From Bacteroidales bacterium (lineage in GTDB: Bacteria; Bacteroidota; Bacteroidia; Bacteroidales; ML635J-15): a stretch of 64,000 nucleotides of DNA. Position 1 is the stretch's first letter; the number at the start of each line of letters is the position of its first letter. The notes beneath the pieces are model-generated. The model saw only the letters and a list, made by a program, of their open reading frames with translations. It was not told the DNA's origin and did not search any database. The stretch lies in assembly GCA_003249955.1 (NCBI GenBank), contig QKHS01000057.1, forward strand, positions 1-64,000. Direction: 5' to 3'. The translations under genes and the position numbers were made by a program. Shown piece by piece: positions 1 to 64,000 of the stretch.

Positions 1-26
1 ATCAATATGTTATATTATAAAAAAAT

Positions 27-704
27 ATGAAACATTTATTATTTATAATTATTACAATTGGGATTATAAGTTGTAATAATTCTAGGAAAGAGAACAATGC
101 TATTTCGACAATTGACTCAACAAATGTACTAGTGCCAATAAAAGCTAACTTGATTTATCCACTTTCGGTTGATTATAGTGGACCTATAGGACAAGATACT
201 ATGTATTTAAATTTGAATAACGAGAAATTACGAATTACTAGACATGGTGAAGCTTTTAATAATAAAGACTCACTGCTATTTGACTTGAAATTAGAATATT
301 ATATTGAAAATATATATATTCAAAAAATTGACGATGATTTGGTTGCGATTTTTGTTGAGTCAGATGGAGATGGTGCAGGAGGATGTGCAAAACGGATCTC
401 ACTAAATTCTAATGAAATATTATGGTCAAAACATTTTGGAGGGTTCAATATGCACCAACCAGTAATTATTGATAACTATGCATATTTAAGTACAATAGGT
501 TTTATTGGTAAGCTTGACTTGAATAACGGTGAGTTTAAATGGAAATTTGAGAACCTTTATGATAAGGGAAAGTACAACAGTTTTGAGGAACCTGTATTTT
601 TTGAAAACAATAAGGTCTTATTTCTTTCTAAAATGCATAACAAATCAGTTTTTGACTCAATATTAGTTGACGATGAACGAGGAAAGATATTGAAAATAAA
701 TTAA
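27..704 (+). CDS. Hypothetical lipoprotein
   Basis: A 225-residue protein of unrecognised family. It begins with a hydrophobic segment ending in a lipobox-like IISC at residues 13-16, so a lipoprotein anchored in the inner or outer membrane is likely. The body contains short segments such as LNNGEFKWKFEN that look like blades of a PQQ-type beta-propeller, but it is too short for a full propeller. It opens the cassette-like array; the repeat that should precede it lies outside or at the very edge of the window. Function is unknown. The lipoprotein call is seen; the propeller resemblance is inference. Confidence 0.7.
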   Translation: MKHLLFIIITIGIISCNNSRKENNAISTIDSTNVLVPIKANLIYPLSVDYSGPIGQDTMYLNLNNEKLRITRHGEAFNNKDSLLFDLKLEYYIENIYIQKIDDDLVAIFVESDGDGAGGCAKRISLNSNEILWSKHFGGFNMHQPVIIDNYAYLSTIGFIGKLDLNNGEFKWKFENLYDKGKYNSFEEPVFFENNKVLFLSKMHNKSVFDSILVDDERGKILKIN

Positions 705-705
705 A

Positions 706-876
706 ACGTAAAACAATACACGCAGTATTGTAAGTCTCTCCAAAATTAGGACGGAAAATAATTAGCATTGTAAAATAAAAACTAAAAACAAAATTATAAA
801 ATCCGGCTCGTAGAGGGTACGTTGGTGGATTCGGGATTACTGATCCGAACGGCACATAGAAGAGAGCTTTAGCAAC
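706..876 (+). repeat. Cassette-array spacer repeat R1
   Basis: Non-coding spacer between two lipoprotein genes. It contains the array-wide segment around AAACAAAATTATAAAATCCGG, then an imperfect hairpin TTCGGGAT-TACTG-ATCCGAA (about 830-849), then CACATAG and CTTTAGCAACA just before the next start. It also carries GTAAGTCTCTCCAAAATTA (730-748), which recurs at the end of the defence island at 30440. Confidence 0.6.
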
Positions 877-888
877 AATAATATCAGT

Positions 889-1821
889 ATGAAGCATATA
901 CTTTTCCTTATGATATTGTTATTCTCATTATTCTCGTGTACTAATAATGAGAAGAATATTAAAATTGACTTCTTTGATATTTCTAAAATATCCTCAAAAT
1001 CATATTACGAAAATGGAGAGATACGGGAAATCAAATGCTTTACTGAAGATGGAATGTTGGTAAAATATTTCTGGGAAAATGGAAATATTAAATGGCAACG
1101 TAAATACAGTAAATATACGTTTGGCTATTATAGTACAAATGGCTATAGTAAAGGCGGGAAATTACTGTTTTCAGCAAGTGTTGTGAATGGCAAAATTAAT
1201 GGAACTGTGTTCAAATATTATCTGAATGGTGCTATTGCAGCAGAAACAGAAATAAAAGATGGCATAAAACATGGTTTTGAAAGAGCCTATTCTACGAATG
1301 GGAAACTAAGAGCTCTGGTTGAGTATTCTAATGGGACTATAATATATTGTCGTGAGGAAGCAGAGGATTCAACAATTTTGCAAGAAAAATTTGCCATGAG
1401 ATATGAATGTTTATTAGATTATGTTGCAAAAGAAGAATTGCTCGTTGATATAAATATTACATTCGGGGGATTTGAATTTACAAAAGATGAAGTTTTGTTT
1501 AGTCATGCTTTTTTCAATATCTCCAACGACACGACATTAATTACTAAAGAAATTGATATCCCAATATATTCTTCTGATACTTCTATAAGTTATAATGTCC
1601 AAAATAATGAAAGATACATGTGCTTATTGGCTTATTTTAACAAAGATCATAGTATTGAGTCTTTGGGGTGTATATATTTTGATGTCGTAAAAGATAAAAT
1701 CAATGCTGATTATTGTGAACAAGGAATAAAAGATTTCTTTATTAAAATCGGGCAAGACGAATGGGAAACCGCTGCAGCATATAGTGAATTAGTCGGAGAA
1801 GAAATGCCAGTAGCAGAATGA
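889..1821 (+). CDS. Lipoprotein with YwqK/MORN-like repeats
   Basis: A 310-residue predicted lipoprotein (hydrophobic start, FSC lipobox with Cys17). Residues about 40-150 hold repeated units of the type YYENGEIRE, FWENGNIKW, YYLNGAIAAE and YSTNGKLRA, the pattern of YwqK-family/MORN-like beta-hairpin repeats. The second half (about 165-310) is an unrecognised domain with beta-rich and acidic segments. YwqK proteins are often annotated as toxin-antitoxin related, but that function is weakly founded. It is a single-gene unit of the cassette-like array. The protein at 5684 carries similar repeats. Confidence 0.75.
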   Translation: MKHILFLMILLFSLFSCTNNEKNIKIDFFDISKISSKSYYENGEIREIKCFTEDGMLVKYFWENGNIKWQRKYSKYTFGYYSTNGYSKGGKLLFSASVVNGKINGTVFKYYLNGAIAAETEIKDGIKHGFERAYSTNGKLRALVEYSNGTIIYCREEAEDSTILQEKFAMRYECLLDYVAKEELLVDINITFGGFEFTKDEVLFSHAFFNISNDTTLITKEIDIPIYSSDTSISYNVQNNERYMCLLAYFNKDHSIESLGCIYFDVVKDKINADYCEQGIKDFFIKIGQDEWETAAAYSELVGEEMPVAE

Positions 1822-1830
1822 ATTACTGTT

Positions 1831-2029
1831 GCTAACAACACCCATATACCATGCGGAGTTTCATGCTGGTAATTACGGGAGTCGCATTTATGCTCCACCG
1901 CCAAATTTTATAATTTTGGCTTTTGTAAAATGAAAAATTAAAATCAAAATAGTAAATCTGGCTTGTTGCGGGTATGCTTGTGGATTTGGGATTACTGATC
2001 TTTACTCTACATAGCTGCAATAGTTAGGC
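1831..2029 (+). repeat. Cassette-array spacer repeat R2 (attC-like)
   Basis: The best-preserved spacer. It starts 9 nt after the stop codon with GCTAACAACACC and ends with GCTGCAATAGTTAGGC just before the next gene. GTTAGGC matches the integron attC core consensus GTTRRRY, and the left end is partly its reverse complement. Inside are a hairpin GCCAAA...TTTGGC (1900-1920) and GGATTACTGATC (1989-2000). Folding and recombination are inferred, not shown. Confidence 0.65.
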
Positions 2030-2057
2030 AATATTTTGAAAGCCATTTAATTACCAA

Positions 2058-2588
2058 ATGAAGAAAGCAATAATTATCGCATTATTGATTCTTGTCGGAG
2101 CTAGTTATTTCTGGTTTGATAGGAACTTATTCTATTATGGCGAAAGTAGATTTTCCTTTTACAGGCTACTTCCATTTAAGATTAAACCAGAGAATCGTCC
2201 TGAATTCGAAAAAGGTTTTGTTTTGTGGGATGCTTATGAGATGTCTCTAATTGGCAATGGAGTTAGATATTTTGACTATGATTCAATAACTGTAGATAAA
2301 ATCATTTCTTATAAATTTAATGATACTATACTAATTGCTAAAATAATTGACACAAAAGGATATGAGTACTCATTTGAATTTACTGAAAATGAAAATAAAA
2401 AAAATGGATTATATTTATCTGTGAAACTTAATTCTGATGTTGATTTATCAACATCAGGAAACCTAAAAAATATTGAAATTACAAAAGACATTAGCAAAAT
2501 GGTACTTATTCGTAATTTAAGTATGATACTATTTATTAGTTTGATGATTTCGTCAATATTTATTTTCAGAAAAAAAGGGAGTAATTAA
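2058..2588 (+). CDS. Hypothetical membrane protein
   Basis: A 176-residue protein with a membrane segment at each end (about residues 4-20 and 148-170) and a beta-rich middle of about 125 residues probably outside the cytoplasm. No family is recognised. The stop is 4 nt before the next gene, so the two share one cassette-like unit and are probably co-transcribed. This is the only clear two-gene unit in the array. The lysine-rich C-terminus (FRKKGSN) fits a cytoplasmic end. Confidence 0.65.
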   Translation: MKKAIIIALLILVGASYFWFDRNLFYYGESRFSFYRLLPFKIKPENRPEFEKGFVLWDAYEMSLIGNGVRYFDYDSITVDKIISYKFNDTILIAKIIDTKGYEYSFEFTENENKKNGLYLSVKLNSDVDLSTSGNLKNIEITKDISKMVLIRNLSMILFISLMISSIFIFRKKGSN

Positions 2589-2592
2589 AAAT

Positions 2593-2925
2593 ATGATCAT
2601 GTTGAATATATTTCAAGAACCAGCAACACCATTTACTCTTTTTAGTTATTCTGATATTTCAATGTTTTTAATAATGAATTTGCTTATTCTAATTCTTATT
2701 AAAACAAGATTGATTAATAAAACTTTTTTGCCTAAACTTTTTCTGGCAGTATTATGGATAATTGTCATTCCAATGGTTTCTTCAGAAATTGAGATTTATA
2801 ATGTTCACAACAAATTTGAAAACGTTGATGGGTTTAATCTCTTGTATGTCAGCTTAAAATACCCAACATGGTGGTTTATTTGGTTGATTAATACTTTAAT
2901 TTATAGATATATTAATTTCTGTTAA
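2593..2925 (+). CDS. Hypothetical small membrane protein
   Basis: A 110-residue protein with about three hydrophobic segments (residues 25-40, 47-62 and 88-108). It follows the preceding membrane protein after 4 nt and precedes an array repeat. No family is recognised. Two closely spaced ATG codons exist (2593 and 2599), so the start is uncertain by two residues. The pair may form one membrane complex, which is inferred only from the shared unit. Confidence 0.6.
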   Translation: MIMLNIFQEPATPFTLFSYSDISMFLIMNLLILILIKTRLINKTFLPKLFLAVLWIIVIPMVSSEIEIYNVHNKFENVDGFNLLYVSLKYPTWWFIWLINTLIYRYINFC

Positions 2926-2931
2926 ACAATA

Positions 2932-3135
2932 GTTAGTAACAACATCAATATGTAATGCGGGGTCGTGGCTCGTCGCGATTTGCAAGTTCATCGCATTTTT
3001 GTTTGCCGCTAAATCTTTTGATTTGACTTTTACGAAGAAATTAAAAAACAAAATTCAAAAAATTGGCTTAGTGGGAATACTTATAAAGGAATTGCTATTC
3101 CTTTCTTGTACTCCACATAGCTGCAACCGTTATAC
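2932..3135 (+). repeat. Cassette-array spacer repeat R3
   Basis: Starts with GTTAGTAACAACATC shortly after the stop codon and ends with CCACATAGCTGCAACCGTTATAC, 19 nt before the next ATG. It contains the inner hairpin AAATC-TTTT-GATTT (3011-3024) and a perfect 8-bp hairpin AAAGGAAT-TGCT-ATTCCTTT near 3086-3105. Arms differ in sequence from R2, R4 and R8 but still pair. Confidence 0.65.
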
Positions 3136-3154
3136 ACAAATTAAAACCCGGAAA

Positions 3155-3758
3155 ATGAAACCAGTACTCGCCATTGTTTTTATTCTACTTATTGCAATGA
3201 TATCTTGCAACAAAACAACTACTAAAGTTAAAATAAATGATGATTTACTAAACTTTTGCTTCAAAGGAAGATACATATTGGGTTTATATTGACTCTGTAA
3301 GCAATACTATTGATAGTGTATTTGTATACGAGCATGATCATTTTTATAGGAGACATTATCATACGGATTATTCAGATTATAAGGTTGAATACTTTACGTT
3401 TAGTACAAGGTCTTCACTTAATTTAGAGTCTGCACATTACGAAATTTTAAGTGGAGAATTAACCGAATATCTCCCATTAAATCCTTATGGAAGAACAATT
3501 TATAGTGACTATGACAAAACATCTGATGGTTGGACAGGTAGAGGTGGAGAAACTTTTACTCACTTAGACTCAATCTTTGTTTATGATCAATACTATTATA
3601 GGGTTTTTAAAGTAGAAGATCCTGATGATACTACTGAAAACTATAAAAAAGACATTTATTATACTAATTCAGAGTATGGTATTCTACGCCATGAAATATA
3701 TTCTGACTCAGTATTACTCTCAAGCAAAATATTAATGAGAAAAAAAATTAAACGATAA
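3155..3758 (+). pseudogene. Frameshifted lipoprotein gene, paralogue of the gene at 6623
   Basis: The first frame starts at ATG 3155 (signal with lipobox ISC) and stops at 3292 after NDDLLNFCFKGRYILGLY. A second frame carries on without a stop to 3758: DTYWVYIDSVSNTIDSVFV, then THLDSIFVYDQYYYRV, DIYYTNSEYGILRHEIYSD and VLLSSKILMRKKIKR. These match, in order, the intact protein at 6623 (YWVYIDTVSNDVDSVYV, EHLDSTFIYDRYYYRV, YYTNSDYGILRHDIYSD, VLLSSKVLMRKNIVR). The frame change lies between about 3256 and 3285. A sequencing error would have the same effect. Each copy sits between array repeats, so this is a duplicated cassette with one broken copy. Confidence 0.85.
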
Positions 3759-3769
3759 AAAAATCTGTT

Positions 3770-3928
3770 TATAACAATACCACACCTTTACTATTGTCAA
3801 CAAATTTTTTGATTTGTCTTTTTGCAAATGAAAAAATAAAAACAAAATTATAAAATTTGGCTTATAGCGGGGATGTTCGTGGATTTTGGATTACTGATCC
3901 GCATGGTAAATAGCTGTAAACGTTGTGC
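3770..3928 (+). repeat. Cassette-array spacer repeat R4
   Basis: Left end TATAACAATACC, right end TAGCTGTAAACGTTGTGC. Inner hairpin ACAAAT-TTTTTG-ATTTGT at 3800-3817, then AAAACAAAATTATAAAATTTGG and the GGATTACTGATCC hairpin at 3888-3900. The middle and right parts closely match R1 and R2. Confidence 0.65.
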
Positions 3929-3948
3929 CACATTAAAAAAAGACAGCC

Positions 3949-4296
3949 GTGACGGACATAAGCAATCGAAATTTTAAAATCTGGAATTATATGGTAAGTC
4001 ATTCAACTTTGATTATTAGAAGCGAAAGACAATATGATGATGTTGAATATCTTATTAAATATGAACCCAATTGTACAATAGATATTGAATTTTCTGGGGT
4101 TGAGTTTATCTCGTTACCTGACAAAATGAAAGGAATCAGGATTAGAAAGGAAAATGGAGTTTATCGATTTGATGAAAATGAGGAACACTTTATAAAAGCA
4201 AGTTCCTGTATAATTGGAGTTAGCCAATTTGACCATACACAAGATAGAATTTCTGATTTATCTCTTGAGTACGATAAAATATTATTAACTATTTAA
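3949..4296 (+). CDS. Hypothetical cytoplasmic protein
   Basis: A 115-residue protein without signal peptide or membrane segment. Translation must start at GTG 3949 to include the leading TDISNRNFKIWNYMVSHS; an ATG lies in frame at 3991 (MVSHSTLIIRSE). The start is therefore unsure. The central motif DIEFSGVEFISLP and the compact acidic composition suggest a small beta-rich protein of the kind found as orphan cassette genes. No family is named. It is the only clearly soluble, non-secreted product in the first 7 kb. Confidence 0.65.
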   Translation: MTDISNRNFKIWNYMVSHSTLIIRSERQYDDVEYLIKYEPNCTIDIEFSGVEFISLPDKMKGIRIRKENGVYRFDENEEHFIKASSCIIGVSQFDHTQDRISDLSLEYDKILLTI

Positions 4297-4298
4297 TT

Positions 4299-4574
4299 AT
4301 GTTCAGTATTTTTAAGAAGGCAATAAAAAATGAAACTGTCGATTTGATCAAGTAAATTTTGAATGACATTTTGCGGAATTAAAAATTAGACTTAATGGTT
4401 AACTATTGTGGAATACATACTGAATTAAATAATCATGGAATATTTGGACAATAACAAATTAGGGCTTGTGTATGAATATTTCGGATGTGTTATTTTTGAA
4501 TAGGGGATTTAAATAAAAGTGACTAAGTTGACAGAATGGAATTTATTGCATATAAACTTGGAATGAAAATAAAA
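4299..4574 (+). pseudogene. Decayed cassette gene remnant
   Basis: This stretch has no long open frame but holds coding-like fragments in different frames: MFSIFKKAIKNETVDLIK (4299-4355), FAELKIRLNG, GLVYEYFGCVIFE and MEFIAYKLGMKIKT. They run in one direction and end where the next array repeat begins. A gene of about 90 residues broken by several indels and stops is the simplest reading. No family is recognised, so this is inference from composition and position. Confidence 0.35.
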
Positions 4575-4577
4575 ACG

Positions 4578-4680
4578 TGTTACAATACACAATGTCGCCA
4601 ATTAGAGAGGCAGTTAACCTGCTAATCTGATAGAAAATTGCTTGTGATCTCTTACTGACCATATTGTTAACCGTTGTAGC
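4578..4680 (+). repeat. Cassette-array spacer repeat R5 (degenerate)
   Basis: Short, diverged spacer. Left end TGTTACAATACACAATG, right end TATTGTTAACCGTTGTAGC, with TGTGATCTCTTACTGACC in the position of the TACTG hairpin of R1, R2 and R4. The AAATTT hairpin is not seen. Confidence 0.45.
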
Positions 4681-4701
4681 AAAAATAAAAAAACGACTTA
4701 T

Positions 4702-5319
4702 ATGAAAAATTATTTTAGCTTTTTAGTGTTTGGACTTTTGATAGTTTCATGTGGACGAGTAGACCCCAATAAACATGTTGACGAAGGCTATGTGAAGGAA
4801 AATATTTATAAAAGCACTGAGATTGGATGGTCTATAGAAATTCCTGATGGGTGGGAAGTTGTGACTAAAGATAAAATTGAAGCAAATGACCAAAAAGGGA
4901 AAGATGCTATTGAAAAAACAGCAGGAACTGAAGTGGACATTAGCGGATTAAAACACTTAATCAGCTTTAAAAAGAATCAATTTAATTTATTTGCATCGAC
5001 ATCAGAACCTTTTAAAGAAGAGTATCCGGGTGAATATATTGAAAATGGCAGGAATTTGAACAAATTAATATTCGATACATACCTGGACCTCGGAATAATG
5101 GCGGATACTTCATCAGGGACTGCTATTATTGATGGTTTAGAATTTAGAACATTTGAGACTAAGATATTTAGTGATGATGGAAAATTGATTCTTAATCAAA
5201 TAATGTATTCAAGATTGATAAATGGATTCGATTTTGGAATAAGTATCAATTATAATAACGATACTGATAGGGATGTGATGTTGAAAGTATTAAAAGAATC
5301 GAAATTTGATAAAAAATAA
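4702..5319 (+). CDS. Hypothetical lipoprotein
   Basis: A 205-residue predicted lipoprotein with lipobox IVSC (Cys17). After the anchor, the phrase GWSIEIPDGWEVVTKDKIE resembles the start of PsbP/DUF1795-like domains that begin with an amphipathic strand followed by a P-x-G-W turn; the remainder alternates strands and helices as those domains do. This resemblance is judged by eye. The product would sit on the periplasmic face of a membrane. Single-gene unit of the array, with a repeat on each side. Confidence 0.65.
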   Translation: MKNYFSFLVFGLLIVSCGRVDPNKHVDEGYVKENIYKSTEIGWSIEIPDGWEVVTKDKIEANDQKGKDAIEKTAGTEVDISGLKHLISFKKNQFNLFASTSEPFKEEYPGEYIENGRNLNKLIFDTYLDLGIMADTSSGTAIIDGLEFRTFETKIFSDDGKLILNQIMYSRLINGFDFGISINYNNDTDRDVMLKVLKESKFDKK

Positions 5320-5459
5320 ATAGACACTAAAAAAACAGTGTGTATATTATGCTGGTTTTAGAGCAATTTGTAAGTTGGGAGCCCGTTGGCAATGAAAATA
5401 ACAGTGGAAAATGGAATGGGCACGAACTCTTGCACGTTATATAGTTGTGGGCGTTTAGT
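5320..5459 (+). repeat. Cassette-array spacer repeat R6a (degenerate)
   Basis: Spacer after the lipoprotein gene, ending in CACGTTATATAGTTGTGGGCGTTTAG, which corresponds to the CACATAGCTGCAACCGTTA right end of other copies. The internal hairpins are poorly preserved. Confidence 0.4.
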
Positions 5460-5507
5460 TTAAAGAATAATATCGCAAATACAAACGTTAAAAATAAAAT
5501 TAAAAAT

Positions 5508-5573
5508 ATGGGAACATTAAAAGAAGATATTAAATCACAATCAGGCTGGATTTGTCAGTATCCCCAAAATTAA
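5508..5573 (+). pseudogene. Truncated cassette gene (21 codons)
   Basis: Between two repeat right-ends lies a start codon and a short frame reading MGTLKEDIKSQSGWICQYPQN, then a stop and immediately the interior of another array repeat. The start has the spacing seen for intact cassette genes, while the 3' part appears to be deleted into the following repeat. It may be a genuine tiny gene, but a truncated cassette is likelier. Confidence 0.4.
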
Positions 5574-5664
5574 AAACGAAATCAAAAGCTTTGACTCCGT
5601 GCGAACTTTGAAAAGTGGTGTTACTATTCCTTTCCTACACTCCACATAGTTGCAACCGTTATCG
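5560..5664 (+). repeat. Cassette-array spacer repeat R6b (3' half)
   Basis: Only the right half of the repeat is present: AAAACGAAATCAAAAGCTTTGACTCCGTGCG through TATTCCTTTCCTACACTCCACATAGTTGCAACCGTTATCGC, 20 nt before the next ATG. The left half seems lost together with the 3' end of the preceding gene. Confidence 0.5.
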
Positions 5665-5683
5665 CTAATTATAAATTTAGACC

Positions 5684-6379
5684 ATGAAACTAATTACAAC
5701 TATACTTCTACTGTTTATATTTTCGACATTTGGAAGATGTCAAAAAATAAATGTATGGATAAATGATACTAGCCTAATATACTCATGGACTTCTTATCTC
5801 GAAGATACTATTTATGACATCCGAAATATTTCAGACGGAGAATGGGAAATTTTTTATGACAAAGATTTTCAAAAAACTTATATGACATTAAATGTCGAAA
5901 ACGGCAAGAAGCTCGGAGAATTAACCCGATATTATAGAAATGGGAAAGAAAAAAGCAAAACTATTTTCGATATACACTCGAATGATAGTATTTATTCTGA
6001 ATGGTCAATAAATGGTAATTTAACTCTAATTAGTTATCTGGACGGGACATATAAACACACGGCAATATTCTTTGATGATGGATCAATAAAGGAAGAAACT
6101 TTTTTTGATGAAAACATGAGTAAGATAAAAATTGAATACTATGTAAATTCCAAATTAAAAAAAATTACAACATCTTATAATTACTCAGATAATAATTGGT
6201 TTAACAAAACTATTGAATATGATTATGCTGGAACTAAATCTATAGAAAGGACCTGGAAAATAATTCAAGAAGAAGCGGAAGAGCCAGGGAGCTATTATGA
6301 GCTTATGATTTCTCTACCAGTAAAATATTATTTAAATGGAATCCCTGTAAACAAAGATGTTTTTGAAACAAATAACTAG
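5684..6379 (+). CDS. Secreted YwqK/MORN-like repeat protein
   Basis: A 231-residue protein with a cleavable-looking signal (hydrophobic to residue 19, then GRCQK, which could also be a lipobox-like site). Residues about 55-170 contain repeated short hairpin units such as RYYRNGKEKSKT, WSINGNLTLISY, IFFDDGSIKEET and YYVNSKLKKIT, as in YwqK/MORN-like proteins and in the protein at 889. Probably periplasmic or surface exposed. Single-gene cassette; function unknown. Confidence 0.7.
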   Translation: MKLITTILLLFIFSTFGRCQKINVWINDTSLIYSWTSYLEDTIYDIRNISDGEWEIFYDKDFQKTYMTLNVENGKKLGELTRYYRNGKEKSKTIFDIHSNDSIYSEWSINGNLTLISYLDGTYKHTAIFFDDGSIKEETFFDENMSKIKIEYYVNSKLKKITTSYNYSDNNWFNKTIEYDYAGTKSIERTWKIIQEEAEEPGSYYELMISLPVKYYLNGIPVNKDVFETNN

Positions 6380-6380
6380 C

Positions 6381-6603
6381 GCTAACAGTCCTATATGTAA
6401 TGCATATTGCATGAAAATATGCAGGTTCCCCGCATTTTCTTTGACCACCAAATTTTAAATTTACTCACCATATTATGATTTTCAATGGTGTCTCCCGAAA
6501 AGTCGGGGCAGGTTGTGATTTGAAATTGACTTTTAAGAACAAAAATTTAAAAACAAAATTATAATTTTGACCGTCTCGTGGTACATAGCTGCTATTGTTA
6601 AAC
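6381..6603 (+). repeat. Cassette-array spacer repeat R7 (attC-like)
   Basis: Left end GCTAACAGTCC directly after the stop codon; right end TACATAGCTGCTATTGTTAAAC, where GTTAAAC fits the attC core GTTRRRY exactly. The interior includes CCACCAAATTTTAAATTTA and AAAACAAAATTATAATTTTG. An extra segment GTGTCTCCCGAAAAGTCGGGGCAGG (near 6490) also occurs in R10 and R11 in related form. Confidence 0.6.
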
Positions 6604-6622
6604 ACAAATTGAAAAATATATT

Positions 6623-7192
6623 ATGAAGTATTTACATTTAATAGGATTTTTTGCCCTCATTACATTAGTTTCTTGTAATAAACAAAAGGAAGAGCTTGTT
6701 AAAATAACACCGGATTTATTAAATTGTTGTTATAAAACAAATTCTTATTGGGTTTATATTGACACTGTGAGCAATGATGTTGACAGTGTTTATGTTGATG
6801 GTTATATACATGATATATATGAACGGGACTTTGTTACAGATTACACAATCACAAATAGTGAATATTTTATTTATACTACAAAATCTTCTTCGAAGTCAGC
6901 GATGTTCAAGATACAACATGATTGTTTAGAAAAAAATTTCGATAATTCTGCTATAATTACAATTTATTGCGATTATAATGGGCCGGCATTTGAACATTTA
7001 GACTCAACTTTTATTTATGACAGGTATTATTATCGCGTATTAAGAGTACTCGTTGAAGAGGACGGAACCGAAGACAATAATACAAGCATATACTATACGA
7101 ATTCAGATTATGGGATTTTGCGTCATGACATTTATTCTGACACAGTATTACTTTCCAGCAAAGTACTAATGAGAAAAAATATTGTACGATAA
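6623..7192 (+). CDS. Hypothetical lipoprotein (intact copy)
   Basis: A 189-residue lipoprotein with lipobox LVSC (Cys18), followed by a mixed beta-rich body. Marked motifs are TNSYWVYIDTVSNDVDSVYVDGY, HLDSTFIYDRYYYRV and the C-terminal SDYGILRHDIYSDTVLLSS. It is the intact counterpart of the frameshifted gene at 3155, so this cassette family has at least two copies here. The family is not recognised by name. The middle of the protein is the most divergent between copies. Probably attached to a membrane and facing the periplasm or surface. Confidence 0.75.
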   Translation: MKYLHLIGFFALITLVSCNKQKEELVKITPDLLNCCYKTNSYWVYIDTVSNDVDSVYVDGYIHDIYERDFVTDYTITNSEYFIYTTKSSSKSAMFKIQHDCLEKNFDNSAIITIYCDYNGPAFEHLDSTFIYDRYYYRVLRVLVEEDGTEDNNTSIYYTNSDYGILRHDIYSDTVLLSSKVLMRKNIVR

Positions 7193-7200
7193 AAACAGAC

Positions 7201-7354
7201 TATAACAACACTATAATATAATGTGGGGCAGATTGCGACTTGTAAGGTTATCTCATTTGCGTTTGCTGCCAGATTTTTTGATTTGGCTTAGAGAGCTTTG
7301 AAAGGAATATTACTGTCTATTTTCTGTACGCTACATAGTTTTGATCGTTGTGTG
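7201..7354 (+). repeat. Cassette-array spacer repeat R8
   Basis: Left end TATAACAACACTATAATATAATG, right end GCTACATAGTTTTGATCGTTGTGTG. Inner hairpin CCAGAT-TTTTTG-ATTTGG at 7269-7286, one pair being a G-T wobble. A GAAAGGAAT...ATTTTC hairpin precedes the right end as in R3. Confidence 0.6.
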
Positions 7355-7374
7355 CAATTATAAAAAATGACATC

Positions 7375-8025
7375 GTGCTAAAAGAGAGATCATTAATTGA
7401 TAAAGAAATAATAGTTCTCAAAAAGGATGCAAAGCAGCTCGACAGAAGAAATACTCTCCAGAATAGATTTCTGTTTGGTTGGATTATTGTCGCATTGGTT
7501 GTTGGAACAATCATTTTCTTTAGGCTTGATTCAGAGACCGAATATTATCTTTTATCCGGGACTGTAGTTATTTACATTTTGATTGTAGTATGGGTTTATA
7601 CTGAGAATGTTATAAAAATTAGGAAACAGAAGAATAATATTGAGTTTGTTTTGGTAGAGAATAAGGCAAGGTCAATTAAAGTTGCTTCGAAAAAATATAT
7701 TGAACTTCCTGAAATAGAAGATGAAGGAGTATTTTATTTGTTTCAGATAGAGGATAATAAAATTCTTTCTTTTGGTGGTCAATATCATTATCCAACTAAT
7801 AAATTTCCAAGTGATGATTTTGAGATAGTGATGTGTTATGGAAAATCAGGAGAATTAGTACTGCTTGAAAAATATGTAAATGGAAATAGAATTCAGCCGG
7901 TTCGGAAAATAACCGGACAAAAAAAATTGGAATTAATGAGTAGTTTAAAATATCCGGACCCGGATAATTTTACGGTTATTGAAGGACAAATAGAACAATT
8001 TGAAAGTATATTAATGGAAAAATAA
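7375..8025 (+). CDS. Hypothetical two-TM membrane protein
   Basis: A basic N-terminal helix is followed by two hydrophobic segments (about FLFGWIIVALVVGTIIFF and YLLSGTVVIYILIVVWVY) and then a soluble domain of roughly 120 residues. The frame is open from TTG 7348, but those first codons lie inside the array repeat end, so GTG 7375 is chosen. An ATG at 7367 is out of frame and stops at once. The start is therefore unusual: the cassette may have lost its ATG on insertion. No family recognised. Confidence 0.6.
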   Translation: MLKERSLIDKEIIVLKKDAKQLDRRNTLQNRFLFGWIIVALVVGTIIFFRLDSETEYYLLSGTVVIYILIVVWVYTENVIKIRKQKNNIEFVLVENKARSIKVASKKYIELPEIEDEGVFYLFQIEDNKILSFGGQYHYPTNKFPSDDFEIVMCYGKSGELVLLEKYVNGNRIQPVRKITGQKKLELMSSLKYPDPDNFTVIEGQIEQFESILMEK

Positions 8026-8030
8026 CTGCA

Positions 8031-8160
8031 CATAACAAGCAATATCGTTAATGGCGGGGGAGTAATTGTGGACATTTTACCTGTATCAAGTTTGTAAACC
8101 GGAGATAGTGACGAAGCCCGCAAACCGCATGGAGATATTTTTACCTGATAGCGGTAATGC
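8031..8160 (+). repeat. Cassette-array spacer repeat R9 (degenerate)
   Basis: Spacer beginning CATAACAAGCAATATCGTTAATG after the stop. Its interior departs from the other copies (AAACCGGAGATAGTGACGAAGC) and it lacks the CATAGCTGCAACCGTT right end. It may be another repeat subtype or a decayed copy. Confidence 0.35.
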
Positions 8161-8178
8161 GAAACTTAAGAATAAATC

Positions 8179-8649
8179 ATGACTAAATTGGAAAAATTAA
8201 AGAAAATAGAAGATGTTTTTGCTGTATTTCACGATGGAACAATTGAAAATTGGAGTGGCGATAAAGAAAAGTTATGTCTAAAAATAAGTTGTCAATATTT
8301 AGCAGAAATACTTGATGAAAAATTTGAATACTTTTATGTTGAATTAAATCGAATTTATAAACTGGAATTGCTAACTTATCCGATTAGGGAAAGCGAAAAA
8401 AAAGATAATTCTCCTTTTAGTATTTGCGATTATGATGAAATATTTTGTGAAGGTATTGACATCTGTTACACAAAAACAGTTAATGATTATGTTGAGATTA
8501 ATTGTTGGCAAATAAATGAAACTAAAAATTATGTGGCAAATTCATTATTGTTAAACTGTGAAAGTATTAAAATATTCAACGAAAAAAAAGAAGAAATTCC
8601 CGATACAAAATTGTTTGAAATAAGTGATTATTATTGGGGAAAATTTTGA
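8179..8649 (+). CDS. Hypothetical protein
   Basis: A 156-residue soluble acidic protein with no signal or membrane segment. The N-terminal phrase FAVFHDGTIENWSGDKEKLCLKISCQYLAE and the size resemble small immunity-type or DUF proteins that start with a strand-turn-strand, but no named family can be given. It is a single-gene unit between array repeats. The C-terminus EISDYYWGKF ends cleanly with no sign of truncation. Confidence 0.6.
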   Translation: MTKLEKLKKIEDVFAVFHDGTIENWSGDKEKLCLKISCQYLAEILDEKFEYFYVELNRIYKLELLTYPIRESEKKDNSPFSICDYDEIFCEGIDICYTKTVNDYVEINCWQINETKNYVANSLLLNCESIKIFNEKKEEIPDTKLFEISDYYWGKF

Positions 8650-8940
8650 TAGCAAAAATTAAAACTACTACTGGCAATATTTATATCTCATACGAGCTTT
8701 TATGCCAACAATTATGGCAGTTGCATTTTTTCCCCCCGCCAAATACCATATAATGATTTTGACTTCGTCGAACTCGTAAACCCGGGTCAAAGGTGTTCCA
8801 CGAAAAATCTGGACAGGATGTTATTTAAGAATTGGCTTTTACAAAATTAAACCCAAATCATAAAATTCTGCTAGAGTAGGTACTATTGTGCATTCCTGAT
8901 ACATTTTTTCACGATATACAGTTGTTAACCGTTAGTCACA
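8650..8940 (+). repeat. Cassette-array spacer repeat R10 (long variant)
   Basis: Contains CCCCCGCCAAATACCATATAATGATTTTGACTTCG, the segment AAAGGTGTTCCACGAAAAATCTGGACAGG (compare R7 and R11), AAAACCAAATCATAAAATTC-type sequence and the right end GTTGTTAACCGTTAGTCAC. The remaining 160 nt up to the next gene hold no recognisable gene. Confidence 0.5.
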
Positions 8941-9099
8941 AATTAAAAGACTGCTTATAAGTAAGAATTAAACAAGCTTTTCATAAAGAATATAAATTAC
9001 GTGTCCTCAATAACTATGTTATTCTGATTTCAGAGTTATATCAAGATAAAACAATTATCATATCTATATTTTAAGATTATTAACTAATAAATTTAAATC

Positions 9100-9465
9100 A
9101 TGAAAAAGTCAATGCTAATTTTTTTGACACTAATTTTTGTATCTGTTTTAGGAGCCTTTGCGCAAGAAACCCAAACAGAAGAATATGCCATTATTGATGC
9201 GTATCAGGTAGGTAAAAGAACTGCAATCAGAGTAACAATCGGAGAAGAATCTCCAGGTGAAGATGCCTGGATAATAGAAAAAACAGAAGTTTCTGAAGAT
9301 ATGTCTCCTGTGATAAAAGAATTAAATAAACTAAACAGACAAGGGTATAAACTATTAAATATGACTACAACCTTTTCGACTCCTGCCGGAGGAACAACAT
9401 CAGGAACCATGTATTACTCATATATGATGGTTAGAAAAATTGAAGAAGTTGAAACCGGAGAATAA
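9100..9465 (+). CDS. Small secreted protein
   Basis: A 121-residue protein with a signal peptide (MKKSMLIFLTLIFVSVLGAFAQ, cleavage likely after FAQ). The mature part has the pattern of a small alpha-beta protein: a strand VGKRTAIRVTI, a helix DMSPVIKELNKLNRQGYKLLN and strands YYSYMMVRKI. The phrase ELNKLNRQGYKLLN resembles DUF4177-like domains, in which an N-terminal strand is followed by LNxLGxxGWEL. This assignment is tentative. Confidence 0.65.
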   Translation: MKKSMLIFLTLIFVSVLGAFAQETQTEEYAIIDAYQVGKRTAIRVTIGEESPGEDAWIIEKTEVSEDMSPVIKELNKLNRQGYKLLNMTTTFSTPAGGTTSGTMYYSYMMVRKIEEVETGE

Positions 9466-9792
9466 ATGAAATAATCATAACGTAATTATTTTAGTTATTG
9501 TTGTTACGGATATGATTTGTGTGAAGATTTTTTGGAAATTTTAGCTGATCCCAATTTTCAGATTTGAGAGAATTGCTCTGGTCTGAACTTCGGTCTTACG
9601 TTTTATAACATAAAATTTCCGACCCTTGACCTTTAACGGTGGTTTTTGAATATACAACTGGTGTGATTAAACCAAATATACTATATTTACAAAAAAATAA
9701 ATTGTTTTAAGAGACTTATATGTTTTCCGCGTTTGGATATCTATGAGACTTTTGTTTCAGTTGTAAACTAATAATATTTGTGATACCTTAAA
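9466..9792. other. Intergenic stretch without recognisable gene
   Basis: About 330 nt. I see neither a coding frame nor a convincing copy of the array repeat here. AAACTAATAATATTTGTG just before the next ATG could be a -7 element, but it is not an exact TAnnTTTG. Confidence 0.5.
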
Positions 9793-11085
9793 ATGAAATT
9801 TACTTCATACATAAAAAAATATCCTGTATTTATAATCTTTTTAATTTTTGCAATCAGTCTAAGTGTTAATAAAGGATTTACGGAAGGAGACTTCGATGTG
9901 TTTTTAAATGCATCCAAACGTTTAGTAGCAGGAGAAGATATTTATTCCCCTCCACACTTTCGTAATTTACAATATTATTATAGTCCTTTATTTGCAATGC
10001 TTTTGGCGCCTGCGACTTTTTTCCCTGATTACATTGTGAAAATTTTGTGGTTAGTTTTAAACTCATTTTTGATTATCAGAGTATGGAAACTATGCAGTAA
10101 CCATTTTGATATAAGCTCTCTTACAAAAAAACAATATAATCTGTGGATGGCTATTTCAATTATTTTGATGCTATTGCCAATTTTATTGAATTTTCAAGCA
10201 CTTCAAATGACAATTTTTATGTTGTGGTCGATACTTGAATCTCTGTCTCTTTTTAATAAGAAAAAAACAATTTTAGGAGCATCCGTTCTGGCTCTTGCAA
10301 TTAACATTAAACTTCTTCCGTTAGTCGTTATTCCTTACCTTTTTTATAAGAAAATGTATAAACCTATAATTTATGTTATTGTATTCTTCTGTATCTATAT
10401 ATTCCTTCCGCATATAATACTGGGTTATGAATACTCAGGCATTTTACATTACTCCTGGTGGGAAACCATTAACCCGACTAATAAGGAACACGTAGTAGAA
10501 CAAGGAGGAGGATTTTACAGTATATGTGCATTAGTCCCTGCTTATTTTTCTGATTTACCGATGGAATGTAATATGTCGAGGCCATTAAATATTATGTCAT
10601 TGAGCATTAAGCAAATAAGTCTGGTAATGAACTCAATCAGACTTATACTTGTCCTGAGTATGTTAATTCCTTTAAGATCTAAATCAGATGAAAATTACAA
10701 AGGCTTTCTGTCCCTGAGTTATTTATGTCTTTTGGTACCGCTTATTTTTCCGCATCAGAGAGGGTATTCATTTTGCTTTATAGCACCTGTAATTATATTT
10801 TTAACATATTACTTTTTAAAAGACCGGAAAAGAATTGTAAAAAGAATATTCCCATTTATACTTTTTGTTATTAGTGTAATTTTGATAAGCCCTGTTTGGG
10901 GACGGGATATTATAGGCGAATATATAGAATTATATCAGGATTATAAGATTATCCCGATTGCTGCACTTCTGCTTATTCCTGCATTTTTGATAATTGTTAT
11001 TCGGGACGGAAAAAGCAAGAGCAACAATGCAATTAGTCCTGAAGACAGGTTACCCGGAATTAAATCTCCATCTTCAGGAGCTTAA
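9793..11085 (+). CDS. GT87/DUF2029-family membrane glycosyltransferase
   Basis: A 430-residue polytopic membrane protein with around ten hydrophobic segments. The N-terminal luminal motif GDFDVFLNASKRLVAGEDIY followed by YYSPLFAMLLAP is the signature of the DUF2029/glycosyltransferase 87 family, which transfers mannose or related sugars from polyprenyl-phosphate donors outside the membrane. The aspartates in GDFD are in the position of the proposed catalytic base of GT-C folds. It is much larger than neighbouring cassette products, and lies between array-type spacers, so it may be a large cassette or native gene. The acceptor is unknown. Confidence 0.8.
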   Translation: MKFTSYIKKYPVFIIFLIFAISLSVNKGFTEGDFDVFLNASKRLVAGEDIYSPPHFRNLQYYYSPLFAMLLAPATFFPDYIVKILWLVLNSFLIIRVWKLCSNHFDISSLTKKQYNLWMAISIILMLLPILLNFQALQMTIFMLWSILESLSLFNKKKTILGASVLALAINIKLLPLVVIPYLFYKKMYKPIIYVIVFFCIYIFLPHIILGYEYSGILHYSWWETINPTNKEHVVEQGGGFYSICALVPAYFSDLPMECNMSRPLNIMSLSIKQISLVMNSIRLILVLSMLIPLRSKSDENYKGFLSLSYLCLLVPLIFPHQRGYSFCFIAPVIIFLTYYFLKDRKRIVKRIFPFILFVISVILISPVWGRDIIGEYIELYQDYKIIPIAALLLIPAFLIIVIRDGKSKSNNAISPEDRLPGIKSPSSGA

Positions 11086-11097
11086 TATTCCTGAAAT

Positions 11098-11425
11098 CCA
11101 ATTCCGTTAGTTGCTTACCATTACAGGTGAGTGTTTCACATAGCTCTATGCTATGCAATGAGGAGCTTAATCATAGCATGTATGTTCGTTGCATTTTAAT
11201 TTTTACCAGAATTCTAAGTTTAATCAGGATTCGGTTGTTTTTACTTCGTCTGGCCAGTAAACCCGGATAAAATATGTTCTCCGAAAAAATCGTGGACGGC
11301 TGCGATTGTTAAAAGGATTTTACAAAAAGAATTAAAACTAAAATTCAAAAATCCGGCTCCGTGCGATATTTAAGAATCATACTGTTTTTATTTTCATAGC
11401 GTTTTTGGAGGTAAACCGATATAAA
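11098..11425 (+). repeat. Cassette-array spacer repeat R11 (long variant)
   Basis: Contains an inverted repeat ATGCTATG...CATAGCAT (about 11148-11180), then GTTGCATTTTAATTTTTACCAG, the AATATGTTCTCCGAAAAAATCGTGGACGG segment shared with R7 and R10, and AAAACTAAAATTCAAAAATCCGGCTCCGTGCG as in R6b. The right end is degenerate. Confidence 0.5.
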
Positions 11426-11435
11426 TAACATTGAA

Positions 11436-12020
11436 ATGCGTCGAAAACAAACATTATTTTTAATTCTTTTTATTGCAATATTTTCATGTCAAAACGATAA
11501 AAAGACGGGCTATAGTAAAGTAACTTTTTACGATTATCAGATCTGGATATCAGATCCGGACAGAATTGATTTAAGAGATTCTTTACCCGGTTATACAACA
11601 AAAGTAAAAGAAAATGAATCAACTTTTGTTGAGCTAAAATTTCTTTTTGACAATCCCAACAAAAGTTTTTATAAAATAAAACCAGGGGATATTACTTATG
11701 CTTCATTTGATTTTGAAATTAAAAATGATGTGATATTTATTGAAGGCATTAGTTGTGATTTGGTAGATACGGTTTCAATTGATTATCGGGGCAAACCGGT
11801 TGAATTATTTGTAAGCGAATATGACAGGGAAAACTCATGTGATGAAGAAAGTCTTATTTACTGGAATAACCATATGGGGTTAATTGCTCAATATAACTAT
11901 CCTATGGGAGCATTGATACTGTTTGAATATGAAAAGTTTAAAGATTTTTCCAAAGTCTGTTTTTATAACTACATAGTTAAAGAAGAAAAAGAAAAAAGAT
12001 TGTCGGGCAAAATCCAATGA
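11436..12020 (+). CDS. Hypothetical lipoprotein
   Basis: A 194-residue predicted lipoprotein: basic MRRKQ, hydrophobic core, lipobox IFSC (Cys18). The mature part is rich in strands and acidic residues, with paired cysteines near SCDLVD and NSCDEE that could form a disulfide outside the cytoplasm. No family is recognised. It lies between two array spacers, and so belongs to the cassette-like series. Confidence 0.65.
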   Translation: MRRKQTLFLILFIAIFSCQNDKKTGYSKVTFYDYQIWISDPDRIDLRDSLPGYTTKVKENESTFVELKFLFDNPNKSFYKIKPGDITYASFDFEIKNDVIFIEGISCDLVDTVSIDYRGKPVELFVSEYDRENSCDEESLIYWNNHMGLIAQYNYPMGALILFEYEKFKDFSKVCFYNYIVKEEKEKRLSGKIQ

Positions 12021-12030
12021 TAATAAAATA

Positions 12031-12170
12031 CTGTTGCTAATAACACCTGATACTTGATCCCGATTCGGGTAAATTCGTTATGAAAAATTAAAGAATCTGA
12101 CAATAACCATATAAATACAAAATAAGGAATCGCTAATTCCGGGGATATTGATTATCTTAGCAATAATAAT
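12031..12170 (+). repeat. Cassette-array spacer repeat R12 (degenerate)
   Basis: Left end GTTGCTAATAACACCTG resembles R2. The right end ATCTTAGCAATAATAATAG resembles R1. It contains GGAATCGCTAATTCCGG, a GGAAT...ATTCC hairpin equivalent to that of R3. This is the last spacer recognised. Confidence 0.45.
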
Positions 12171-12186
12171 AGTCTAAAATAAAATT

Positions 12187-12639
12187 ATGAGTCAGAATAA
12201 GATTATCCCATCTCTTTGGTTTTGTACTAAAGGAGGAAATATTTCAGAAGTTGTTAATTATTATAAGAATATTTTTGGAGCCAAATTAGTTGCCGGAGAA
12301 ATTATTCCTCTTGGTAACACTCCAAGTGGAAATACGGAGATGAGTGAAATTAAAATATTCGGGCAAAAATATTCGATGATGAGTACAGAAAAGAAACATC
12401 ATTCATTTAATGATTCTGTCTCATTTACAATATTTTGTAAAAATCAAAGAGAAATAGATAAGTACTGGTCATATTTTACAAAAGAAGGAGAAGAATCGCA
12501 ATGTGGCTGGTGTATGGATAAATATGGTCTTCGCTGGCAGGTAATTCCCGAAAATCTGGGGGAATTAATGAGTAGTCCGGACTCATGGAAGATTATGATG
12601 TCCCAAAGAAAAATAGTAATTAAAGAGTATTTAAAGTAA
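12187..12639 (+). CDS. VOC-family (PhnB-like) protein
   Basis: A 150-residue protein of the vicinal-oxygen-chelate fold, PhnB / 3-demethylubiquinone methyltransferase-like branch. Typical signs are IIPSLWFCTKGGNISEVVNYYKNIFGAKLV at the start, the middle MMSTEKKHHSFNDSVSFTIFCKNQREIDKYW and the end GWCMDKYGLRWQVIPENL. Members bind a metal or small molecule between two beta-alpha-beta-beta-beta modules; the substrate of this branch is usually unknown. Cytoplasmic. It is the last gene in the cassette-like region, and VOC genes are common integron cargo. Confidence 0.9.
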   Translation: MSQNKIIPSLWFCTKGGNISEVVNYYKNIFGAKLVAGEIIPLGNTPSGNTEMSEIKIFGQKYSMMSTEKKHHSFNDSVSFTIFCKNQREIDKYWSYFTKEGEESQCGWCMDKYGLRWQVIPENLGELMSSPDSWKIMMSQRKIVIKEYLK

Positions 12640-12791
12640 AAAATAAACTGTTCTAAAAGATTTTATTTATCTTTATATCATAAAATTTCGAAAACAGACC
12701 CTAATAATATATAGTATTTTATTTTTACCTTAACCATATGAAGTTTTTATCCGGAAAGTAATTAACTAACTAAATTTAAATACATCCAATT

Positions 12792-15164
12792 ATGAAAAAC
12801 TTTAAAATTTTGCTCGTTATTTTGTTAACTTTATCGTGTGGGTACAAAAATGTTTTATATTCAGCTTCCCCGGACAATGTGCCGACTGTGAAATTAAATG
12901 ATCTGGCAAGGTTTTATTTCGGGAATCTGGAAGTGTCTTATCCGTTTAGTTTCTGTGTAGCCGGAGATATTCAGATATATTATTATAATGGTGGCTTTGT
13001 AGGAGGAGATTTTGTCGGAGAATTTTTGAGTAGTATAGATGATTATAACAATAATCCAAACAACAATGACATAGATTTTGTTATTATGCTGGGAGATATA
13101 ACCAATAGTGCTACAGAACAAGAGTATAATGAATATTATACAAAAGTATATGCGTGGATGATTAATACTCAAATACCGGTATTTACATTGCCCGGGAACC
13201 ATGATATTAATACAGTTAATGCAACTTCTATTGATCGTTATCATGCATATATTGATACTGAGCTTGATTATACCTTTGATTTTGGGAACAGCAGGTTTGT
13301 TCTACTAAATAATGTTTATCCGGATTTTCCTGAAATAACTATGGATCAGGTTAATAAAGTAGATGAATGGTTAACAGGAGCTCCTGTTAACAGATTTACT
13401 TTTTATCATGTCCCGTTCTCAAAAAAACATACAGAGAGCTGGGAATCTCACGGGGCAAATATTGATTGTAATGATACCATGCATAATTACGGTTACAGAG
13501 ATGTTCATGAATTGCATAAAAAACATAAAATAAGAGCATGCTTTACCGGACACTCTCATGACTATTTTTATGATAAAAATAATCTGACCGATAATATTAA
13601 TTATTTTGTAACAGGATGCGCAGGTTATGGGTGTTATAGCAGTTGGGGAACCAAACCTTTTTTAATTGCAGATGGCGATAAAAGTTTTAGAGATTATCAC
13701 TGGTTGGCTGTAGATGTTTATTCTAATACAGATGTTCATGTAATAGTTGACACATTTGGATCGCCTGATGAGTTCGTAACCTGGCCGGCAGGTGTGGAGC
13801 CTTCCGATTTTAATGAAGATCTTGGGGTCTTTTCAGGGAGTCACTATAATCTTGATATAACTTCCAAAAAGTGGGGTAAAGTATGGACTAATCCAGGAGA
13901 CGGACTTATCGGAGGATGGCCTGTGCAGGGAGGAGATATCTTTCATCCCGGGGATTATGATGGAGATGGAGCAGAAGAACTGTTCTGTGTTCAGGGAACT
14001 TCTTATCCGGGTTGGCTATCTATGAAAAAATACTATAATGATGATTGGCAATGGTATTGGAGTAGTGGAGGAACTCAACATATTATTACACCTTTAAAAA
14101 ATGATCTTATAGCAGGAGATTTTGATGGAGACAACAAAGATGAACTGATGGGAATTAGTTTGCAAAGCGGATTGTCTAAAATGTATGATTTTGATAACGG
14201 GAGCTGGCAGGAGGGATGGACAAATAGTGAAAACGGCCTTATAAATACATGGACAATCAATTCCGGAGACGATTTTTATCCGGGAGATTTTAACGGAGAT
14301 GGAAGAGATGAGTTATTGTGTGTTCAGACAACGACTAATCCGGGATGGCTTTCCATGAAAAGGTACTCTAACGGAGATTGGCAATGGTATTGGAGTAGCG
14401 GAGGCGGAAATATTATTCTTACCGGGTATAAAGGTACATTTGTAGTTGGAGATTATGACGGGGATGGTAAGGATGAATTATTAGGATATGATGAGTCTGC
14501 CGGACTAATAAAGATATTTAATTTTGATAACGGAAACTGGAATGCTGAATGGACTGCTACCAGCAGTCATGCGTTATGGGCATATCGTGAAAATCTTATC
14601 GCCGGTAATTTTGACCATGAAAGCAAGGATGAAGTAATGGGGTTCTATACAGCGGCTGCTAAATTTGATTATTATAATAGCACAATGAATCTGGAATGGT
14701 CAACATCTGATTCAAAATATATCCTTGATTGGCCTTTAGAGCCGGCTTCTGCAAATTATTTATTTATAAAAGCAGAAAACAATAACCCGGAATATTTAAT
14801 AGCATACAGAAACTATTGTACCGATTACTGGCTAAATATGTATGCATATTCAGAAAATATTCCAAGATCATTGTTGGTTACAGATGAAGAAGTTATAAAC
14901 GAAAATAAAGAATATCTGACTGTTTCAGAACAAGTATGTAAGGTTTATCCAAATCCTGTAAATGAAAAGTTGTATATAATGCTGGCTTATGAGCAGGAAT
15001 ATAATATACAACTTTTAAACGTAAACGGATCTGTATTAAAAGAGCATAATTTCAAAGGAACTTCAACAGAAATTAATTGTTCAGATATTCCACAGGGACA
15101 GTATATAATAAAGATTAAAGGAGCAGACTTTTTACAGACATATAAAATACAAGTTGTTAAGTAA
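12792..15164 (+). CDS. T9SS-secreted metallophosphoesterase with FG-GAP repeats
   Basis: A 790-residue secreted enzyme. After a signal peptide (Cys16 may make it a lipoprotein), residues about 55-300 form a calcineurin-like phosphoesterase: AGDIQIYY, LGDITNSA, PGNHDINT (near 135), YHVPFSKKH and TGHSHDYF (near 252) supply metal ligands. Residues about 350-640 contain two tandem units of roughly 120 residues with GDYDGDGAEEL / GDFNGDGRDEL calcium-binding loops of FG-GAP/VCBS propellers. The last 75 residues (VYPNPVNEKLYI ... GQYIIKIKG) are a type A T9SS sorting domain. Probably a surface or released phosphoesterase; substrate unknown. Confidence 0.9.
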   Translation: MKNFKILLVILLTLSCGYKNVLYSASPDNVPTVKLNDLARFYFGNLEVSYPFSFCVAGDIQIYYYNGGFVGGDFVGEFLSSIDDYNNNPNNNDIDFVIMLGDITNSATEQEYNEYYTKVYAWMINTQIPVFTLPGNHDINTVNATSIDRYHAYIDTELDYTFDFGNSRFVLLNNVYPDFPEITMDQVNKVDEWLTGAPVNRFTFYHVPFSKKHTESWESHGANIDCNDTMHNYGYRDVHELHKKHKIRACFTGHSHDYFYDKNNLTDNINYFVTGCAGYGCYSSWGTKPFLIADGDKSFRDYHWLAVDVYSNTDVHVIVDTFGSPDEFVTWPAGVEPSDFNEDLGVFSGSHYNLDITSKKWGKVWTNPGDGLIGGWPVQGGDIFHPGDYDGDGAEELFCVQGTSYPGWLSMKKYYNDDWQWYWSSGGTQHIITPLKNDLIAGDFDGDNKDELMGISLQSGLSKMYDFDNGSWQEGWTNSENGLINTWTINSGDDFYPGDFNGDGRDELLCVQTTTNPGWLSMKRYSNGDWQWYWSSGGGNIILTGYKGTFVVGDYDGDGKDELLGYDESAGLIKIFNFDNGNWNAEWTATSSHALWAYRENLIAGNFDHESKDEVMGFYTAAAKFDYYNSTMNLEWSTSDSKYILDWPLEPASANYLFIKAENNNPEYLIAYRNYCTDYWLNMYAYSENIPRSLLVTDEEVINENKEYLTVSEQVCKVYPNPVNEKLYIMLAYEQEYNIQLLNVNGSVLKEHNFKGTSTEINCSDIPQGQYIIKIKGADFLQTYKIQVVK

Positions 15165-15282
15165 CAGATCCGGTTTTTGTCGGATATTATTGGTAAAAAT
15201 ACTGACATGAAAAAACTAATCATTGACATGTAATGTGGCCAGAATTTACAATTCATAATAATATCAAGCCTTACAAATAAAA

Positions 15283-16074
15283 ATGATACAAAAAGAGTTT
15301 GCAGATCAACTGATTGAAAAAGTAAAACATTACCCCGGTGTTGTAGGGTTAGCCGCGGGCGGGTCATTGGCCACCGGCCAGATGGATGAATATTCAGATA
15401 TTGATCTTGTTTTGGTGACAGAAACAAGAATATCAGATGATAAAGATAAAATGATAAAGTTTGCCTCAGCAGCAGGAGATTTGCTGAATGCATTTACAGG
15501 AGACCACGTGGGAGAGCCGCGTCTGCTTATATGTTTGTATGATAATCCGCTTTTACATGTAGATATAAAATTTGTTACAGTTGAAGAATTTAAAGAAAGA
15601 GTAGAAAACCCTTTCGTGTTATGGGAAAAAGACGGGGTCTTGTCTGGGATAACCGGGAAAACAAAAGCAAAATGGCCCAAACCCGATTTTCAATGGATTG
15701 AGGACAGGTTCTGGACATGGATACATTATGCAAGCCTGAAAATAGGAAGAGGAGAATATTTTGAAGCACTCGATTTCATCTCTTATCTTAGAGTGTCTGT
15801 TATTTCTCCGCTGATGCAGATACGAAACGGGCAGCTACCCCGCGGATTGAGAAAAGTTGAATTTAATTTTGCAAATGCTGATCTGGAAAAACTTAAACAT
15901 ACGGTACCGGAATACGAAGTAAATTCAATTGTTGAATCGCTGGAAAATGTAATTCAACTATATTTTGAATTAAGAAAAGAATTGTACCCCGGAACTGTTG
16001 TTTTTAACGAAAAAGTTAAAGAAAAAACAATTGAATTTTTTAACGGAATCAAAAAGAAAAAAACAGCGATATGA
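15283..16074 (+). CDS. Nucleotidyltransferase domain protein
   Basis: A 263-residue cytoplasmic protein of the DNA polymerase beta-like nucleotidyltransferase superfamily. The motif GGSLATGQMDEYSDIDLVLV (residues about 24-43) gives the G-S and D-x-D metal site, and LLHVDIKFV near 88 supplies the third acidic residue. The size and helical C-terminus resemble lincosamide or aminoglycoside nucleotidyltransferases, but the substrate cannot be told from sequence. The stop overlaps the start of the DUF2007 gene by 4 nt (ATGA), so the two are translationally coupled. Confidence 0.85.
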   Translation: MIQKEFADQLIEKVKHYPGVVGLAAGGSLATGQMDEYSDIDLVLVTETRISDDKDKMIKFASAAGDLLNAFTGDHVGEPRLLICLYDNPLLHVDIKFVTVEEFKERVENPFVLWEKDGVLSGITGKTKAKWPKPDFQWIEDRFWTWIHYASLKIGRGEYFEALDFISYLRVSVISPLMQIRNGQLPRGLRKVEFNFANADLEKLKHTVPEYEVNSIVESLENVIQLYFELRKELYPGTVVFNEKVKEKTIEFFNGIKKKKTAI

Positions 16075-16316
16075 AAGAAAATTACGAAAGCGAATCTGTT
16101 GAAATATTTACAGGTACAATATGGCAGGCCCAAATGGTTAAGAGCCTGTTGGAAAATGCAGAAATAGAAGTTTTTTTACAGGACGAAATTGCAGGAACAT
16201 TAAACCTGCCGTGGGCTTCGTCGGGAGGAAGCGGACTGGTTGGAGTTATAGTTTCCGGCCATGACTATGAGAAAGCAAAACTGATAGTGGATGAGTATGA
16301 AAGAAATATGGAGTAA
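16071..16316 (+). CDS. DUF2007-family protein
   Basis: An 81-residue protein matching the small putative signal-transducing DUF2007 family: FTGTIWQAQMVKSLLENAEIEVFLQDE followed by GLVGVIVSGHDYEKAKLIVDEYE, a ferredoxin-like beta-alpha-beta fold. These proteins resemble ACT/PII-like regulatory domains, but no ligand is established. It overlaps the nucleotidyltransferase gene by 4 nt and probably belongs to the same operon. No cysteines or metal motifs are seen. Confidence 0.85.
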   Translation: MKENYESESVEIFTGTIWQAQMVKSLLENAEIEVFLQDEIAGTLNLPWASSGGSGLVGVIVSGHDYEKAKLIVDEYERNME

Positions 16317-16567
16317 GGAAAATTTCCGGAGGATTATACAGATTAAAAAATAAAAATAGTAATTATTTAGCTTGAAGTGATATTTTATAATTGCTTTTGT
16401 AGGCTGTAATCTGTTGTCAGTAATCGGTATGTCAATGCCTGAATATGGTTGACCACTATTTCTCAACTTTCAATCAAATTTGCAAAGAATACATTTTGAT
16501 TCTGAATTGCAGAATTAATTATTTTTACACAGAATAACTTACAGGTCATAATTTAGATAAACAAGAA

Positions 16568-16987
16568 ATGAGTAAAGGTTTTTTTACAGATAAAACGGTT
16601 AAACCTGACTTTACAGATATTATTAACGTGATTGGCAGTGCAGGTGAAGATTGGGGCATATTACACAAATATTTAACCGAAGACCTGAAGTTAAAAGGAG
16701 AATTCAAATTTTACGGCGTAAATTACGGTTGGGCATTAAGGTTTACAAAGTCCGGCAAATCTGTAGCTGCTCTTTATCCGGGAAAAGATTATTTCACGGT
16801 TCAGGTTATACTTAATAAAAATCAAATTGAGAGAGCATTGTCAGAGATTACAGATGCCGTGATTATTCAAACGATTAATGACACGGAACAAATTTACGAA
16901 GGGAAGTGGATTTTTCTTACCATAAACGGGGCAACCGATATGAAAGAAATTATTAAAATGATACAAATAAGAATTAAAATAAAATAG
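16568..16987 (+). CDS. DUF3788-family protein
   Basis: A 139-residue cytoplasmic protein. The motifs GEDWGILHKYLTEDLKLKGEFKFYGVNYGWALRFTKSGK and ALYPGKDYFTVQVIL are typical of DUF3788, a family of about 140 residues of unknown function with a YjbR-like fold. The C-terminal segment EGKWIFLTINGATDMKEIIKMIQIR also fits. It stands alone, with about 250 nt upstream. Confidence 0.8.
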   Translation: MSKGFFTDKTVKPDFTDIINVIGSAGEDWGILHKYLTEDLKLKGEFKFYGVNYGWALRFTKSGKSVAALYPGKDYFTVQVILNKNQIERALSEITDAVIIQTINDTEQIYEGKWIFLTINGATDMKEIIKMIQIRIKIK

Positions 16988-17053
16988 GATGTTTTTACTG
17001 ACTGAAATACGGAGAAAACATCAGATAGCCTTATTACAAATAAATTAACATAT

Positions 17054-17953
17054 ATGATTGTTAAACTTTCGAAATTATTTTTGTTTATTTTTCTTACATC
17101 ACTGTTTTTTTCGGGGTGTACTTTTAAAACTGCTGAAAATAACGGGTCTGAATCCGGTAAAAAGCAGTATGAATTTAAAGACGGCATAAACTGCTTTAGT
17201 TATACCGGAGAATTTGGCAATTGCTACATTAAATTTGATATTCAGGGAGAAGACTTTGACGGAATCCTGTACTATACAGATCCGGCATGGGGTGAGGCTT
17301 ACGTCGAATTTGACGGAACCAGGGAAAACGATACTACTTTTGATGTTTTTATGCACGAATATGATGGAGATGTAAATGAAGAATGGGTAATAAGGACTGT
17401 AGAAGATAAAATTATGATGGCAGGCTTCTCTTATTCATCCGGAGACATCGTACTAACTCCGGTTAGCCGCAAAGATCTGCCTGATATAAAAAGCTATGCA
17501 TCTGTTGATGATATTGAAAACGAGATTAAAGGAGAAATGTATGAAAGTGCTATAATCTCTTGTTATTACAAGTACTATCCCGAAGGTGGCGGAGCTCAGA
17601 GAATCAGGCTTGCCGAGTACATAAAGATCCGTGATATGGACGAAGTTATAGAGGGCCTGGGAGCAGGATACAGCGAAGGCGAAAATGATTGGAGCATGCA
17701 CTTTAACGGCACAATGACAAACGACTCAACATATGACATAAATGCCTCATATCAGTACGAAGGCGGATACTCTTTTGAAACAAAGGAAATATGGGTAATC
17801 AACCGTGAAGACGGAATGTTGTATGTAAAGGAAATTACCCCCGAAACCGAACGTGCACCCGGAAATCCTTTTCATAAAATTGATTGTGACAACATTGAAA
17901 GCTGGGCGGAGAAACTTATGTCGGATGAGGAAACTCGCATGTTTTCAGAATAA
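17054..17953 (+). CDS. Hypothetical lipoprotein
   Basis: A 299-residue predicted lipoprotein with lipobox FSGC (Cys22). The mature protein contains two similar halves: GNCYIKFDIQGEDFDGILYYTDPAWGEAYVEFDGTRENDTTFDVFMHEYDGD and a second half around IRDMDEVIEGLGAGYSEGENDWSMHFNGTMTNDSTYDINASYQYEGG. An internal duplication of a beta-sandwich or lipocalin-like barrel is possible. No family is recognised. A strong terminator follows about 70 nt downstream, so this gene ends its transcript. Confidence 0.7.
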   Translation: MIVKLSKLFLFIFLTSLFFSGCTFKTAENNGSESGKKQYEFKDGINCFSYTGEFGNCYIKFDIQGEDFDGILYYTDPAWGEAYVEFDGTRENDTTFDVFMHEYDGDVNEEWVIRTVEDKIMMAGFSYSSGDIVLTPVSRKDLPDIKSYASVDDIENEIKGEMYESAIISCYYKYYPEGGGAQRIRLAEYIKIRDMDEVIEGLGAGYSEGENDWSMHFNGTMTNDSTYDINASYQYEGGYSFETKEIWVINREDGMLYVKEITPETERAPGNPFHKIDCDNIESWAEKLMSDEETRMFSE

Positions 17954-18023
17954 AATCAGCAATCTTAATAATGTTAATGCCCGTGTGAGAAGCCCGTGGT
18001 AATAACAATACAAGATTATATAC

Positions 18024-18087
18024 AAGCCTTAACACAGAGTTTGTTCCGGTATTTTACCGGCAAATTTTGTGTTAAGGCTTTTTTTTG
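18024..18087 (+). terminator. Rho-independent terminator
   Basis: Long hairpin: AAGCCTTAACACA pairs with TGTGTTAAGGCTT, with an inner CCGG...CCGG stem, followed by a run of eight T. It ends the lipoprotein transcript; the 240 nt beyond it up to 18330 hold only a candidate promoter. Confidence 0.9.
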
Positions 18088-18218
18088 CAAAAAAATTTCT
18101 TACATAATTTCCCTGTGCAAACAGTAGTTTAAGAGTAATCCGCTTTTGTGAAATAATATGTGTTTTAATCTTGTCAAAATAAAGTTTGATATAATTAACA
18201 TGGTAAATATAAAACTCT

Positions 18219-18226
18219 TATATTTG
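18219..18226 (+). promoter_or_regulatory. Candidate -7 promoter element
   Basis: TATATTTG matches the Bacteroidota -7 consensus TAnnTTTG, about 105 nt upstream of the peptidase ATG. No good -33 TTTG is seen at the expected spacing, so confidence is modest. Confidence 0.4.
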
Positions 18227-18330
18227 TTGGTTTTTAATCTGTTTTATTCAGTAACAAAAGAAAAACAAGTGTAATAATGTGCTAAACTATAAATCCGTAG
18301 ATAATTAAAAACAATAAAAATTTTCAAAAG

Positions 18331-20219
18331 ATGAACATGAAAATAACATTAATCAGCGTGCTGATAATTTTAGTATTCGCCATAAACAGTCGGGCGCAGC
18401 AGAAGCTTATTGTCCCAAAGGGAAATGCAAAGGCTTTTGATAATCAGACCAGACAGCAGGATGGAAATCCGGGGAAAAATTACTGGCAAAACACATCAGA
18501 TTATTTTATTAAAGCATCTGTAGATGTTGACAAAAAAACATTAACAGGGCAGGAGAAAATAATTTATTACAATAACAGTCCGGATTCTCTTTCAACAATC
18601 GTTATACGCCTGTATCAGGATATATTTAAAAAAGGAGCAAACCGTAATTCGATAGTAGAGGTTGATCCGCGTGATGTTAACGATGGTGTAAATATCAGCA
18701 GTGTAAAGGTCAATAATTCTGAGATTGTTTTGGATGGTGAGAATTCTCAGGTGCAGAGAACCGGAACACTTATGTTTGTTACGCTGAACAATAAACTTGC
18801 CCCACATAAAAATGTGGAATTTCAGATAGACTGGGATTTTCATATTCCCGAACACACGCTTATCAGGATGGGAACAATCGACAGCACAAGTCTTTTCATA
18901 GGCCAATGGTATCCTCAGGTTGCTGTTTATGATGATATTAATGGCTGGGATACCCGCTCTTATAACGGTATGGCCGAATTTTACAACGACTTTTGTAATT
19001 TTGAAGCAGAAATTACTGTTCCTGAGAATTTTATGGTCTGGGCAACCGGAGAACCTCAGAATATGAAGGATGTTTTACAACCCGCGTATTATGACAAATA
19101 CATCAAAGCTTCGGTATCAGACGAGATTGTAAACGTAATTACCGAAGCTGATCTTAAGAGCGGAAAGATTACAACCAAAAATCATACATGGAAATATAAA
19201 GCTGCCAATGTATCCGATTTTGCATTCGGAATAAGCGATCATTATCTATGGGATGTAACCAGTGCCGAGGTAGATAAGCTTACCAAAAGAAGAACAATAG
19301 TAGGCGTTGCATACAATAAAAATTCTGTAAATTTTAATAAAGTGGCCGAAATAGCAAGAGAAACCGTTAAATCTTTGTCCGCAGATATGCCCGGGATACC
19401 TTATCCATTCCCGTACATTACAGTTTATAACGGTGATTTTGGTATGGAATATCCCATGATTACAAATGTTGGTGCAGATGAGGGTTACGGAATGACAGTT
19501 TATGCAAATTCACATGAAATAACACATGCATATTTTCCTTTTTATGTAGGAACCAACGAAACGGGTGGATAGACGAAGGACTTACTGTTTTTCTGCCTGA
19601 GAAATCGCAACATGAACTTGCTCCCGAACTTGATATTGCCATGTATAATACAAGTGCTTTCTCGGCTTATGCCGGACTGGAAGACGAACCGGCAGTAATT
19701 ACCCCGACTCATTACCTGGATGCAAAAATCTATTTTTATCTTAACTACGCCAAGACAGAACAGGCACTCAGAATGCTTCAGATTGAACTTGGCGAAGACA
19801 TGTTTAAAGAATGTTTGCTCACATTTATGGAGCGCTGGAAATATAAACACCCGACACCTATTGATCTTTTCAACACATTTAACGATGTATCAAAGAAAAA
19901 TCTGAACTGGTTCTGGCAGTCATGGTATTTTCAGAACGGAGGAATTCCCGATCTTGCAATAACCAAAGTTGTAAAAGATAAAAATAAGTTTAGCGTTACA
20001 GTTGAAAATAAAGGCGATATCCCTATCCCTGCGGTTATTTCATTTTACAACGGTGATAAACTTGTAAAGACAATTACAAATCCCGCGGTTATGTGGCAGA
20101 ATAACAAACAGGAAATAGTAGTGACTTACGAAGCGTCCGAAACTATTACAAGTATTAAATTAGGCAGCGCTATTATTCCCGACTCAAACCGGGGTGACAA
20201 CGAATACGAAATTAAATAA
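18331..20219 (+). pseudogene. M1-family aminopeptidase, frameshifted at the active site
   Basis: The first frame (18331-19572) has a signal peptide, the M1 N-terminal beta-saddle domain, the substrate motif GMEYPMI and the zinc motif HEITH (near residue 395), then stops just after GTNETGG. A second frame (from about 19563 to 20219) continues with WIDEGLTVF and the helical C-terminus. M1 enzymes keep HEXXH-X18-E with E in W-(I/M)-D-E-G. Here only 5 nt separate the codon for NE from W, where 12 nt are expected, so about 7 nt are missing. Either a real inactivating deletion or an assembly error. If intact it would be a periplasmic or secreted zinc aminopeptidase. Confidence 0.88.
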
Positions 20220-20238
20220 TAACATAAACGAAATTTAA

Positions 20239-20922
20239 ATGGGATACTATATTGATTTGGAGAAAATTTCACTTGAAGATTATCGTGACAAGTTAAAATC
20301 AGCATGGTTGCCACCCGGCAGAATGATACTTAAAGATAAGCCGGAAGAAAGATTTGCTTATTTTAAAAGTCTCGGGATAAAAAATGTAAAAGAATTAATT
20401 CAGGTTCTTAAAAAAAAGGACAAGTTTGCTGAATTACAAAAAGTAGATTTGCTGCAGGGCGAATATCTTACAATTCTGCTCAGGGAACTGAACAGTATTT
20501 TGCCGAAGCCGAATAAGATCGGTGAATTTTCCGGGATATCAGGCGGAACAGTTGCAAGGCTTGAAAAGATAGGGATTAAAGATACTGCAAAGCTTTATGA
20601 CAGAGTAATTACTGCAAAAAGCAGAAAAGAACTTTCGGAAGAAACCGGAATTGCGGAAATTGAAATAACAGAATTAACAAAACTTACAGACCTGTCGAGA
20701 ATAAAGTGGGTAGGAGTTGCATTTGTACGTATGCTTTATCATGCAGGAGTTGATACTGCTAAAAAAGCATCGGAAGCCGATCCTGTTTGGTTACACGCAG
20801 AAATAAACAGAATTAACAAAGAAAAAAATATTTATAAAGGGCAAATCGGGTTAAATGACATCAGGATATTTGTAAATGCGGCAAAAGATGTACCTTTGGA
20901 TATTGAATATCATAATATGTGA
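20239..20922 (+). CDS. DUF4332 helix-hairpin-helix protein
   Basis: A 227-residue cytoplasmic protein with repeated helix-hairpin-helix-like units: FKSLGIKNVKELIQVLKKKDKFAELQ, ISGGTVARLEKIGIKDTAKLYDRV and IKWVGVAFVRMLYHAGVDTAKKASEADP. This pattern is that of DUF4332, a family related to non-specific DNA-binding HhH domains. Function is unknown; DNA contact is a family-based guess. The stop codon overlaps a possible GTG start of the next gene by 2 nt, suggesting an operon with the zinc-ribbon and membrane-protein genes. Confidence 0.8.
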   Translation: MGYYIDLEKISLEDYRDKLKSAWLPPGRMILKDKPEERFAYFKSLGIKNVKELIQVLKKKDKFAELQKVDLLQGEYLTILLRELNSILPKPNKIGEFSGISGGTVARLEKIGIKDTAKLYDRVITAKSRKELSEETGIAEIEITELTKLTDLSRIKWVGVAFVRMLYHAGVDTAKKASEADPVWLHAEINRINKEKNIYKGQIGLNDIRIFVNAAKDVPLDIEYHNM

Positions 20923-20939
20923 AAACAGAAAAAAGCATT

Positions 20940-21203
20940 ATGGAAAATAAAGAAACAATCTGCCAAAGTTGCGGTATGCCGCTTAACATGGACCCGGGTA
21001 AAGGAGGAACAAACTTAGACAAAAGCAAGAGTGATAAATATTGCAGTTTTTGCTTTCAGGACGGGAAATTTGTTGATGAGGGAACAACTTTACAGGGAAA
21101 AATTGAAAAAAATATTCAGATAGCTGTTAAAATGGGAATGCCCGAAAGCAAAGCCAGAGAACAGGTAGAAACAATTTTGCCGACACTCGAACGCTGGAAA
21201 TAA
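20940..21203 (+). CDS. Zinc-ribbon domain protein
   Basis: An 87-residue protein starting MENKETICQSCGMPL. The ribbon uses C-x2-C (CQSC) and a second C-x2-C (YCSFC) about 25 residues later, with a glycine- and lysine-rich linker, as in the putative zinc-ribbon family PF12674. The C-terminal half is helical and ends LPTLERWK, also typical. The frame is open upstream to a GTG at 20919 that overlaps the previous stop; ATG 20940 is chosen because the family begins near the first cysteine pair. Confidence 0.85.
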   Translation: MENKETICQSCGMPLNMDPGKGGTNLDKSKSDKYCSFCFQDGKFVDEGTTLQGKIEKNIQIAVKMGMPESKAREQVETILPTLERWK

Positions 21204-21517
21204 TGGCTAAGCTATTGCTTATAAGCCTGATTGTTTTTGCTTTCAATATTCCTTTCGGATATTGGCGGGCAAACGTGCGTAAATTTTCGTTTCAGTGGGT
21301 TCTGGCAATTCATATACCTGTTCCGTTTATAATTGCATTACGGATTTTTTCAGGTGTCGGATTTGCCTGGTTTACTTATGTCTTTATTGTTCTTGCTTTT
21401 TTTATCGGGCAAAAATCCGGCGGAACTCTTATCAAAAAATTCAAAGAAGCTAAAAGAAATATATCCTCATGCCTTGTAATGGATTTATACAGAATGTTTC
21501 TTATCCAAAGACATTAG
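21203..21517 (+). CDS. Small conserved membrane protein
   Basis: A 104-residue protein with three hydrophobic segments and the motif FNIPFGYWRANVRKFSFQWVLAIHIPVPFIIALR, which recurs in small unnamed bacterial membrane proteins. The start overlaps the previous stop by one base (TAATGG), so it is translationally coupled to the zinc-ribbon gene. The C-terminal tail after GGTLIKKF is basic and probably cytoplasmic. Function unknown. Confidence 0.75.
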   Translation: MAKLLLISLIVFAFNIPFGYWRANVRKFSFQWVLAIHIPVPFIIALRIFSGVGFAWFTYVFIVLAFFIGQKSGGTLIKKFKEAKRNISSCLVMDLYRMFLIQRH

Positions 21518-21557
21518 TATATTTGTGTTTTAATATTCTCACCACAAAATTCTTAAC

Positions 21558-21917
21558 ATGGAAAAAGTTAACATAAAAGATAAACTTAATCTTATAACCG
21601 ATTACTGGAAACCGGTTGTAGTAGGCGAATTAAATAACCAGCAGGTTCGTCTGGTAAAAGTTAAGGGCGAGTTTGTAATGCATCACCATGATGACGAAGA
21701 TGAATTGTTTTTTGTTCTGAAAGGAATGTTGAAGATAGACTATGGCGACAAAATAACAGAGATTAACGAGGGCGAATTTGTAATTATTCCCAAAGGAGTA
21801 AAACACAGGCCTTTTGCCGATACCGAAACACATCTGCTGCTGTTTGAGCCTGCTTCAACATTAAATACCGGCAATGTACGTAATGAGCTTACACACGATT
21901 CCCCACAAAAGATATAA
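21558..21917 (+). CDS. Cupin-domain protein
   Basis: A 119-residue single-domain cupin. Motif 1 is seen as FVMHHHDDEDELFFVLKGML (residues about 36-55) and motif 2 as EGEFVIIPKGVKHRPFA (about 73-89), supplying the His/His/Glu and His metal ligands. The family binds small ligands or acts as dioxygenase or isomerase; this short form is common and of unknown substrate. Cytoplasmic. It lies 2 nt before the DUF3795 gene. Confidence 0.9.
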   Translation: MEKVNIKDKLNLITDYWKPVVVGELNNQQVRLVKVKGEFVMHHHDDEDELFFVLKGMLKIDYGDKITEINEGEFVIIPKGVKHRPFADTETHLLLFEPASTLNTGNVRNELTHDSPQKI

Positions 21918-21919
21918 AA

Positions 21920-22372
21920 ATGGAAAATAACTTTATCAAAAACAGACTAGCCCCATGTGGATTGGATTGTGGTAAATGCTATGCTTTTGCCGATGGCGAT
22001 ATTAAAAGATTAAGTAATGAGCTTAAAGCATCTTTGGGAAATTTCGATGTTTATGCCAAACGGTTTTCCGAATTATTAGACGGAGACATATTCAGAAAAT
22101 ATCCCGATTTTAAGGAACTTCTTGCATATTTTGCAGATGCACATTGTAACGGATGCCGCAACGAAAAATGTAAAATATTTAAAGATTGCAAAGTGCGTGA
22201 GTGTTTTGAAGAAAAAGGCGTTGATTTTTGTTTTCAATGCTCTGATTTTCCGTGTGAGAATACCGGATTCGATGAGCATCTTCAGAAGCGTTACATCAGC
22301 ATCAACACCCGCATGAAAGAGGTTGGGCCGGAGAAGTATTTCGAAGAAACTAAAGATAAACCCAGATATTAA
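21920..22372 (+). CDS. DUF3795-family cysteine-rich protein
   Basis: A 150-residue protein with many cysteines: LAPCGLDCGKCYAF at the start, then CNGCRNEKCKIFKDCKVRECFEEKGVDFCFQCSDFPCEN. This is the DUF3795 pattern, a probable metal- or iron-sulfur-binding protein of unknown role found widely in Bacteroidota and Clostridia. It begins 2 nt after the cupin gene and likely shares its transcript. Confidence 0.88.
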   Translation: MENNFIKNRLAPCGLDCGKCYAFADGDIKRLSNELKASLGNFDVYAKRFSELLDGDIFRKYPDFKELLAYFADAHCNGCRNEKCKIFKDCKVRECFEEKGVDFCFQCSDFPCENTGFDEHLQKRYISINTRMKEVGPEKYFEETKDKPRY

Positions 22373-22462
22373 TATCGAGAGCCGGTCTGATTCAGGGCAA
22401 ACGCATTAAAAATCTGGATAAATGATGTGAAAAACGAGTAAATGATTAAACAAATAAAGTAT

Positions 22463-22714
22463 CAAAACAGTATTCGAAGCTCCGAGGGCTGGCCCGGCAA
22501 AACGGCGGGAAGAACAGGAGGTGAGAGCAAAATAATTAGAATTGTGTCAAGCCGATATATCGTTTCTAAAACAAATTTTCAAAGGGTAAAAGCATTGGGA
22601 TTTGTTTTAGACCAAGGTTGACGAACAATTCTTTTGTTTTGGTCGAGGTGGGTAGGGTAGCATTGTTTTGCCTTGATTTCTTTGCAACTTTCTTGATTAA
22701 GCAAGAAAGTTAAG
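22463..22714. repeat. Dispersed folded repeat, copy 1
   Basis: A non-coding element of about 250 bp related to copies at 35168 and 55241. Shared marks are GGCAAAACGGCGGG, GGTGAGAGC, AATTAGAATTGTGTC, an inverted pair CTAAAACAAAT / ATTTGTTTTAG and TTTTGCCTTGATTTCTTTG. It ends in a perfect hairpin AACTTTCTT...AAGAAAGTT. The rest of the 420-nt gap shows no gene. Confidence 0.75.
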
Positions 22715-22793
22715 TAGTTAAAATGACTAAATTGTAATTTTATAATGTATTTGCCATAAGGGACGATATTAAATATTAACAAGCATCACATAA

Positions 22794-23138
22794 ATGACAT
22801 ACAGGCCAAACATACTTGTAGTTTGCGGGCGAAACAAAAAGCGTAGCAGAACTGCCGAATCGGTTTTTAAAAATGATAACCGCTTTAATATCCGTTCAGC
22901 AGGATTGAGCCCGAAAAGTGACCGAAAAATATCCGGGAATGATTTAAGCTGGTCAGATTTGGTTTTTGTAATGGAATCAGAACAAAAAAAGAAAATACAG
23001 GATTTGTACCGGCATTTGCAACTTCCGCCGGTTGAAGTTCTTGATATCCCGGATGATTATGAGTTTATGGATAGCGAACTTGTCGAAATTCTTACAGATA
23101 AGATTAATAACAGCCTGAAAACAATTTATAATTTTTGA
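22794..23138 (+). CDS. Low-molecular-weight phosphatase-like protein
   Basis: A 114-residue protein of the low-molecular-weight phosphotyrosine phosphatase fold. The P-loop C-x5-R is in VVCGRNKKRSRTAE (residues about 9-22) and the general-acid aspartate region is seen as SDLVFVMESEQ. It is shorter than the 150-residue classical enzymes, as usual for a subgroup of bacterial predicted phosphatases. The substrate is unknown. Stand-alone gene with its own start after the dispersed repeat. Confidence 0.85.
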   Translation: MTYRPNILVVCGRNKKRSRTAESVFKNDNRFNIRSAGLSPKSDRKISGNDLSWSDLVFVMESEQKKKIQDLYRHLQLPPVEVLDIPDDYEFMDSELVEILTDKINNSLKTIYNF

Positions 23139-23182
23139 ACAGAAAAGTATTGTAACAGTATAACCATTAACCCCGGATAACT

Positions 23183-23812
23183 ATGACATGGATTAACAAA
23201 ATTGCATTTTACAGAAACATTCGCAGCGAAGTTCCTAATCAGGAATTGGCACGTGAGTTGGCAGATTCCGGCAATGCAGAAGGAATAAAGGAAATATCTG
23301 ATTATTTGTTTGACAAAAATAATTCAGTATCGAGCGATTGTCTTAAAGTTTTGTACGAGATAGGCTACATTAAACCGGAATTAATACAGGATTATGTTGA
23401 TGTTTTTTTGAAGTTGGTTGAATCAAAAATCAACCGTATGGTTTGGGGTGCGATGATAGCACTTGCCACGATCTCCCGGCTTAAGGCAGACGATATATAC
23501 AAAAAAATTGATCTTATTCTGGAGGCAATTAAAAAAGGCACACTTATAACAGAAGTTTGGGGGATAAAAACGCTTGTCGGAATGGCTACTGTAAATGGAC
23601 AATATAAAAGCAAACTGTTGCCTGTGCTTTTTGATTATCTGGAAAAATGCCGTCCTATTGATTTTGCAACAAGAGTAGAAACAATATTGCCGGTAATATC
23701 AGGCTCAGACGAGAATGAGATTATTGACAGAATAATTGAACAGAAAACTCCTGAGTTAACAGATTCACAGGTAAAGAAATTAAAGACCGTATTAAGAAAA
23801 CACAGGAAGTAA
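23183..23812 (+). CDS. HEAT-like helical repeat protein
   Basis: A 209-residue all-helical protein with paired-helix units: GNAEGIKEISDYLFDKNNSVSSDCLKVLYEIGYIKPELIQDYVDVFLKLVESKINRMVWGAMIALATISRLKADDIYKKIDLILEAI. The pattern fits HEAT/armadillo-type repeats and suggests a protein- or DNA-binding scaffold. DNA-glycosylase-like HEAT proteins look similar but no catalytic residue is evident. 44 nt downstream of the phosphatase gene, possibly co-transcribed. Confidence 0.65.
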   Translation: MTWINKIAFYRNIRSEVPNQELARELADSGNAEGIKEISDYLFDKNNSVSSDCLKVLYEIGYIKPELIQDYVDVFLKLVESKINRMVWGAMIALATISRLKADDIYKKIDLILEAIKKGTLITEVWGIKTLVGMATVNGQYKSKLLPVLFDYLEKCRPIDFATRVETILPVISGSDENEIIDRIIEQKTPELTDSQVKKLKTVLRKHRK

Positions 23813-24099
23813 AACTTTTTTAAAATCTTAATGCAGGGTGTTTTTTGTGGAAATTGTGAAATCTGAGAAAAGAATAATTGAAACAGAAGAATAGTTAAAA
23901 AGTTTATAGAGTTCCATAGCTAAAACAGAATGGTGAATAATATATAATTTTCCAAAATTTGCATGCTTTTTTGCCGTATAGTAGTATTTGCGGTTAAGTA
24001 TAATGCAAATAAAACATGTAAACAACCTGTGCTACAAGCGATAGGAACTTTATTAAAAAACATTTGCACCCAATAGATTAAAAGTATTATTTTTACGAT

Positions 24100-24720
24100 A
24101 TGGATATAAAGTTAAGCAACGACGAAAAAATAAAGATCCTGAATTCGGACGATATTTACGGGATTATGCAGCGCATACTGCTACGGGAAGAAAAGATAGA
24201 CCAGGGGCGCGAACATTTTTGGGTTATAGGGCTCGAAACCAATAACCGTTTGCTTTTTATAGAACTCATAAGTCTGGGTACAATAAACAAAACACTGGTA
24301 GAACCAATGGAAGTGTTTAGTTTTGCATTGCAGAAGCGGGCCGTTAAGATTATTCTTTGCCACAATCATCCCACGGGAGAACTAAGACCATCTGACAACG
24401 ACAAAGATATTACCGACCGCCTTATACAGGTAGGACTTATAGTTAATACCCCTGTTACCGACCACCTTATTATTTCCGAAAAAAGCTATTTGAGCTTTGC
24501 CGACACCGGCCTTCTTGCCGAACTTAGCAGAAGTACCAAATATGTTCCTCCTTATGTGCTGGCCGAAAGAATGAAAAAAGAAGCTACAGAAATTGCCGAA
24601 CGCAAAAAAGCCATCGAGATTGCAAAGGCAATGAAAAGAAAATCTATTGACGACCAGACAATTGCAGAAACTACAGGATTGACGATTGAGGAGGTGGAAA
24701 AGTTGAGGGTGAGGAGGTAG
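24100..24720 (+). CDS. RadC-like JAB-domain protein with extra C-terminal tail
   Basis: A 206-residue protein. Residues about 20-145 form the RadC/JAB (MPN+) domain with HNHPTGELRPSDND (from residue 88), the H-x-H-x7-S-x2-D zinc motif. The N-terminal helix-hairpin-helix part of standard RadC is missing. The last 50 residues, EIAERKKAIEIAKAMKRKSIDDQTIAETTGLTIEEVEKL, look like the tail of Rpn/PD-(D/E)XK recombination nucleases and form a helix-turn-helix-like end. JAB-domain RadC proteins often lie in mobile or defence islands, as here, 45 nt upstream of the defence operon. Confidence 0.85.
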   Translation: MDIKLSNDEKIKILNSDDIYGIMQRILLREEKIDQGREHFWVIGLETNNRLLFIELISLGTINKTLVEPMEVFSFALQKRAVKIILCHNHPTGELRPSDNDKDITDRLIQVGLIVNTPVTDHLIISEKSYLSFADTGLLAELSRSTKYVPPYVLAERMKKEATEIAERKKAIEIAKAMKRKSIDDQTIAETTGLTIEEVEKLRVRR

Positions 24721-24765
24721 GCTGGTTCTAGACTTTAAGCGATATAAAATTTTTAATTTTGTTTA

Positions 24766-25731
24766 ATGAAAAGATCACAAATAAAAATATGGCCTGAAAT
24801 TGATGGATTGCTACCTATAATTACACCATGGCAAAATGTAGAAAATAGGGATAATGATGTTTTTATCGATTTTTCAAATTGTCAATCGGTCTATTCTTCT
24901 AATCTAGTACTTTTATTAATTCGGATAATTAAATTATTAGTTTACAAAAAGAATAATCGGAAATGGGAATCTCATGATGAAATTGTCTCCAATACTTTCA
25001 AAAATATTATTGATTTAAATTTCTTTAACATACTTGAATTATATGAAACCAATATAAGTATGTTTTGGAATAAAGAGTTTTCAAAAAGATCTGAGCAGAT
25101 AATAGTTCATAAGAATAAATACAATAATGAAATTCATTCATTTCCAATTTACCATGTTGAGATAGATAGTTTTAATGAAAGAAGAGAAGTCCTTAATTCA
25201 TTTCGGAGAAATTTTAATAAATTATTAGCTCCATATTATGACAACTACAATTTTAATCTTAGTCAACTCACATTGATTCTAAATGAAATTCTAAAAAATT
25301 CAGCGGATCATACTGATTCAAACGCTTTTTTGGGTATAGATATTGAATTTATTAATGAAAAAGAAATTGAAATTTTAATTGGTGTTGGTGATTTAGGAGT
25401 TGGAATTAATATGAACATAAAAAATCATCTGCCCGAAGATCAATTGAAAAGATATGAATTTTGGGATTTAACACAGACATACAGATATGCTCTGTCGAAA
25501 GGAGGAACAACTAAAATGGATTCTATTAATAATAAAGGCATGGGTATGTCTATTATTTTAGATGGAGCGAGAGAGCTAGGTATGAACCTTTCAGTATTTG
25601 ATGCTGAAAGTAGAGGACTTTTAACTAAAATAAAATCACTTTCACATAGTGATATTAGAAGGAATTTTTATAATACTGGTAGAACAGTAGGATTTTATTA
25701 TCACGGAAGTCTTAAAGCAAAAAAAATATAA
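24766..25731 (+). CDS. GHKL ATPase with STAS-like N-terminal domain
   Basis: A 321-residue cytoplasmic protein. Residues about 1-110 (VFIDFSNCQSVYSSNLVLLLIRII) have the strand-helix form of a STAS/MlaB-like domain. The second half is a GHKL ATP-binding fold: N-box NEILKNSADH (near 173-182), G1 GVGDLGVGI, and a G2 loop NNKGMGMSI. No phosphoacceptor His box is seen, so it is unlike a classical sensor kinase; anti-sigma-factor-like kinases pair this way with STAS partners. It begins the operon, 45 nt after radC; TAATTTTG at 24754 fits a -7 element almost at the start codon, suggesting a very short leader. Confidence 0.8.
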   Translation: MKRSQIKIWPEIDGLLPIITPWQNVENRDNDVFIDFSNCQSVYSSNLVLLLIRIIKLLVYKKNNRKWESHDEIVSNTFKNIIDLNFFNILELYETNISMFWNKEFSKRSEQIIVHKNKYNNEIHSFPIYHVEIDSFNERREVLNSFRRNFNKLLAPYYDNYNFNLSQLTLILNEILKNSADHTDSNAFLGIDIEFINEKEIEILIGVGDLGVGINMNIKNHLPEDQLKRYEFWDLTQTYRYALSKGGTTKMDSINNKGMGMSIILDGARELGMNLSVFDAESRGLLTKIKSLSHSDIRRNFYNTGRTVGFYYHGSLKAKKI

Positions 25732-25732
25732 T

Positions 25733-26158
25733 ATGAAACAGATTCAGATTAAAGAAGATTATAAAATTAACGATTTAGGGGACATGTCCGAGATTGGAGA
25801 AATAATTGAGAAAATAGATATTGATTCAAATTCGGTAGTCGAATTAAACCTAAGACACTGTTTTATTGATTATCCTGCAACTAGCCAAATAATTGATAAG
25901 GTATTATTTCAATTAAAAAAGAATTCTGGAAATAAAGAATTAATAATTAAACACGATTATTATTTACCAGAATCAACAATTCTTAATTTATTACTATTAG
26001 GAAGTAAGTACTTCAATATTGAGGCTAATAAGGAGATTGAATTAGAACTTCTATCTAAAACCATAAAAGACCAAATTAACAAAGATAGTATCATTATTGA
26101 AATCGATGTAGTAAGTAGAACCGGTGAATTAATACAATCATACAAGTATGGGAAATAA
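25733..26158 (+). CDS. STAS-like (DUF4325-type) protein
   Basis: A 141-residue protein, starting 1 nt after the ATPase gene. The N-terminal half VVELNLRHCFIDYPATSQIIDKVLFQL followed by NKELIIKHDYY fits the STAS-like DUF4325 family: a strand ending in a short polar loop and a long helix carrying the conserved segment after it. Such proteins usually sit beside GHKL ATPases and are presumed partners or switch substrates. The gene overlaps the next one by 11 nt. Assignment is from pattern and context. Confidence 0.65.
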   Translation: MKQIQIKEDYKINDLGDMSEIGEIIEKIDIDSNSVVELNLRHCFIDYPATSQIIDKVLFQLKKNSGNKELIIKHDYYLPESTILNLLLLGSKYFNIEANKEIELELLSKTIKDQINKDSIIIEIDVVSRTGELIQSYKYGK

Positions 26159-28307
26159 GGATGCAATTATTAAAGATTACATTTTTGAAATTGTCGAAAG
26201 AATTTCAAGATTTTATATTCACTTGGATGAAATTAAAAATCAATTCTATGTAAATGAAGACAATAAAGTAAATGACAAGCTAATTTTCATTAATAGTTAC
26301 ATTGATTGTCTTGTTAAGTACTTCGATATCATTAAAGATTTAAATGAAAAATTATTGAACTATCAAGGAAACGGTAATTTTATAGAGGACTTAAAAACCT
26401 TAATAATAAGTTTAAATCATTTACATAGGAAATATTTAGGACACCTTCCTCGACCATCTGAACCGGTCGAGCTTAAACGCTTTGGAAGAATAATCGAAAA
26501 ACATGTCATTAATCTTAATAAAGCAATAGAATTAGACTTGGAATCTCATAAAAATCCCTTTTCAATTTATCTCAGTGAAGAAGTCGGAGAAATGACATAT
26601 TTAAAAGACCCAATACTTGAATTTAAGAATGAAAAACTGAATTCTTTTATAAATAGTTATAATGAGAAAACCAATAGCAAAATTGATTTAATCAATATAG
26701 ATATTGAGGAGAATGACACTTTTCATATTTCGATTCCAAGAATTGATGCAAATAATCCTTGCAGGTGGCCAACACTAATGCACGAGGTAGCTCACAAAAT
26801 CTATAAAAAGGAATATTTCAATAACAAGGAAATTGAGGAGGATTTTATTAGCCAATTAGATGAAATTCAAAAGAAATTTATAAATTCTATTTCAAAAAAA
26901 ATTAATATTCGAAGTTGGCTAATAGAGTGTTGGTGTGACCTATTCGCCTGCCTTGTAACAGGACCGGTTTTCTGGTTTTCTCAGTTCTCTGCATTTATTT
27001 TTCAGGAAAAATTCGATTTTAACAGAATCGATGAACTTTACCCCAAAGCCTTATTTCGCTTAACACTAATAAGACGTATTTTGGAGCATAGATTTCCTTC
27101 TATTTTTTCAGATGAACTGAATGAATTAATGAAATCAGCAGAATCAATTCTTGCAACGATTGATTCTACTGATGATTATGGCTTTTCTAAGGAAGATGAT
27201 ATCCGTCAACTTTTCCTTTATTTTAGAGTCTATTTTCTTAATTATTTTTTTAATCCAAAGGGAGAAGGTATTCAATTTGGATCATCTGCGTTAAATAAGA
27301 ATCTTAGACCCCTTATAAAATATACAGAAGAAATAAATACAGCCACTATTAATCTATTAATTAAATCTCTTAAGAAAGGACATCCTATCCCAAGTAAAAT
27401 ATCTAATAATTCAGATTTAATTGAAAGTCCAACTTTTATCCAAGAAATTCTTCTTGCGGCTTGGATGTATCGCAATAAAGAATTTAAAGAAGAGATTTTC
27501 AAAGATATTAATAATAAGGAACTATCAAGTGGAGAACTTTTACTTAAAGTAGTTAATAATTTTGTAAAATTTGATAAATCTATTTTAAGATCAATTCAAG
27601 TTTCTGAATGGTTTGATTTGTTAGAAGCTGAAGTGAATACAGAAAAACTTGCAAATATTTTAGATAATAAAGATAATGATTACAATCCTTTAGAATCAAG
27701 TGTTCTAAACGATTCAGAAATACTAAATTATATTAAAGAAGAAGAACTTAAAATAATACCCATAATAAATATAGATAAACAACTGGGGTCAACTTCATTT
27801 GATATAAGATTAGGAACATCTTTTCAAGTTTATCTACATACAAAATATGGTATAGTTGATTTTGCAAATCCTTCAATTGATACAAGAATTCACAATTCAA
27901 AAATGATTGATTTAGATTTTTTGGAATCGATTACAATTTCTCCAGGTCAATTTATATTAGGACACTCCATGGAATATCTAAAATTACCACCCAAAATAGC
28001 TGGACAGGTAGAAGGAAGAAGTAGTTTTGCTCGCCTAGGACTTCAAATACACATGACAGCAAGTTTTATTGATCCCGGATTTGAGGGTGTACTAACTTTT
28101 GAAATTTTTAATGCGGGACCTAATCCGATTAAGTTATTCCCAGGGTTAAGAATTGCTCAATTAAGATTTTTTAAGGCTAACAATCCTTTTATTCCATATA
28201 ATAGAAATTTAGAAGCTAAATATAGCGGTCTTTTAACTCATAATGATAGTATGCAGTTTAAAGACTATGAAATGAAAAAAATAAGAGACGAACTGTTGAA
28301 AAAGTAA
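26148..28307 (+). CDS. Metallopeptidase - dCTP deaminase fusion
   Basis: A 719-residue cytoplasmic protein with two enzyme parts. Residues about 1-200 are helical. TLMHEVAHKIYKKEYF (His near 212) is an HEXXH zinc motif, with the downstream WLIECWCDLFACLVTGPVF (near 260) giving the third ligand E and the E-x3-D pattern of gluzincins. Residues about 520-719 are a full-length dCTP deaminase-like domain: DIRLGTSFQVY, VEGRSSFARLGL (near 620) and HMTASFIDPGFEGVLTFE with the catalytic Glu near 652, then PGLRIAQLRFF. dCTP deaminases are known antiphage effectors that deplete dCTP. I infer that the peptidase part controls or is controlled by the deaminase. Central gene of the operon. Confidence 0.85.
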   Translation: MGNKDAIIKDYIFEIVERISRFYIHLDEIKNQFYVNEDNKVNDKLIFINSYIDCLVKYFDIIKDLNEKLLNYQGNGNFIEDLKTLIISLNHLHRKYLGHLPRPSEPVELKRFGRIIEKHVINLNKAIELDLESHKNPFSIYLSEEVGEMTYLKDPILEFKNEKLNSFINSYNEKTNSKIDLINIDIEENDTFHISIPRIDANNPCRWPTLMHEVAHKIYKKEYFNNKEIEEDFISQLDEIQKKFINSISKKINIRSWLIECWCDLFACLVTGPVFWFSQFSAFIFQEKFDFNRIDELYPKALFRLTLIRRILEHRFPSIFSDELNELMKSAESILATIDSTDDYGFSKEDDIRQLFLYFRVYFLNYFFNPKGEGIQFGSSALNKNLRPLIKYTEEINTATINLLIKSLKKGHPIPSKISNNSDLIESPTFIQEILLAAWMYRNKEFKEEIFKDINNKELSSGELLLKVVNNFVKFDKSILRSIQVSEWFDLLEAEVNTEKLANILDNKDNDYNPLESSVLNDSEILNYIKEEELKIIPIINIDKQLGSTSFDIRLGTSFQVYLHTKYGIVDFANPSIDTRIHNSKMIDLDFLESITISPGQFILGHSMEYLKLPPKIAGQVEGRSSFARLGLQIHMTASFIDPGFEGVLTFEIFNAGPNPIKLFPGLRIAQLRFFKANNPFIPYNRNLEAKYSGLLTHNDSMQFKDYEMKKIRDELLKK

Positions 28308-28328
28308 AATAATTAAATAAATGTTAAT

Positions 28329-29021
28329 ATGGCGTATTTATATATAATTACATTTCTTGTCGGTTGTATTTCAGCTTTAGCTGAGTTGCTAAGTAGATAT
28401 GATCGTATTGGTCAGATATTTGCTTTTTTTTCAAGTTGGATTTATCTATTCATTAATGGTTCTGCTGCAATTCTTGCATACTGGTTTATTTCTGAATATA
28501 ATTTGGATTTTGGTACACTTACAAAAACAGAAATAGGTAAAATAGTCATTGCGGGGACTTCTTCAATGATCATATTAAGAAGTTCATTTGCAAGCATAAA
28601 AAATGGAAATAAAAATATTGAAGCTGGATTAGCCGCAATTACAAGCGTTTTTCTGAGAAATGCAGATAGGGTATTGGATAGAAAAAGATCAATTGAAGAT
28701 TATAAGGAGATAGAGCAAATTATGCAAAATGTAGCTTTTAACAAAGCTAAAGTTGATTTGCCTTTGATTTGTCTTGGTATGATGAAAAATGTAACACTTG
28801 AAGAGCAACAGCTTTTGGCAAATGATATAATTAAGTTATCTGAAAAAGCAGTAAGTGAAAAAGCAAAATCTATTAATTTAGGAGTGTTGGTTTCAGACAC
28901 TACTGGTCTCAAACTATTAAAAGAAGTAGTCTCATCAAACATGGATATTTTTTCCAGAGAAGAAGGAAAAGAAAACGAGAAGACTCAAAAAATTAATGAA
29001 TTATTAAATAAATATAAATAG
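28329..29021 (+). CDS. Hypothetical membrane protein of the defence operon
   Basis: A 230-residue protein with three hydrophobic segments in the first 90 residues (about 2-18, 30-52 and 71-85) and a helical, charged cytoplasmic part of about 140 residues. No family is recognised. It begins 21 nt after the fusion gene and its stop overlaps the next start region, so it belongs to the operon. A membrane anchor or membrane-acting effector is possible but not shown. Confidence 0.65.
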   Translation: MAYLYIITFLVGCISALAELLSRYDRIGQIFAFFSSWIYLFINGSAAILAYWFISEYNLDFGTLTKTEIGKIVIAGTSSMIILRSSFASIKNGNKNIEAGLAAITSVFLRNADRVLDRKRSIEDYKEIEQIMQNVAFNKAKVDLPLICLGMMKNVTLEEQQLLANDIIKLSEKAVSEKAKSINLGVLVSDTTGLKLLKEVVSSNMDIFSREEGKENEKTQKINELLNKYK

Positions 29022-29023
29022 TG

Positions 29024-29434
29024 ATGGAAAAGAAAAGTTCAAATATTTCGGGATTTATTGATGGATATAAAGCTGGTAATTTATCATTAATGTCAAATAA
29101 TTTTTATATTAAGAAAAATGACATCAGTTTCCATATTGATAATATATTGAATAATTTAAAAGATATTAATTCTAATGAAATTAAGAATTTTGATTCGGAA
29201 ATCCGCAGTCTTAAGTCAAGCATATTATATGGTCTGGATTCTTTTGATTCATGGCAGATGTTTGGGGAATCACTTAATTCCATATTAGATTCTTATAAAA
29301 AGCTAAATAAGAAAACACAGGATTTATTATTTCCGGATATCAAAAAAGTTATTTATCACTTTATTGATCTTGCAAAAAAAAGTGAAGAGCCAAAGCTTAT
29401 AGAAATTGCGATTGAAGTCGGTGAAAATTTATAA
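29024..29434 (+). CDS. Hypothetical helical protein of the defence operon
   Basis: A 136-residue soluble, highly charged and helical protein. A GTG at 29021 overlaps the previous TAG; ATG 29024 is preferred. The content (DINSNEIKNFDSEIRSLKSSILYGLDSFDSWQMFGESLNSIL) suggests a small helical bundle and perhaps a coiled coil. No family is recognised. It is followed directly by the methyltransferase gene. Confidence 0.55.
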   Translation: MEKKSSNISGFIDGYKAGNLSLMSNNFYIKKNDISFHIDNILNNLKDINSNEIKNFDSEIRSLKSSILYGLDSFDSWQMFGESLNSILDSYKKLNKKTQDLLFPDIKKVIYHFIDLAKKSEEPKLIEIAIEVGENL

Positions 29435-29446
29435 TTGCTTTTATCC

Positions 29447-30280
29447 ATGGATAATATAATTAAGGGAAATAGGGTAAGATTAATATTGGGAGATTCATTA
29501 AATGTATTATCTAAATTACCATCTAAAAGTGTTAATTGTGTCGTTACTTCACCTCCATATTGGGGACTTAGAGATTATGAAGTAGAAAATCAGATTGGAT
29601 TAGAAATTACTATAAATGCGTATTATGAAAAACTTGTTTCTATTTTTATAGAACTCTATAGAATATTAAAAGATGATGGAACTTTATGGTTAAATATTGG
29701 TGATGGCTATACAAGTGGAAATAGAAAATATAGAGCTGAGGATAAAAAGAATGGTGCTCGTTCTATGAATTTTAGACCTGATAACCCAGATGGGCTAAAA
29801 AATAAAGAATTATTAGGCATTCCATGGAATCTAGCATTTAAACTTCAAAAATTAGGTTGGTATTTAAGATGTGATATTATTTGGCATAAGCCAAATGCAA
29901 TGCCAGAAAGTGTTAAAGATAGACCTTACAGAAATCATGAGTACTTATTTTTGTTTTCTAAATCAGAAAAATATTTTTTTAAGGACACAGGTCTTATAAT
30001 AGATTCAACAGGGAAAAAATTAAGGTCTGTTTGGACTATAAATCAAAATAAATTTAACGGGGATCATTTCGCAACATTTCCTATTGAATTAATCGATCCA
30101 TGTATTATCTCATCTACTAAAGAAAACCACATTGTGCTTGATCCATTTTGTGGAACAAGTTCAGTTGGCCTGTCATGTCTAAAAAATAACCGAAGATTTA
30201 TTGGAATTGATATTAATAAAAAATACGTTGACATATCTAGTGAACGATTAAGTGTGGAATATGAAAAACTTCAGTCATAG
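29447..30280 (+). CDS. DNA methyltransferase (N4-cytosine or N6-adenine type)
   Basis: A 277-residue DNA methyltransferase. Motif IV VVTSPPYWGLRDYEVENQIGLE (near residue 35) precedes motif I VLDPFCGTSSVGLSC (near 231), the beta-class order of the D12/N4_N6 family. SPPY is typical of m4C and some m6A enzymes. The frame is open to TTG 29435, but ATG 29447 starts the conserved part. No restriction endonuclease gene is recognised next to it, so it may modify self-DNA for the preceding system or be an orphan. Last gene of the tightly spaced operon; its specificity is unknown. Confidence 0.9.
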   Translation: MDNIIKGNRVRLILGDSLNVLSKLPSKSVNCVVTSPPYWGLRDYEVENQIGLEITINAYYEKLVSIFIELYRILKDDGTLWLNIGDGYTSGNRKYRAEDKKNGARSMNFRPDNPDGLKNKELLGIPWNLAFKLQKLGWYLRCDIIWHKPNAMPESVKDRPYRNHEYLFLFSKSEKYFFKDTGLIIDSTGKKLRSVWTINQNKFNGDHFATFPIELIDPCIISSTKENHIVLDPFCGTSSVGLSCLKNNRRFIGIDINKKYVDISSERLSVEYEKLQS

Positions 30281-30439
30281 TAACCAATGTGTGAAAATGA
30301 TATATGTTCAATGCTTAATAATAAGGAAAATACAACCCAATTCATTAACTGAAAAACAAATCCCAAGAGCATTAAGATACCCGAACTCATAGTTTTATTG
30401 TAAAATCAACATCTGAAAAGTACAAACACACGCTTAATT

Positions 30440-30487
30440 GTAAGTCTCCCCAAAATTATTTTCTGCCTTAATTTTTGGGAGACTTAC
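30440..30487. terminator. 19-bp inverted repeat after the defence operon
   Basis: GTAAGTCTCCCCAAAATTA (30440-30458) and TAATTTTTGGGAGACTTAC (30469-30487) pair with one mismatch over 19 bp. It may end the operon, but there is no clear T run. The left arm and the preceding ACACGC...ATTG recur at 720-748, so it may instead be a mobile-element boundary. Confidence 0.55.
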
Positions 30488-30583
30488 ATATTTTATGTAA
30501 ATTTTGTAAAAAAATTGTTTTTACGAGTTTTTATTTTGTATTTTTGCATAAACAATGCAATATTTGCAAATAGAAGTAGGGAA

Positions 30584-31864
30584 ATGGTACACTCACTTTC
30601 AATAAAAAACTTTCTGTCGTTCAGGGACGAAGTTACTTTTAGTTTTGAGGCTACAAAAGACACACATCTTGAAGAATCTCATGTTGTAGAAGTAGTCAAA
30701 GGGGTACGGCTAAATAAATTGGGCATAATTTACGGTTATAATGCTTCGGGTAAATCGAATTTAATAGAAGCATTTCAGTTCCTGCGAAGCTTTTGGTTTA
30801 CAATTGCCGATAGCAAGGATGAAGAAACCGGAGTTATTCCTTTTATGCTAGACCATGACAGCAGACATAACCCGTGCGAATTCAAACTGATATTTTATCA
30901 TAACAGCATAAAATATACTTATTATCTAAAGATAAACGAAGATGCTGTTTTGCAGGAGAAATTAGACTATTATCCGGGAGTTCAGCCTGCCAATATTTTT
31001 GATCGTATCTATGAAAACGGGGTCTCGATTATAAATTTTGGAAATAAAATAAAAGTAAGTACTGTTGTAAAAGATGAAATAACAATAAAATGCCTTCCCA
31101 ATATTTCTGTTTTTGCAGCTTTGAACCAGGTAAATGCAAATATAAAAGAGCTTAATGATGTTTCCGGCTGGATGAAAAACAATGTAATGCCGGGTATTGA
31201 GCCTCTTACCCGCTTACAGGAATTTACAGAAAACATGGTGTTGGAAAATCAGGATTGTAAAAACCGGATTCTCTTGCATTTGCAGGCAGCCGATTTTAAT
31301 GTTTCTGACATAAACAGCAGAGAAATTAAAAAAGAAGTTTCAGATGAGTTTATTTCCAAAGCAGAAGGGCTTTTAAGGCTGTCATCAAAAGAACCTGAAC
31401 GCCTGAAAAATGAAAGAAGCATTAAAATGACAGAAACAGAATTTGGTCATTTGGTTACAAATAACGACAAAAAAGAAATTTTCAATCTTCCTATTGAATG
31501 GCAATCTGATGGCACAAAAAGAGTATTCGGTTTGTTTGGGGCAATATTTAAAGCCGTTGAGAAAAACGCTTTTTTATCCGTAGATGAAATCGAATCCAAA
31601 CTTCATCCCCGTTTAATTGAATATGTAATTGAGCAGTTCCTTCGTCAGTCGGAACAGTCTCAGTTATTGGTAGCAACACATTACGATAATCTTTTTGATG
31701 AAGAAGATTTGCTCCGCAAAGATAATTTTTGGTTTACAGAAAAAGGAGAAGATGGCTCAACAAGACTATATCCTTTAAGCGGTTTTAACGGGCTAAACCG
31801 GGTATCATCGCTTCAGAAAGCATATAAATTCGGAAAGTTCGGGGCTGTCCCAAATATTGATTAG
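30584..31864 (+). CDS. AAA ATPase, RloA/AbiLi-like
   Basis: A 426-residue ATPase of the AAA_15/AAA_21 (OLD-like, SMC-related) group: MVHSLSIKNFLSFRDEVTFSF at the start, Walker A GYNASGKSN near residue 50, and the late FLSVDEIESKLHPRLIEYVI (Walker B, DE) with LLVATHYDNLFDE. Start chosen at ATG 30584 because the family begins with the strand HSLSIKNF; the frame upstream is open only by chance. It pairs with an RloB gene 9 nt downstream. RloA/RloB correspond to the AbiLi/AbiLii abortive-infection pair; the ATPase is the probable sensor. Confidence 0.88.
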   Translation: MVHSLSIKNFLSFRDEVTFSFEATKDTHLEESHVVEVVKGVRLNKLGIIYGYNASGKSNLIEAFQFLRSFWFTIADSKDEETGVIPFMLDHDSRHNPCEFKLIFYHNSIKYTYYLKINEDAVLQEKLDYYPGVQPANIFDRIYENGVSIINFGNKIKVSTVVKDEITIKCLPNISVFAALNQVNANIKELNDVSGWMKNNVMPGIEPLTRLQEFTENMVLENQDCKNRILLHLQAADFNVSDINSREIKKEVSDEFISKAEGLLRLSSKEPERLKNERSIKMTETEFGHLVTNNDKKEIFNLPIEWQSDGTKRVFGLFGAIFKAVEKNAFLSVDEIESKLHPRLIEYVIEQFLRQSEQSQLLVATHYDNLFDEEDLLRKDNFWFTEKGEDGSTRLYPLSGFNGLNRVSSLQKAYKFGKFGAVPNID

Positions 31865-31873
31865 ACTGTTAAT

Positions 31874-32431
31874 ATGAAACTTCGCGAATCAATATATGTA
31901 ATCGGAGAGGGGCTTACCGAAAAGTATTACTTTCAGCATCTCAAAAAATTAAAAGCTTATTCCTGCGTTGTCCGGCCGCGCTTTTTTTCAGGCAACAACG
32001 GTATTTATTACCTTGAAAAAAGGACAAGAGAGCTGTTGTTGGCCGATGTTACAGTCATATGTGTATTTGATGCGGATGTGTCACAAAGAAATGAAGAAGA
32101 AAAAGCAAGATTGCAGAATTTTATAAAAGAATTTAAGGACAACGAAAACGTGATAATATGCGACAGCCTGCCATCAATTGAATTCTGGTTTTTATTACAT
32201 TTCAAAAAGACAAACAAGCATTTCGAAAATTACAATTCAATAAGAAACGAATTGAGAAAATACATTCCCTGGTATGACAAAACCGAGAAATACTTAATGC
32301 AGGATCAATGGGTCAAAATTCTTATTCTTAAACAAGATACTGCCATTAAAAACGGTAAGAGTTTAAACACAGGAGATGGCTCTTATTCAAACATATTTAA
32401 GGCAATTGAGATTCTCGAAAGTATGAGTTAG
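31874..32431 (+). CDS. RloB/AbiLii-like protein
   Basis: A 185-residue protein matching the RloB family: IYVIGEGLTEKYYFQHLKKL at the start (E-x-x-T-E-x-x-Y acidic site), VICVFDADVSQRNEEEKARLQNF in the centre and ICDSLPSIEFWFLLHFKKTNKHF, then a C-terminal helical part. This is a Toprim-like fold with acidic metal ligands (E, D-x-D), so a nuclease effector is likely. It follows its ATPase partner after 9 nt. With RloA it forms the second defence module of this island. Confidence 0.88.
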   Translation: MKLRESIYVIGEGLTEKYYFQHLKKLKAYSCVVRPRFFSGNNGIYYLEKRTRELLLADVTVICVFDADVSQRNEEEKARLQNFIKEFKDNENVIICDSLPSIEFWFLLHFKKTNKHFENYNSIRNELRKYIPWYDKTEKYLMQDQWVKILILKQDTAIKNGKSLNTGDGSYSNIFKAIEILESMS

Positions 32432-32605
32432 TCATGCATAAACTGATTCAATTCTTACCAGGTTTTTCAAATTATCACGGTTTTACTCAGAATAGTTTTA
32501 AAAATTAATCCTTGCACGCCAGTTCCCAATCCCCCTTCCTGCAACCAATTCCCGATTACATCCTTAACAAATTCTAAAATATTTTTTCAAAATAATGAAA
32601 ATTAA

Positions 32606-32637
32606 TTTGGAGAATGAAAAAACATGTTGTACATTTG
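32606..32637 (+). promoter_or_regulatory. Predicted promoter of the GntR operon
   Basis: TTTG (32606-32609), 20 nt, then TACATTTG (32630-32637), the Bacteroidota -33/-7 pattern. The repeated GTTGTAC / TTTGTAC around the -7 element may be an operator for the encoded regulator. The gene starts 35 nt downstream. Confidence 0.6.
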
Positions 32638-32671
32638 TACTATATAACTATGACAATATAATAATAGCACA

Positions 32672-33040
32672 ATGATTAAATTTAAATTAGATCCAAAAGC
32701 AGGAACCCCGTTTTACCGGCAGATTATCGACCAGATTCAGTTCGGAATTGCATGCGGGAATCTAAAAATAGGAGAGCAGTTGCCAACAGTAAGGTCATTA
32801 GCTGTTGACTTAAAAGTAAATTTAAATACTGTTGCCAAAGCATATAAAGAATTGGAAATCAGGAATATTCTGGAAACTCAGCAGGGAACAGGCACATTTA
32901 TAAGCGAAATAGAGTTCGAAATATCTGCAAAGGAAAAAGAGCAGAAATTACAGGAAATTTGTAACGAATTTTCTACCATAGCCTTTAGCTACGGGTTTTC
33001 AGTAGATGATATTATTAACCAACTAAATAAACAAAAGTAA
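32672..33040 (+). CDS. GntR-family regulator, YtrA type
   Basis: A 122-residue repressor. Residues about 1-75 are the GntR winged helix-turn-helix (GTPFYRQIIDQIQFGIACGNLKIGEQLPTVRSLAVDLKVNLNTVAKAYKELEIR, then QQGTGTFIS), followed by only about 45 residues of helix, as in the YtrA subfamily that has no ligand-binding domain. It heads an operon with an SPFH gene 1 nt downstream and probably represses itself; YtrA regulators usually control membrane or transporter genes. Confidence 0.93.
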   Translation: MIKFKLDPKAGTPFYRQIIDQIQFGIACGNLKIGEQLPTVRSLAVDLKVNLNTVAKAYKELEIRNILETQQGTGTFISEIEFEISAKEKEQKLQEICNEFSTIAFSYGFSVDDIINQLNKQK

Positions 33041-33041
33041 T

Positions 33042-33938
33042 ATGAAAGCAAACACAATTACAAAGGGCGTTTTTAATCCGGTTTCAACAACGGTACTTAT
33101 CGTTATGGTTGCAATCTCAGGCGGGTTATATTACATGAATATTATTAATATTCCGGTTTTAATTATTTTGCTGCTGCTATCTGTTTTGATTTCCAGCTCC
33201 ATAAACATCGGGAATCAGTGGGAGAAAGCCGTTATTTTAAGAATGGGTAAATATAAAGGGCTAAAGGGGCCGGGCTTGTTTTTTATTATCCCGATAATTG
33301 ACAAAGTACACAATTTTGTTGATCAGCGAATACGTGTTACCGACTTTAAAGCAGAGCAAACACTTACAAAAGATACCGTTCCGGTAAATGTTGACGCTAT
33401 TGTTTACTGGACAGTTTGGGATGTTGAAAAAGCAGCACTGGAAGTACAGGATTACGACAAAGCTATTCCGTATATTGCACAGACAGGGTTAAGAGATATT
33501 ATAGGTAAACACGAATTGTCTGATCTTTTGCAGGAAAGGGATAAAATTGCTGCTGATTTGCAGTTGGTTCTTGATAACCACACAAATCCATGGGGAATTA
33601 CCTGCCAGAATGTAGGGATAAAAGATATTGTAATACCGGCAGGCCTTGCAGATGCAATGAGTAAAGAAGCCCAGGCAGAAAGAGAGAGACGGGCAAGGGT
33701 AATTCTGGGTACTGCAGAAACTGAAATTGCAGAAAAATTTGCAAAAGCAAGCGAACAATACCGCGACAATCCTGTAGCCTTACATTTGCGTGGTATGAAT
33801 ATGTTGTTTGAGGGCCTTAAAGAAAAAGGTTCTATGGTAATTGTCCCGAGTTCGGCTTTGGACTCAATGAATCTGGGCGCAATGGGCGGACTTATCTCTC
33901 TTGCCAAATCAAATGACGACAATTTAAAAGCACAATAA
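33042..33938 (+). CDS. SPFH/band-7 slipin-like protein
   Basis: A 298-residue stomatin-like protein. A hydrophobic hairpin (about residues 15-50) precedes the band-7 domain: EKAVILRMGKYKGLKGPGLFFIIPIIDKVHNFVDQRIRVTDF and DTVPVNVDAIVYWTVWDVEKAALEVQDY, then KEAQAERERRARVILGTAETEIAEKF. Such proteins build membrane microdomains and often partner with a NfeD protease; none is present here. Between GntR and a serine hydrolase in one operon, suggesting regulation under membrane stress, which is inference. Confidence 0.93.
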   Translation: MKANTITKGVFNPVSTTVLIVMVAISGGLYYMNIINIPVLIILLLLSVLISSSINIGNQWEKAVILRMGKYKGLKGPGLFFIIPIIDKVHNFVDQRIRVTDFKAEQTLTKDTVPVNVDAIVYWTVWDVEKAALEVQDYDKAIPYIAQTGLRDIIGKHELSDLLQERDKIAADLQLVLDNHTNPWGITCQNVGIKDIVIPAGLADAMSKEAQAERERRARVILGTAETEIAEKFAKASEQYRDNPVALHLRGMNMLFEGLKEKGSMVIVPSSALDSMNLGAMGGLISLAKSNDDNLKAQ

Positions 33939-33941
33939 TCC

Positions 33942-35039
33942 GTGACGAAACAAAACATATTCCTGATAATCATAATTTTAACATTATCCGGTTGTGTTCA
34001 GAAACAACCTCTTAGTGCAAGAATTGATAAAACCGTCGGGAAATATGTTTCAGACAACAGGTTAAACGGGTCGGTAATAATTGCCTGTAAAGACAGCGTA
34101 ATTTTTACCGGCTCGTTTGGTTATGCCAACTTTAATACCATGGATACAATTACCACGTCAACAATATTTGCAACAGGGTCGGTAACCAAACAATTTACTG
34201 CGACAGCAATAATGATTCTGCAGGAAAAAGGACTGCTTTCCATTGACGACAGTATCGGGAAATATATAGAAGTCCCTTCGGCTATGCAAAATATACCCAT
34301 AAAATATTTTATGTGCATGACATCAGGGATTCCAAACTATGTGGAAAACGACATCGCATTTAATAAGGATTCTGTCCTGGCTTTTCATTTTAAAACAGAT
34401 ACAGTTTATTTTCCTGCAAACACGAGGTTCCACTATAATAATTCAAACTATTTCTTCCTTGGATTACTAATCGAAAATGTTTCGGGAATGACTTATCCTG
34501 ATTTTATGAAGGAGAACATATTTAATACGGCAGGTATGAAAAATACTTTTGCTTATAACGGAAACAAAATAAAGAGGGCAATAGGGTATGATGAAAACAG
34601 GGATGAAAATGATTTTCTGATAACTTCAGCAGACGGATGTATATTGTCAACGGTTAACGATCTGGCATTATGGAATAAAGCTCTGTTTGGTGATAAAATA
34701 CTGACAAATGCAAGCCGGGAAATAATGTTTGAGTCCCGTAAAACGGAAGATGGAACAGATATTAATTATGGATTGGGATGGGAGATAAATAATATTGGTA
34801 AAAGCTCTTCGCTGTTTAATATTATTATTTCAAAATGCGGAAAAGGTGAAAATGATTATAAAAATAAATACATTGTTTCACATACCGGAAATATCTCTTC
34901 ATTCGGGGCATACAACCAATACGATACTGTAAATGATATTTCTGTAATTCTGCTTACAAATCAGGTAAATCCGGCACTGATAAATTTAATTGGGGAGATA
35001 AACAGCGAAATATACGATGTAAAATCAGTTCGTAATTAA
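33942..35039 (+). CDS. Serine hydrolase (class C beta-lactamase-like) lipoprotein
   Basis: A 365-residue protein with a GTG start 3 nt after the SPFH gene, a lipobox LSGC (Cys18) and a beta-lactamase/AmpC-like serine hydrolase domain. The S-x-x-K motif is in ATGSVTKQFTATAIMIL (Ser near 80) and the Y-x-N motif in RFHYNNSNYFFLGLLIE (near 165); the third HTG-like box is seen as VSHTGNISSFG. This family includes penicillin-recognising enzymes, esterases and D-aminopeptidases, so a resistance role should not be assumed. Periplasmic or outer-membrane anchored. Confidence 0.9.
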   Translation: MTKQNIFLIIIILTLSGCVQKQPLSARIDKTVGKYVSDNRLNGSVIIACKDSVIFTGSFGYANFNTMDTITTSTIFATGSVTKQFTATAIMILQEKGLLSIDDSIGKYIEVPSAMQNIPIKYFMCMTSGIPNYVENDIAFNKDSVLAFHFKTDTVYFPANTRFHYNNSNYFFLGLLIENVSGMTYPDFMKENIFNTAGMKNTFAYNGNKIKRAIGYDENRDENDFLITSADGCILSTVNDLALWNKALFGDKILTNASREIMFESRKTEDGTDINYGLGWEINNIGKSSSLFNIIISKCGKGENDYKNKYIVSHTGNISSFGAYNQYDTVNDISVILLTNQVNPALINLIGEINSEIYDVKSVRN

Positions 35040-35055
35040 TTTATATTATCAGTCA

Positions 35056-35121
35056 ATTATTTAAATCCTGAAAATACAGAACTTATTTCTTCTTAGCCTC
35101 CAGTTTCCTCAGATTTTCCTT
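35056..35121 (-). pseudogene. Fragment of an ABC-F gene 3' end
   Basis: This segment repeats the sequence of 35628-35692, the 3' end of the intact ABC-F gene and its trailer, at close to 90 percent identity; the first 36 nt are identical. On the minus strand it encodes KENLRKLEAKKK-stop beside MENLRELEANKK-stop of the intact gene. A repeat element lies between the two. It is a remnant of duplication or of insertion into such a gene. Confidence 0.75.
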
Positions 35122-35167
35122 ACTTGTCATGATTAGTGCTTTTTTAATAAATCAGCATTGTGAAGCG

Positions 35168-35430
35168 ACAAAACAGTATTAAATGCTCCGCGGGCAGGCC
35201 GGGCAAAACGGCGGGCAGCTCAGGCGGTGAGAGCGAAACAATTAGAATTGTGTCGAGCCGACATGTCGTTTCCTAAAACAAATTTTTGAGTAATTGCCAT
35301 AGGTGTATGGCATTTGTTTTAGGCCAAGGTCGACGAACAATTCTATTGTTTCGTATCGAGGTGAGTTGGGTAGCTTCGTTTTGCCTTGATTTTTTTGTAA
35401 CTTTTTTCATCAAGGGAAAAAGTTTGATGG
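35168..35430. repeat. Dispersed folded repeat, copy 2
   Basis: Same family as copy 1 and copy 3. The inverted pair CTAAAACAAAT (35273-35283) / ATTTGTTTTAG (35312-35322) is flanked by CGAAACAATTAGAATTGTGTCG and CGACGAACAATTCTATTGTTTCG, which also pair, so the whole element can fold into one long hairpin. The trailing CCTTGAT...ATCAAGG is another stem. Lies between duplicated ABC-F 3' ends. Confidence 0.75.
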
Positions 35431-35654
35431 AAAGAAAAAAAGCACTGATTTTCAATATTTTTGAGAATAGTAATCTATTTGAAATATTTTTCAAGAACTG
35501 TTTTAGTGCGATAAAATACGAATTTAAAATTAAATAATGCAGATATTCAGGCACTTATAATCTCACTAAAGTTCATGGGGGCAAGTCGGGAAATATACTA
35601 TGAGAAATCCGTTCGTGATTAGTTTGCATTATTTAAATCCTGAAAATACAGAAC

Positions 35655-37295
35655 TTATTTCTTATTAGCCTCCAACTCCCTCAGGTTTTCCATTTTCTTA
35701 CGCTGCAAAAATTCGGCAATTCCTTCGAGATGTTCCTTTACCCGTTTGCCGCCGAACTCGTAAACTTTGCTAACCATTCCATCCAGAAAATCACGGTCGT
35801 GAGATACCAGAATCAAAGTACCGTCATATTTCATTAAAGCTTGTTTCAGAATGTCTTTGGTACGCATATCGAGGTGATTTGTGGGCTCATCGAGAATAAG
35901 CAGGTTGTAAGGTTCCAGCAACAACTTTATCATTGCTAACCTTGTGCGCTCGCCACCCGACAAAACTTTTACTTTTTTGTCAAGATCTTCGCCACCAAAC
36001 ATAAATGCTCCCAGTAAATCTTTAATTTTTGTTCTTATCTCACCTTGCGCAATGTCATCAATAGTCTGAAAAACAGTCAGAGATTCGTCCAGCAGAGAAG
36101 CTTCGTTTTGTGCAAAATAACCGATCATGGTGTTATGACCAAGACTGAGGTTTCCGCCATGTTCTATTTCGCCCATTATAGCTTTTACAAGTGTCGATTT
36201 TCCTTCGCCGTTTTTACCTACAAATGCAACTTTTTCGCCACGTGCAACCGAAAATGAAGCTCCCTCAAAAACCAGATGTCCATCGTATGATTTTGAAACA
36301 TCTTCGGCAATTACCGGGTAATTACCTGACCGTGGAGCAGGAGGGAAGCGAAGCCTCAAATGCGAACTGTCAACCTCGTCAACTTCCAGAATCTGTAGCT
36401 TTTCCAACATGCGAACCCTCGATTGTACCTGATTTGTCTTGGAATATGTGCCACGGAATCTTTCAATAAAATCCTGATTTTCGGCAATCATTTTCTGCTG
36501 TTCTTCGTAAGCTTTTTGTTGTTGTTCACGTCGTTCCTGACGCAGAATAATATAATTTGAATAGTTTACCTTGTAATCGTAAATGCGTCCCATAGTAACT
36601 TCTATGGTGCGGTTTGTAATGTTGTCAACAAAAGCGCGGTCGTGCGAAATAACGATTACTGCTTTGGCACTGTTTATCAGGAAATCTTCAAGCCATTGAA
36701 CAGATTCTATGTCGAGATGATTTGTAGGCTCATCCAAAAGAATCAAATCGGGGTTCTGAAGCAGAATTTTTGCCAGTTCGATACGCATACGCCACCCGCC
36801 GCTGAATTCACTGGTCGGACGTTGAAAATCGCCGCGCTCAAACCCTAATCCGATCAAAATCTTTTCAACTTCTGCATCAAAATTTATTTCACCGAAACCA
36901 TAAACTTTTTCGCTGAGAATTGAGACTTTTTCGATAATGTCATAGTATTCCTGCGATTCGTAATCGGTTCTGGTTGCCAGTTGCTGATCAAGTTCTGCCA
37001 ATTCCTTCTGCATTGCGATCAATTGAATAAATGCCTGTGAAGCTTCTTCGAAAACAGTTCGTTTGTCGTCTTTCATCAGGTGCTGTGGCAGATAGGCAAT
37101 TACAGCATCTTCGGGTGCTGATACTCGCCCATATGTAGGCTGTTGTACTCCGGCCATTATTTTTAATAGAGTGGACTTTCCTGCCCCGTTTTTTCCCATG
37201 AGGGCAATCCTGTCTTTTTCGTTTACAACGAAAGAAATATCTTTAAAAAGCGTTGTGCCGCCGAATTCTACACCTAAACCGTCAATTGAAATCAT
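35655..37295 (-). CDS. ABC-F family ATPase
   Basis: A 546-residue protein with two ABC domains and no membrane segments. Domain 1: GKNGAGKSTLLK, signature FSGGWRMRIELAKILL and LDEPTNHLD; domain 2: GKNGEGKSTLVK, LSGGERTRLAMIKLLL and LDEPTNHLD. The linker between them (about residues 240-310) is highly charged. ABC-F proteins act on ribosomes as translation factors, and some give target-protection antibiotic resistance; the Uup/EttA/YdiF/Vga split cannot be made here. Downstream (toward lower coordinates) lie a repeat and a fragment of its own 3' end. Confidence 0.93.
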   Translation of the reverse strand: MISIDGLGVEFGGTTLFKDISFVVNEKDRIALMGKNGAGKSTLLKIMAGVQQPTYGRVSAPEDAVIAYLPQHLMKDDKRTVFEEASQAFIQLIAMQKELAELDQQLATRTDYESQEYYDIIEKVSILSEKVYGFGEINFDAEVEKILIGLGFERGDFQRPTSEFSGGWRMRIELAKILLQNPDLILLDEPTNHLDIESVQWLEDFLINSAKAVIVISHDRAFVDNITNRTIEVTMGRIYDYKVNYSNYIILRQERREQQQKAYEEQQKMIAENQDFIERFRGTYSKTNQVQSRVRMLEKLQILEVDEVDSSHLRLRFPPAPRSGNYPVIAEDVSKSYDGHLVFEGASFSVARGEKVAFVGKNGEGKSTLVKAIMGEIEHGGNLSLGHNTMIGYFAQNEASLLDESLTVFQTIDDIAQGEIRTKIKDLLGAFMFGGEDLDKKVKVLSGGERTRLAMIKLLLEPYNLLILDEPTNHLDMRTKDILKQALMKYDGTLILVSHDRDFLDGMVSKVYEFGGKRVKEHLEGIAEFLQRKKMENLRELEANKK

Positions 37296-37600
37296 TTACT
37301 GCATTTTTTTATCAGGGCGCAAAGATAATCAGTCTTTTGAGAAAACAGGAAGCGTAAAATAATAAATCGGACAGCAGCTATTGTCGTTCTTTATTGTACG
37401 CGATATTTTTTCTTTAGTTTTTTTATTAACACATGATTACAAATTAATGCTTGAGAATGAGAGATTTAATCATAATTTTCAGTAATAATTTATTTTGTGC
37501 AAAAAAAATTGAAGAATTATTAAAAAAAAGACTTTTAATTCAAAAAAAATATCTAATATTGCAGTCCGAAATTTTTAAGGATTATATAAAGTTTTTTGCG
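37296..37600. other. Divergent upstream region of ABC-F and rplS
   Basis: About 300 nt between the two divergent genes with no separate gene. TAATATTG (37554-37561) near the rplS start resembles a -7 TAnnTTTG element with one mismatch, 40 nt before the ATG. The upstream open frame is AT-rich and not conserved in look. Confidence 0.5.
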
Positions 37601-37948
37601 ATGGAATTAATGAAAGTTGTGAATCAGAGTCTGGCAATCGAGAATAACTTCCCGAAGTTTAAAGCAGGTGATACAGTTACTGTCAGCTATAAGATAAAAG
37701 AAGGAAATAAAGAGAGAATCCAGGAATTCAGAGGCGTGGTTTTACAGATAAAAGGTGAAGGACATACTGCAACATTTACTGTTCGTAAAATGTCAGGAGC
37801 TTTTGGTGTAGAAAGAATTTTTCCTTTTGCATCTCCGTTTCTTGATGCAATTACAGTAAATAAAATGGGTCGTGTTCGTCGCGCAAGAATTTTCTACTTA
37901 CGTGGACTTACAGGTAAAAAAGCCAGAATTAAAGAAAAAAGATTCTAA
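37601..37948 (+). CDS. rplS: 50S ribosomal protein L19
   Basis: A 115-residue ribosomal protein bL19, located at the 30S-50S interface. Full-length, with FKAGDTVTVSYKIKEGNKERIQEFRGVVLQIKGEG, FTVRKMSGAFGVERIFPFASPFLDAITV and the end RRARIFYLRGLTGKKARIKEK, all characteristic. ATG 37601 is chosen; the frame extends upstream to 37451 but that part lacks L19 similarity. Usually rplS follows trmD and rimM; here it is alone, with its own promoter and terminator. Confidence 0.97.
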   Translation: MELMKVVNQSLAIENNFPKFKAGDTVTVSYKIKEGNKERIQEFRGVVLQIKGEGHTATFTVRKMSGAFGVERIFPFASPFLDAITVNKMGRVRRARIFYLRGLTGKKARIKEKRF

Positions 37949-37972
37949 GAATTTACTTTACAAAATATTTGA

Positions 37973-37998
37973 GCTCCGGATTCTCCGGGGCTTTTTTT
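37973..37998 (+). terminator. Terminator of rplS
   Basis: GCTCCGGA-TTC-TCCGGGGC hairpin followed by seven T, 25 nt after the rplS stop. One G-T pair in the stem. Confidence 0.93.
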
Positions 37999-38031
37999 GT
38001 TTGTACTTGAGGGGACATGGTTTTTATGTGT

Positions 38032-38388
38032 CGTCCCTACGGGACTCAGGCGCTTATCCCGGGGTTTGTCTAACGGACTGAAGTTTTGTGTTATGATTCG
38101 AGCCTACGGCTCTTGGGTTGGAAGTTTGTGTAGTAGTAGCCTGATTTTCAGTCTTGGTTTAGTATTGGATTTGTTAAGTCTTTGGATTGTATTTTATGGC
38201 CAGTCCCTACAGGACTCAGGTGCTTACTTCGGGTTTTGTATAACGGACTAAAGTCCGGTTTTTTTATGTTACGAGCCTACGGCTCTTTAGTTGTGAGGTC
38301 TAGTGAAATATAGATCCGCTTATTAGTTTATACACTTATGGCTCCATCACGAAATCTGGCAATAATACAAGTCCCGTAGGGACGACCC
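38032..38388. repeat. REP-like palindromes, left flank of transposase
   Basis: Two units of CGTCCCTACGGGACTCAGG...TAACGGACT (38032-38086; 38201-38255), each followed by GAGCC-TAC-GGCTC (38099-38112; 38273-38285), and one inverted GTCCCGTAGGGACGAC (38371-38386). Small hairpin repeats with TACGG cores as in REP/BIME clusters. Confidence 0.85.
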
Positions 38389-38451
38389 ATAAAAAAAGCT
38401 GCAAAATCCGACTAAGTTTAAAAAATAAAATATAAATTGCAAATAAAAACA

Positions 38452-38913
38452 ATGGCGCACTCATATCATCAGGTATATCTGCAATGTGTATTTGCAGTAA
38501 AATACCGCGAAGCATTGCTGACGCGTGACATCAGACCAACAGTTTTGGGAGTCATAGGAAATCTAATTAACGAAACGGGTTGTAAAACTTTTATTGTAAA
38601 CGGGGTGGAAGATCATATCCATTGTTTTGTCGGATTAAAGCCGGCGGTTTCCATCTCAGAACTTATGAAGGTTGTAAAGGGGAAATCGTCGAAGTATATA
38701 AATGATCATAAACTGACACGAAAAAAGTTTGAATGGCAGATTGGGTATGGTGTTTTTTCTTACAGTCAGTCAAGTTTTGATAATGTCTATAACTACGTTA
38801 AAAATCAGGAAACACATCATGCAAAAAAAGTTTTTCTGAAAGAATATCTTGAATTGTTGAAGGAATTTCAGGTGGAGTATGACAGTCAGTATATTTTTGA
38901 GGAGCTAATTTGA
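38452..38913 (+). CDS. IS200-like / REP-associated Y1 transposase
   Basis: A 153-residue HUH endonuclease of the Y1 transposase group. The HUH motif is EDHIHCFVGLKP (near residue 57), and the catalytic tyrosine is expected in FDNVYNYVKNQETHH (near 118). Start at ATG 38452 (MAHSYHQVYLQCVFAVKYRE); upstream in-frame codons begin with TTG and are ignored. No accessory TnpB is nearby. REP palindromes on both sides in opposite orientation mark it as a RAYT-like REPtron, a domesticated transposase that copies REP elements. Intact by sequence. Confidence 0.9.
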   Translation: MAHSYHQVYLQCVFAVKYREALLTRDIRPTVLGVIGNLINETGCKTFIVNGVEDHIHCFVGLKPAVSISELMKVVKGKSSKYINDHKLTRKKFEWQIGYGVFSYSQSSFDNVYNYVKNQETHHAKKVFLKEYLELLKEFQVEYDSQYIFEELI

Positions 38914-38930
38914 TAGGTTATGTTTATGGC

Positions 38931-39155
38931 CCGTCCCTACGGGACTCAGGTGCTTACCTTGGGCTTTGCCTAACGGACTTTGTGTGATGATCCGAGCCTA
39001 CGGCTCTTGGATTTAGTTAAGATTAGTTGGTACGTCTTAGGAACCATCACAAAATATGGCAACAATACAAGTCCCATGGGGACGTATTGTCTTTAACTAC
39101 TGACAGAAGTCCGGAGTTGTTACCCCGCCGCGAATATGAGTCCCGTAGGGACGGG
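38931..39155. repeat. REP-like palindromes, right flank of transposase
   Basis: Unit CCGTCCCTACGGGACTCAGG...TAACGGACT (38931-38980), GAGCCTACGGCTC (38995-39007), then inverted units GTCCCATGGGGACG (39071-39084) and GTCCCGTAGGGACGGG (39140-39155). The segment 39052-39084 nearly repeats 38354-38385. Confidence 0.85.
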
Positions 39156-39203
39156 ACATAACTAAACTTTTCGCAATATATTCGCAACTTTTCAGAGAAA
39201 GGA

Positions 39204-39419
39204 CTAAGCTTCTTCCTCTGCACGAAAGCCTATTTCCTTAAGCTTGTCGATTACTACTTCTGCACTTAAATCATTTGACTTCACAGTAAGAGTTTTGTTC
39301 TGATCACCCAGATCAACGTCCCACTCTATAATTCCTTCGATTTTGTTTAATACCGGCGTTACTTTTGCCAGACAGCCGTTGCAGTTAATGCTTGTTTTGA
39401 ATTTAATAATGTTTTCCAT
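39204..39419 (-). CDS. Small heavy-metal-associated (HMA) protein
   Basis: A 71-residue HMA-fold protein, the size of CopZ-type copper chaperones. The metal motif is INCNGCLAKV (C-x2-C, residues about 12-18), with the beta-alpha-beta-beta-alpha-beta pattern through KLKEIGFRAEEEA. It lies 11 nt after the copper ATPase gene on the same strand, so it is the last gene of the copper operon and probably hands Cu(I) to CopA. The usual M-x-C-x2-C Met is replaced by I-N. Confidence 0.88.
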   Translation of the reverse strand: MENIIKFKTSINCNGCLAKVTPVLNKIEGIIEWDVDLGDQNKTLTVKSNDLSAEVVIDKLKEIGFRAEEEA

Positions 39420-39430
39420 GATGCTAAAAT

Positions 39431-41665
39431 TTAAATGTGAATTATTTTCTTTTGTTTTAATCTCAAACTATTTAGTACAACCGAAACAGAGCTGAAAGCC
39501 ATTGCAGCAGCGGCAATTGCAGGATTTAGAAGAAATCCGTTAACGGCAAACAAAACTCCGGCAGCAATCGGTATTCCGATGAGGTTATAAATAAATGCCC
39601 AAAACAAATTCTGTTTTATCGTTCGCACTGTTTGCGAAGAAAGTTCCAGAATAACCGGAATTGCAACAAGATCAGATGTAATTATGGTGATGCCTGCAAC
39701 ATCAATTGCTACGTCGGAGCCTTTTCCCATTGCTATTGCAATATCAGCCTGTGCAAGTGCAGGAGAATCGTTTATTCCGTCACCTGCCATAGCAACGGTC
39801 TTACCTGATTGTTGTAATTCTTTTATGTATTCAGCTTTCCCGTCAGGTAAAAGTTCCGCTTTTACAGTTTCTATTCCGGCAATCTTTGCAATAGCATCTG
39901 CAGTTTTAATATTATCTCCTGTCAGCATAATTGTTTCTATGCCCTTTGCTTTTAACATTGAAACTGCATTTTTTGAAGAACTTTTTATTTTATCAGAAAT
40001 CCCGGTTACTGCAAGTAATCTTTCTGAGTCAGCAAAGTAAACTACAGTGTTGGCTTTTGATCTAAGCTCTTCTGCTTTTTCTTCAAAATCCGGGTCAATA
40101 CTTATCCCGTTTTCTCCAATAAGATGTTTATTTCCGGCAAAGTATTTCTTTGAGTTGTTTATAGCAATAATTCCTTTTCCGGTAATACTTTCAAAGTTTT
40201 CAACTGTCGTGGTATCCGTTTGTATGCTGCTAAGATAATTCATAATTGCTTCAGCCAGAGGATGTTCCGATTTGCTTTCCATTGCAGCAAGTATAGCCAG
40301 ATGAGTGTCGTTGAAGTAATCCGGGTTTTTGATTATTTCTGTTACTTCCGGTTTGCCTTCTGTAAGAGTACCTGTTTTATCCAGAATAACAACATTTACT
40401 TTTTTTGCAATTTCGAGGCTTTCGGCATTTTTGATAAGAATATTATTCTCGGCAGCTTTTCCTATTCCCACCATAATAGCGGTAGGAGTGGCAAGACCTA
40501 AAGCACACGGACATGCTATAACCAGAACCGTAACAGACGTAAGCAGAGCATGTGAAAATGCATTTTCGCCGCCAAAAATCATCCATGCTGCAAAAGTCAA
40601 AACTGAAATTGCAAAAACCACGGGAACAAAAACAGAAGCGATTTTATCTGCAAGTTTCTGAACAGGCGCTTTGCTTCCCTGTGCTTCCTGAACCATTCTT
40701 ATTATCTGTGAAAGAAATGTTGCTTCTCCTACTTTTCTTGCAACAAATACAAAGCTCCCTTTCTGATTTATTGTTCCTGCAAACACTTCAGACCCGACTG
40801 ATTTTTCGACAGGAACGGGTTCTCCGTTTAGCATACTTTCATCAACATAAGAATTACCTTCAGTGATTTCTCCGTCCACAGCAATTTTATCTCCCGGCTT
40901 TACCAGTATAAAGTCATTTACCTGAACATCTTTAACCGAAATTATTTTTGTAGTTCCGTCAGAATTAAGAATTGTAACGCTGTCAGGTTGCAGTCCTATT
41001 AATTTTTTTATAGCTGTTGACGTACCGGCTTTTGCTTTCTCTTCCAGAAGTTTTCCAAGTAAAATAAATGTAATTATCGCTGTGGCGGCTTCGTAATAAA
41101 CATGAGGCTCAAGTCCCTGCGAAATCCAGAACTCAGGAAACAGGGTGTTGAATAAACTGAACAGAAATGCTATTCCTGTGCTGGTTGCTACAAGTGTGTC
41201 CATGGTGGCAATTTTGTGTTTAAGCTGGTTGAAAGCTTTAACATAAAAACCTCTGCCGAAAATGAAAATCACAGGGATTGTAAGTGCCAGCGAAATCCAT
41301 TTGCTGAAAGGTTCGTTCATGAAAAACATTCCGAAAATCATTACAGGAATTGTGAAGATTGCGGCCCCAAAAGTTTTGATTTCCATTTTGCGGTATTCAT
41401 CACTTTTTATTTCTTCAATGCTCTTTGCCGTGTCGTCGTCATCCTTCTCAACAATCATGTCAAACCCTATTTGCTGAAGCTGGGTTTTCATCATTTCAGG
41501 AGTTACGATATCTGAATTATACTCAACCTGAACAGATGAGTTGGCAAAGTTCACTTCTGCTTTTACTATTCCGTCTTTTGCTCCCAGAACAGTTTCTACG
41601 CTCATGGAGCAGGATGAACATGACATTCCGGTTACGGGAAAAGTCTTTTTTATAATTTTTGTCAT
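39431..41665 (-). CDS. copA: Copper-exporting P1B-type ATPase
   Basis: A 744-residue P-type ATPase. One N-terminal HMA domain ([13 protein letters not shown], residues about 13-25), eight membrane segments, the intramembrane site [13 protein letters not shown] (CPC near 385), phosphorylation loop [13 protein letters not shown] (Asp near 427), [17 protein letters not shown] and the hinge [23 protein letters not shown] with an HMA domain indicates Cu(I) efflux from the cytoplasm. It follows an AraC-type regulator with an HMA-like domain, which probably controls it. Confidence 0.95.
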
Positions 41666-41681
41666 CGTTTTAACTTTTTAA

Positions 41682-41689
41682 CAAAGTTA
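41682..41689 (-). promoter_or_regulatory. Candidate -7 element for copA
   Basis: On the minus strand TAACTTTG matches TAnnTTTG and lies 17 nt upstream of the copA ATG. It overlaps a short inverted repeat (AACTTTGTTAAAAAGTT), which could be an operator. Confidence 0.5.
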
Positions 41690-41741
41690 AGCTACGATAA
41701 CAGAAACATTATTACACAATTTTGGAAATAAATTTTGAAAT

Positions 41742-42308
41742 TTACAGATTGTCTAGAGAAGACCGCTGTTTTACGTCTCTTATCTTTTTAAATTCGCCGG
41801 CTGACATCCCGGTAACTTTTTTGAACTGGTTGCTCAAATGTGAGGCACTGCTATAACCTAGTCTGTCAGCTATCTCGTTGAGATTAAGTTCGTCATAAAT
41901 TAATAATTCTTTTACTTTTTCGGTTTTCTGAAGGATGAAATAATTTTCAATAGTCGTTCCTTCAACAGAAGAAAAAAGATTACTAAGGTAATTGTAATCA
42001 TAATTTAAATTTTCTTTTAAAAATTCGGATAGTTTAATTTTGAGAGGATTTTCACTGTAGTGAACTGCTTCAATTATAAGAGTTTTAATTTTATCAATTA
42101 TTCGGCTTGCTTTATCGTCCAGTAATTCAAAACCAAGTTTTTCAATTTTGATACGGAAATTATCAATAGTTTCGGATTCAGGAGTATTATCCCCAAGATC
42201 AACAAGCCCTAATTCAACAGATAAGGGCTCTAATCCTGATTCGGCAAGACTGTTTTTTATCACAAGCTTGCATCTGTCGCAGACCATATTCTTTATGTAA
42301 AGCTTCAT
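41742..42308 (-). CDS. AraC-type regulator with HMA-like sensor domain
   Basis: A 188-residue protein. Residues about 1-70 look like an HMA metal-binding fold with NMVCDRCKLVIKNSLAESGLEPLSVELG (C-x2-C, Cys near 9 and 12). Residues about 80-180 carry an AraC/XylS double helix-turn-helix: NEIADRLGYSSASHLSNQFKKVTGMSAGEFKKI. The joining of a copper-type CxxC fold to an AraC DNA-binding domain next to copA suggests direct copper sensing. Known families have other sensors (CueR, CsoR), so this arrangement is a distinct Bacteroidota type. Function is inferred from domains and neighbours. Confidence 0.82.
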   Translation of the reverse strand: MKLYIKNMVCDRCKLVIKNSLAESGLEPLSVELGLVDLGDNTPESETIDNFRIKIEKLGFELLDDKASRIIDKIKTLIIEAVHYSENPLKIKLSEFLKENLNYDYNYLSNLFSSVEGTTIENYFILQKTEKVKELLIYDELNLNEIADRLGYSSASHLSNQFKKVTGMSAGEFKKIRDVKQRSSLDNL

Positions 42309-42373
42309 CTTTGAATTATTCTGTGATTAAAACCAAAAATTAAGGCCAATGTTGAGAAAAATTTCATGTTTTC

Positions 42374-42886
42374 TTATTTCTGTTCCGGGAAAATGAGTTT
42401 CTCAGTTTCAAATCCTTTGCTTTTGCAGAAATCCACAAGATTTTTCAGTTCAGTTTTATCAGGCACAGGTTTGCGTGACAATATCCATAAATAGTTCATT
42501 GTTCCGCTTGTAACTACTGCTGTTTGATAGTCCTTGTCAAGGTAAATAATTCTGTATTTCGCGTAGAAAAACCAGAAAAAACTGACGCGCAGTTCGCCGG
42601 CATTATCATCTGTTTTTTTTACGTAAGCTTTGCCATAAGCTTCGCTTGTTGTTCCATCCTGTTTTACTCCCGCGTTGGTTACTTTTATTTTCCCGTCATC
42701 GCGCATTGTGTATGTTGCAGTGACATAATTCAGCCCTCGTTCAAAACTATGATCAAGTCTGGCAATTTCGTACCATTTGCCAAGGAACTTTTCAGAATCG
42801 AAATTCTTAATTGAAGCAATGTTTTTTGTAGATGGATTGCAGCTCATAATTATCGGGATTATCAGTAAGTAAATAAATTTTTTCAT
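42374..42886 (-). CDS. Lipocalin-family lipoprotein (Blc-like)
   Basis: A 170-residue lipoprotein (lipobox IIMSC, Cys16) of the bacterial lipocalin family. Signature FLGKWYEIARLDHSFERGLNYVTATYTMRDDGKIKVTNAG (G-x-W-Y-E-I-A), then YRIIYLDKDYQTAVVTSG and the closing W-I-L-S-R-K-P. Start ATG at 42886 is used: the upstream frame lacks signal-peptide features. Bacterial lipocalins bind lipids at the outer membrane and are stress induced. It lies upstream of the copper cluster on the same strand. Confidence 0.92.
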   Translation of the reverse strand: MKKFIYLLIIPIIMSCNPSTKNIASIKNFDSEKFLGKWYEIARLDHSFERGLNYVTATYTMRDDGKIKVTNAGVKQDGTTSEAYGKAYVKKTDDNAGELRVSFFWFFYAKYRIIYLDKDYQTAVVTSGTMNYLWILSRKPVPDKTELKNLVDFCKSKGFETEKLIFPEQK

Positions 42887-43026
42887 GTCCGTAGTATTGG
42901 TGTTTTTCAAAGTGATATTTGTAAAGGTAACAAAAAATAGTTTATTAAGTTGAATACAAGTCTTTTTTTTACCCAAAAGATTTGCCCGTTCACCATTTTT
43001 ATTTACTGTCTCACCATTATTATTAA

Positions 43027-43054
43027 TTGTAAGTAGTTTAACCGGATAAATTTG
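43027..43054 (+). promoter_or_regulatory. Predicted promoter
   Basis: TTG (43027-43029), 17 nt, TAAATTTG (43047-43054), about 75 nt upstream of the giant secreted-protein gene. Fits the Bacteroidota -33/-7 consensus. Confidence 0.55.
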
Positions 43055-43128
43055 GCATTGAGAGAATCTTACAAATTCGGGAAGTTACCACAATTGGATT
43101 TTAAGAATAAAATTAAACTTTATTAAAA

Positions 43129-46100
43129 ATGAGAAGAACTTTATTGATTTTTATGGTATGCTTGTTCAGCACAGCAATTCTTTTTGCCCAGCCTACAGGT
43201 GAAATTCAGAAATTATTGGCCGAAGGAAATGCCGGAGGCGATTATTTTGGTTATTCGGTTGACATGGATGGAGATTATGCTATTGTCGGAGCCTATCAGG
43301 ATGACATTACTGCATCTAATACCGGCAGCGCATATATTTATCATTTTAACGGGTCAGGCTGGGATCAGGTTGGAAAACTTACTGCTTCGGATGCCGCAGC
43401 AGACGATTGGTTCGGCTATTCTGTTTCAATTTCGGGAGATGTTGCAGTGGTTGGCGCTAATCAGGATGATGATATGGGAGCAAATTCCGGTTCTGTTTAT
43501 GTATTTAACAATAATTCGGGAATCTGGTCACAGGTCGCAAAACTTACGGCATCTAACGGACAGGCTAATGATAATTTGGGTTGCTCGGTTGCAATAGAAG
43601 GAGACTATATAATTGCCGGGGCAAAAAATGATGATAATCTGGGACAGAATTCAGGCTCTGCATTTGTCTATCATTATTCTGCCGGAGTATGGGTTCAGGA
43701 AGCAATACTTATTGCATCGGACGGAACACTTTATGATTATTTGGGAACAAGTGTTGATATTTCAGGTAACTATGCAATTGTAGGAACATATTTAAAAGAT
43801 GGAATCGGTGCTGATTCCGGTGCCGCTTACCTTTATCAGAATAATTCCGGTGTCTGGTCTCAGGTTCAAAAACTGGTGCCTGCAGATCTTGCAGCAGGTG
43901 ATCAGTTTGGAATAAGTGTAAGCATATCAGGTGATTACGCTATAGTCGGGGAGAATTATGATGCAGATTTTGGCAATCGTTCAGGCTCTGCATATATTTA
44001 TTATAATAATGCAGGATCGTGGGAAGAAAATTTAAAAATAAATGCTCCGGATGCAAACGAGTATGACGAATTCGGAGTGTCTGTTTCAATTAAAGGCGAT
44101 AATTTGATTGTTGGAGCATCAAGGGAAAATAATACTGGTGTTGCCTGCGGATCATCTTATATTTTTCATAATAATGCCGGTACCTGGTCTTATGAGCAGA
44201 AAATTACCCCGGTTGGAGGTGTTTCAAACCTTTATTTTGCAAGTGCCGTTGCGATTTCAGGTGAAAACTGTATTTCAGGTGCTTACGCAAACCAGACTTA
44301 CGGAAGTTATACCGGTATTTCTTATTTTTACAACAGGAGCGAAGGAGGTTTGAACAACTGGGGCGAAACCGGAAGGGTATTGCCAAACGATGGCTCACAT
44401 GATAATCTTTTGGGTTCAGCAGTTTCTGTTTCCGGTGATTATGCTTTTGTAGGGGCTAAATCTGATGATGATAACGGTGCTTCTACCGGTTCTGTTTTTG
44501 TTTATCACAACACGGGGACAGAATGGGAACAAATTCACAGGTTTTTGGCATCCGATGCTAACGCGGGCGATAACTTCGGAGTATCTGTTTCTGTTTCCGG
44601 CGACTATGCAATTGTTGGTGCAAGCGGAGATGATGATAAAGGTTCTGGTTCAGGATCAGCATACATTTTCAAAAATACTTCAGGAGTATGGGCTCAATAT
44701 GCAAAATTAACTGCCGGTGACGGAGCTGCTGACGATAACTTCGGATTTTCTGTTTCTATTGACGGCGATTATGCAATAATAGGAGCATATGGAGATGATG
44801 ATGTTGCTTTAAATTCCGGTTCGGTCTATGTATTTAAAAATAATGCAGGTGTTTGGTCTCAATATTCAAAACATACAGGATCGACACAGGCTGCATCTGA
44901 TTATTTCGGATATTCTGTTGCTGTATCCGGCGACTATTTTGTAGCAGGTGCTTATAATGATGACAATTTTGGTTCAAATTCCGGTTCTGCATTTATTTTT
45001 AAAAATACTGCCGGAGTCTGGGCTCAGGATGCTTTTATAACAGCTTCGGACGCTGCTGCAAGCGATTACTTTGGTAAAAGCACAGCCGTTTCAGGAAATT
45101 ATGTTGTAATTGGTGCGGCAGGAAATGATGATAACGGAAGTTCGTCAGGCTCCGCTTATGTGTTTTGGAATAATGCAGGTGTCTGGTCACAGCTTTCAAA
45201 ACTAAATGCTTCAGATGCAGCAGCAGGAGATTATTTTGGCTCTTCAGTAAGTGTTTCAGGGTCCAATGTTTTTATCGGTGCTCATCTTGACGATAATTTG
45301 GATTACAGCGTTGGCGCCGCATATTTGTATAGCATTAATGCAGGTGTTGTAAGTCAGACAAATAAGTTTATCCCGTCGGACAAACTAACTTACGGAGCTT
45401 TTGCTCAGGCTGTTTGCATTGACGGAAACATTGCAATAGCAGGTGCTCCTGGTAATTCTACTAACGGAATAAATTCAGGTGCTGCTTTTGTTTTTGGCAT
45501 GATACCTCCGCAAATAACACAGAACCCGGTTGATTTGTCTGCTGCCTGCATTGGCGTTAATGAGCAGTTTTTTGTCTCAGGAAACGGGATTGTTGATTAC
45601 CAATGGCAAATAAGTACTGACGGTGGCGGAAACTGGTCAGATATTACAGAGGCTGCACCATACAGCGGTTCACAGACTGCAGGCCTGAGTGTTACAATTT
45701 CTTCGGGTTTAAATAACAATCTCTATCGTTGTGTTTGTTCCAATACTTTGGGTGATGTTACAAGCGAATCGGCAGAAATAATTATCGAAACGGAATCTCC
45801 GGTAATAAGTTCAACTTATAACGATCAAACGGTTAATGCCAATTCATCATGTCAGGCCTTGCTGCCTGATTATACAGGTTCTCTGACCGCTACCGATAAC
45901 TGTGATTTAAGCCTGAGTATTACCCAATCACCTGTTTCCGGAACAACAATTTCCGGGGCAACAAATCCGGTTACTTTAACTGCAACTGACGATGCCGGTA
46001 ATTATTCCCAGGTAAGTTTTAACGTTGCTGTTGTTGATAATACAAATCCCGTAATCACATCTGTTCACAATGAACAAACATTGAGCGGGAATGCATCTTG

Positions 46101-48300
46101 TCAGGCAAATCTTCCAAGCTATGTATCATCTTTAATTGCAACAGACAATTGTGATACCGGATTAACTGTTACCCAATCTCCTGTTGCCGGAACAATTGTT
46201 TCAGGATCATCAAATACTGTTACGTTAACAGCAACTGACGACAATGGTAATTTTGTCCAGGTATCTTTTAATGTGCTGGTAGAAGATGACACAAATCCAA
46301 CTATTACTTCGACACACAATGATCAGATAATTTCTGCAAATGCTTTATGTCAGGCACTTTTACCTGATTATACATCAACTCTTACAGCTACAGATTATTG
46401 TGATGCCGATTTAACGGTTACACAAAATCCTGTTCCGGGAACTACCGTTTCAGGAGATATCAACACTATAACTTTAAGAGTAACCGATGATGCCGGAAAT
46501 TATTCTGAAGTTTCATTTAACCTTGCTGTAGTGGATAATTCAAACCCTGTTATTACTTCGGTTCACAGTGACCAGACTCTTAATGCAGATGCTTCGTGCC
46601 AGACAATATTACCTGATTATACAAGCAGTTTAACGGCCAGTGATAACTGTGATGCTACTCTTACAGTAACCCAGACCCCGGTTTCAGGAAGTATGATTTC
46701 AGGATCAATAAATACTGTTACACTCAGGGCTACTGATGATAATTCAAATTATGCAGAAGTGTCGTTTAATGTTTCTGTCAGTGATATTACAAATCCGGTA
46801 ATAACATCTGTTCATCCGAATCAAACAGTAATTGCAGATCAGGATTGCCTTTCAGTTATGCCTGACTATACAGGCAGTGTTGTTGCCACTGATAATTGCG
46901 ATTCAGATCTGACAATCACACAAACTCCGGCAGGCGGAACTATAATTTCAAGCGTCAATAATCTGGTAGTGTTAAGAGCAGCCGACGATGCCGGAAACTA
47001 TGCCCAGGTAAGTTTTTATGTTGCAATTGTTGATAATACAGCTCCGGTTATTACCTCAGTGCATAACGATCAGGTATTAAGCGATGAATCAAACTGTGAA
47101 GCAAGTCTTCCTGATTATACTGTTGATGTTGTTGCAAGTGATAACTGCGAGCCGTTTCTTGTTATATCTCAGTTCCCGGTTGCAGGTACAATGATATCGG
47201 GCTCCAACAATACTGTAACTTTAAGTGTTGCCGATAATGTCGGGAATACATCACAGGTTAATTTTAATGTTGCAGTTCAGGATAATTCAAATCCTGTAAT
47301 AACTTCAGTTCATAATGATCAGACTCTGGAAGCGGTTGCTGATTGTGAAGCCGCTTTACCCGACTATACTTCTTATGTTATTGCAAGTGATAACTGTGAT
47401 TCTGACCTGGTAATTACACAGTCTCCGATTGCAGGAACTTTGGTTTCGGGAGCATCTAATAATGTTACATTAACTGTGGCAGACGGAACCGGAAATTTTG
47501 CTCAGGTATCGTTTAACGTTGTTGTTACGGATAACTCAGGTCCCCAGATTACTTCTGTTCATAACGATCAGACTCTGGAAGTAAATACAGATTGCGAAGC
47601 ATTCCTGCCTGATTTTACCGGCTCAATAACAGCAACAGACAATTGCAGTACAAATATTTCTTATTCTCAGTCTCCGGTTGCAGGAACTCAGATTTCAGGA
47701 GCTGTAAATGTTGTAACTCTGACAGCAGAAGACGAGGGTGGTAATGTCTCTCAGCTTATGTTTAATGTTGAAGTTGTGGATATTATCAATCCTACAATTG
47801 TATGTGCCGAGAATCAGGTAATAAATCTGGCTGAAGGACAGAATGTTTATACTGTTTCAGGAAATGAATTTAATCCTGTCTCAACTGAAGACAACTGTGG
47901 TGTGGCAAGCGTAGAAAATGATTTTAACAATTCTAACACTTTAGCCGGAGCAGAGTTGCCAGTAGGCACAACCACTATTGTCTGGACAGTTACCGACAAT
48001 GTCGGAAATACAGAAACCTGCTCAACCGATTTTACTGTAAATATTTTTGTAGGAAATACAGATTTGACAGAAGCAGAGATATTAATCTATCCGAACCCTA
48101 CAGGTGGAATATTGACAGTCGAAAATGCGGAAAATTATAAAATGGAATTGACAGACATGAGTGGCCGCATAATTACAGGCTATGATAAAATATCTGATGT
48201 TAACATAAAACTGGACCTTACCGGGTTACCGGGTGGAATATACATGCTGAAATTGTCAAACGACAGCAGGTCTGTAGTTGAAAGAATAGTAGTAGAATAA
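43129..48300 (+). CDS. Giant T9SS-secreted FG-GAP and HYR-like repeat protein
   Basis: A 1,723-residue secreted protein. After a signal peptide ending near LFAQP, residues about 20-790 hold roughly thirteen FG-GAP-like units of 57-60 residues (ASDAAAGDYFGSSVSVSGDYAIVGAYGDDD...GSAYVF), probably one or two beta-propellers. An Ig-like region follows (790-885), then eight HYR-like repeats of about 83 residues from near 889, each with DNTNPVITSVHNDQTL..C.A.LPDYT..ATDNCD, and one different HYR unit (1552-1640). The end (ILIYPNPTGGIL...GGIYMLKLSND) is a type A T9SS sorting domain. Paired cysteines in each unit can form disulfides. Probably a surface adhesin or structural protein. Confidence 0.92.
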   Translation: MRRTLLIFMVCLFSTAILFAQPTGEIQKLLAEGNAGGDYFGYSVDMDGDYAIVGAYQDDITASNTGSAYIYHFNGSGWDQVGKLTASDAAADDWFGYSVSISGDVAVVGANQDDDMGANSGSVYVFNNNSGIWSQVAKLTASNGQANDNLGCSVAIEGDYIIAGAKNDDNLGQNSGSAFVYHYSAGVWVQEAILIASDGTLYDYLGTSVDISGNYAIVGTYLKDGIGADSGAAYLYQNNSGVWSQVQKLVPADLAAGDQFGISVSISGDYAIVGENYDADFGNRSGSAYIYYNNAGSWEENLKINAPDANEYDEFGVSVSIKGDNLIVGASRENNTGVACGSSYIFHNNAGTWSYEQKITPVGGVSNLYFASAVAISGENCISGAYANQTYGSYTGISYFYNRSEGGLNNWGETGRVLPNDGSHDNLLGSAVSVSGDYAFVGAKSDDDNGASTGSVFVYHNTGTEWEQIHRFLASDANAGDNFGVSVSVSGDYAIVGASGDDDKGSGSGSAYIFKNTSGVWAQYAKLTAGDGAADDNFGFSVSIDGDYAIIGAYGDDDVALNSGSVYVFKNNAGVWSQYSKHTGSTQAASDYFGYSVAVSGDYFVAGAYNDDNFGSNSGSAFIFKNTAGVWAQDAFITASDAAASDYFGKSTAVSGNYVVIGAAGNDDNGSSSGSAYVFWNNAGVWSQLSKLNASDAAAGDYFGSSVSVSGSNVFIGAHLDDNLDYSVGAAYLYSINAGVVSQTNKFIPSDKLTYGAFAQAVCIDGNIAIAGAPGNSTNGINSGAAFVFGMIPPQITQNPVDLSAACIGVNEQFFVSGNGIVDYQWQISTDGGGNWSDITEAAPYSGSQTAGLSVTISSGLNNNLYRCVCSNTLGDVTSESAEIIIETESPVISSTYNDQTVNANSSCQALLPDYTGSLTATDNCDLSLSITQSPVSGTTISGATNPVTLTATDDAGNYSQVSFNVAVVDNTNPVITSVHNEQTLSGNASCQANLPSYVSSLIATDNCDTGLTVTQSPVAGTIVSGSSNTVTLTATDDNGNFVQVSFNVLVEDDTNPTITSTHNDQIISANALCQALLPDYTSTLTATDYCDADLTVTQNPVPGTTVSGDINTITLRVTDDAGNYSEVSFNLAVVDNSNPVITSVHSDQTLNADASCQTILPDYTSSLTASDNCDATLTVTQTPVSGSMISGSINTVTLRATDDNSNYAEVSFNVSVSDITNPVITSVHPNQTVIADQDCLSVMPDYTGSVVATDNCDSDLTITQTPAGGTIISSVNNLVVLRAADDAGNYAQVSFYVAIVDNTAPVITSVHNDQVLSDESNCEASLPDYTVDVVASDNCEPFLVISQFPVAGTMISGSNNTVTLSVADNVGNTSQVNFNVAVQDNSNPVITSVHNDQTLEAVADCEAALPDYTSYVIASDNCDSDLVITQSPIAGTLVSGASNNVTLTVADGTGNFAQVSFNVVVTDNSGPQITSVHNDQTLEVNTDCEAFLPDFTGSITATDNCSTNISYSQSPVAGTQISGAVNVVTLTAEDEGGNVSQLMFNVEVVDIINPTIVCAENQVINLAEGQNVYTVSGNEFNPVSTEDNCGVASVENDFNNSNTLAGAELPVGTTTIVWTVTDNVGNTETCSTDFTVNIFVGNTDLTEAEILIYPNPTGGILTVENAENYKMELTDMSGRIITGYDKISDVNIKLDLTGLPGGIYMLKLSNDSRSVVERIVVE

Positions 48301-48320
48301 AAATAAATAAAAACTCAATA

Positions 48321-51300
48321 ATGATGAAAAAGAAAAGTGAAATTTCGGAACAATTGCCGGGTTGTTATCGCTCTGATGCAATTCTGCAAATAGAGAAAAG
48401 TATTGACATTATAAGAAAGAAAATTCTGATAGCCGGCGGAGTTTTAGCTTTGAGCCTTTTAAGTTTAGGCTTAAGTGCACAGACTTTTGGCAATCAAAAA
48501 ATACTTACATATTCAGGGATTGCCAATCTGGATGTGGGTCAGCTTTCGTCGCCTGTATTTTTAGATATTGACAATGATGAAGATGACGATCTTATAGTTG
48601 GAGAGAAGAATGGAAATGTAAAGATTTTTACAAATGACGGGAATAATAATTTTAGTTTTAGCGGGAATTTAAAAGCTGACGGGGTCAACATCAAGGTATT
48701 GGACTTTGCAGCTCCTGCTTTTGCAGATATAGACGGAGATGGTGACCAGGATTTGTTTCTGGGTTCATCTGGCGGTAACATCAATTATTATTATAACGAT
48801 GGTAACGGTAATTTCTCATCACAGGGGCTTTTGCAGGCCGACGGAACTAATCTGGATGTAGGAAACTGGAGTAATCCTGTATTTATGGATATGGACAATG
48901 ACAGCGATTTGGATTTATATGTGGGTTGTCATGAAGGTGTTGTTCTGATTTATTCAAACAGCGGCTCAGGAAGTTTTAGCTTTGTTGATACTCTAAGAAG
49001 TGCCGGGCTGGTTATTGACGGAGGACTAAGAGTTGCACCATCTTTTGCCGACCTGGATTCAGATAATGATCTGGATTTATATCTTGGAAACTATGATGGT
49101 GTAATACAGATTTATATGAATGACGGAGCGGGGAATTATAGTTTGTCTGGAAATATGCAGGTAGGCCCTTCCAATATTCAGGTTGATAATAATGCCGTTC
49201 CTGAGTTTGCAGATATTGACGGAGACGGGGATTTGGATTTATATGTAGGAAGTATGTCGGGCGAACTGACTTATTATCAGAATACAGGTTCAGGTACTTT
49301 TGCCTATATCGGTAAATTGCAGTCAGAAGGTGGAGAAGTTTTCGGCAGATATATTTCGCCTGTTTTTGAAGATATTGACGGAGATGGAGATTCTGACCTG
49401 ATAATAGGTGATTTTGACGGGAGTGTTAAACTGTTCATTAATAATGGCAGCGGTAAATTTTATTATGATGATTATTTACAGGCAGGTGGAACAAATATAA
49501 ATGTAGGCTTGTATGCGGCTCCTGCATTCGCAGATATTGACGGCGACGGTGACAGAGATCTTTATATTGGAGGTGTTGATGGGAAAGTAAAAGTTTATAT
49601 CAACAACGGGAGCGGAGCTTATGCCTATGCAGGTTTTTTGCAGGCAGACGGAACCGATATTTTTGTTACAAATTTCTCTACCCCGTGCTTTGTCGATATT
49701 GACGGAGACAATGATATGGATCTGGCTATAGGAAACAATCCCGGGAATATTGCACTTTATACAAATATAAACGGCTTGTTTACTTTTGCAGGAAACATTC
49801 AGGCCGGAGGAGTTGATATTGATGCCGGGGCTTATGTTAATCCACGTTTTGCCGATCTGGATAATGATTCGGACATGGATTTGTATATCGGAGAATATAT
49901 GGGGGTAGTTAAACAGTATTTAAATGATGGAAACGGTGTGTTTACAGCTTCTGCCGATGTTCAGGCATTTGCGGCAACAATAGATGTTGGCAGTAGGGCA
50001 ATGCCATATTTTGCAAATATTAACGGCGTTTGCGGAACAGACCTGTATATTGGGGAACAAAACGGGATTATTTACTACTATATAAACGATGTTACAGCTC
50101 CGGTAATAACATCTGTTATGGAAGACCAGGTAATTGATGCCGGAGATGATTGTGAGGCTGCATTGCCGGATTATACTGCCGGAGTCACAGCAACCGATAA
50201 TTGTAGTACAAACTTTACTGTAACACAAACTCCTGTTGCCGGGGTAAAAGTTTCAGGGTCTTATAATGAGGTTACATTAACACTCAGAGATGACGCCGAT
50301 AATCAGGACCAGATTGTATTTTATGTTTCGGTTCATGATCATACAAGCCCTGTAATAACATCATTGTACGAAGATCAGATAATTGTTGAAGAAGGAAACT
50401 GTCAGGCACAGTTACCGGATTACAGGGATGAGGTTACATTTAACGATAACTGCGGAGGAGATTATTATATAACACAGACTCCTTCCCACGGAACAGTAAT
50501 TTCCGGCAATGAAAATATTGTAACACTTAAGGTTTTCGATGCTGCAAATAATTTTTCCGAAGTTTCGTTCAATGTTGCTGTAGGAGATGATACAAATCCG
50601 GAGATAACCTCTGTGCATTCTGATAAAACATTGGAAGCAGAGGAGGATTGTCAGGCAGTTTTACCTGATTATACAGATGAACTTATAGCTACGGATAATT
50701 GTGATTCAAATCCTGTTTATTCACAACTACCTCCTGCCGGGACTGCTGTTTCAGGTTCTGTTAATACAGTATCTTTGATTGTAACTGACAGTTACGGAAA
50801 CGAGGCTAGTGTGGAATTTAACGTTGCAGTTGAAGATCATTCAAATCCTGCTATAACTTCGGATCATAATGATCAGGTTCTGGAAGCAGTTGCAAATTGT
50901 GAAGCTGAGTTGCCGGATTACACTGCAGATGTTGTTGCTACAGATAATTGTTTATCAGGTCTGGTAATCTCACAATCTCCGCTTGCCGGCACAATTATAT
51001 CCGGAAATTCTAATAACGTTACACTTACAGCTACTGATGGGGCGGGAAATTTTGATCAGATTGAATTTAATGTCGCTGTTGAGGATCATACAAATCCAAC
51101 AATTGCCTGTGTCGAAAATCAGGTAATAAATCTTGCCGAAGGACAAAATTTTTATACTGTTTCAGGAATGGAATTTAATCCTGTTTCAATTGAAGATAAT
51201 TGTGGGGTGGCAACTGTCGAGAATGATTTTAATAATTCAGAGTCGCTAGGATCTGCTGAATTACCGGTGGGAATTACAACAATAGTATGGACGGTTACAG

Positions 51301-51605
51301 ACAATAACGGCAATACTGAAACATGTAGTTTTGAAGTTAGTGTTAATGTGTTTGTGATGTCAGAACTACAGAGTTTAGCTGAGATAAGCATTTACCCGAA
51401 TCCGGCCATGGATTATCTGGTTATTGAAAATGCTGCAGACACAAATATTCAGATAACAGATGTTTTCGGAAGAGTTGTTGCAGAACTATACTCTGATCAG
51501 CAATCTGTTGTTGATGTGGATTTATCAGGACTTGCACCGGGAGCCTATTTGGTTAAACTCGACAAATCAGGAAATCAAACAAATTTAAGATTCATAAAAA
51601 ATTAG
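48321..51605 (+). CDS. T9SS-secreted VCBS/FG-GAP and HYR-like repeat protein
   Basis: A 1,094-residue protein, 20 nt after the previous gene. Residues about 60-590 hold about ten VCBS/FG-GAP units with calcium loops such as FADIDGDGDLDLYVG. Four HYR-like repeats (from 589) match those of the neighbour, and a last HYR unit (from 922) is nearly identical to its equivalent there. A type A T9SS domain (ISIYPNPAMDYL...PGAYLVKLDKSG) ends it. The N-terminus is odd: about 35 polar residues precede the hydrophobic segment KKILIAGGVLALSLLSLGLSAQ, so the true start may be later. Likely co-transcribed with the gene before it. Confidence 0.92.
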   Translation: MMKKKSEISEQLPGCYRSDAILQIEKSIDIIRKKILIAGGVLALSLLSLGLSAQTFGNQKILTYSGIANLDVGQLSSPVFLDIDNDEDDDLIVGEKNGNVKIFTNDGNNNFSFSGNLKADGVNIKVLDFAAPAFADIDGDGDQDLFLGSSGGNINYYYNDGNGNFSSQGLLQADGTNLDVGNWSNPVFMDMDNDSDLDLYVGCHEGVVLIYSNSGSGSFSFVDTLRSAGLVIDGGLRVAPSFADLDSDNDLDLYLGNYDGVIQIYMNDGAGNYSLSGNMQVGPSNIQVDNNAVPEFADIDGDGDLDLYVGSMSGELTYYQNTGSGTFAYIGKLQSEGGEVFGRYISPVFEDIDGDGDSDLIIGDFDGSVKLFINNGSGKFYYDDYLQAGGTNINVGLYAAPAFADIDGDGDRDLYIGGVDGKVKVYINNGSGAYAYAGFLQADGTDIFVTNFSTPCFVDIDGDNDMDLAIGNNPGNIALYTNINGLFTFAGNIQAGGVDIDAGAYVNPRFADLDNDSDMDLYIGEYMGVVKQYLNDGNGVFTASADVQAFAATIDVGSRAMPYFANINGVCGTDLYIGEQNGIIYYYINDVTAPVITSVMEDQVIDAGDDCEAALPDYTAGVTATDNCSTNFTVTQTPVAGVKVSGSYNEVTLTLRDDADNQDQIVFYVSVHDHTSPVITSLYEDQIIVEEGNCQAQLPDYRDEVTFNDNCGGDYYITQTPSHGTVISGNENIVTLKVFDAANNFSEVSFNVAVGDDTNPEITSVHSDKTLEAEEDCQAVLPDYTDELIATDNCDSNPVYSQLPPAGTAVSGSVNTVSLIVTDSYGNEASVEFNVAVEDHSNPAITSDHNDQVLEAVANCEAELPDYTADVVATDNCLSGLVISQSPLAGTIISGNSNNVTLTATDGAGNFDQIEFNVAVEDHTNPTIACVENQVINLAEGQNFYTVSGMEFNPVSIEDNCGVATVENDFNNSESLGSAELPVGITTIVWTVTDNNGNTETCSFEVSVNVFVMSELQSLAEISIYPNPAMDYLVIENAADTNIQITDVFGRVVAELYSDQQSVVDVDLSGLAPGAYLVKLDKSGNQTNLRFIKN

Positions 51606-51624
51606 CTTTTTCCTAATTTTCATT

Positions 51625-51658
51625 AAAAGGTGCTGTTCGCGAGGGTGGCACCTTTTTT
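51625..51658 (+). terminator. Terminator after the two repeat-protein genes
   Basis: AAAAGGTGC...GCACCTTTTTT hairpin, 20 nt beyond the stop codon. A 9-bp stem with a T-run. Confidence 0.88.
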
Positions 51659-51794
51659 ATTGAAAGTTGTTTTCACAACAATGTAAATAGCATAAAAATA
51701 AGTATGAGATTTTGTTTTTATAATTTCTGAAAAAACAAAATTTTTTTATATTACCTTTTTGTTTTAATTTTGAAAAGTATCTAAAAAAAATAAG

Positions 51795-54071
51795 ATGAGA
51801 GACTGTATTAAAGGATTCTTATTGTTTGCAGCAGTTTTAACTTTCGGTTTTTCACCTAAGGTCAATGCATGTACAGGTAGCATTCTAACCGGAAACATCA
51901 ATCCTGACGAATCATGGCAATTAATTGAGAATGTAGAAGCCGGTTCACGTTTTACATTTACCATGGGAGAAAATGAAGTTATTATTTTTTCGTTTTGTCG
52001 GGGAGGGGCTTCATATTTAAACAATCCGGTGGTTGAAATTGGAAATGCGGATGGTACAGACACATATGCATCAAATGATGATCACTGTGGTTACGGATCA
52101 GAACTTATATGGGTGTGCCCGGCCACAGACACATATTCTGTTAGTTTTTACCAGTTTGGCTGTATTGCAGATTCCATTGCATTAGGAACGGTTTCTTATA
52201 AGTTTTTAATAACACCAACTGAACAGGATTGTTTGGGAGCAATTCAATTATGTACGGAGTATTATGAAGATACTGTTTCTCATAGCGGTTCAGGAAATTA
52301 TTATGATATCTTTAATTTTAATGAACAGGATAGCATGGCTGTAGCAACTAATAATTGTCCTAATTGTTTGGTTACCGGAGAAAGAAATTGTCAATGGTTT
52401 ACTTTTTCTGTTCAACAAGGGGGATATCTCAGATTTACTATTGATCCGTTTTCAGACAATGATGATTATGACTGGGCCTTGTACAGTCTTAACAATGGAG
52501 TTACATGCGAAGATTTAGTTTATCCTTATGAAAATCCTCCGGTTAGTTGTAATTATTCATATATGCAAAACGGGACCGGTAATACCGGAATAGATTCGGG
52601 GCCTGAAACTTGTCAGGGGCCTGTGGCAGATATGGGCTTTAATTCAGACTTGTATGTAGCTACGGGGGAGAAATATGCACTTGTAATATCAAACTTTTCC
52701 AGTTCGCAAAACGGGTTTTCGCTGGATTTTAGCGAAAGTACAGCAGATATAACAGATACTGTCCCACCTGCTTTAGAAGATATAATTTACCCCTTACAGT
52801 GTGGCTCCACATCAATTTCATTACAGTTTAGCGAGTTAATTCTTTGCAGCAGTGTTCAAACAACAGATTTTGTTTTAACCGGTCCGGGAGGCGTTTATGA
52901 AATATCTCAGGTTTATAGCCTGATGAGTATGACTGTATCTGCAAATACGTATTCGGGTACATGGTATGATGATGTATGGACCTTACAGTTTAATGATATT
53001 CCTCTGCCAACCGGAGATTATGTTTTAACTTTGAATGAAAACAGTGTTTCGGATAAATGTGGAAATACAAACGAAACTGCAGAGATAAGTTTTTCGGTTG
53101 ATTGTGTAGATTCTTTTATTTTGACAATAAATATAAACGGGGAAGGAAGTGTTAATGTTAATGGGATTGAATATTCAGAACCAATTACTGTTATTGAAGG
53201 TACAGAGCTTTCTTTAGAAGCAATTGCTCAGGACGGATGGCAATTTGAATCCTGGACGGGAGATTTAACAGGCAGCCTGAGTTCTGAAAATCTGGTAATT
53301 GGTGCAGATAAAACTATAACAGCAAACTTTGGTGAAATGCCGCCTGAAATATATAATTTAACAGTATTTTATTCAGGATCCGGAGTTGTAAATGTTAACG
53401 GTGAATTATATTCATCTGTGATGTCTTTTGAAGAGGGAACTATTGTTGAAATGTTTGCAATACCTGATGCCGGTTGGGAATTTGATCATTGGGAGACTGA
53501 TTTGTCAGGCAATATAAATCCTGAACAGCTACTGATAGATACGTACAAAGTTGTAACTGCAGTTTTTACAGAGATTCCGGTTCCAGAATACATTCTTAGC
53601 ATAGATATTATTGGAGAGGGAGTCGTAAACGTAGATGGTGTTGATTATACAGAACAGTTATTAATACAGGAGGGAACAGAAAAAAGTCTCACAGCCATAC
53701 CTGCTGAAAATTGGATGTTTTCGACATGGTCTGGAGATCTTTCAGGAAATACAAATCCTGAAACAATCTTAATTGATGCAAATAAAAATGTGATAGTTAC
53801 ATTTTTGAATATATCATATATTCAGTACCCGGAAGAAAATGCAACTATTACGGTTTCGCCAAATCCATTTGCAAATAAGCTTGAGATAAAATCATACGGA
53901 GACTGTGCATTGAAGCAATATCAGGTAATTAATTCTGCCGGACAAATAGTTTTAACAGGAAGTTTATACGAAGAAACTTCAATAAATACAGAATGCCTGA
54001 CTCAAGGGATCTATTTTCTTAAAATCCTGAATGACAGTTTTTTAAATACATTTAAAATTGTGAAAGAATAA
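51795..54071 (+). CDS. T9SS-secreted protein with InlB-B-like repeats
   Basis: A 758-residue secreted protein with a signal peptide ending near VNACTG. Residues about 25-320 are a cysteine-rich region resembling pre-peptidase or gliding-associated domains. About 322-440 is an SbsA-type Ig domain (PPALEDIIYPLQCGSTSISLQFSELI...). Three divergent InlB B-repeats of about 75 residues follow (LTININGEGSVNVNGIEYSEPI...GWQFESWTGDL, and two more). The end VSPNPFANKLEIKSYG...GIYFLKILND is a type A T9SS sorting domain. Surface or released adhesin is the likely role. Its own promoter lies after the preceding terminator. Confidence 0.9.
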   Translation: MRDCIKGFLLFAAVLTFGFSPKVNACTGSILTGNINPDESWQLIENVEAGSRFTFTMGENEVIIFSFCRGGASYLNNPVVEIGNADGTDTYASNDDHCGYGSELIWVCPATDTYSVSFYQFGCIADSIALGTVSYKFLITPTEQDCLGAIQLCTEYYEDTVSHSGSGNYYDIFNFNEQDSMAVATNNCPNCLVTGERNCQWFTFSVQQGGYLRFTIDPFSDNDDYDWALYSLNNGVTCEDLVYPYENPPVSCNYSYMQNGTGNTGIDSGPETCQGPVADMGFNSDLYVATGEKYALVISNFSSSQNGFSLDFSESTADITDTVPPALEDIIYPLQCGSTSISLQFSELILCSSVQTTDFVLTGPGGVYEISQVYSLMSMTVSANTYSGTWYDDVWTLQFNDIPLPTGDYVLTLNENSVSDKCGNTNETAEISFSVDCVDSFILTININGEGSVNVNGIEYSEPITVIEGTELSLEAIAQDGWQFESWTGDLTGSLSSENLVIGADKTITANFGEMPPEIYNLTVFYSGSGVVNVNGELYSSVMSFEEGTIVEMFAIPDAGWEFDHWETDLSGNINPEQLLIDTYKVVTAVFTEIPVPEYILSIDIIGEGVVNVDGVDYTEQLLIQEGTEKSLTAIPAENWMFSTWSGDLSGNTNPETILIDANKNVIVTFLNISYIQYPEENATITVSPNPFANKLEIKSYGDCALKQYQVINSAGQIVLTGSLYEETSINTECLTQGIYFLKILNDSFLNTFKIVKE

Positions 54072-54086
54072 ACTTTTAATAATATT

Positions 54087-54776
54087 TTATCCGATTTCAC
54101 TGATTTTTCTAAGTAGTTTTTTATCAACAATAGTAATGTTTTTGCCGGTAACATTTATTATGCCTTCTTTTCTTAATTCAGTAAGCAGCCGTACAGCATT
54201 TTCTTCCGAAATAGCGGAAAGTTCCCCAAGTTCTTTTCTTGATAAAAGCATATTGAATGAGTCGGATTTGTATAGCTCAGATAGGTAAAGCAAGCTGTCA
54301 GCAATGCGTCCCCTTATGTTTTTCTGATTAAGAGTAATTATTTTGCCTAATATCGATTTTACAGACTTCCCGAAAGCTTTATTAAGTTTTAACAGAAAAT
54401 CGTGATTGCCGGCATAAAGTTTTTTCATGGTATCAATATCAACCATACAAATACGGGAACTCTCTATCGCTTTTACAGAATAACTATAGTCGGGAGTTTC
54501 AAAAAATGACAATAGTCCGATATAACTGTCAGGTGTAATTATGTACAGAGTAATATTCCTGTTGTTTAACCCTTCGATAAATAATTTGGCAGAACCTTCT
54601 ACAAGATAAATAGCGTGGGTAACACTGCTTCCTTGTTTGCAGATGTATTCGTTACGGTCATAATACACATGTATAGGCTTTATTATTGAAAAGTCCTCTC
54701 CGCTTTCTTTTAAAGCATTATATATGTCACACTTAAGCGTACAATCGTTGCAGTTATTATTTTTTGTAAATTTCAT
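54087..54776 (-). CDS. Crp/Fnr-family regulator
   Basis: A 229-residue transcription factor. An N-terminal cyclic-nucleotide-binding-type barrel (residues about 25-150, YICKQGSSVTHAIYLVEGSAKLFIEG) and a C-terminal winged helix (about 165-229, LLSRKELGELSAISEENAVRLLTELRKEGII). The first residues NNNCNDCTLKCDIY contain three closely spaced cysteines, as in FNR-like or redox-sensing members, though a fourth ligand is not clear. Its regulon is unknown. Convergent with the T9SS protein gene and 16 nt from its stop. Confidence 0.93.
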   Translation of the reverse strand: MKFTKNNNCNDCTLKCDIYNALKESGEDFSIIKPIHVYYDRNEYICKQGSSVTHAIYLVEGSAKLFIEGLNNRNITLYIITPDSYIGLLSFFETPDYSYSVKAIESSRICMVDIDTMKKLYAGNHDFLLKLNKAFGKSVKSILGKIITLNQKNIRGRIADSLLYLSELYKSDSFNMLLSRKELGELSAISEENAVRLLTELRKEGIINVTGKNITIVDKKLLRKISEIG

Positions 54777-54871
54777 CTGTAGGTAAATTATTCTGTAAAG
54801 CTAATAAAAGTTGTTTTAAAACAATGTTGTAATACAGCTAAATTTTATTTTTAATTTTAAATATAAAATTA

Positions 54872-55150
54872 TATCTTTGGAACTAGCTGAGAATAGAGTG
54901 CTGTTATTTATGATTATTTCCCGGAATAAGCCGGATAATTTTAGCTGAACATACAGTTTGGTTAAAATAATTGTTCATATGATGTTTATGTCATTTGAAT
55001 TAAATTATTTTATACTTAGTGTTTCGGGCAATTGTATAGATCGTAATTTTAGCATTAATAAAAATGTGCGCGTTGATAATAATAAATAGTGACCAAACAA
55101 ACTAACCATGCGCAAAGTGCCGGATGCGGGAGTAGCCGGTACTTTTTTTT
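54872..55150 (+). ncRNA. Candidate small RNA with promoter and terminator
   Basis: This gap has no protein gene. TATCTTTG (54872-54879) is an exact TAnnTTTG -7 element, and a terminator hairpin AAAGTGCCGG...CCGGTACTTTTTTTT lies at about 55116-55150. A transcript of about 260 nt would contain several short stems. A 16-codon frame (MRKVPDAGVAGTFFYS) overlaps the hairpin, but is probably chance. I do not recognise it as 6S, tmRNA or RNase P. Confidence 0.35.
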
Positions 55151-55168
55151 ACTCATAAAGCTGATAAA

Positions 55169-55566
55169 GGATCAAGCAAAATTTCTGGGGGAAAGTTTTG
55201 TGCGTTAAATAAAAAAAACATAGCGAAGGATATTCAGAAAAGCGACGCGGGCAGGCCATGGGAAAACGGCGGGCCCGCTCCGGAGGTGAAAATCAAAACA
55301 ACTAGAATTGAGGCAAGCTGACATTATTATGTCATTCTCTAAAACAAAGTTTAAAAGGAATGAGTGATGGAACTTTGTTTTAGGCCCGGTTGCCTTACAA
55401 TTCTGTTGTTTTGATTGAGGCGGGATGAAGCTTTGTTTTCCCTAGCATTTTTGTTTCTTTTGTGGCAATGACAAAAGAAAAAGATAATAATATTTTCTTA
55501 TTTTTTCTAAATGCAAATATTCTTATACTATGTTTTTTGTAATCCCCCAGAAATTTTGCTTGACCC
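55169..55566. mobile_element. MITE-like element with terminal inverted repeats
   Basis: The 24-nt ends are inverted copies with one mismatch; the inner 20 nt CAAGCAAAATTTCTGGGGGA (55173-55192) is repeated perfectly inverted at 55543-55562. The 8-bp direct repeat CTGATAAA lies immediately outside both ends (55161-55168 and 55567-55574), as in a target-site duplication. About 398 bp, with no transposase. It contains repeat copy 3. Confidence 0.82.
55241..55483. repeat. Dispersed folded repeat, copy 3
   Basis: Third member of the family, diverged: GGGCAGGCC, AAAACGGCGGGC, GGAGGTGAAAATCAAAACAACTAGAATTG, inverted CTAAAACAAAG / CTTTGTTTTAG. It is inside the MITE-like element; copies 1 and 2 show no such ends. 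Confidence 0.7.
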
Positions 55567-55591
55567 CTGATAAAGGATTTACGTAAAATAA

Positions 55592-55629
55592 AAAAACTCA
55601 ATTTCGGCAAAATTGGAAATTGAGTTTTT
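55592..55629 (-). terminator. Terminator of the acetate transporter gene
   Basis: Perfect 14-bp stem AAAAACTCAATTTC / GAAATTGAGTTTTT with an A run on the + side, so it terminates the minus-strand transcript and perhaps both directions. Confidence 0.9.
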
Positions 55630-55647
55630 ATTAAAGATAAAAGAATT

Positions 55648-56250
55648 TTATTTTTTCATTTGTCCTACAGGAAGTATAATTTTCCCGTAAACCTCGTTTA
55701 AAATCAGAGCAATGGATGTGTAGATTGCTGAAAATCCGCAACCAAGGCCAATCCATCCTGCAATAATATGAACAATATGACTGTCAGTGAAATAAGCAAT
55801 AGCCAAAGCATAGAAAAGCATTATCAGCAAGCCGAATACAACCTGCAGAGCTCTTGAGATTTTGAATGTTCCGATAAACATTCCTGTAGAAAAAATTCCC
55901 CATAACAATAAAAACCAGGCCATTTCAGCATGATCAGGTGCTTTTGCCTGTTGAGCTCCTGCAAATAACGAAGGAAATATCCAGATTCCAACCAGAGCAA
56001 TCCAGAATGAACCATAAGCTGTAAAAGCTACAGTCCCGAAAGTGTTGTTCTTTTTGTACTCCATAATTCCTGCAATGATTTGAGCAATACCTCCCACAAA
56101 AATTCCCATGGCAATAATAACGCTTGTTTTAGTGGTGATTTCTGCATTTGACAGGTTTAACAAAACGGTCGTCAATCCGAATCCTAATAATCCCAAAGGT
56201 GCAGGATTAGATGTAGTGTCAATAATTTTAATGTTTGAATTCTCTTGCAT
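55648..56250 (-). CDS. Acetate uptake transporter (SatP/YaaH family)
   Basis: A 200-residue inner-membrane protein with six hydrophobic segments. The family mark NPAPLGLLGFGLTTVLLNLSNA is at residues about 16-37, and FVGGIAQIIAGIMEYKKNNTFG... and HIIAGWIGLGCGFSAIYT follow, all typical of the GPR1/FUN34/YaaH family that moves acetate or succinate with protons. Full length. A perfect terminator lies 18 nt downstream. Stand-alone gene. Confidence 0.92.
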   Translation of the reverse strand: MQENSNIKIIDTTSNPAPLGLLGFGLTTVLLNLSNAEITTKTSVIIAMGIFVGGIAQIIAGIMEYKKNNTFGTVAFTAYGSFWIALVGIWIFPSLFAGAQQAKAPDHAEMAWFLLLWGIFSTGMFIGTFKISRALQVVFGLLIMLFYALAIAYFTDSHIVHIIAGWIGLGCGFSAIYTSIALILNEVYGKIILPVGQMKK

Positions 56251-56340
56251 AAAGATTTGTTTTTAGTTTTGGCTGTAAAAATAATTTTAATTTTGAATAT
56301 ACAATCAATAACTAAATAATCTTTAAAGAAATAGTGTTAT

Positions 56341-58362
56341 CTATTTGGAAATAATATAAAATTCTGTTCTCCTGTTTTTTGCTCTGCCGGCTTCGGTTTC
56401 ATTTGATGCTACCGGCATTTCCGGTCCGAACCCCTGATATCTGAGGCGGCTGCTGTCAACACCTTTATGGATTAAATAATCATAAACAGCTTTGGCTCTG
56501 TTGTTTGATAGGGTCATGTTTGTCTGAAGACTGCCTACATTGTCAGTATGTCCTCTTATTTCGATTACAATATCCGGATTATCATTCAGAAAACCGACAA
56601 ATCCGTCAAGTACTGCAAGGCTTTTTCTATCTATTTCATAAGAAGCAGTTGCGTAATTTATGTCATGTAATTCAACTGTTTTGCCATTTTCAATTGGTTT
56701 AACCTCAAAATCAATTGTAACAGGTTGAACAAATGTTTCTTCGGTTGGCTCAATCAATGCTGATGTAAAACTATAATCTTCTTTTTTTACAACCATCAGG
56801 TAATCATCATTTTTCTCTTTTTCTACAGTTACCGCTACAGCATAATTCCCGGTTTCAGAGTCAACAACTCCTTGTGAAACTTCTTCGGTACGCACATTTC
56901 TGACCTCAAGAGTAGCTTCTGTTATTGCCAGTCCGGAGTCATCAATTAACTGGCCTTTTACCAGGAAAACTTTTTCCGGCCTTGCTTCGGCATATAAATC
57001 AAAAGAATATATATCCCAGCCGCCACGTCCGTCAAGTTTATTACTTGCGAAATAAGCTTTTGTGCCCTGAGTATTCACAACAAAGCCCAAATCATTACTT
57101 TTTGTATTGATAGGATAACCTATGTTTATCGGGGTTGTCCATTCTTTATCTCTGTATTTTGTAAAATAAATGTCAAAACCACCGACTCCTTTATGTCCGT
57201 CAGAAGAAAAATACAAAGTCTGACTGTCAGAGTGGATAAACGGAGACTTTTCGTTTCCGGCAGTATTAATTGTGGGGCCCATGTTTTTTGCCTTTTCCCA
57301 TGTCCCGTCTTCATTTCGTGTTGTGTACCATATGTCACAGGTAGGATAATCATCATCAAATCCGATATTGTCAGATCTGATGCTGGCAAAATACAATGTT
57401 TTACCATCGGCAGAAATTGATGGCTGACTTTCCCATGTATTAAGTCCGTTTATGTTGGGGCCCATATTTATCAGCTCTGACCATCCGTTGTTTTTTCTTA
57501 CAGAGTAAAAAATATCACAATTGTCATAGTCACGACTCACAAATTCACAAATGGTAATATAAAGTATGCTGTTGTCAATGGTGATTGATGAGGCTCCCTG
57601 ATTTTTACCGGCATTAAAAGGGTAGGGAAGAGGATCTCCGCTTGAGAATTTTGTCCCGCTGCCATCAAGAGCCCTGGCCACTGTAAATTCTTCTGTAAAC
57701 TTCTCGCTGTATATGGAGCTTACATCTTTTTTCATATATGCATGTGTAAAAAAAGCTAAACTTCCGTCAGGGGAAATCAGAGGAAGATAATCGTCGTTTA
57801 CCGTGGAAACTCCTTCTACTATTATAGGTTTGAAAGGTACCGGATTAAAAACCAATTCCAGATAATCATCAATATATTCGAGAGTATTTTTTGCATCTGC
57901 ATAGTTTTTATCCGAACCAGATGTGTTTGTTATAAATGTATTCAGATATTTCTTTGCCTTTTCGTATTCTTCTCTGTCAAAGAATATTTTTCCAAGGCTG
58001 TAGTTTACAGAATAATTACTGTATGAAGGGCATGTTCCGACTATCTTTTCGAGACACCTTACGTAGTTTACATAACTGCTGTTTTGTGATTTAGGGTTTG
58101 TCGCATTTTTGTAACGTGAATAATTAATTTCTGCCATAGCTGCCCATGCCTCTGTAAAGTCCGGCTCTTCATCAACTACTTTTGCAAAAATCATTTCGGC
58201 ATCATCTGTTTTTCCGGCCATTAACAGTTCAACACCTTTGTTAAAACTTTTTTCCAGTTTCTTATCGTCAATTTCGTTACAATATGATTCTTCAAATTGA
58301 GAAAATACGTTGCAGGAAAGCAAAATAAAAAAACTGATCAATATGTTTGTTTTGTTCAGCAT
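56341..58362 (-). CDS. OmpA-family protein with PorE-like architecture
   Basis: A 673-residue envelope protein. Signal or lipobox at LLSCNVFSQ; TPR-like helices at about 30-165 (AGKTDDAEMIFAKVVDEEPDFTEAWAAMAEINYSRY...); a WD40-like PD40 propeller at about 185-455 (QPSISADGKTLYFASIR, SPFIHSDSQTLYFSSDGHKGVGGFDIYFT); a carboxypeptidase-regulatory-like domain at about 468-545; and an OmpA C-terminal peptidoglycan-binding domain at about 560-673 (EIRGHTDNVGSLQTNMTLSNNRAKAVYDYL). This order is that of the T9SS component PorE, but many Bacteroidota paralogues share it. Periplasmic, bound to peptidoglycan. Confidence 0.88.
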   Translation of the reverse strand: MLNKTNILISFFILLSCNVFSQFEESYCNEIDDKKLEKSFNKGVELLMAGKTDDAEMIFAKVVDEEPDFTEAWAAMAEINYSRYKNATNPKSQNSSYVNYVRCLEKIVGTCPSYSNYSVNYSLGKIFFDREEYEKAKKYLNTFITNTSGSDKNYADAKNTLEYIDDYLELVFNPVPFKPIIVEGVSTVNDDYLPLISPDGSLAFFTHAYMKKDVSSIYSEKFTEEFTVARALDGSGTKFSSGDPLPYPFNAGKNQGASSITIDNSILYITICEFVSRDYDNCDIFYSVRKNNGWSELINMGPNINGLNTWESQPSISADGKTLYFASIRSDNIGFDDDYPTCDIWYTTRNEDGTWEKAKNMGPTINTAGNEKSPFIHSDSQTLYFSSDGHKGVGGFDIYFTKYRDKEWTTPINIGYPINTKSNDLGFVVNTQGTKAYFASNKLDGRGGWDIYSFDLYAEARPEKVFLVKGQLIDDSGLAITEATLEVRNVRTEEVSQGVVDSETGNYAVAVTVEKEKNDDYLMVVKKEDYSFTSALIEPTEETFVQPVTIDFEVKPIENGKTVELHDINYATASYEIDRKSLAVLDGFVGFLNDNPDIVIEIRGHTDNVGSLQTNMTLSNNRAKAVYDYLIHKGVDSSRLRYQGFGPEMPVASNETEAGRAKNRRTEFYIISK

Positions 58363-58726
58363 AGTTCAAATTCAGGACAAATATATTCTAAAATATTTTA
58401 ACCTTTATTACAACGTAAAATATTTTATTAAATTATTTGACAGACAATAAACATGCCTGATTAAAATCAGTTATATATAAAATATTGTAATTGTTTAGAC
58501 ACTGTTTATTACCACACGGCATTTTATAATTGTATTATTAAGCCGGTAATTCCAATACGGTGTCAGATTGGCATAAAGAGGCTTCGGGATAGTTTTTAAG
58601 CAAATGAGCTATGTTGGCATATCTTGAGGATTGATTTGAATAACATGTTTGAACCGTTATGAAATATTTGTTGAAAGTGATGTTTTATTTTTTAAAATAG
58701 TTGAATTATTTGTGCATATTTGTGGC
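58363..58726. other. Intergenic stretch without recognisable gene
   Basis: About 360 nt of AT-rich sequence between two divergent genes. I see no RNA gene, repeat or clear promoter. Confidence 0.5.
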
Positions 58727-59341
58727 GTGAAAAAGCAGAGGAGAAACATATTTAATTCCTTTAATATTTATTACCGGTACTATAAATCTACCGGGCTTTA
58801 TTCTTTTGTTTTAAGCAATATGATAAAGGTGCTGGTAATTATCGGAATCATTGTTATTGCTGCCCTTATATTGAATACCTTTATTATAAAAATAAGTGAC
58901 ATTCCTCAATTTCTTATTAAGAACTTTCCTATGCCTGTAGTGCTTTCATTTTTCTTTCTTTCAGAAAGCTTTATGGGTATGATTCCACCCGATATTTTTA
59001 TATTATGGGTTAGCGACATGCCCGATTTTTACTTAATGGTAGGAGTTTTGGGGGTACTTTCCTATATTGGGGGTTTTAATGCTTATTTTATTGGTTATCT
59101 GATAAGAAAAATTCCCAGAATCAAGTTGAGGGTTGAAAAGTTATATGCGAATCATATTGACAAGATTAAAAGATGGGGAGGCATTTTTATTGTTATAGCA
59201 GCGCTGTTTCCGTTGCCTTATGCAATTGTTTGCTCTTTGGCAGGAGTAATGAAATATCCTGCTGTCAGGTTAACTTATCTGGGTATTTTCAGGATAGCCC
59301 GTTTTTATCTTTATGCTTTGTTAATTATTCAGGCTGTGTAA
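58727..59341 (+). CDS. VTT-domain (DedA-like) membrane protein
   Basis: A 204-residue inner-membrane protein with about five hydrophobic segments. FFLSESFMGMIPPDIFILWVSDMPDFYLMVGVLGVLSYIGGFNAYFIGYLIRKIP and IKRWGGIFIVIAALFPLPYAIVCSLAGVMKY follow the VTT pattern (SESxxxxxPPE/D, GG, GxFPxP). GTG 58727 is taken as start because relatives begin with a basic helix (VKKQRRNIFNSFN); the frame runs back to ATG 58649. VTT proteins act in lipid scrambling or membrane homeostasis. The 3' end overlaps the convergent UbiA gene by 13 nt. Confidence 0.8.
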   Translation: MKKQRRNIFNSFNIYYRYYKSTGLYSFVLSNMIKVLVIIGIIVIAALILNTFIIKISDIPQFLIKNFPMPVVLSFFFLSESFMGMIPPDIFILWVSDMPDFYLMVGVLGVLSYIGGFNAYFIGYLIRKIPRIKLRVEKLYANHIDKIKRWGGIFIVIAALFPLPYAIVCSLAGVMKYPAVRLTYLGIFRIARFYLYALLIIQAV

Positions 59342-60195
59342 AAAAGAGAGGTAATTGCAAATGCTGAAAAAATGACAGAGGCAATTCCGTTTAAAGTTCC
59401 GAAAGCAAGATTTATTCTGGAGATATCATCTTTTTTTATTATGATATGTTGGTAAGCAAGTAACCCGATGAAAATTGCGCTACCTGTCCACATAATAAAT
59501 CCGGAGTTCATTATTAAATTATATGTTATAAGGAGTCCTGTGCATACAAAGTGAATTAATGCCGAAATAACAAGTGCTTTTACTCTCCCGTATTTTGCAG
59601 GAATTGAGAACAGTTTGTTTGTTCTGTCAAACTCTTCGTCCTGAAGGGAATATAAAATATCAAATCCTGCACTCCAGAACAATACTACGGCAGATAATAC
59701 CATAACTCCTCTGCTTAGGGTTTCCGTAACCGCAATATATGCTCCGGACGGAGCAATCGCCAGTCCGAATCCCAGAATTATATGAGACAGAAATGTAAAT
59801 CTTTTGGTGTAACTGTACATAAGAATAACCAGCAATGCCACAGGGGATAATATGAAAGCTGTCTGATTTATGAAAAATGTAGTCCACATAAATAAAAGAG
59901 CATTAACTATCGTGAAAATTAAAGCTCCTGTGGCACTTATTTTTCGTGTAGGAATTTCTCTGTTTGCGGTTCTTGGGTTTTTCCTGTCAATATATCTGTC
60001 AGTATACCGGTTAAATGCCATGGCTGAGTTTCGGGCGAAAATCATGCACAAAACCACAAGTAAAAGTTTTGCCCAATTGAATGTGCCGGGGCTATCAGTA
60101 ATAGCCATGAAAAATCCCAGCAGGGCAAACGGCAGGGCAAATACAGTATGGCTGAATTTTACCAGAGAAAGATATTTTACAAATTTACCGGGCAC
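59329..60195 (-). CDS. UbiA-family prenyltransferase (UbiA/MqnP-like)
   Basis: A 288-residue polytopic membrane enzyme. The first aspartate-rich motif is NRYTDRYIDRKNPRTANREIPTRKIS (residues about 63-88) and the second is SLQDEEFDRTNKLFSIPAKYG (about 183-203). These bind prenyl diphosphate and Mg. The spelling fits the 4-hydroxybenzoate or futalosine-pathway (MqnP) branch rather than MenA. Bacteroidota use menaquinone, so a role in menaquinone side-chain attachment is likely. Overlaps the convergent VTT gene end by 13 nt. Confidence 0.88.
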   Translation of the reverse strand: MPGKFVKYLSLVKFSHTVFALPFALLGFFMAITDSPGTFNWAKLLLVVLCMIFARNSAMAFNRYTDRYIDRKNPRTANREIPTRKISATGALIFTIVNALLFMWTTFFINQTAFILSPVALLVILMYSYTKRFTFLSHIILGFGLAIAPSGAYIAVTETLSRGVMVLSAVVLFWSAGFDILYSLQDEEFDRTNKLFSIPAKYGRVKALVISALIHFVCTGLLITYNLIMNSGFIMWTGSAIFIGLLAYQHIIIKKDDISRINLAFGTLNGIASVIFSAFAITSLFYTA

Positions 60196-60336
60196 AATTT
60201 ATTTTTTTGCAAATTTGCACATTTATACTGAAAACAAAAAATGCTTTTTTCTTTATTTGTATGGTTCAATTTAAGTGGGTATGATACTTTTTAGTGTGAT
60301 ATTTTAGTTATTTTTGTCTGGTCTGATTTTTAAACT

Positions 60337-60969
60337 ATGAAAAAATATTTATATATCGTTGTAATATCGCTTTTTTCAGGACTTATGACTTCCTGTACAA
60401 TAGGCAGATACCTGGATACTCCGGCTGATTTATATATTAATGGATCTGTTAGTGTCAGTACCGAATCATCATCTCAGAAATATATTAATAAGCAGACAGA
60501 TGAATATTACGGGCAGATTTTTATACAGGAACTGGAATCTTCATTAGCCGGCTATAATATTACTTTAATTGATAAACCGGACTTTACGAAAAGTAATCTG
60601 TTTTCAGTTAAAATAAATAATCTGGAGATGGAAGAAACTTATGTTACAGAAACAGTATATCCTGATACGACGTCGCTTATCCCTGAAACTTATAATGTCA
60701 CATCATGTAATGTTGATGTCGGTTTTGAGGTGTTTAAATATAGTACAAGCGGAGAACACAGCCTTAAAACATCATCAGTAAATGTTGAGAAAGAAGAAAA
60801 ACTTAACACTAACCGTACTTTTTGGCAGATACTTTTTGGTACGAACAAAGATAATTCACAATATACTTATCATGAGCTTAGTGATAATGTCTTTGATGAT
60901 TTGGTTAAGAAGTCTGCACGTAATGTTGCAGCAAAGATATCTAAAGCGATATCCCGTGAAATGAAATAA
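60337..60969 (+). CDS. Hypothetical lipoprotein
   Basis: A 210-residue predicted outer- or inner-membrane lipoprotein (lipobox MTSC, Cys20). The mature part has the rhythm of strands VSVSTESSSQKYINKQTDEYYGQIFIQELESSLAGYNITLIDKPDFTKSNLFSVKINNLEMEETYV, similar to small lipoprotein components with an LptE-like or ABC_trans_aux-like fold. No firm family. It lies 5 nt before the methyltransferase gene, probably one transcript. Confidence 0.7.
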   Translation: MKKYLYIVVISLFSGLMTSCTIGRYLDTPADLYINGSVSVSTESSSQKYINKQTDEYYGQIFIQELESSLAGYNITLIDKPDFTKSNLFSVKINNLEMEETYVTETVYPDTTSLIPETYNVTSCNVDVGFEVFKYSTSGEHSLKTSSVNVEKEEKLNTNRTFWQILFGTNKDNSQYTYHELSDNVFDDLVKKSARNVAAKISKAISREMK

Positions 60970-60974
60970 CTTAT

Positions 60975-62129
60975 ATGAAATATACTATCGTAATAAAAAC
61001 TCTTTACGGCTTAGAAAATATCCTTAAAGAAGAACTCGGAAAGCTAAATATCAATGATGTCTCAATATTAAACAGAGCTGTCGAATTTGAAGGCGACCTG
61101 AGAGATGTTTATCTCTGTAATCTCGAATTAAGAACTGCATTGAGTGTCCTGGTTAAAATCAAAACAGGCAGGGTAGAGAATCAGGATCAACTGTACAATT
61201 TCGTTAATAAAATAAAATGGGACGAGTATTTTGACAATACCAAAACAATAGCTGTCAGCTCTGTTACTAATTCAAAACAATTATCTCATACTTTATTTCT
61301 GGGACAAAAAACAAAAGATGCAATTGTAGATTACTTCAGAGATAAAACAGGGGAAAGGCCGAGCGTGGATGTTAAAAATCCGGATGTAAAGATTAATGTT
61401 CATCTGATTGATGATGTTTGTAATATTTACCTTGACAGTTCAGGGAGGCCTTTGTACATAAGAGGTTTTAACAAAGAAATAGGAGAGGCTCCGATTAATG
61501 AAGTTCTGGCTGCCGGTATTATTCTGCTGTCAGGTTGGAATAAGCAGGATTTATTTTATGATCCCATGTGCGGTAGCGGTACATTTCTCACAGAAGCATA
61601 TATGATAGCGTGTAATATTCCGGCTACATTACACAGAGATGATTTTTCATTTACAAACTGGAAGAATTATAATGTAGAACTGTGGGATAAAATTACATCT
61701 GAAGCAAAAATGGCAATTGTTCCTGCCGGGTGTGAAATAACAGGAACAGATATAGACATTAAATCTGTAGAGTTGTGCAGAAAAAATCTGGCAAAAATTG
61801 ATGTAAATCATAATGTTAAAGTTAATGCCGCTGATTTTTTTGAAACTGCTCCTTCTGGTACAGATGGTGGAATAATAGTTACAAATCCTCCTTACGGAAT
61901 AAGATTGCAGGAAGAAGATCTTAACGATTTTTACAAACAGATAGGGAATAAGCTTAAGTTCGGATATCCTGGTTATACTGCATGGATAATATCATCTGAA
62001 CTGTCTGCACTTAAGTTAATAGGAATGAAACCTGACAAAAAGATTATACTCTATAATGGTCAGTTAGAGTGCAGGTTAAATAAATTCACAATATTTAAGG
62101 GAAGTAAAAAAGATCAGTATCAAAGGTAG
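60975..62129 (+). CDS. THUMP-domain RNA methyltransferase (RlmL-like)
   Basis: A 384-residue enzyme of the RlmL/YpsC/TrmG class. N-terminal ferredoxin-like and THUMP domains (about 1-160, TLYGLENILKEELGKLN, DDVCNIYLDSSGRPLYIRGFN), then a SAM domain with motif I DPMCGSGTFLTEAYMIACNIPATLHR (near 197) and motif IV IIVTNPPYGIRL (near 300, NPPY, N2-guanosine or m2G type). It likely methylates 23S rRNA guanine N2 (as in E. coli G2445). The 3' end overlaps the convergent murF by 10 nt. Confidence 0.92.
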   Translation: MKYTIVIKTLYGLENILKEELGKLNINDVSILNRAVEFEGDLRDVYLCNLELRTALSVLVKIKTGRVENQDQLYNFVNKIKWDEYFDNTKTIAVSSVTNSKQLSHTLFLGQKTKDAIVDYFRDKTGERPSVDVKNPDVKINVHLIDDVCNIYLDSSGRPLYIRGFNKEIGEAPINEVLAAGIILLSGWNKQDLFYDPMCGSGTFLTEAYMIACNIPATLHRDDFSFTNWKNYNVELWDKITSEAKMAIVPAGCEITGTDIDIKSVELCRKNLAKIDVNHNVKVNAADFFETAPSGTDGGIIVTNPPYGIRLQEEDLNDFYKQIGNKLKFGYPGYTAWIISSELSALKLIGMKPDKKIILYNGQLECRLNKFTIFKGSKKDQYQR

Positions 62130-63412
62130 TCTGTACACTTTTCAAGTCTTATCCCACGAGATCCTTTTATAAGGAAAAACTTACCCGTTTCCGGGTGTTT
62201 TACCATATATGCAGCAAATTCTTCAACAGTTTTAAAGAAGTTGAATTCATAATTGTTTTTGAAACTCCAGAAATTATTACCTACCAGATAAACTTTTTTG
62301 AAGTTTTTTTCTTCTGCCAGGTTCAGAATTTTTTCGTGTTCTTCATAGGCATCGTTGCCAAGTTCAAGCATATCGCCAAGAATAAGACATTTATTCTTAT
62401 CATTGATATTGTCAAAATTGTTTATTGCAGCTACCATACTGGTAGGGTTTGCATTATAGAAGTCCAGTATAAGGGAGTTTCTGGATGTCTTAACTAACTG
62501 AGATCTGTTATTTCTCGGGAAGTAACATGATATTGCAGTATCTATTGCAGTACCGGGTACATTAAAATACGCCCCGACGGTTATTGCTGTCAGAATATTT
62601 TCAAAATTGTAAGCTCCGATTAAATTGGATTTTGCGTATCCAGATTCATTATCAGTTTGCCATTTTACTGCTGCGTGTAGAGCAACTTCGGTATATGTCC
62701 CTCTGCAGTAAGCATTTTCATCAGTTCCATAACCAATAGAAGAATACTTCCCAAGCAAATCATTTAAAATGGGATTATCAATATTACTGAAAATAACTCC
62801 GTTTTTTTGCTTAAGGTAATCGTATAGTTCTCCTTTGGTTTGTTTTACACCTTCGAGTGAGCCAAATCCTTCCAGATGTGCTTTCCCTATATTGGTTATT
62901 ATCCCGTAGTCAGGCTCTGCTATTTCGCACAATGCTTTTATTTCACCGATATGATTGGCTCCCATTTCCACAACTCCGATATCTACGGTATGATTCATCG
63001 ACAACAAAGTTAGCGGGACTCCGATATGGTTATTTTTATTGCCGCCTGTACAAGAAACTCTTACCTTTTGAGCAAGCACTGACGACACGAGTTCTTTAGT
63101 AGTGGTTTTTCCGTTGGTACCTGTTATTGCTATGATAGGAATTTTAAGTTTGCGGCGATGCAAATTTGCCATATTCTGTAATTCCTTCAGAGTATCAGGG
63201 ACATAAAATATTTTTTCTCCGTCAGCAAGGCTCTTGTTTGACGTTACTGCAGCCCGGCATCCGTTTTCAATTGCAGACTCTACGAATTTGTTTCCGTCAA
63301 AATTATCACCTTTCAAAGCGAAAAATATAGAATCCGGTTGAATGATTCTACTGTCAGTACTAACACTGCGACAGGACTGAAAAATCTTATATATTTTCTC
63401 TGTTGTTGTCAT
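62120..63412 (-). CDS. murF: UDP-N-acetylmuramoyl-tripeptide D-alanyl-D-alanine ligase
   Basis: A 430-residue Mur ligase. The N-terminal domain binds UDP-MurNAc-tripeptide (VSTDSRIIQPDSIFFALKGDNFDGNKF), the ATP loop is ITGTNGKTTTKELVSSVL (near 105), followed by VGVVEMGANHIGEIKALCEIAEPDYGIITNIGKAHLEGFGS; the C-terminal domain has LILGDMLELGNDAYEEHEKI. Start ATG 63412 is chosen over 63430, as the longer version overlaps the terminator stem. murF lies directly downstream of the gldJ-like gene, a linkage seen in gliding Bacteroidota. Adds D-Ala-D-Ala to the cell wall precursor. Confidence 0.95.
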   Translation of the reverse strand: MTTTEKIYKIFQSCRSVSTDSRIIQPDSIFFALKGDNFDGNKFVESAIENGCRAAVTSNKSLADGEKIFYVPDTLKELQNMANLHRRKLKIPIIAITGTNGKTTTKELVSSVLAQKVRVSCTGGNKNNHIGVPLTLLSMNHTVDIGVVEMGANHIGEIKALCEIAEPDYGIITNIGKAHLEGFGSLEGVKQTKGELYDYLKQKNGVIFSNIDNPILNDLLGKYSSIGYGTDENAYCRGTYTEVALHAAVKWQTDNESGYAKSNLIGAYNFENILTAITVGAYFNVPGTAIDTAISCYFPRNNRSQLVKTSRNSLILDFYNANPTSMVAAINNFDNINDKNKCLILGDMLELGNDAYEEHEKILNLAEEKNFKKVYLVGNNFWSFKNNYEFNFFKTVEEFAAYMVKHPETGKFFLIKGSRGIRLEKCTDYL

Positions 63413-63419
63413 AAAAAAG

Positions 63420-63445
63420 CAAAACCCCATGAAATCGGGGTTTTG
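63420..63445 (-). terminator. Terminator between gldJ and murF
   Basis: Nine-bp stem CAAAACCCC / GGGGTTTTG, with CTTTTTTAT following on the minus strand. It ends just before the murF ATG, so it both ends gldJ and lies in the murF leader. Confidence 0.85.
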
Positions 63446-63466
63446 TTTATTTTTAAGGTTTAAATA

Positions 63467-64000
63467 TTATTCCGGAAGCATCGGAGACCCGACTCTATCC
63501 ATTGCACATCTGAATCCAAGGTCTGCACGAGCCATCTTTTCGTCGAGGAAGCGTCTTGTTCCCGGCACCATCCAATAAGCTCTGTCTTTCCATGAACCGC
63601 CTTTGAATACTCTTGATCTGTCAGTAACCAAAGTTGACATTTTCTGGTTTCTTTGACCGTCACCTTTATTTGCTTTCGGGTTTGCAGGATTATATTGTCC
63701 GAATCCCCATTCGCCATATTCTCCCCAGTTACCTTCTTTGTACATTTCTTTGGTTTTTCTTTTGAAGAACTGATCCGGGAAAATAATACTTCCGTCTGCT
63801 AATTGTAGCTGACCATCAGGAAGTACAATTGATCCGTCTGGCATCATAATGGTTCCGTCAGCAGTTTTTTCGTGACCGGTAGGCAGTATGTATGTCATAT
63901 TTTGGAGGTCAACTTTAATTCCGTTTGGTAATAAAATTTCGTTACCTCCTGATAATAATGTGGCTCCCGGATAAATCTGTCCAACGTTTTCAGCCGTAAG
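63467..64000 (-). CDS. gldJ: GldJ-like gliding/T9SS lipoprotein, 3' part
   Basis: The 3' end of a gene running off the window; the frame is open upstream to base 64000, giving about 177 residues. The sequence GGNEILLPNGIKVDLQN...MPDGSIVLPDGQLQLADGSIIFPD is a run of PDG repeats, and the end RVFKGGSWKDRAYWMVPGTRRFLDEKMARADLGFRCAMDRVG is the FGE-sulfatase fold of GldJ (GldK differs in these residues). GldJ is an outer-membrane lipoprotein essential for gliding and T9SS in Flavobacteria. The adjacent murF fits. Full length cannot be judged. Confidence 0.85.
   Translation of the reverse strand, partial: LTAENVGQIYPGATLLSGGNEILLPNGIKVDLQNMTYILPTGHEKTADGTIMMPDGSIVLPDGQLQLADGSIIFPDQFFKRKTKEMYKEGNWGEYGEWGFGQYNPANPKANKGDGQRNQKMSTLVTDRSRVFKGGSWKDRAYWMVPGTRRFLDEKMARADLGFRCAMDRVGSPMLPE

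Follow-up and report, generated by a model that had tools for sequence, protein, structure and literature searches.

The window, by which the whole analysed stretch of 64,000 nucleotides from a Bacteroidales bacterium (contig QKHS01000057.1) is meant, contains six open reading frames on the + strand at 24766-30280, and the ORF check found each of them where a sequence-only reading had placed it. The genes, with the two halves of the third one given separately, and the hairpin that follows them are listed here with the evidence for each.

24766..25731, + strand: 321-aa GHKL protein, candidate VapK/CapK-like kinase (HATPase_c match, motif boxes)
25733..26158, + strand: 141-aa partner, VapS-like candidate (position and motif only)
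26148..27683, + strand: HExxH metallopeptidase, residues 1-512 of the 719-aa fusion (motifs, relatives)
27684..28307, + strand: dCTP deaminase domain (DCD), residues 513-719 of the fusion (Pfam DCD, TIGR02274, PDB, residues)
28329..29021, + strand: 230-aa protein, hydrophobic in its N-terminal part (hydropathy)
29021..29434, + strand: 137-aa protein, GTG start (weak family matches, probably chance)
29435..30280, + strand: 281-aa DNA methyltransferase of XcyI type, TTG start (PADLOC MTase_II, Xanthomonas relatives)
30439..30488, no strand: hairpin separating the six genes from the RloA-like gene (20-nt arms, 95% complementary, 10 nt apart; fold)

The tight packing is real, with intergenic spacings from the first to the sixth gene of +1, -11, +21, -1, and 0 nt. 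The block is also more AT-rich than its flanks: G+C of each of the six genes is 0.261-0.299, against 0.419 in the upstream RadC-like gene and 0.352 and 0.346 in the downstream RloA-like and RloB-like genes. Pfam matches to RadC (E 9.3e-35) on one side and to AAA_21 (2.3e-33) and RloB (6.5e-20) on the other confirm the described location, and the RloA/RloB-like pair downstream provides a defence setting. The hairpin is likely the end of the transcription unit, and the operon is probably an antiviral defence cluster.

The third gene (ORF 26148-28307) had been described as an HExxH metallopeptidase joined to a dCTP deaminase, and both halves were borne out. The C-terminal half matches Pfam DCD (PF22769) with E 6.7e-39 (133.9 bits, cut-off 27) and TIGR02274 dCTP_deam with 151.6 bits against a cut-off of 92.8; its closest solved structures are PDB 2qxx (E 1.5e-27), which we take to be the M. 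tuberculosis dCTP deaminase, and 1xs1 of E. coli (E 5.1e-27). Residues S111, R115, and E138 (E. coli numbering) have catalytic roles in DCDs. In the window's protein, R624, S625, R629, and E652 correspond to R110, S111, R115, and E138 of the E. coli enzyme, so that the glutamate near 652, earlier proposed for mutation, aligns with Glu138; A124 and D128 are kept as well, and the domain is canonical. It sits at the C-terminus of the fusion, and no added inhibitory segment is seen. According to the accessible text of PMC12088426, DCDs are homotrimers, and zinc-dependent DCTDs and DCDs are unrelated in sequence, structure, and mechanism. The window's enzyme is assigned to the zinc-independent, trimeric-type DCDs. 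The housekeeping dCTP deaminase (Dcd) belongs to the same domain family, whereas the version in the window is fused to a peptidase and that of the wider family is paired with one. Antiphage dCTP deaminases were reportedly described by Tal and by Hsueh in 2022, and those of AvcD type are zinc-dependent, with a deaminase fold unrelated to that of the window's DCD. The outcome predicted for both is the same, dCTP loss and more dU nucleotides (PMC9455884, available part). The view of dCTP deaminase as an established antiphage effector therefore holds for AvcD-type enzymes (same source) but not for the DCD of the window, which is of an unrelated class (PMC12088426, accessible text).

The N-terminal half of the fusion carries HEVAH at residues 212-216, ExxCD at 260-264, and YPxxLFR at 298-304. 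Eight columns (P, H, E, H, E, D, P, R) are invariant in 16/16 diverse relatives and all are present in the window's peptidase; in the same 16 relatives HExxH and the downstream E and D keep their spacing, a gluzincin-like pattern. Pfam M48 was matched at E 0.01, for one peptidase relative only, and the PDB search returned a snake venom metalloproteinase (0.045) and Ste24p (0.94), with coiled or designed helical proteins scoring better over the N-terminal part. With the 719-aa protein as query, no family in PADLOC-DB (2023 library) reached E 0.1, and PADLOC models matched none of six unfused peptidases and DCDs at E 0.01.

No other locus with the full set of six genes was found, and the core of the set recurs. 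As a single query, the fusion gave no relative besides its own genome in 395 genomes of the phylum, where a match at L003 was spurious (a TPR histidine kinase), and none in 99 genomes of the order, plasmids, phages, or viral contigs, these searches being short in reach. The unfused family was reached through a DCD search of plasmids, the records of which include some from E. coli and Salmonella, and 54 genome loci are the yield of one pattern scan. Viral contigs gave nothing in three scans with the peptidase of the window or of the second locus discussed below (L030); a further scan gave three matches, one of which (L041) is a full triad of small protein, peptidase, and DCD. The other two were dropped before counting, L040 having no peptidase in the ORF list and L042 being an unrelated protein. 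The DCD lies directly downstream of a related peptidase in 55/55 loci (the 54 genome loci and the viral contig), beyond what chance would give, 50 of these DCDs being taken from the ORF list and five located directly downstream by a tblastn match, and a gene of about 100 aa precedes the pair in most of the loci. HELGH in 55/55 carries no evidential weight, because one search pattern contained it. In the aligned family DCDs (n=50), S111 is kept in 50/50 and R115 and E138 in 49/50 each.

Many flanking genes of this family are ordinary metabolic genes. In the flank census, 131 of the 168 eligible flanking proteins were scanned, and the raw counts, which have no background rate beside them, reached up to 8 members for E1-E2 models, 9 for ThiF, 7 for Multi_ubiq, 6 for capP, and 4 for integrases. 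Multi-ubiquitin relatives were located near 15/54 loci by tblastn (17 including L091 and L096, matched by phmmer only) and CapP-like proteins near 11/54 by phmmer, and type I restriction genes surround the Emticicia triad and lie at the edge of L030. Defence genes often adjoin members of the wider family, in agreement with the defence context first read from the window.

L030 repeats the order of the window: a GHKL gene is followed there by genes for a 211-aa partner, for the peptidase, and for a DCD that is not fused to it. This supports the earlier assumption that a GHKL protein, a peptidase, and a DCD belong together. It is the only other locus with the GHKL arrangement among the sampled genomes (searched sets of 395, 99, and 349; the 99-genome order search and one phylum search used the window's peptidase alone). 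The two peptidases share 24.7% identity over 332 aa. The GHKL proteins are weakly alike, with 28.8% identity over 104 aa (blastp E 6e-6 against a database of L030 ORFs only), and the window's GHKL query did not retrieve the L030 protein in a genome-wide search at E 1e-3. No similarity was found between the 141-aa and 211-aa partners. GHKL relatives of the L030 kinase have annotated STAS-like proteins nearby in 2/3 plasmid records, and in the third an unannotated neighbour matches one of them.

The 321-aa protein itself matches Pfam HATPase_c at E 4.2e-4 (21.2 bits, under the Pfam cut-off of 26.4), contains an N box from residue 173, a G1 box at 209, and a G2 box at 256-261, and matches PHROG 3364 (function unknown) at E 9e-10; its N-terminal part is possibly STAS-like. 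For the 141-aa partner, there was no Pfam match at E 1 and no relevant PDB match, and in STAS tests (hhalign, phmmer/hmmsearch) controls made of shuffled or unrelated sequences scored at least as well as the real pairs. Of the GHKL/STAS pair named by the sequence-only reading, the first member therefore stands, with its boxes present and its HATPase_c score below cut-off, but the STAS-like label of the second found no significant support at the sequence level. At the level of motifs only, the partner is a candidate for a STAS-like core with a short tail and no wHTH, in which T50 or S51, plausibly placed, could be the phospho-acceptor.

The first two genes look like the published VapK/VapS and CapK/CapS kinase-STAS switches, the GHKL part of the likeness being supported. 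The vapKSC operon consists of three genes, for a STAS-GHKL kinase, a STAS antitoxin, and a toxin, and protects against a phage; in it, VapS silences VapC (PMC13373217, accessible text). The shared order is a GHKL protein (in the window a candidate kinase), a small partner, and an effector, and the third slot would hold a toxic enzyme that the partner keeps in check. The window differs in that its third gene encodes a peptidase fused to a DCD where vapKSC has a VapC/PIN nuclease, and in that its STAS domains are candidates only. In CapK-CapS an HTH-STAS-GHKL kinase precedes a STAS-wHTH repressor, and there too the first two genes of the operon code for a GHKL protein and a small partner. CapS is similar in size to the 211-aa partner at L030, the C-terminal part of which could be a wHTH, judged by eye; the partner in the window, with 141 aa, has no room for one, and its candidate kinase is without the N-terminal HTH of CapK, for which its length leaves no space (the HTH models were Pfam's only). 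No peptidase-DCD is among the operons downstream of CapK-CapS listed in the available part of PMC13373217.

The reading that we favour, tentatively, is a stress- or infection-activated immune operon in which a switch frees a two-headed peptidase-DCD effector. By analogy with VapKSC and CapKS, DNA damage or ssDNA arising in infection would switch on the kinase activity of the GHKL protein (24766-25731). The kinase would then phosphorylate the 141-aa partner, which beforehand may bind and silence the 719-aa protein in the manner of VapS and VapC. The freed fusion would use both enzymes: its DCD half would drain the dCTP pool by turning dCTP into dUTP, and its HExxH half would deal a second hit by cutting a target protein. 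The last three genes would be dispensable in such a switch. Counted in favour were the 55/55 adjacency, the intact catalytic motifs, the order at L030, the STAS-like neighbours of L030-related GHKL proteins on plasmids, the published vapKSC, and the defence setting; counted against were the null STAS tests, the dissimilar partners, the weak GHKL likeness, the single other GHKL locus, and the peptidase relatives found with Argonaute.

A debatable point is which enzyme delivers the effect. In the 395-genome search, 6/10 matched places (L029, L031-L035) hold an Argonaute gene in one operon with those for a 123-149-aa protein and the peptidase, with no DCD. They are like the window in having a related HExxH peptidase after a small protein and differ in having an Argonaute where the window has a GHKL protein and DCD; they raise the question of the target of the peptidase. 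On a Sinorhizobium plasmid, a large ATP-binding protein is followed directly by the peptidase, again with no DCD. Because such peptidases accompany an Argonaute where a DCD is missing, the DCD need not be the effector. It might instead be proposed that the peptidase, the constant part of all these contexts, is the sole effector, and that a DCD trimer senses a change in dCTP, dUTP, or dTTP and switches it on, the GHKL protein and partner serving as a second trigger. Of the components of plain triads, only the DCD is known to bind a small molecule, and in the DCDs of these triads D128 is replaced by Q (46/50) and A124 is missing (50/50), which could mean altered catalysis. Mere binding, however, would not need E138 and the other catalytic residues, kept in 49-50 of the 50, and the DCD of the window is canonical; we regard this explanation as rather unlikely.

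Whether all six genes work together, as the sequence-only reading assumed, was not supported by the last three. The 230-aa protein is, from its hydropathy, probably membrane-bound, and no relative of it was found in any other genome among 168 or on plasmids; relatives of this protein, the 137-aa helper, and the methyltransferase are absent from L030 (tblastn). The methyltransferase matches N6_N4_Mtase (2.2e-48) and PADLOC MTase_II (E 3.3e-114) and is 60.2% identical to Xanthomonas plasmid methyltransferases (phmmer E 8.5e-112), one of which adjoins an XcyI family endonuclease. No relative of the cognate XcyI endonuclease was found in the window (best E 3.6), and CCCGGG, presumably the XcyI site, occurs there 7 times against 1.7 expected, with no avoidance. 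The suggestion that this enzyme marks self-DNA is explained equally well by an orphan modification enzyme, given its roughly 60% identity to an XcyI-associated one, and system membership of the three genes is unproven. The block might then be no single system but an acquired AT-rich one, in which a kinase-partner-effector module with a non-defence role, an orphan methyltransferase, and two unrelated small genes share a promoter. The missing second locus with all six genes, the known restriction-modification type of the methyltransferase, and the caution in the accessible text of PMC13373217 that switches of the Cap type may function in stress responses at large speak for it, but the uniform composition and tight packing across all six genes and the defence genes around the wider peptidase-DCD family make it improbable.

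The mechanism first suggested, in which the DCD becomes active once the peptidase has cut it free from the fusion or from an inhibitor, draws on the fusion in the window but is very improbable, with no inhibitory segment seen beside the C-terminal DCD, and cleavage release is not a general step, because at L030 and in 55/55 loci of the unfused family the DCD has a gene of its own.

Beyond the window, it is possible, and put forward with still more reserve than the favoured switch-and-effector reading, that the HExxH peptidase serves immunity generally, as an effector or relay behind exchangeable triggers. These would be a GHKL kinase and partner in the window and L030; a DCD alone with a small protein at 55 loci, which often adjoin genes of multi-ubiquitin/ThiF and CapH/CapP type; an Argonaute at six loci; or a large ATPase. 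In the window peptidase and DCD would be fused under kinase control. In the literature covered, which leaves most subscription journals and bioRxiv preprints outside its scope, no paper was found that joins a dCTP deaminase with an antiphage GHKL protein, STAS defence, multiubiquitin, or a metallopeptidase operon, none on a prokaryotic Argonaute-metalloprotease defence operon, and no report of proteolysis coupled to dNTP depletion. The unfused triad is common (54 genome loci, besides plasmid records that include E. coli and Salmonella) and therefore directly testable in laboratory strains. If the favoured reading is correct, then a zinc-independent, trimeric-type dCTP deaminase would join the enzymes of immunity, tied to a metallopeptidase, and the kinase-partner switch of VapKSC and CapKS would be able to drive a quite different effector.

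The sequence-only reading had described a tightly packed block of six genes with a drop in G+C, and its ORFs, packing and composition were all reproduced. The block lies between an upstream RadC-like gene and a downstream RloA/RloB-like pair:

24766-30280, + strand: six ORFs encoding proteins of 321 aa (GHKL), 141 aa (candidate partner), 719 aa (peptidase-dCTP deaminase fusion), 230 aa, 137 aa and 281 aa (methyltransferase)
30439-30488: hairpin with 20-nt arms, between the six genes and the RloA-like gene

For the RloA-like ORF (window 30515-30583) the called start is TTG, and an ATG about 23 codons inside is likelier; initiation there would place the hairpin farther from that gene.

The 719-aa protein joins a predicted HExxH metallopeptidase (residues 1-512) to a dCTP deaminase (DCD; residues 513-719) in one chain. 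The assignment of the second part is convincing at the level of sequence (Pfam, E 6.7e-39; PDB 2qxx, E 1.5e-27), and it retains R110, S111, S112, R115, A124, D128, E138 and K178 of the E. coli enzyme. DCDs and zinc-dependent deaminases are described as unrelated (PMC12088426). The GHKL domain of the 321-aa protein scores under the curated Pfam cut-off (E 4.2e-4), with all motif boxes present. The 141-aa protein has no meaningful match in Pfam, NCBIfam, PHROGs, PADLOC or PDB.

The unfused family was entered by tblastn of plasmids with the DCD part of the window protein, and in an E. coli and a Bradyrhizobium plasmid a separate HExxH peptidase gene stands immediately 5' of dcd. With the E. coli peptidase as the tblastn query, 17 plasmid records matched; dcd is listed under the peptidase match in 12, two more show an adjoining dcd on inspection, and two others, from Salmonella, have fragmentary annotation only. 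A pattern scan with the same peptidase across the genomes of 84,980 species gave 54 loci, assigned by record titles to Alpha-, Beta- and Gammaproteobacteria, Geobacter and many Bacteroidota. Together with one viral contig (L041; 55 loci in all), the DCD ORF overlaps or adjoins the peptidase gene in 50, and tblastn detected DCD-encoding DNA at that place in the other five. A short same-strand ORF precedes the pair in 45 of the 55 loci (44 of the 54 genome loci), completing a triad. Among 50 aligned triad DCDs (L041-L096), S111 is retained in all, R115 and E138 in 49 each; A124 is absent from all 50 and D128 is replaced by Q in 46. The 90-kb E. coli plasmid NZ_CP122828.1, apparently a phage-plasmid of the P1 type, carries the triad along with an Icd-like gene and a Ref nuclease; the same triad occurs on the viral contig. 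Among 349 genomes from the phylum to which one Rhizobium genome belongs, 4 gave matches, and a second locus of the Rhizobium genome also pairs the peptidase with a DCD. This second subtype (L107, 5924-7776) has a neighbour that is Fic-domain-like by eye.

The family has a defence setting, with triads lying next to genes for type I restriction, to multi-ubiquitin/ThiF operons that include CapP-like peptidases, and to a SIR2 gene. In flanks of at most 8 kb, some shorter, a multi-ubiquitin relative was present at 15-17 and a CapP-like gene at 11 of the 54 genome loci, counts that have no background rate for comparison; E1-E2 and capP were the commonest PADLOC models among flanking proteins (131 of 168 scanned, likewise with no background rate). 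Loci beside such operons and genes (L042-L096 flanks) include L009, L010, L045-L049, L072 and L075. On Rhizobium and Agrobacterium plasmids, multi-ubiquitin, ThiF and DUF6527 genes are followed by the triad on one strand.

Searching 395 genomes of the window's phylum with a profile built from the peptidases gave 10 places, spread over 9 genomes. One of them, L030, repeats the window's gene order: GHKL protein (324 aa), small partner (211 aa), peptidase (468 aa) and DCD (206 aa; 40% identity to the window DCD). The gene 3' of this DCD encodes a different small protein, and type I restriction genes are nearby. At six places (L029, L031-L035; G190, G146, G292, G046, G186, G371) the peptidase shares an operon with an Argonaute (about 765-857 aa) and a protein of 123-149 aa, and none of the six has a DCD. 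The L031 Argonaute matches PDB 8xih (E 2.9e-138); that of L034 is divergent. Of the remaining three places one is the window itself; the others, L036 and L037, are of a different kind, with peptidase relatives that adjoin long proteins. On a Sinorhizobium plasmid (L014, 5674-7062), a family peptidase stands directly 3' of a 1595-aa ATP-binding protein with no DCD, near a CHAT protein and a C25 peptidase.

In pairwise comparison the window peptidase has no close relative; the best matches were L030 (24.7% identity over 332 aa; E 2.2e-11 against a small database) and the Bradyrhizobium enzyme (27% over 114 aa; E 2.8e-5), and with most triad peptidases blastp was not significant. Alignment of 16 diverse members gave eight invariant residues, including HExxH and later E, D, P and R. 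From intermediates and shared motifs, the window, L030 and triad peptidases are taken as one family.

As described in PMC13373217, CapK is a GHKL kinase activated by ssDNA that phosphorylates CapS, a STAS-wHTH repressor, and the two stand first in immune operons. VapKSC, described there too, protects against a phage and places a VapC-like nuclease under a STAS-GHKL kinase and its STAS antitoxin. The first two window genes agree with VapK-VapS in order and size, with the peptidase-DCD in the VapC slot; with VapC absent and the STAS fold of the candidate partner unproven by sequence, the window system would work like VapKSC by analogy without being a member. A STAS fold could not be demonstrated by sequence in the L030 partner either, which is of CapS size; plasmid relatives of the L030 kinase also have STAS-like neighbours. 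Two results count against the analogy: there is no resemblance between the window and L030 partners, and a genome search with the window's candidate kinase did not recover that of L030.

The last three genes may belong to the same system, since composition and spacing are common to the whole block; support from outside the window was not found. L030 has nothing similar to them, and the 230-aa protein, probably membrane-bound, had no match in any other of 168 genomes or on plasmids. The final gene encodes a DNA methyltransferase with 60.2% identity to Xanthomonas plasmid enzymes, followed in one Xanthomonas record examined by an XcyI family endonuclease; a search for such an endonuclease found none in the window, where the best match had E 3.6, and none beside the related methyltransferases of L117 and L118.

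PADLOC has no model matching the peptidase-DCD pair, and the pair is also absent from the literature searched, the coverage of which was partial. The mechanism tentatively favoured is that the kinase would release a two-headed effector, peptidase and DCD. In a somewhat less likely rival, the DCD would serve as nucleotide sensor, with the peptidase as the acting enzyme. The window system may act like the AvcD-type deaminases, which are zinc-dependent, but with an unrelated enzyme fold.
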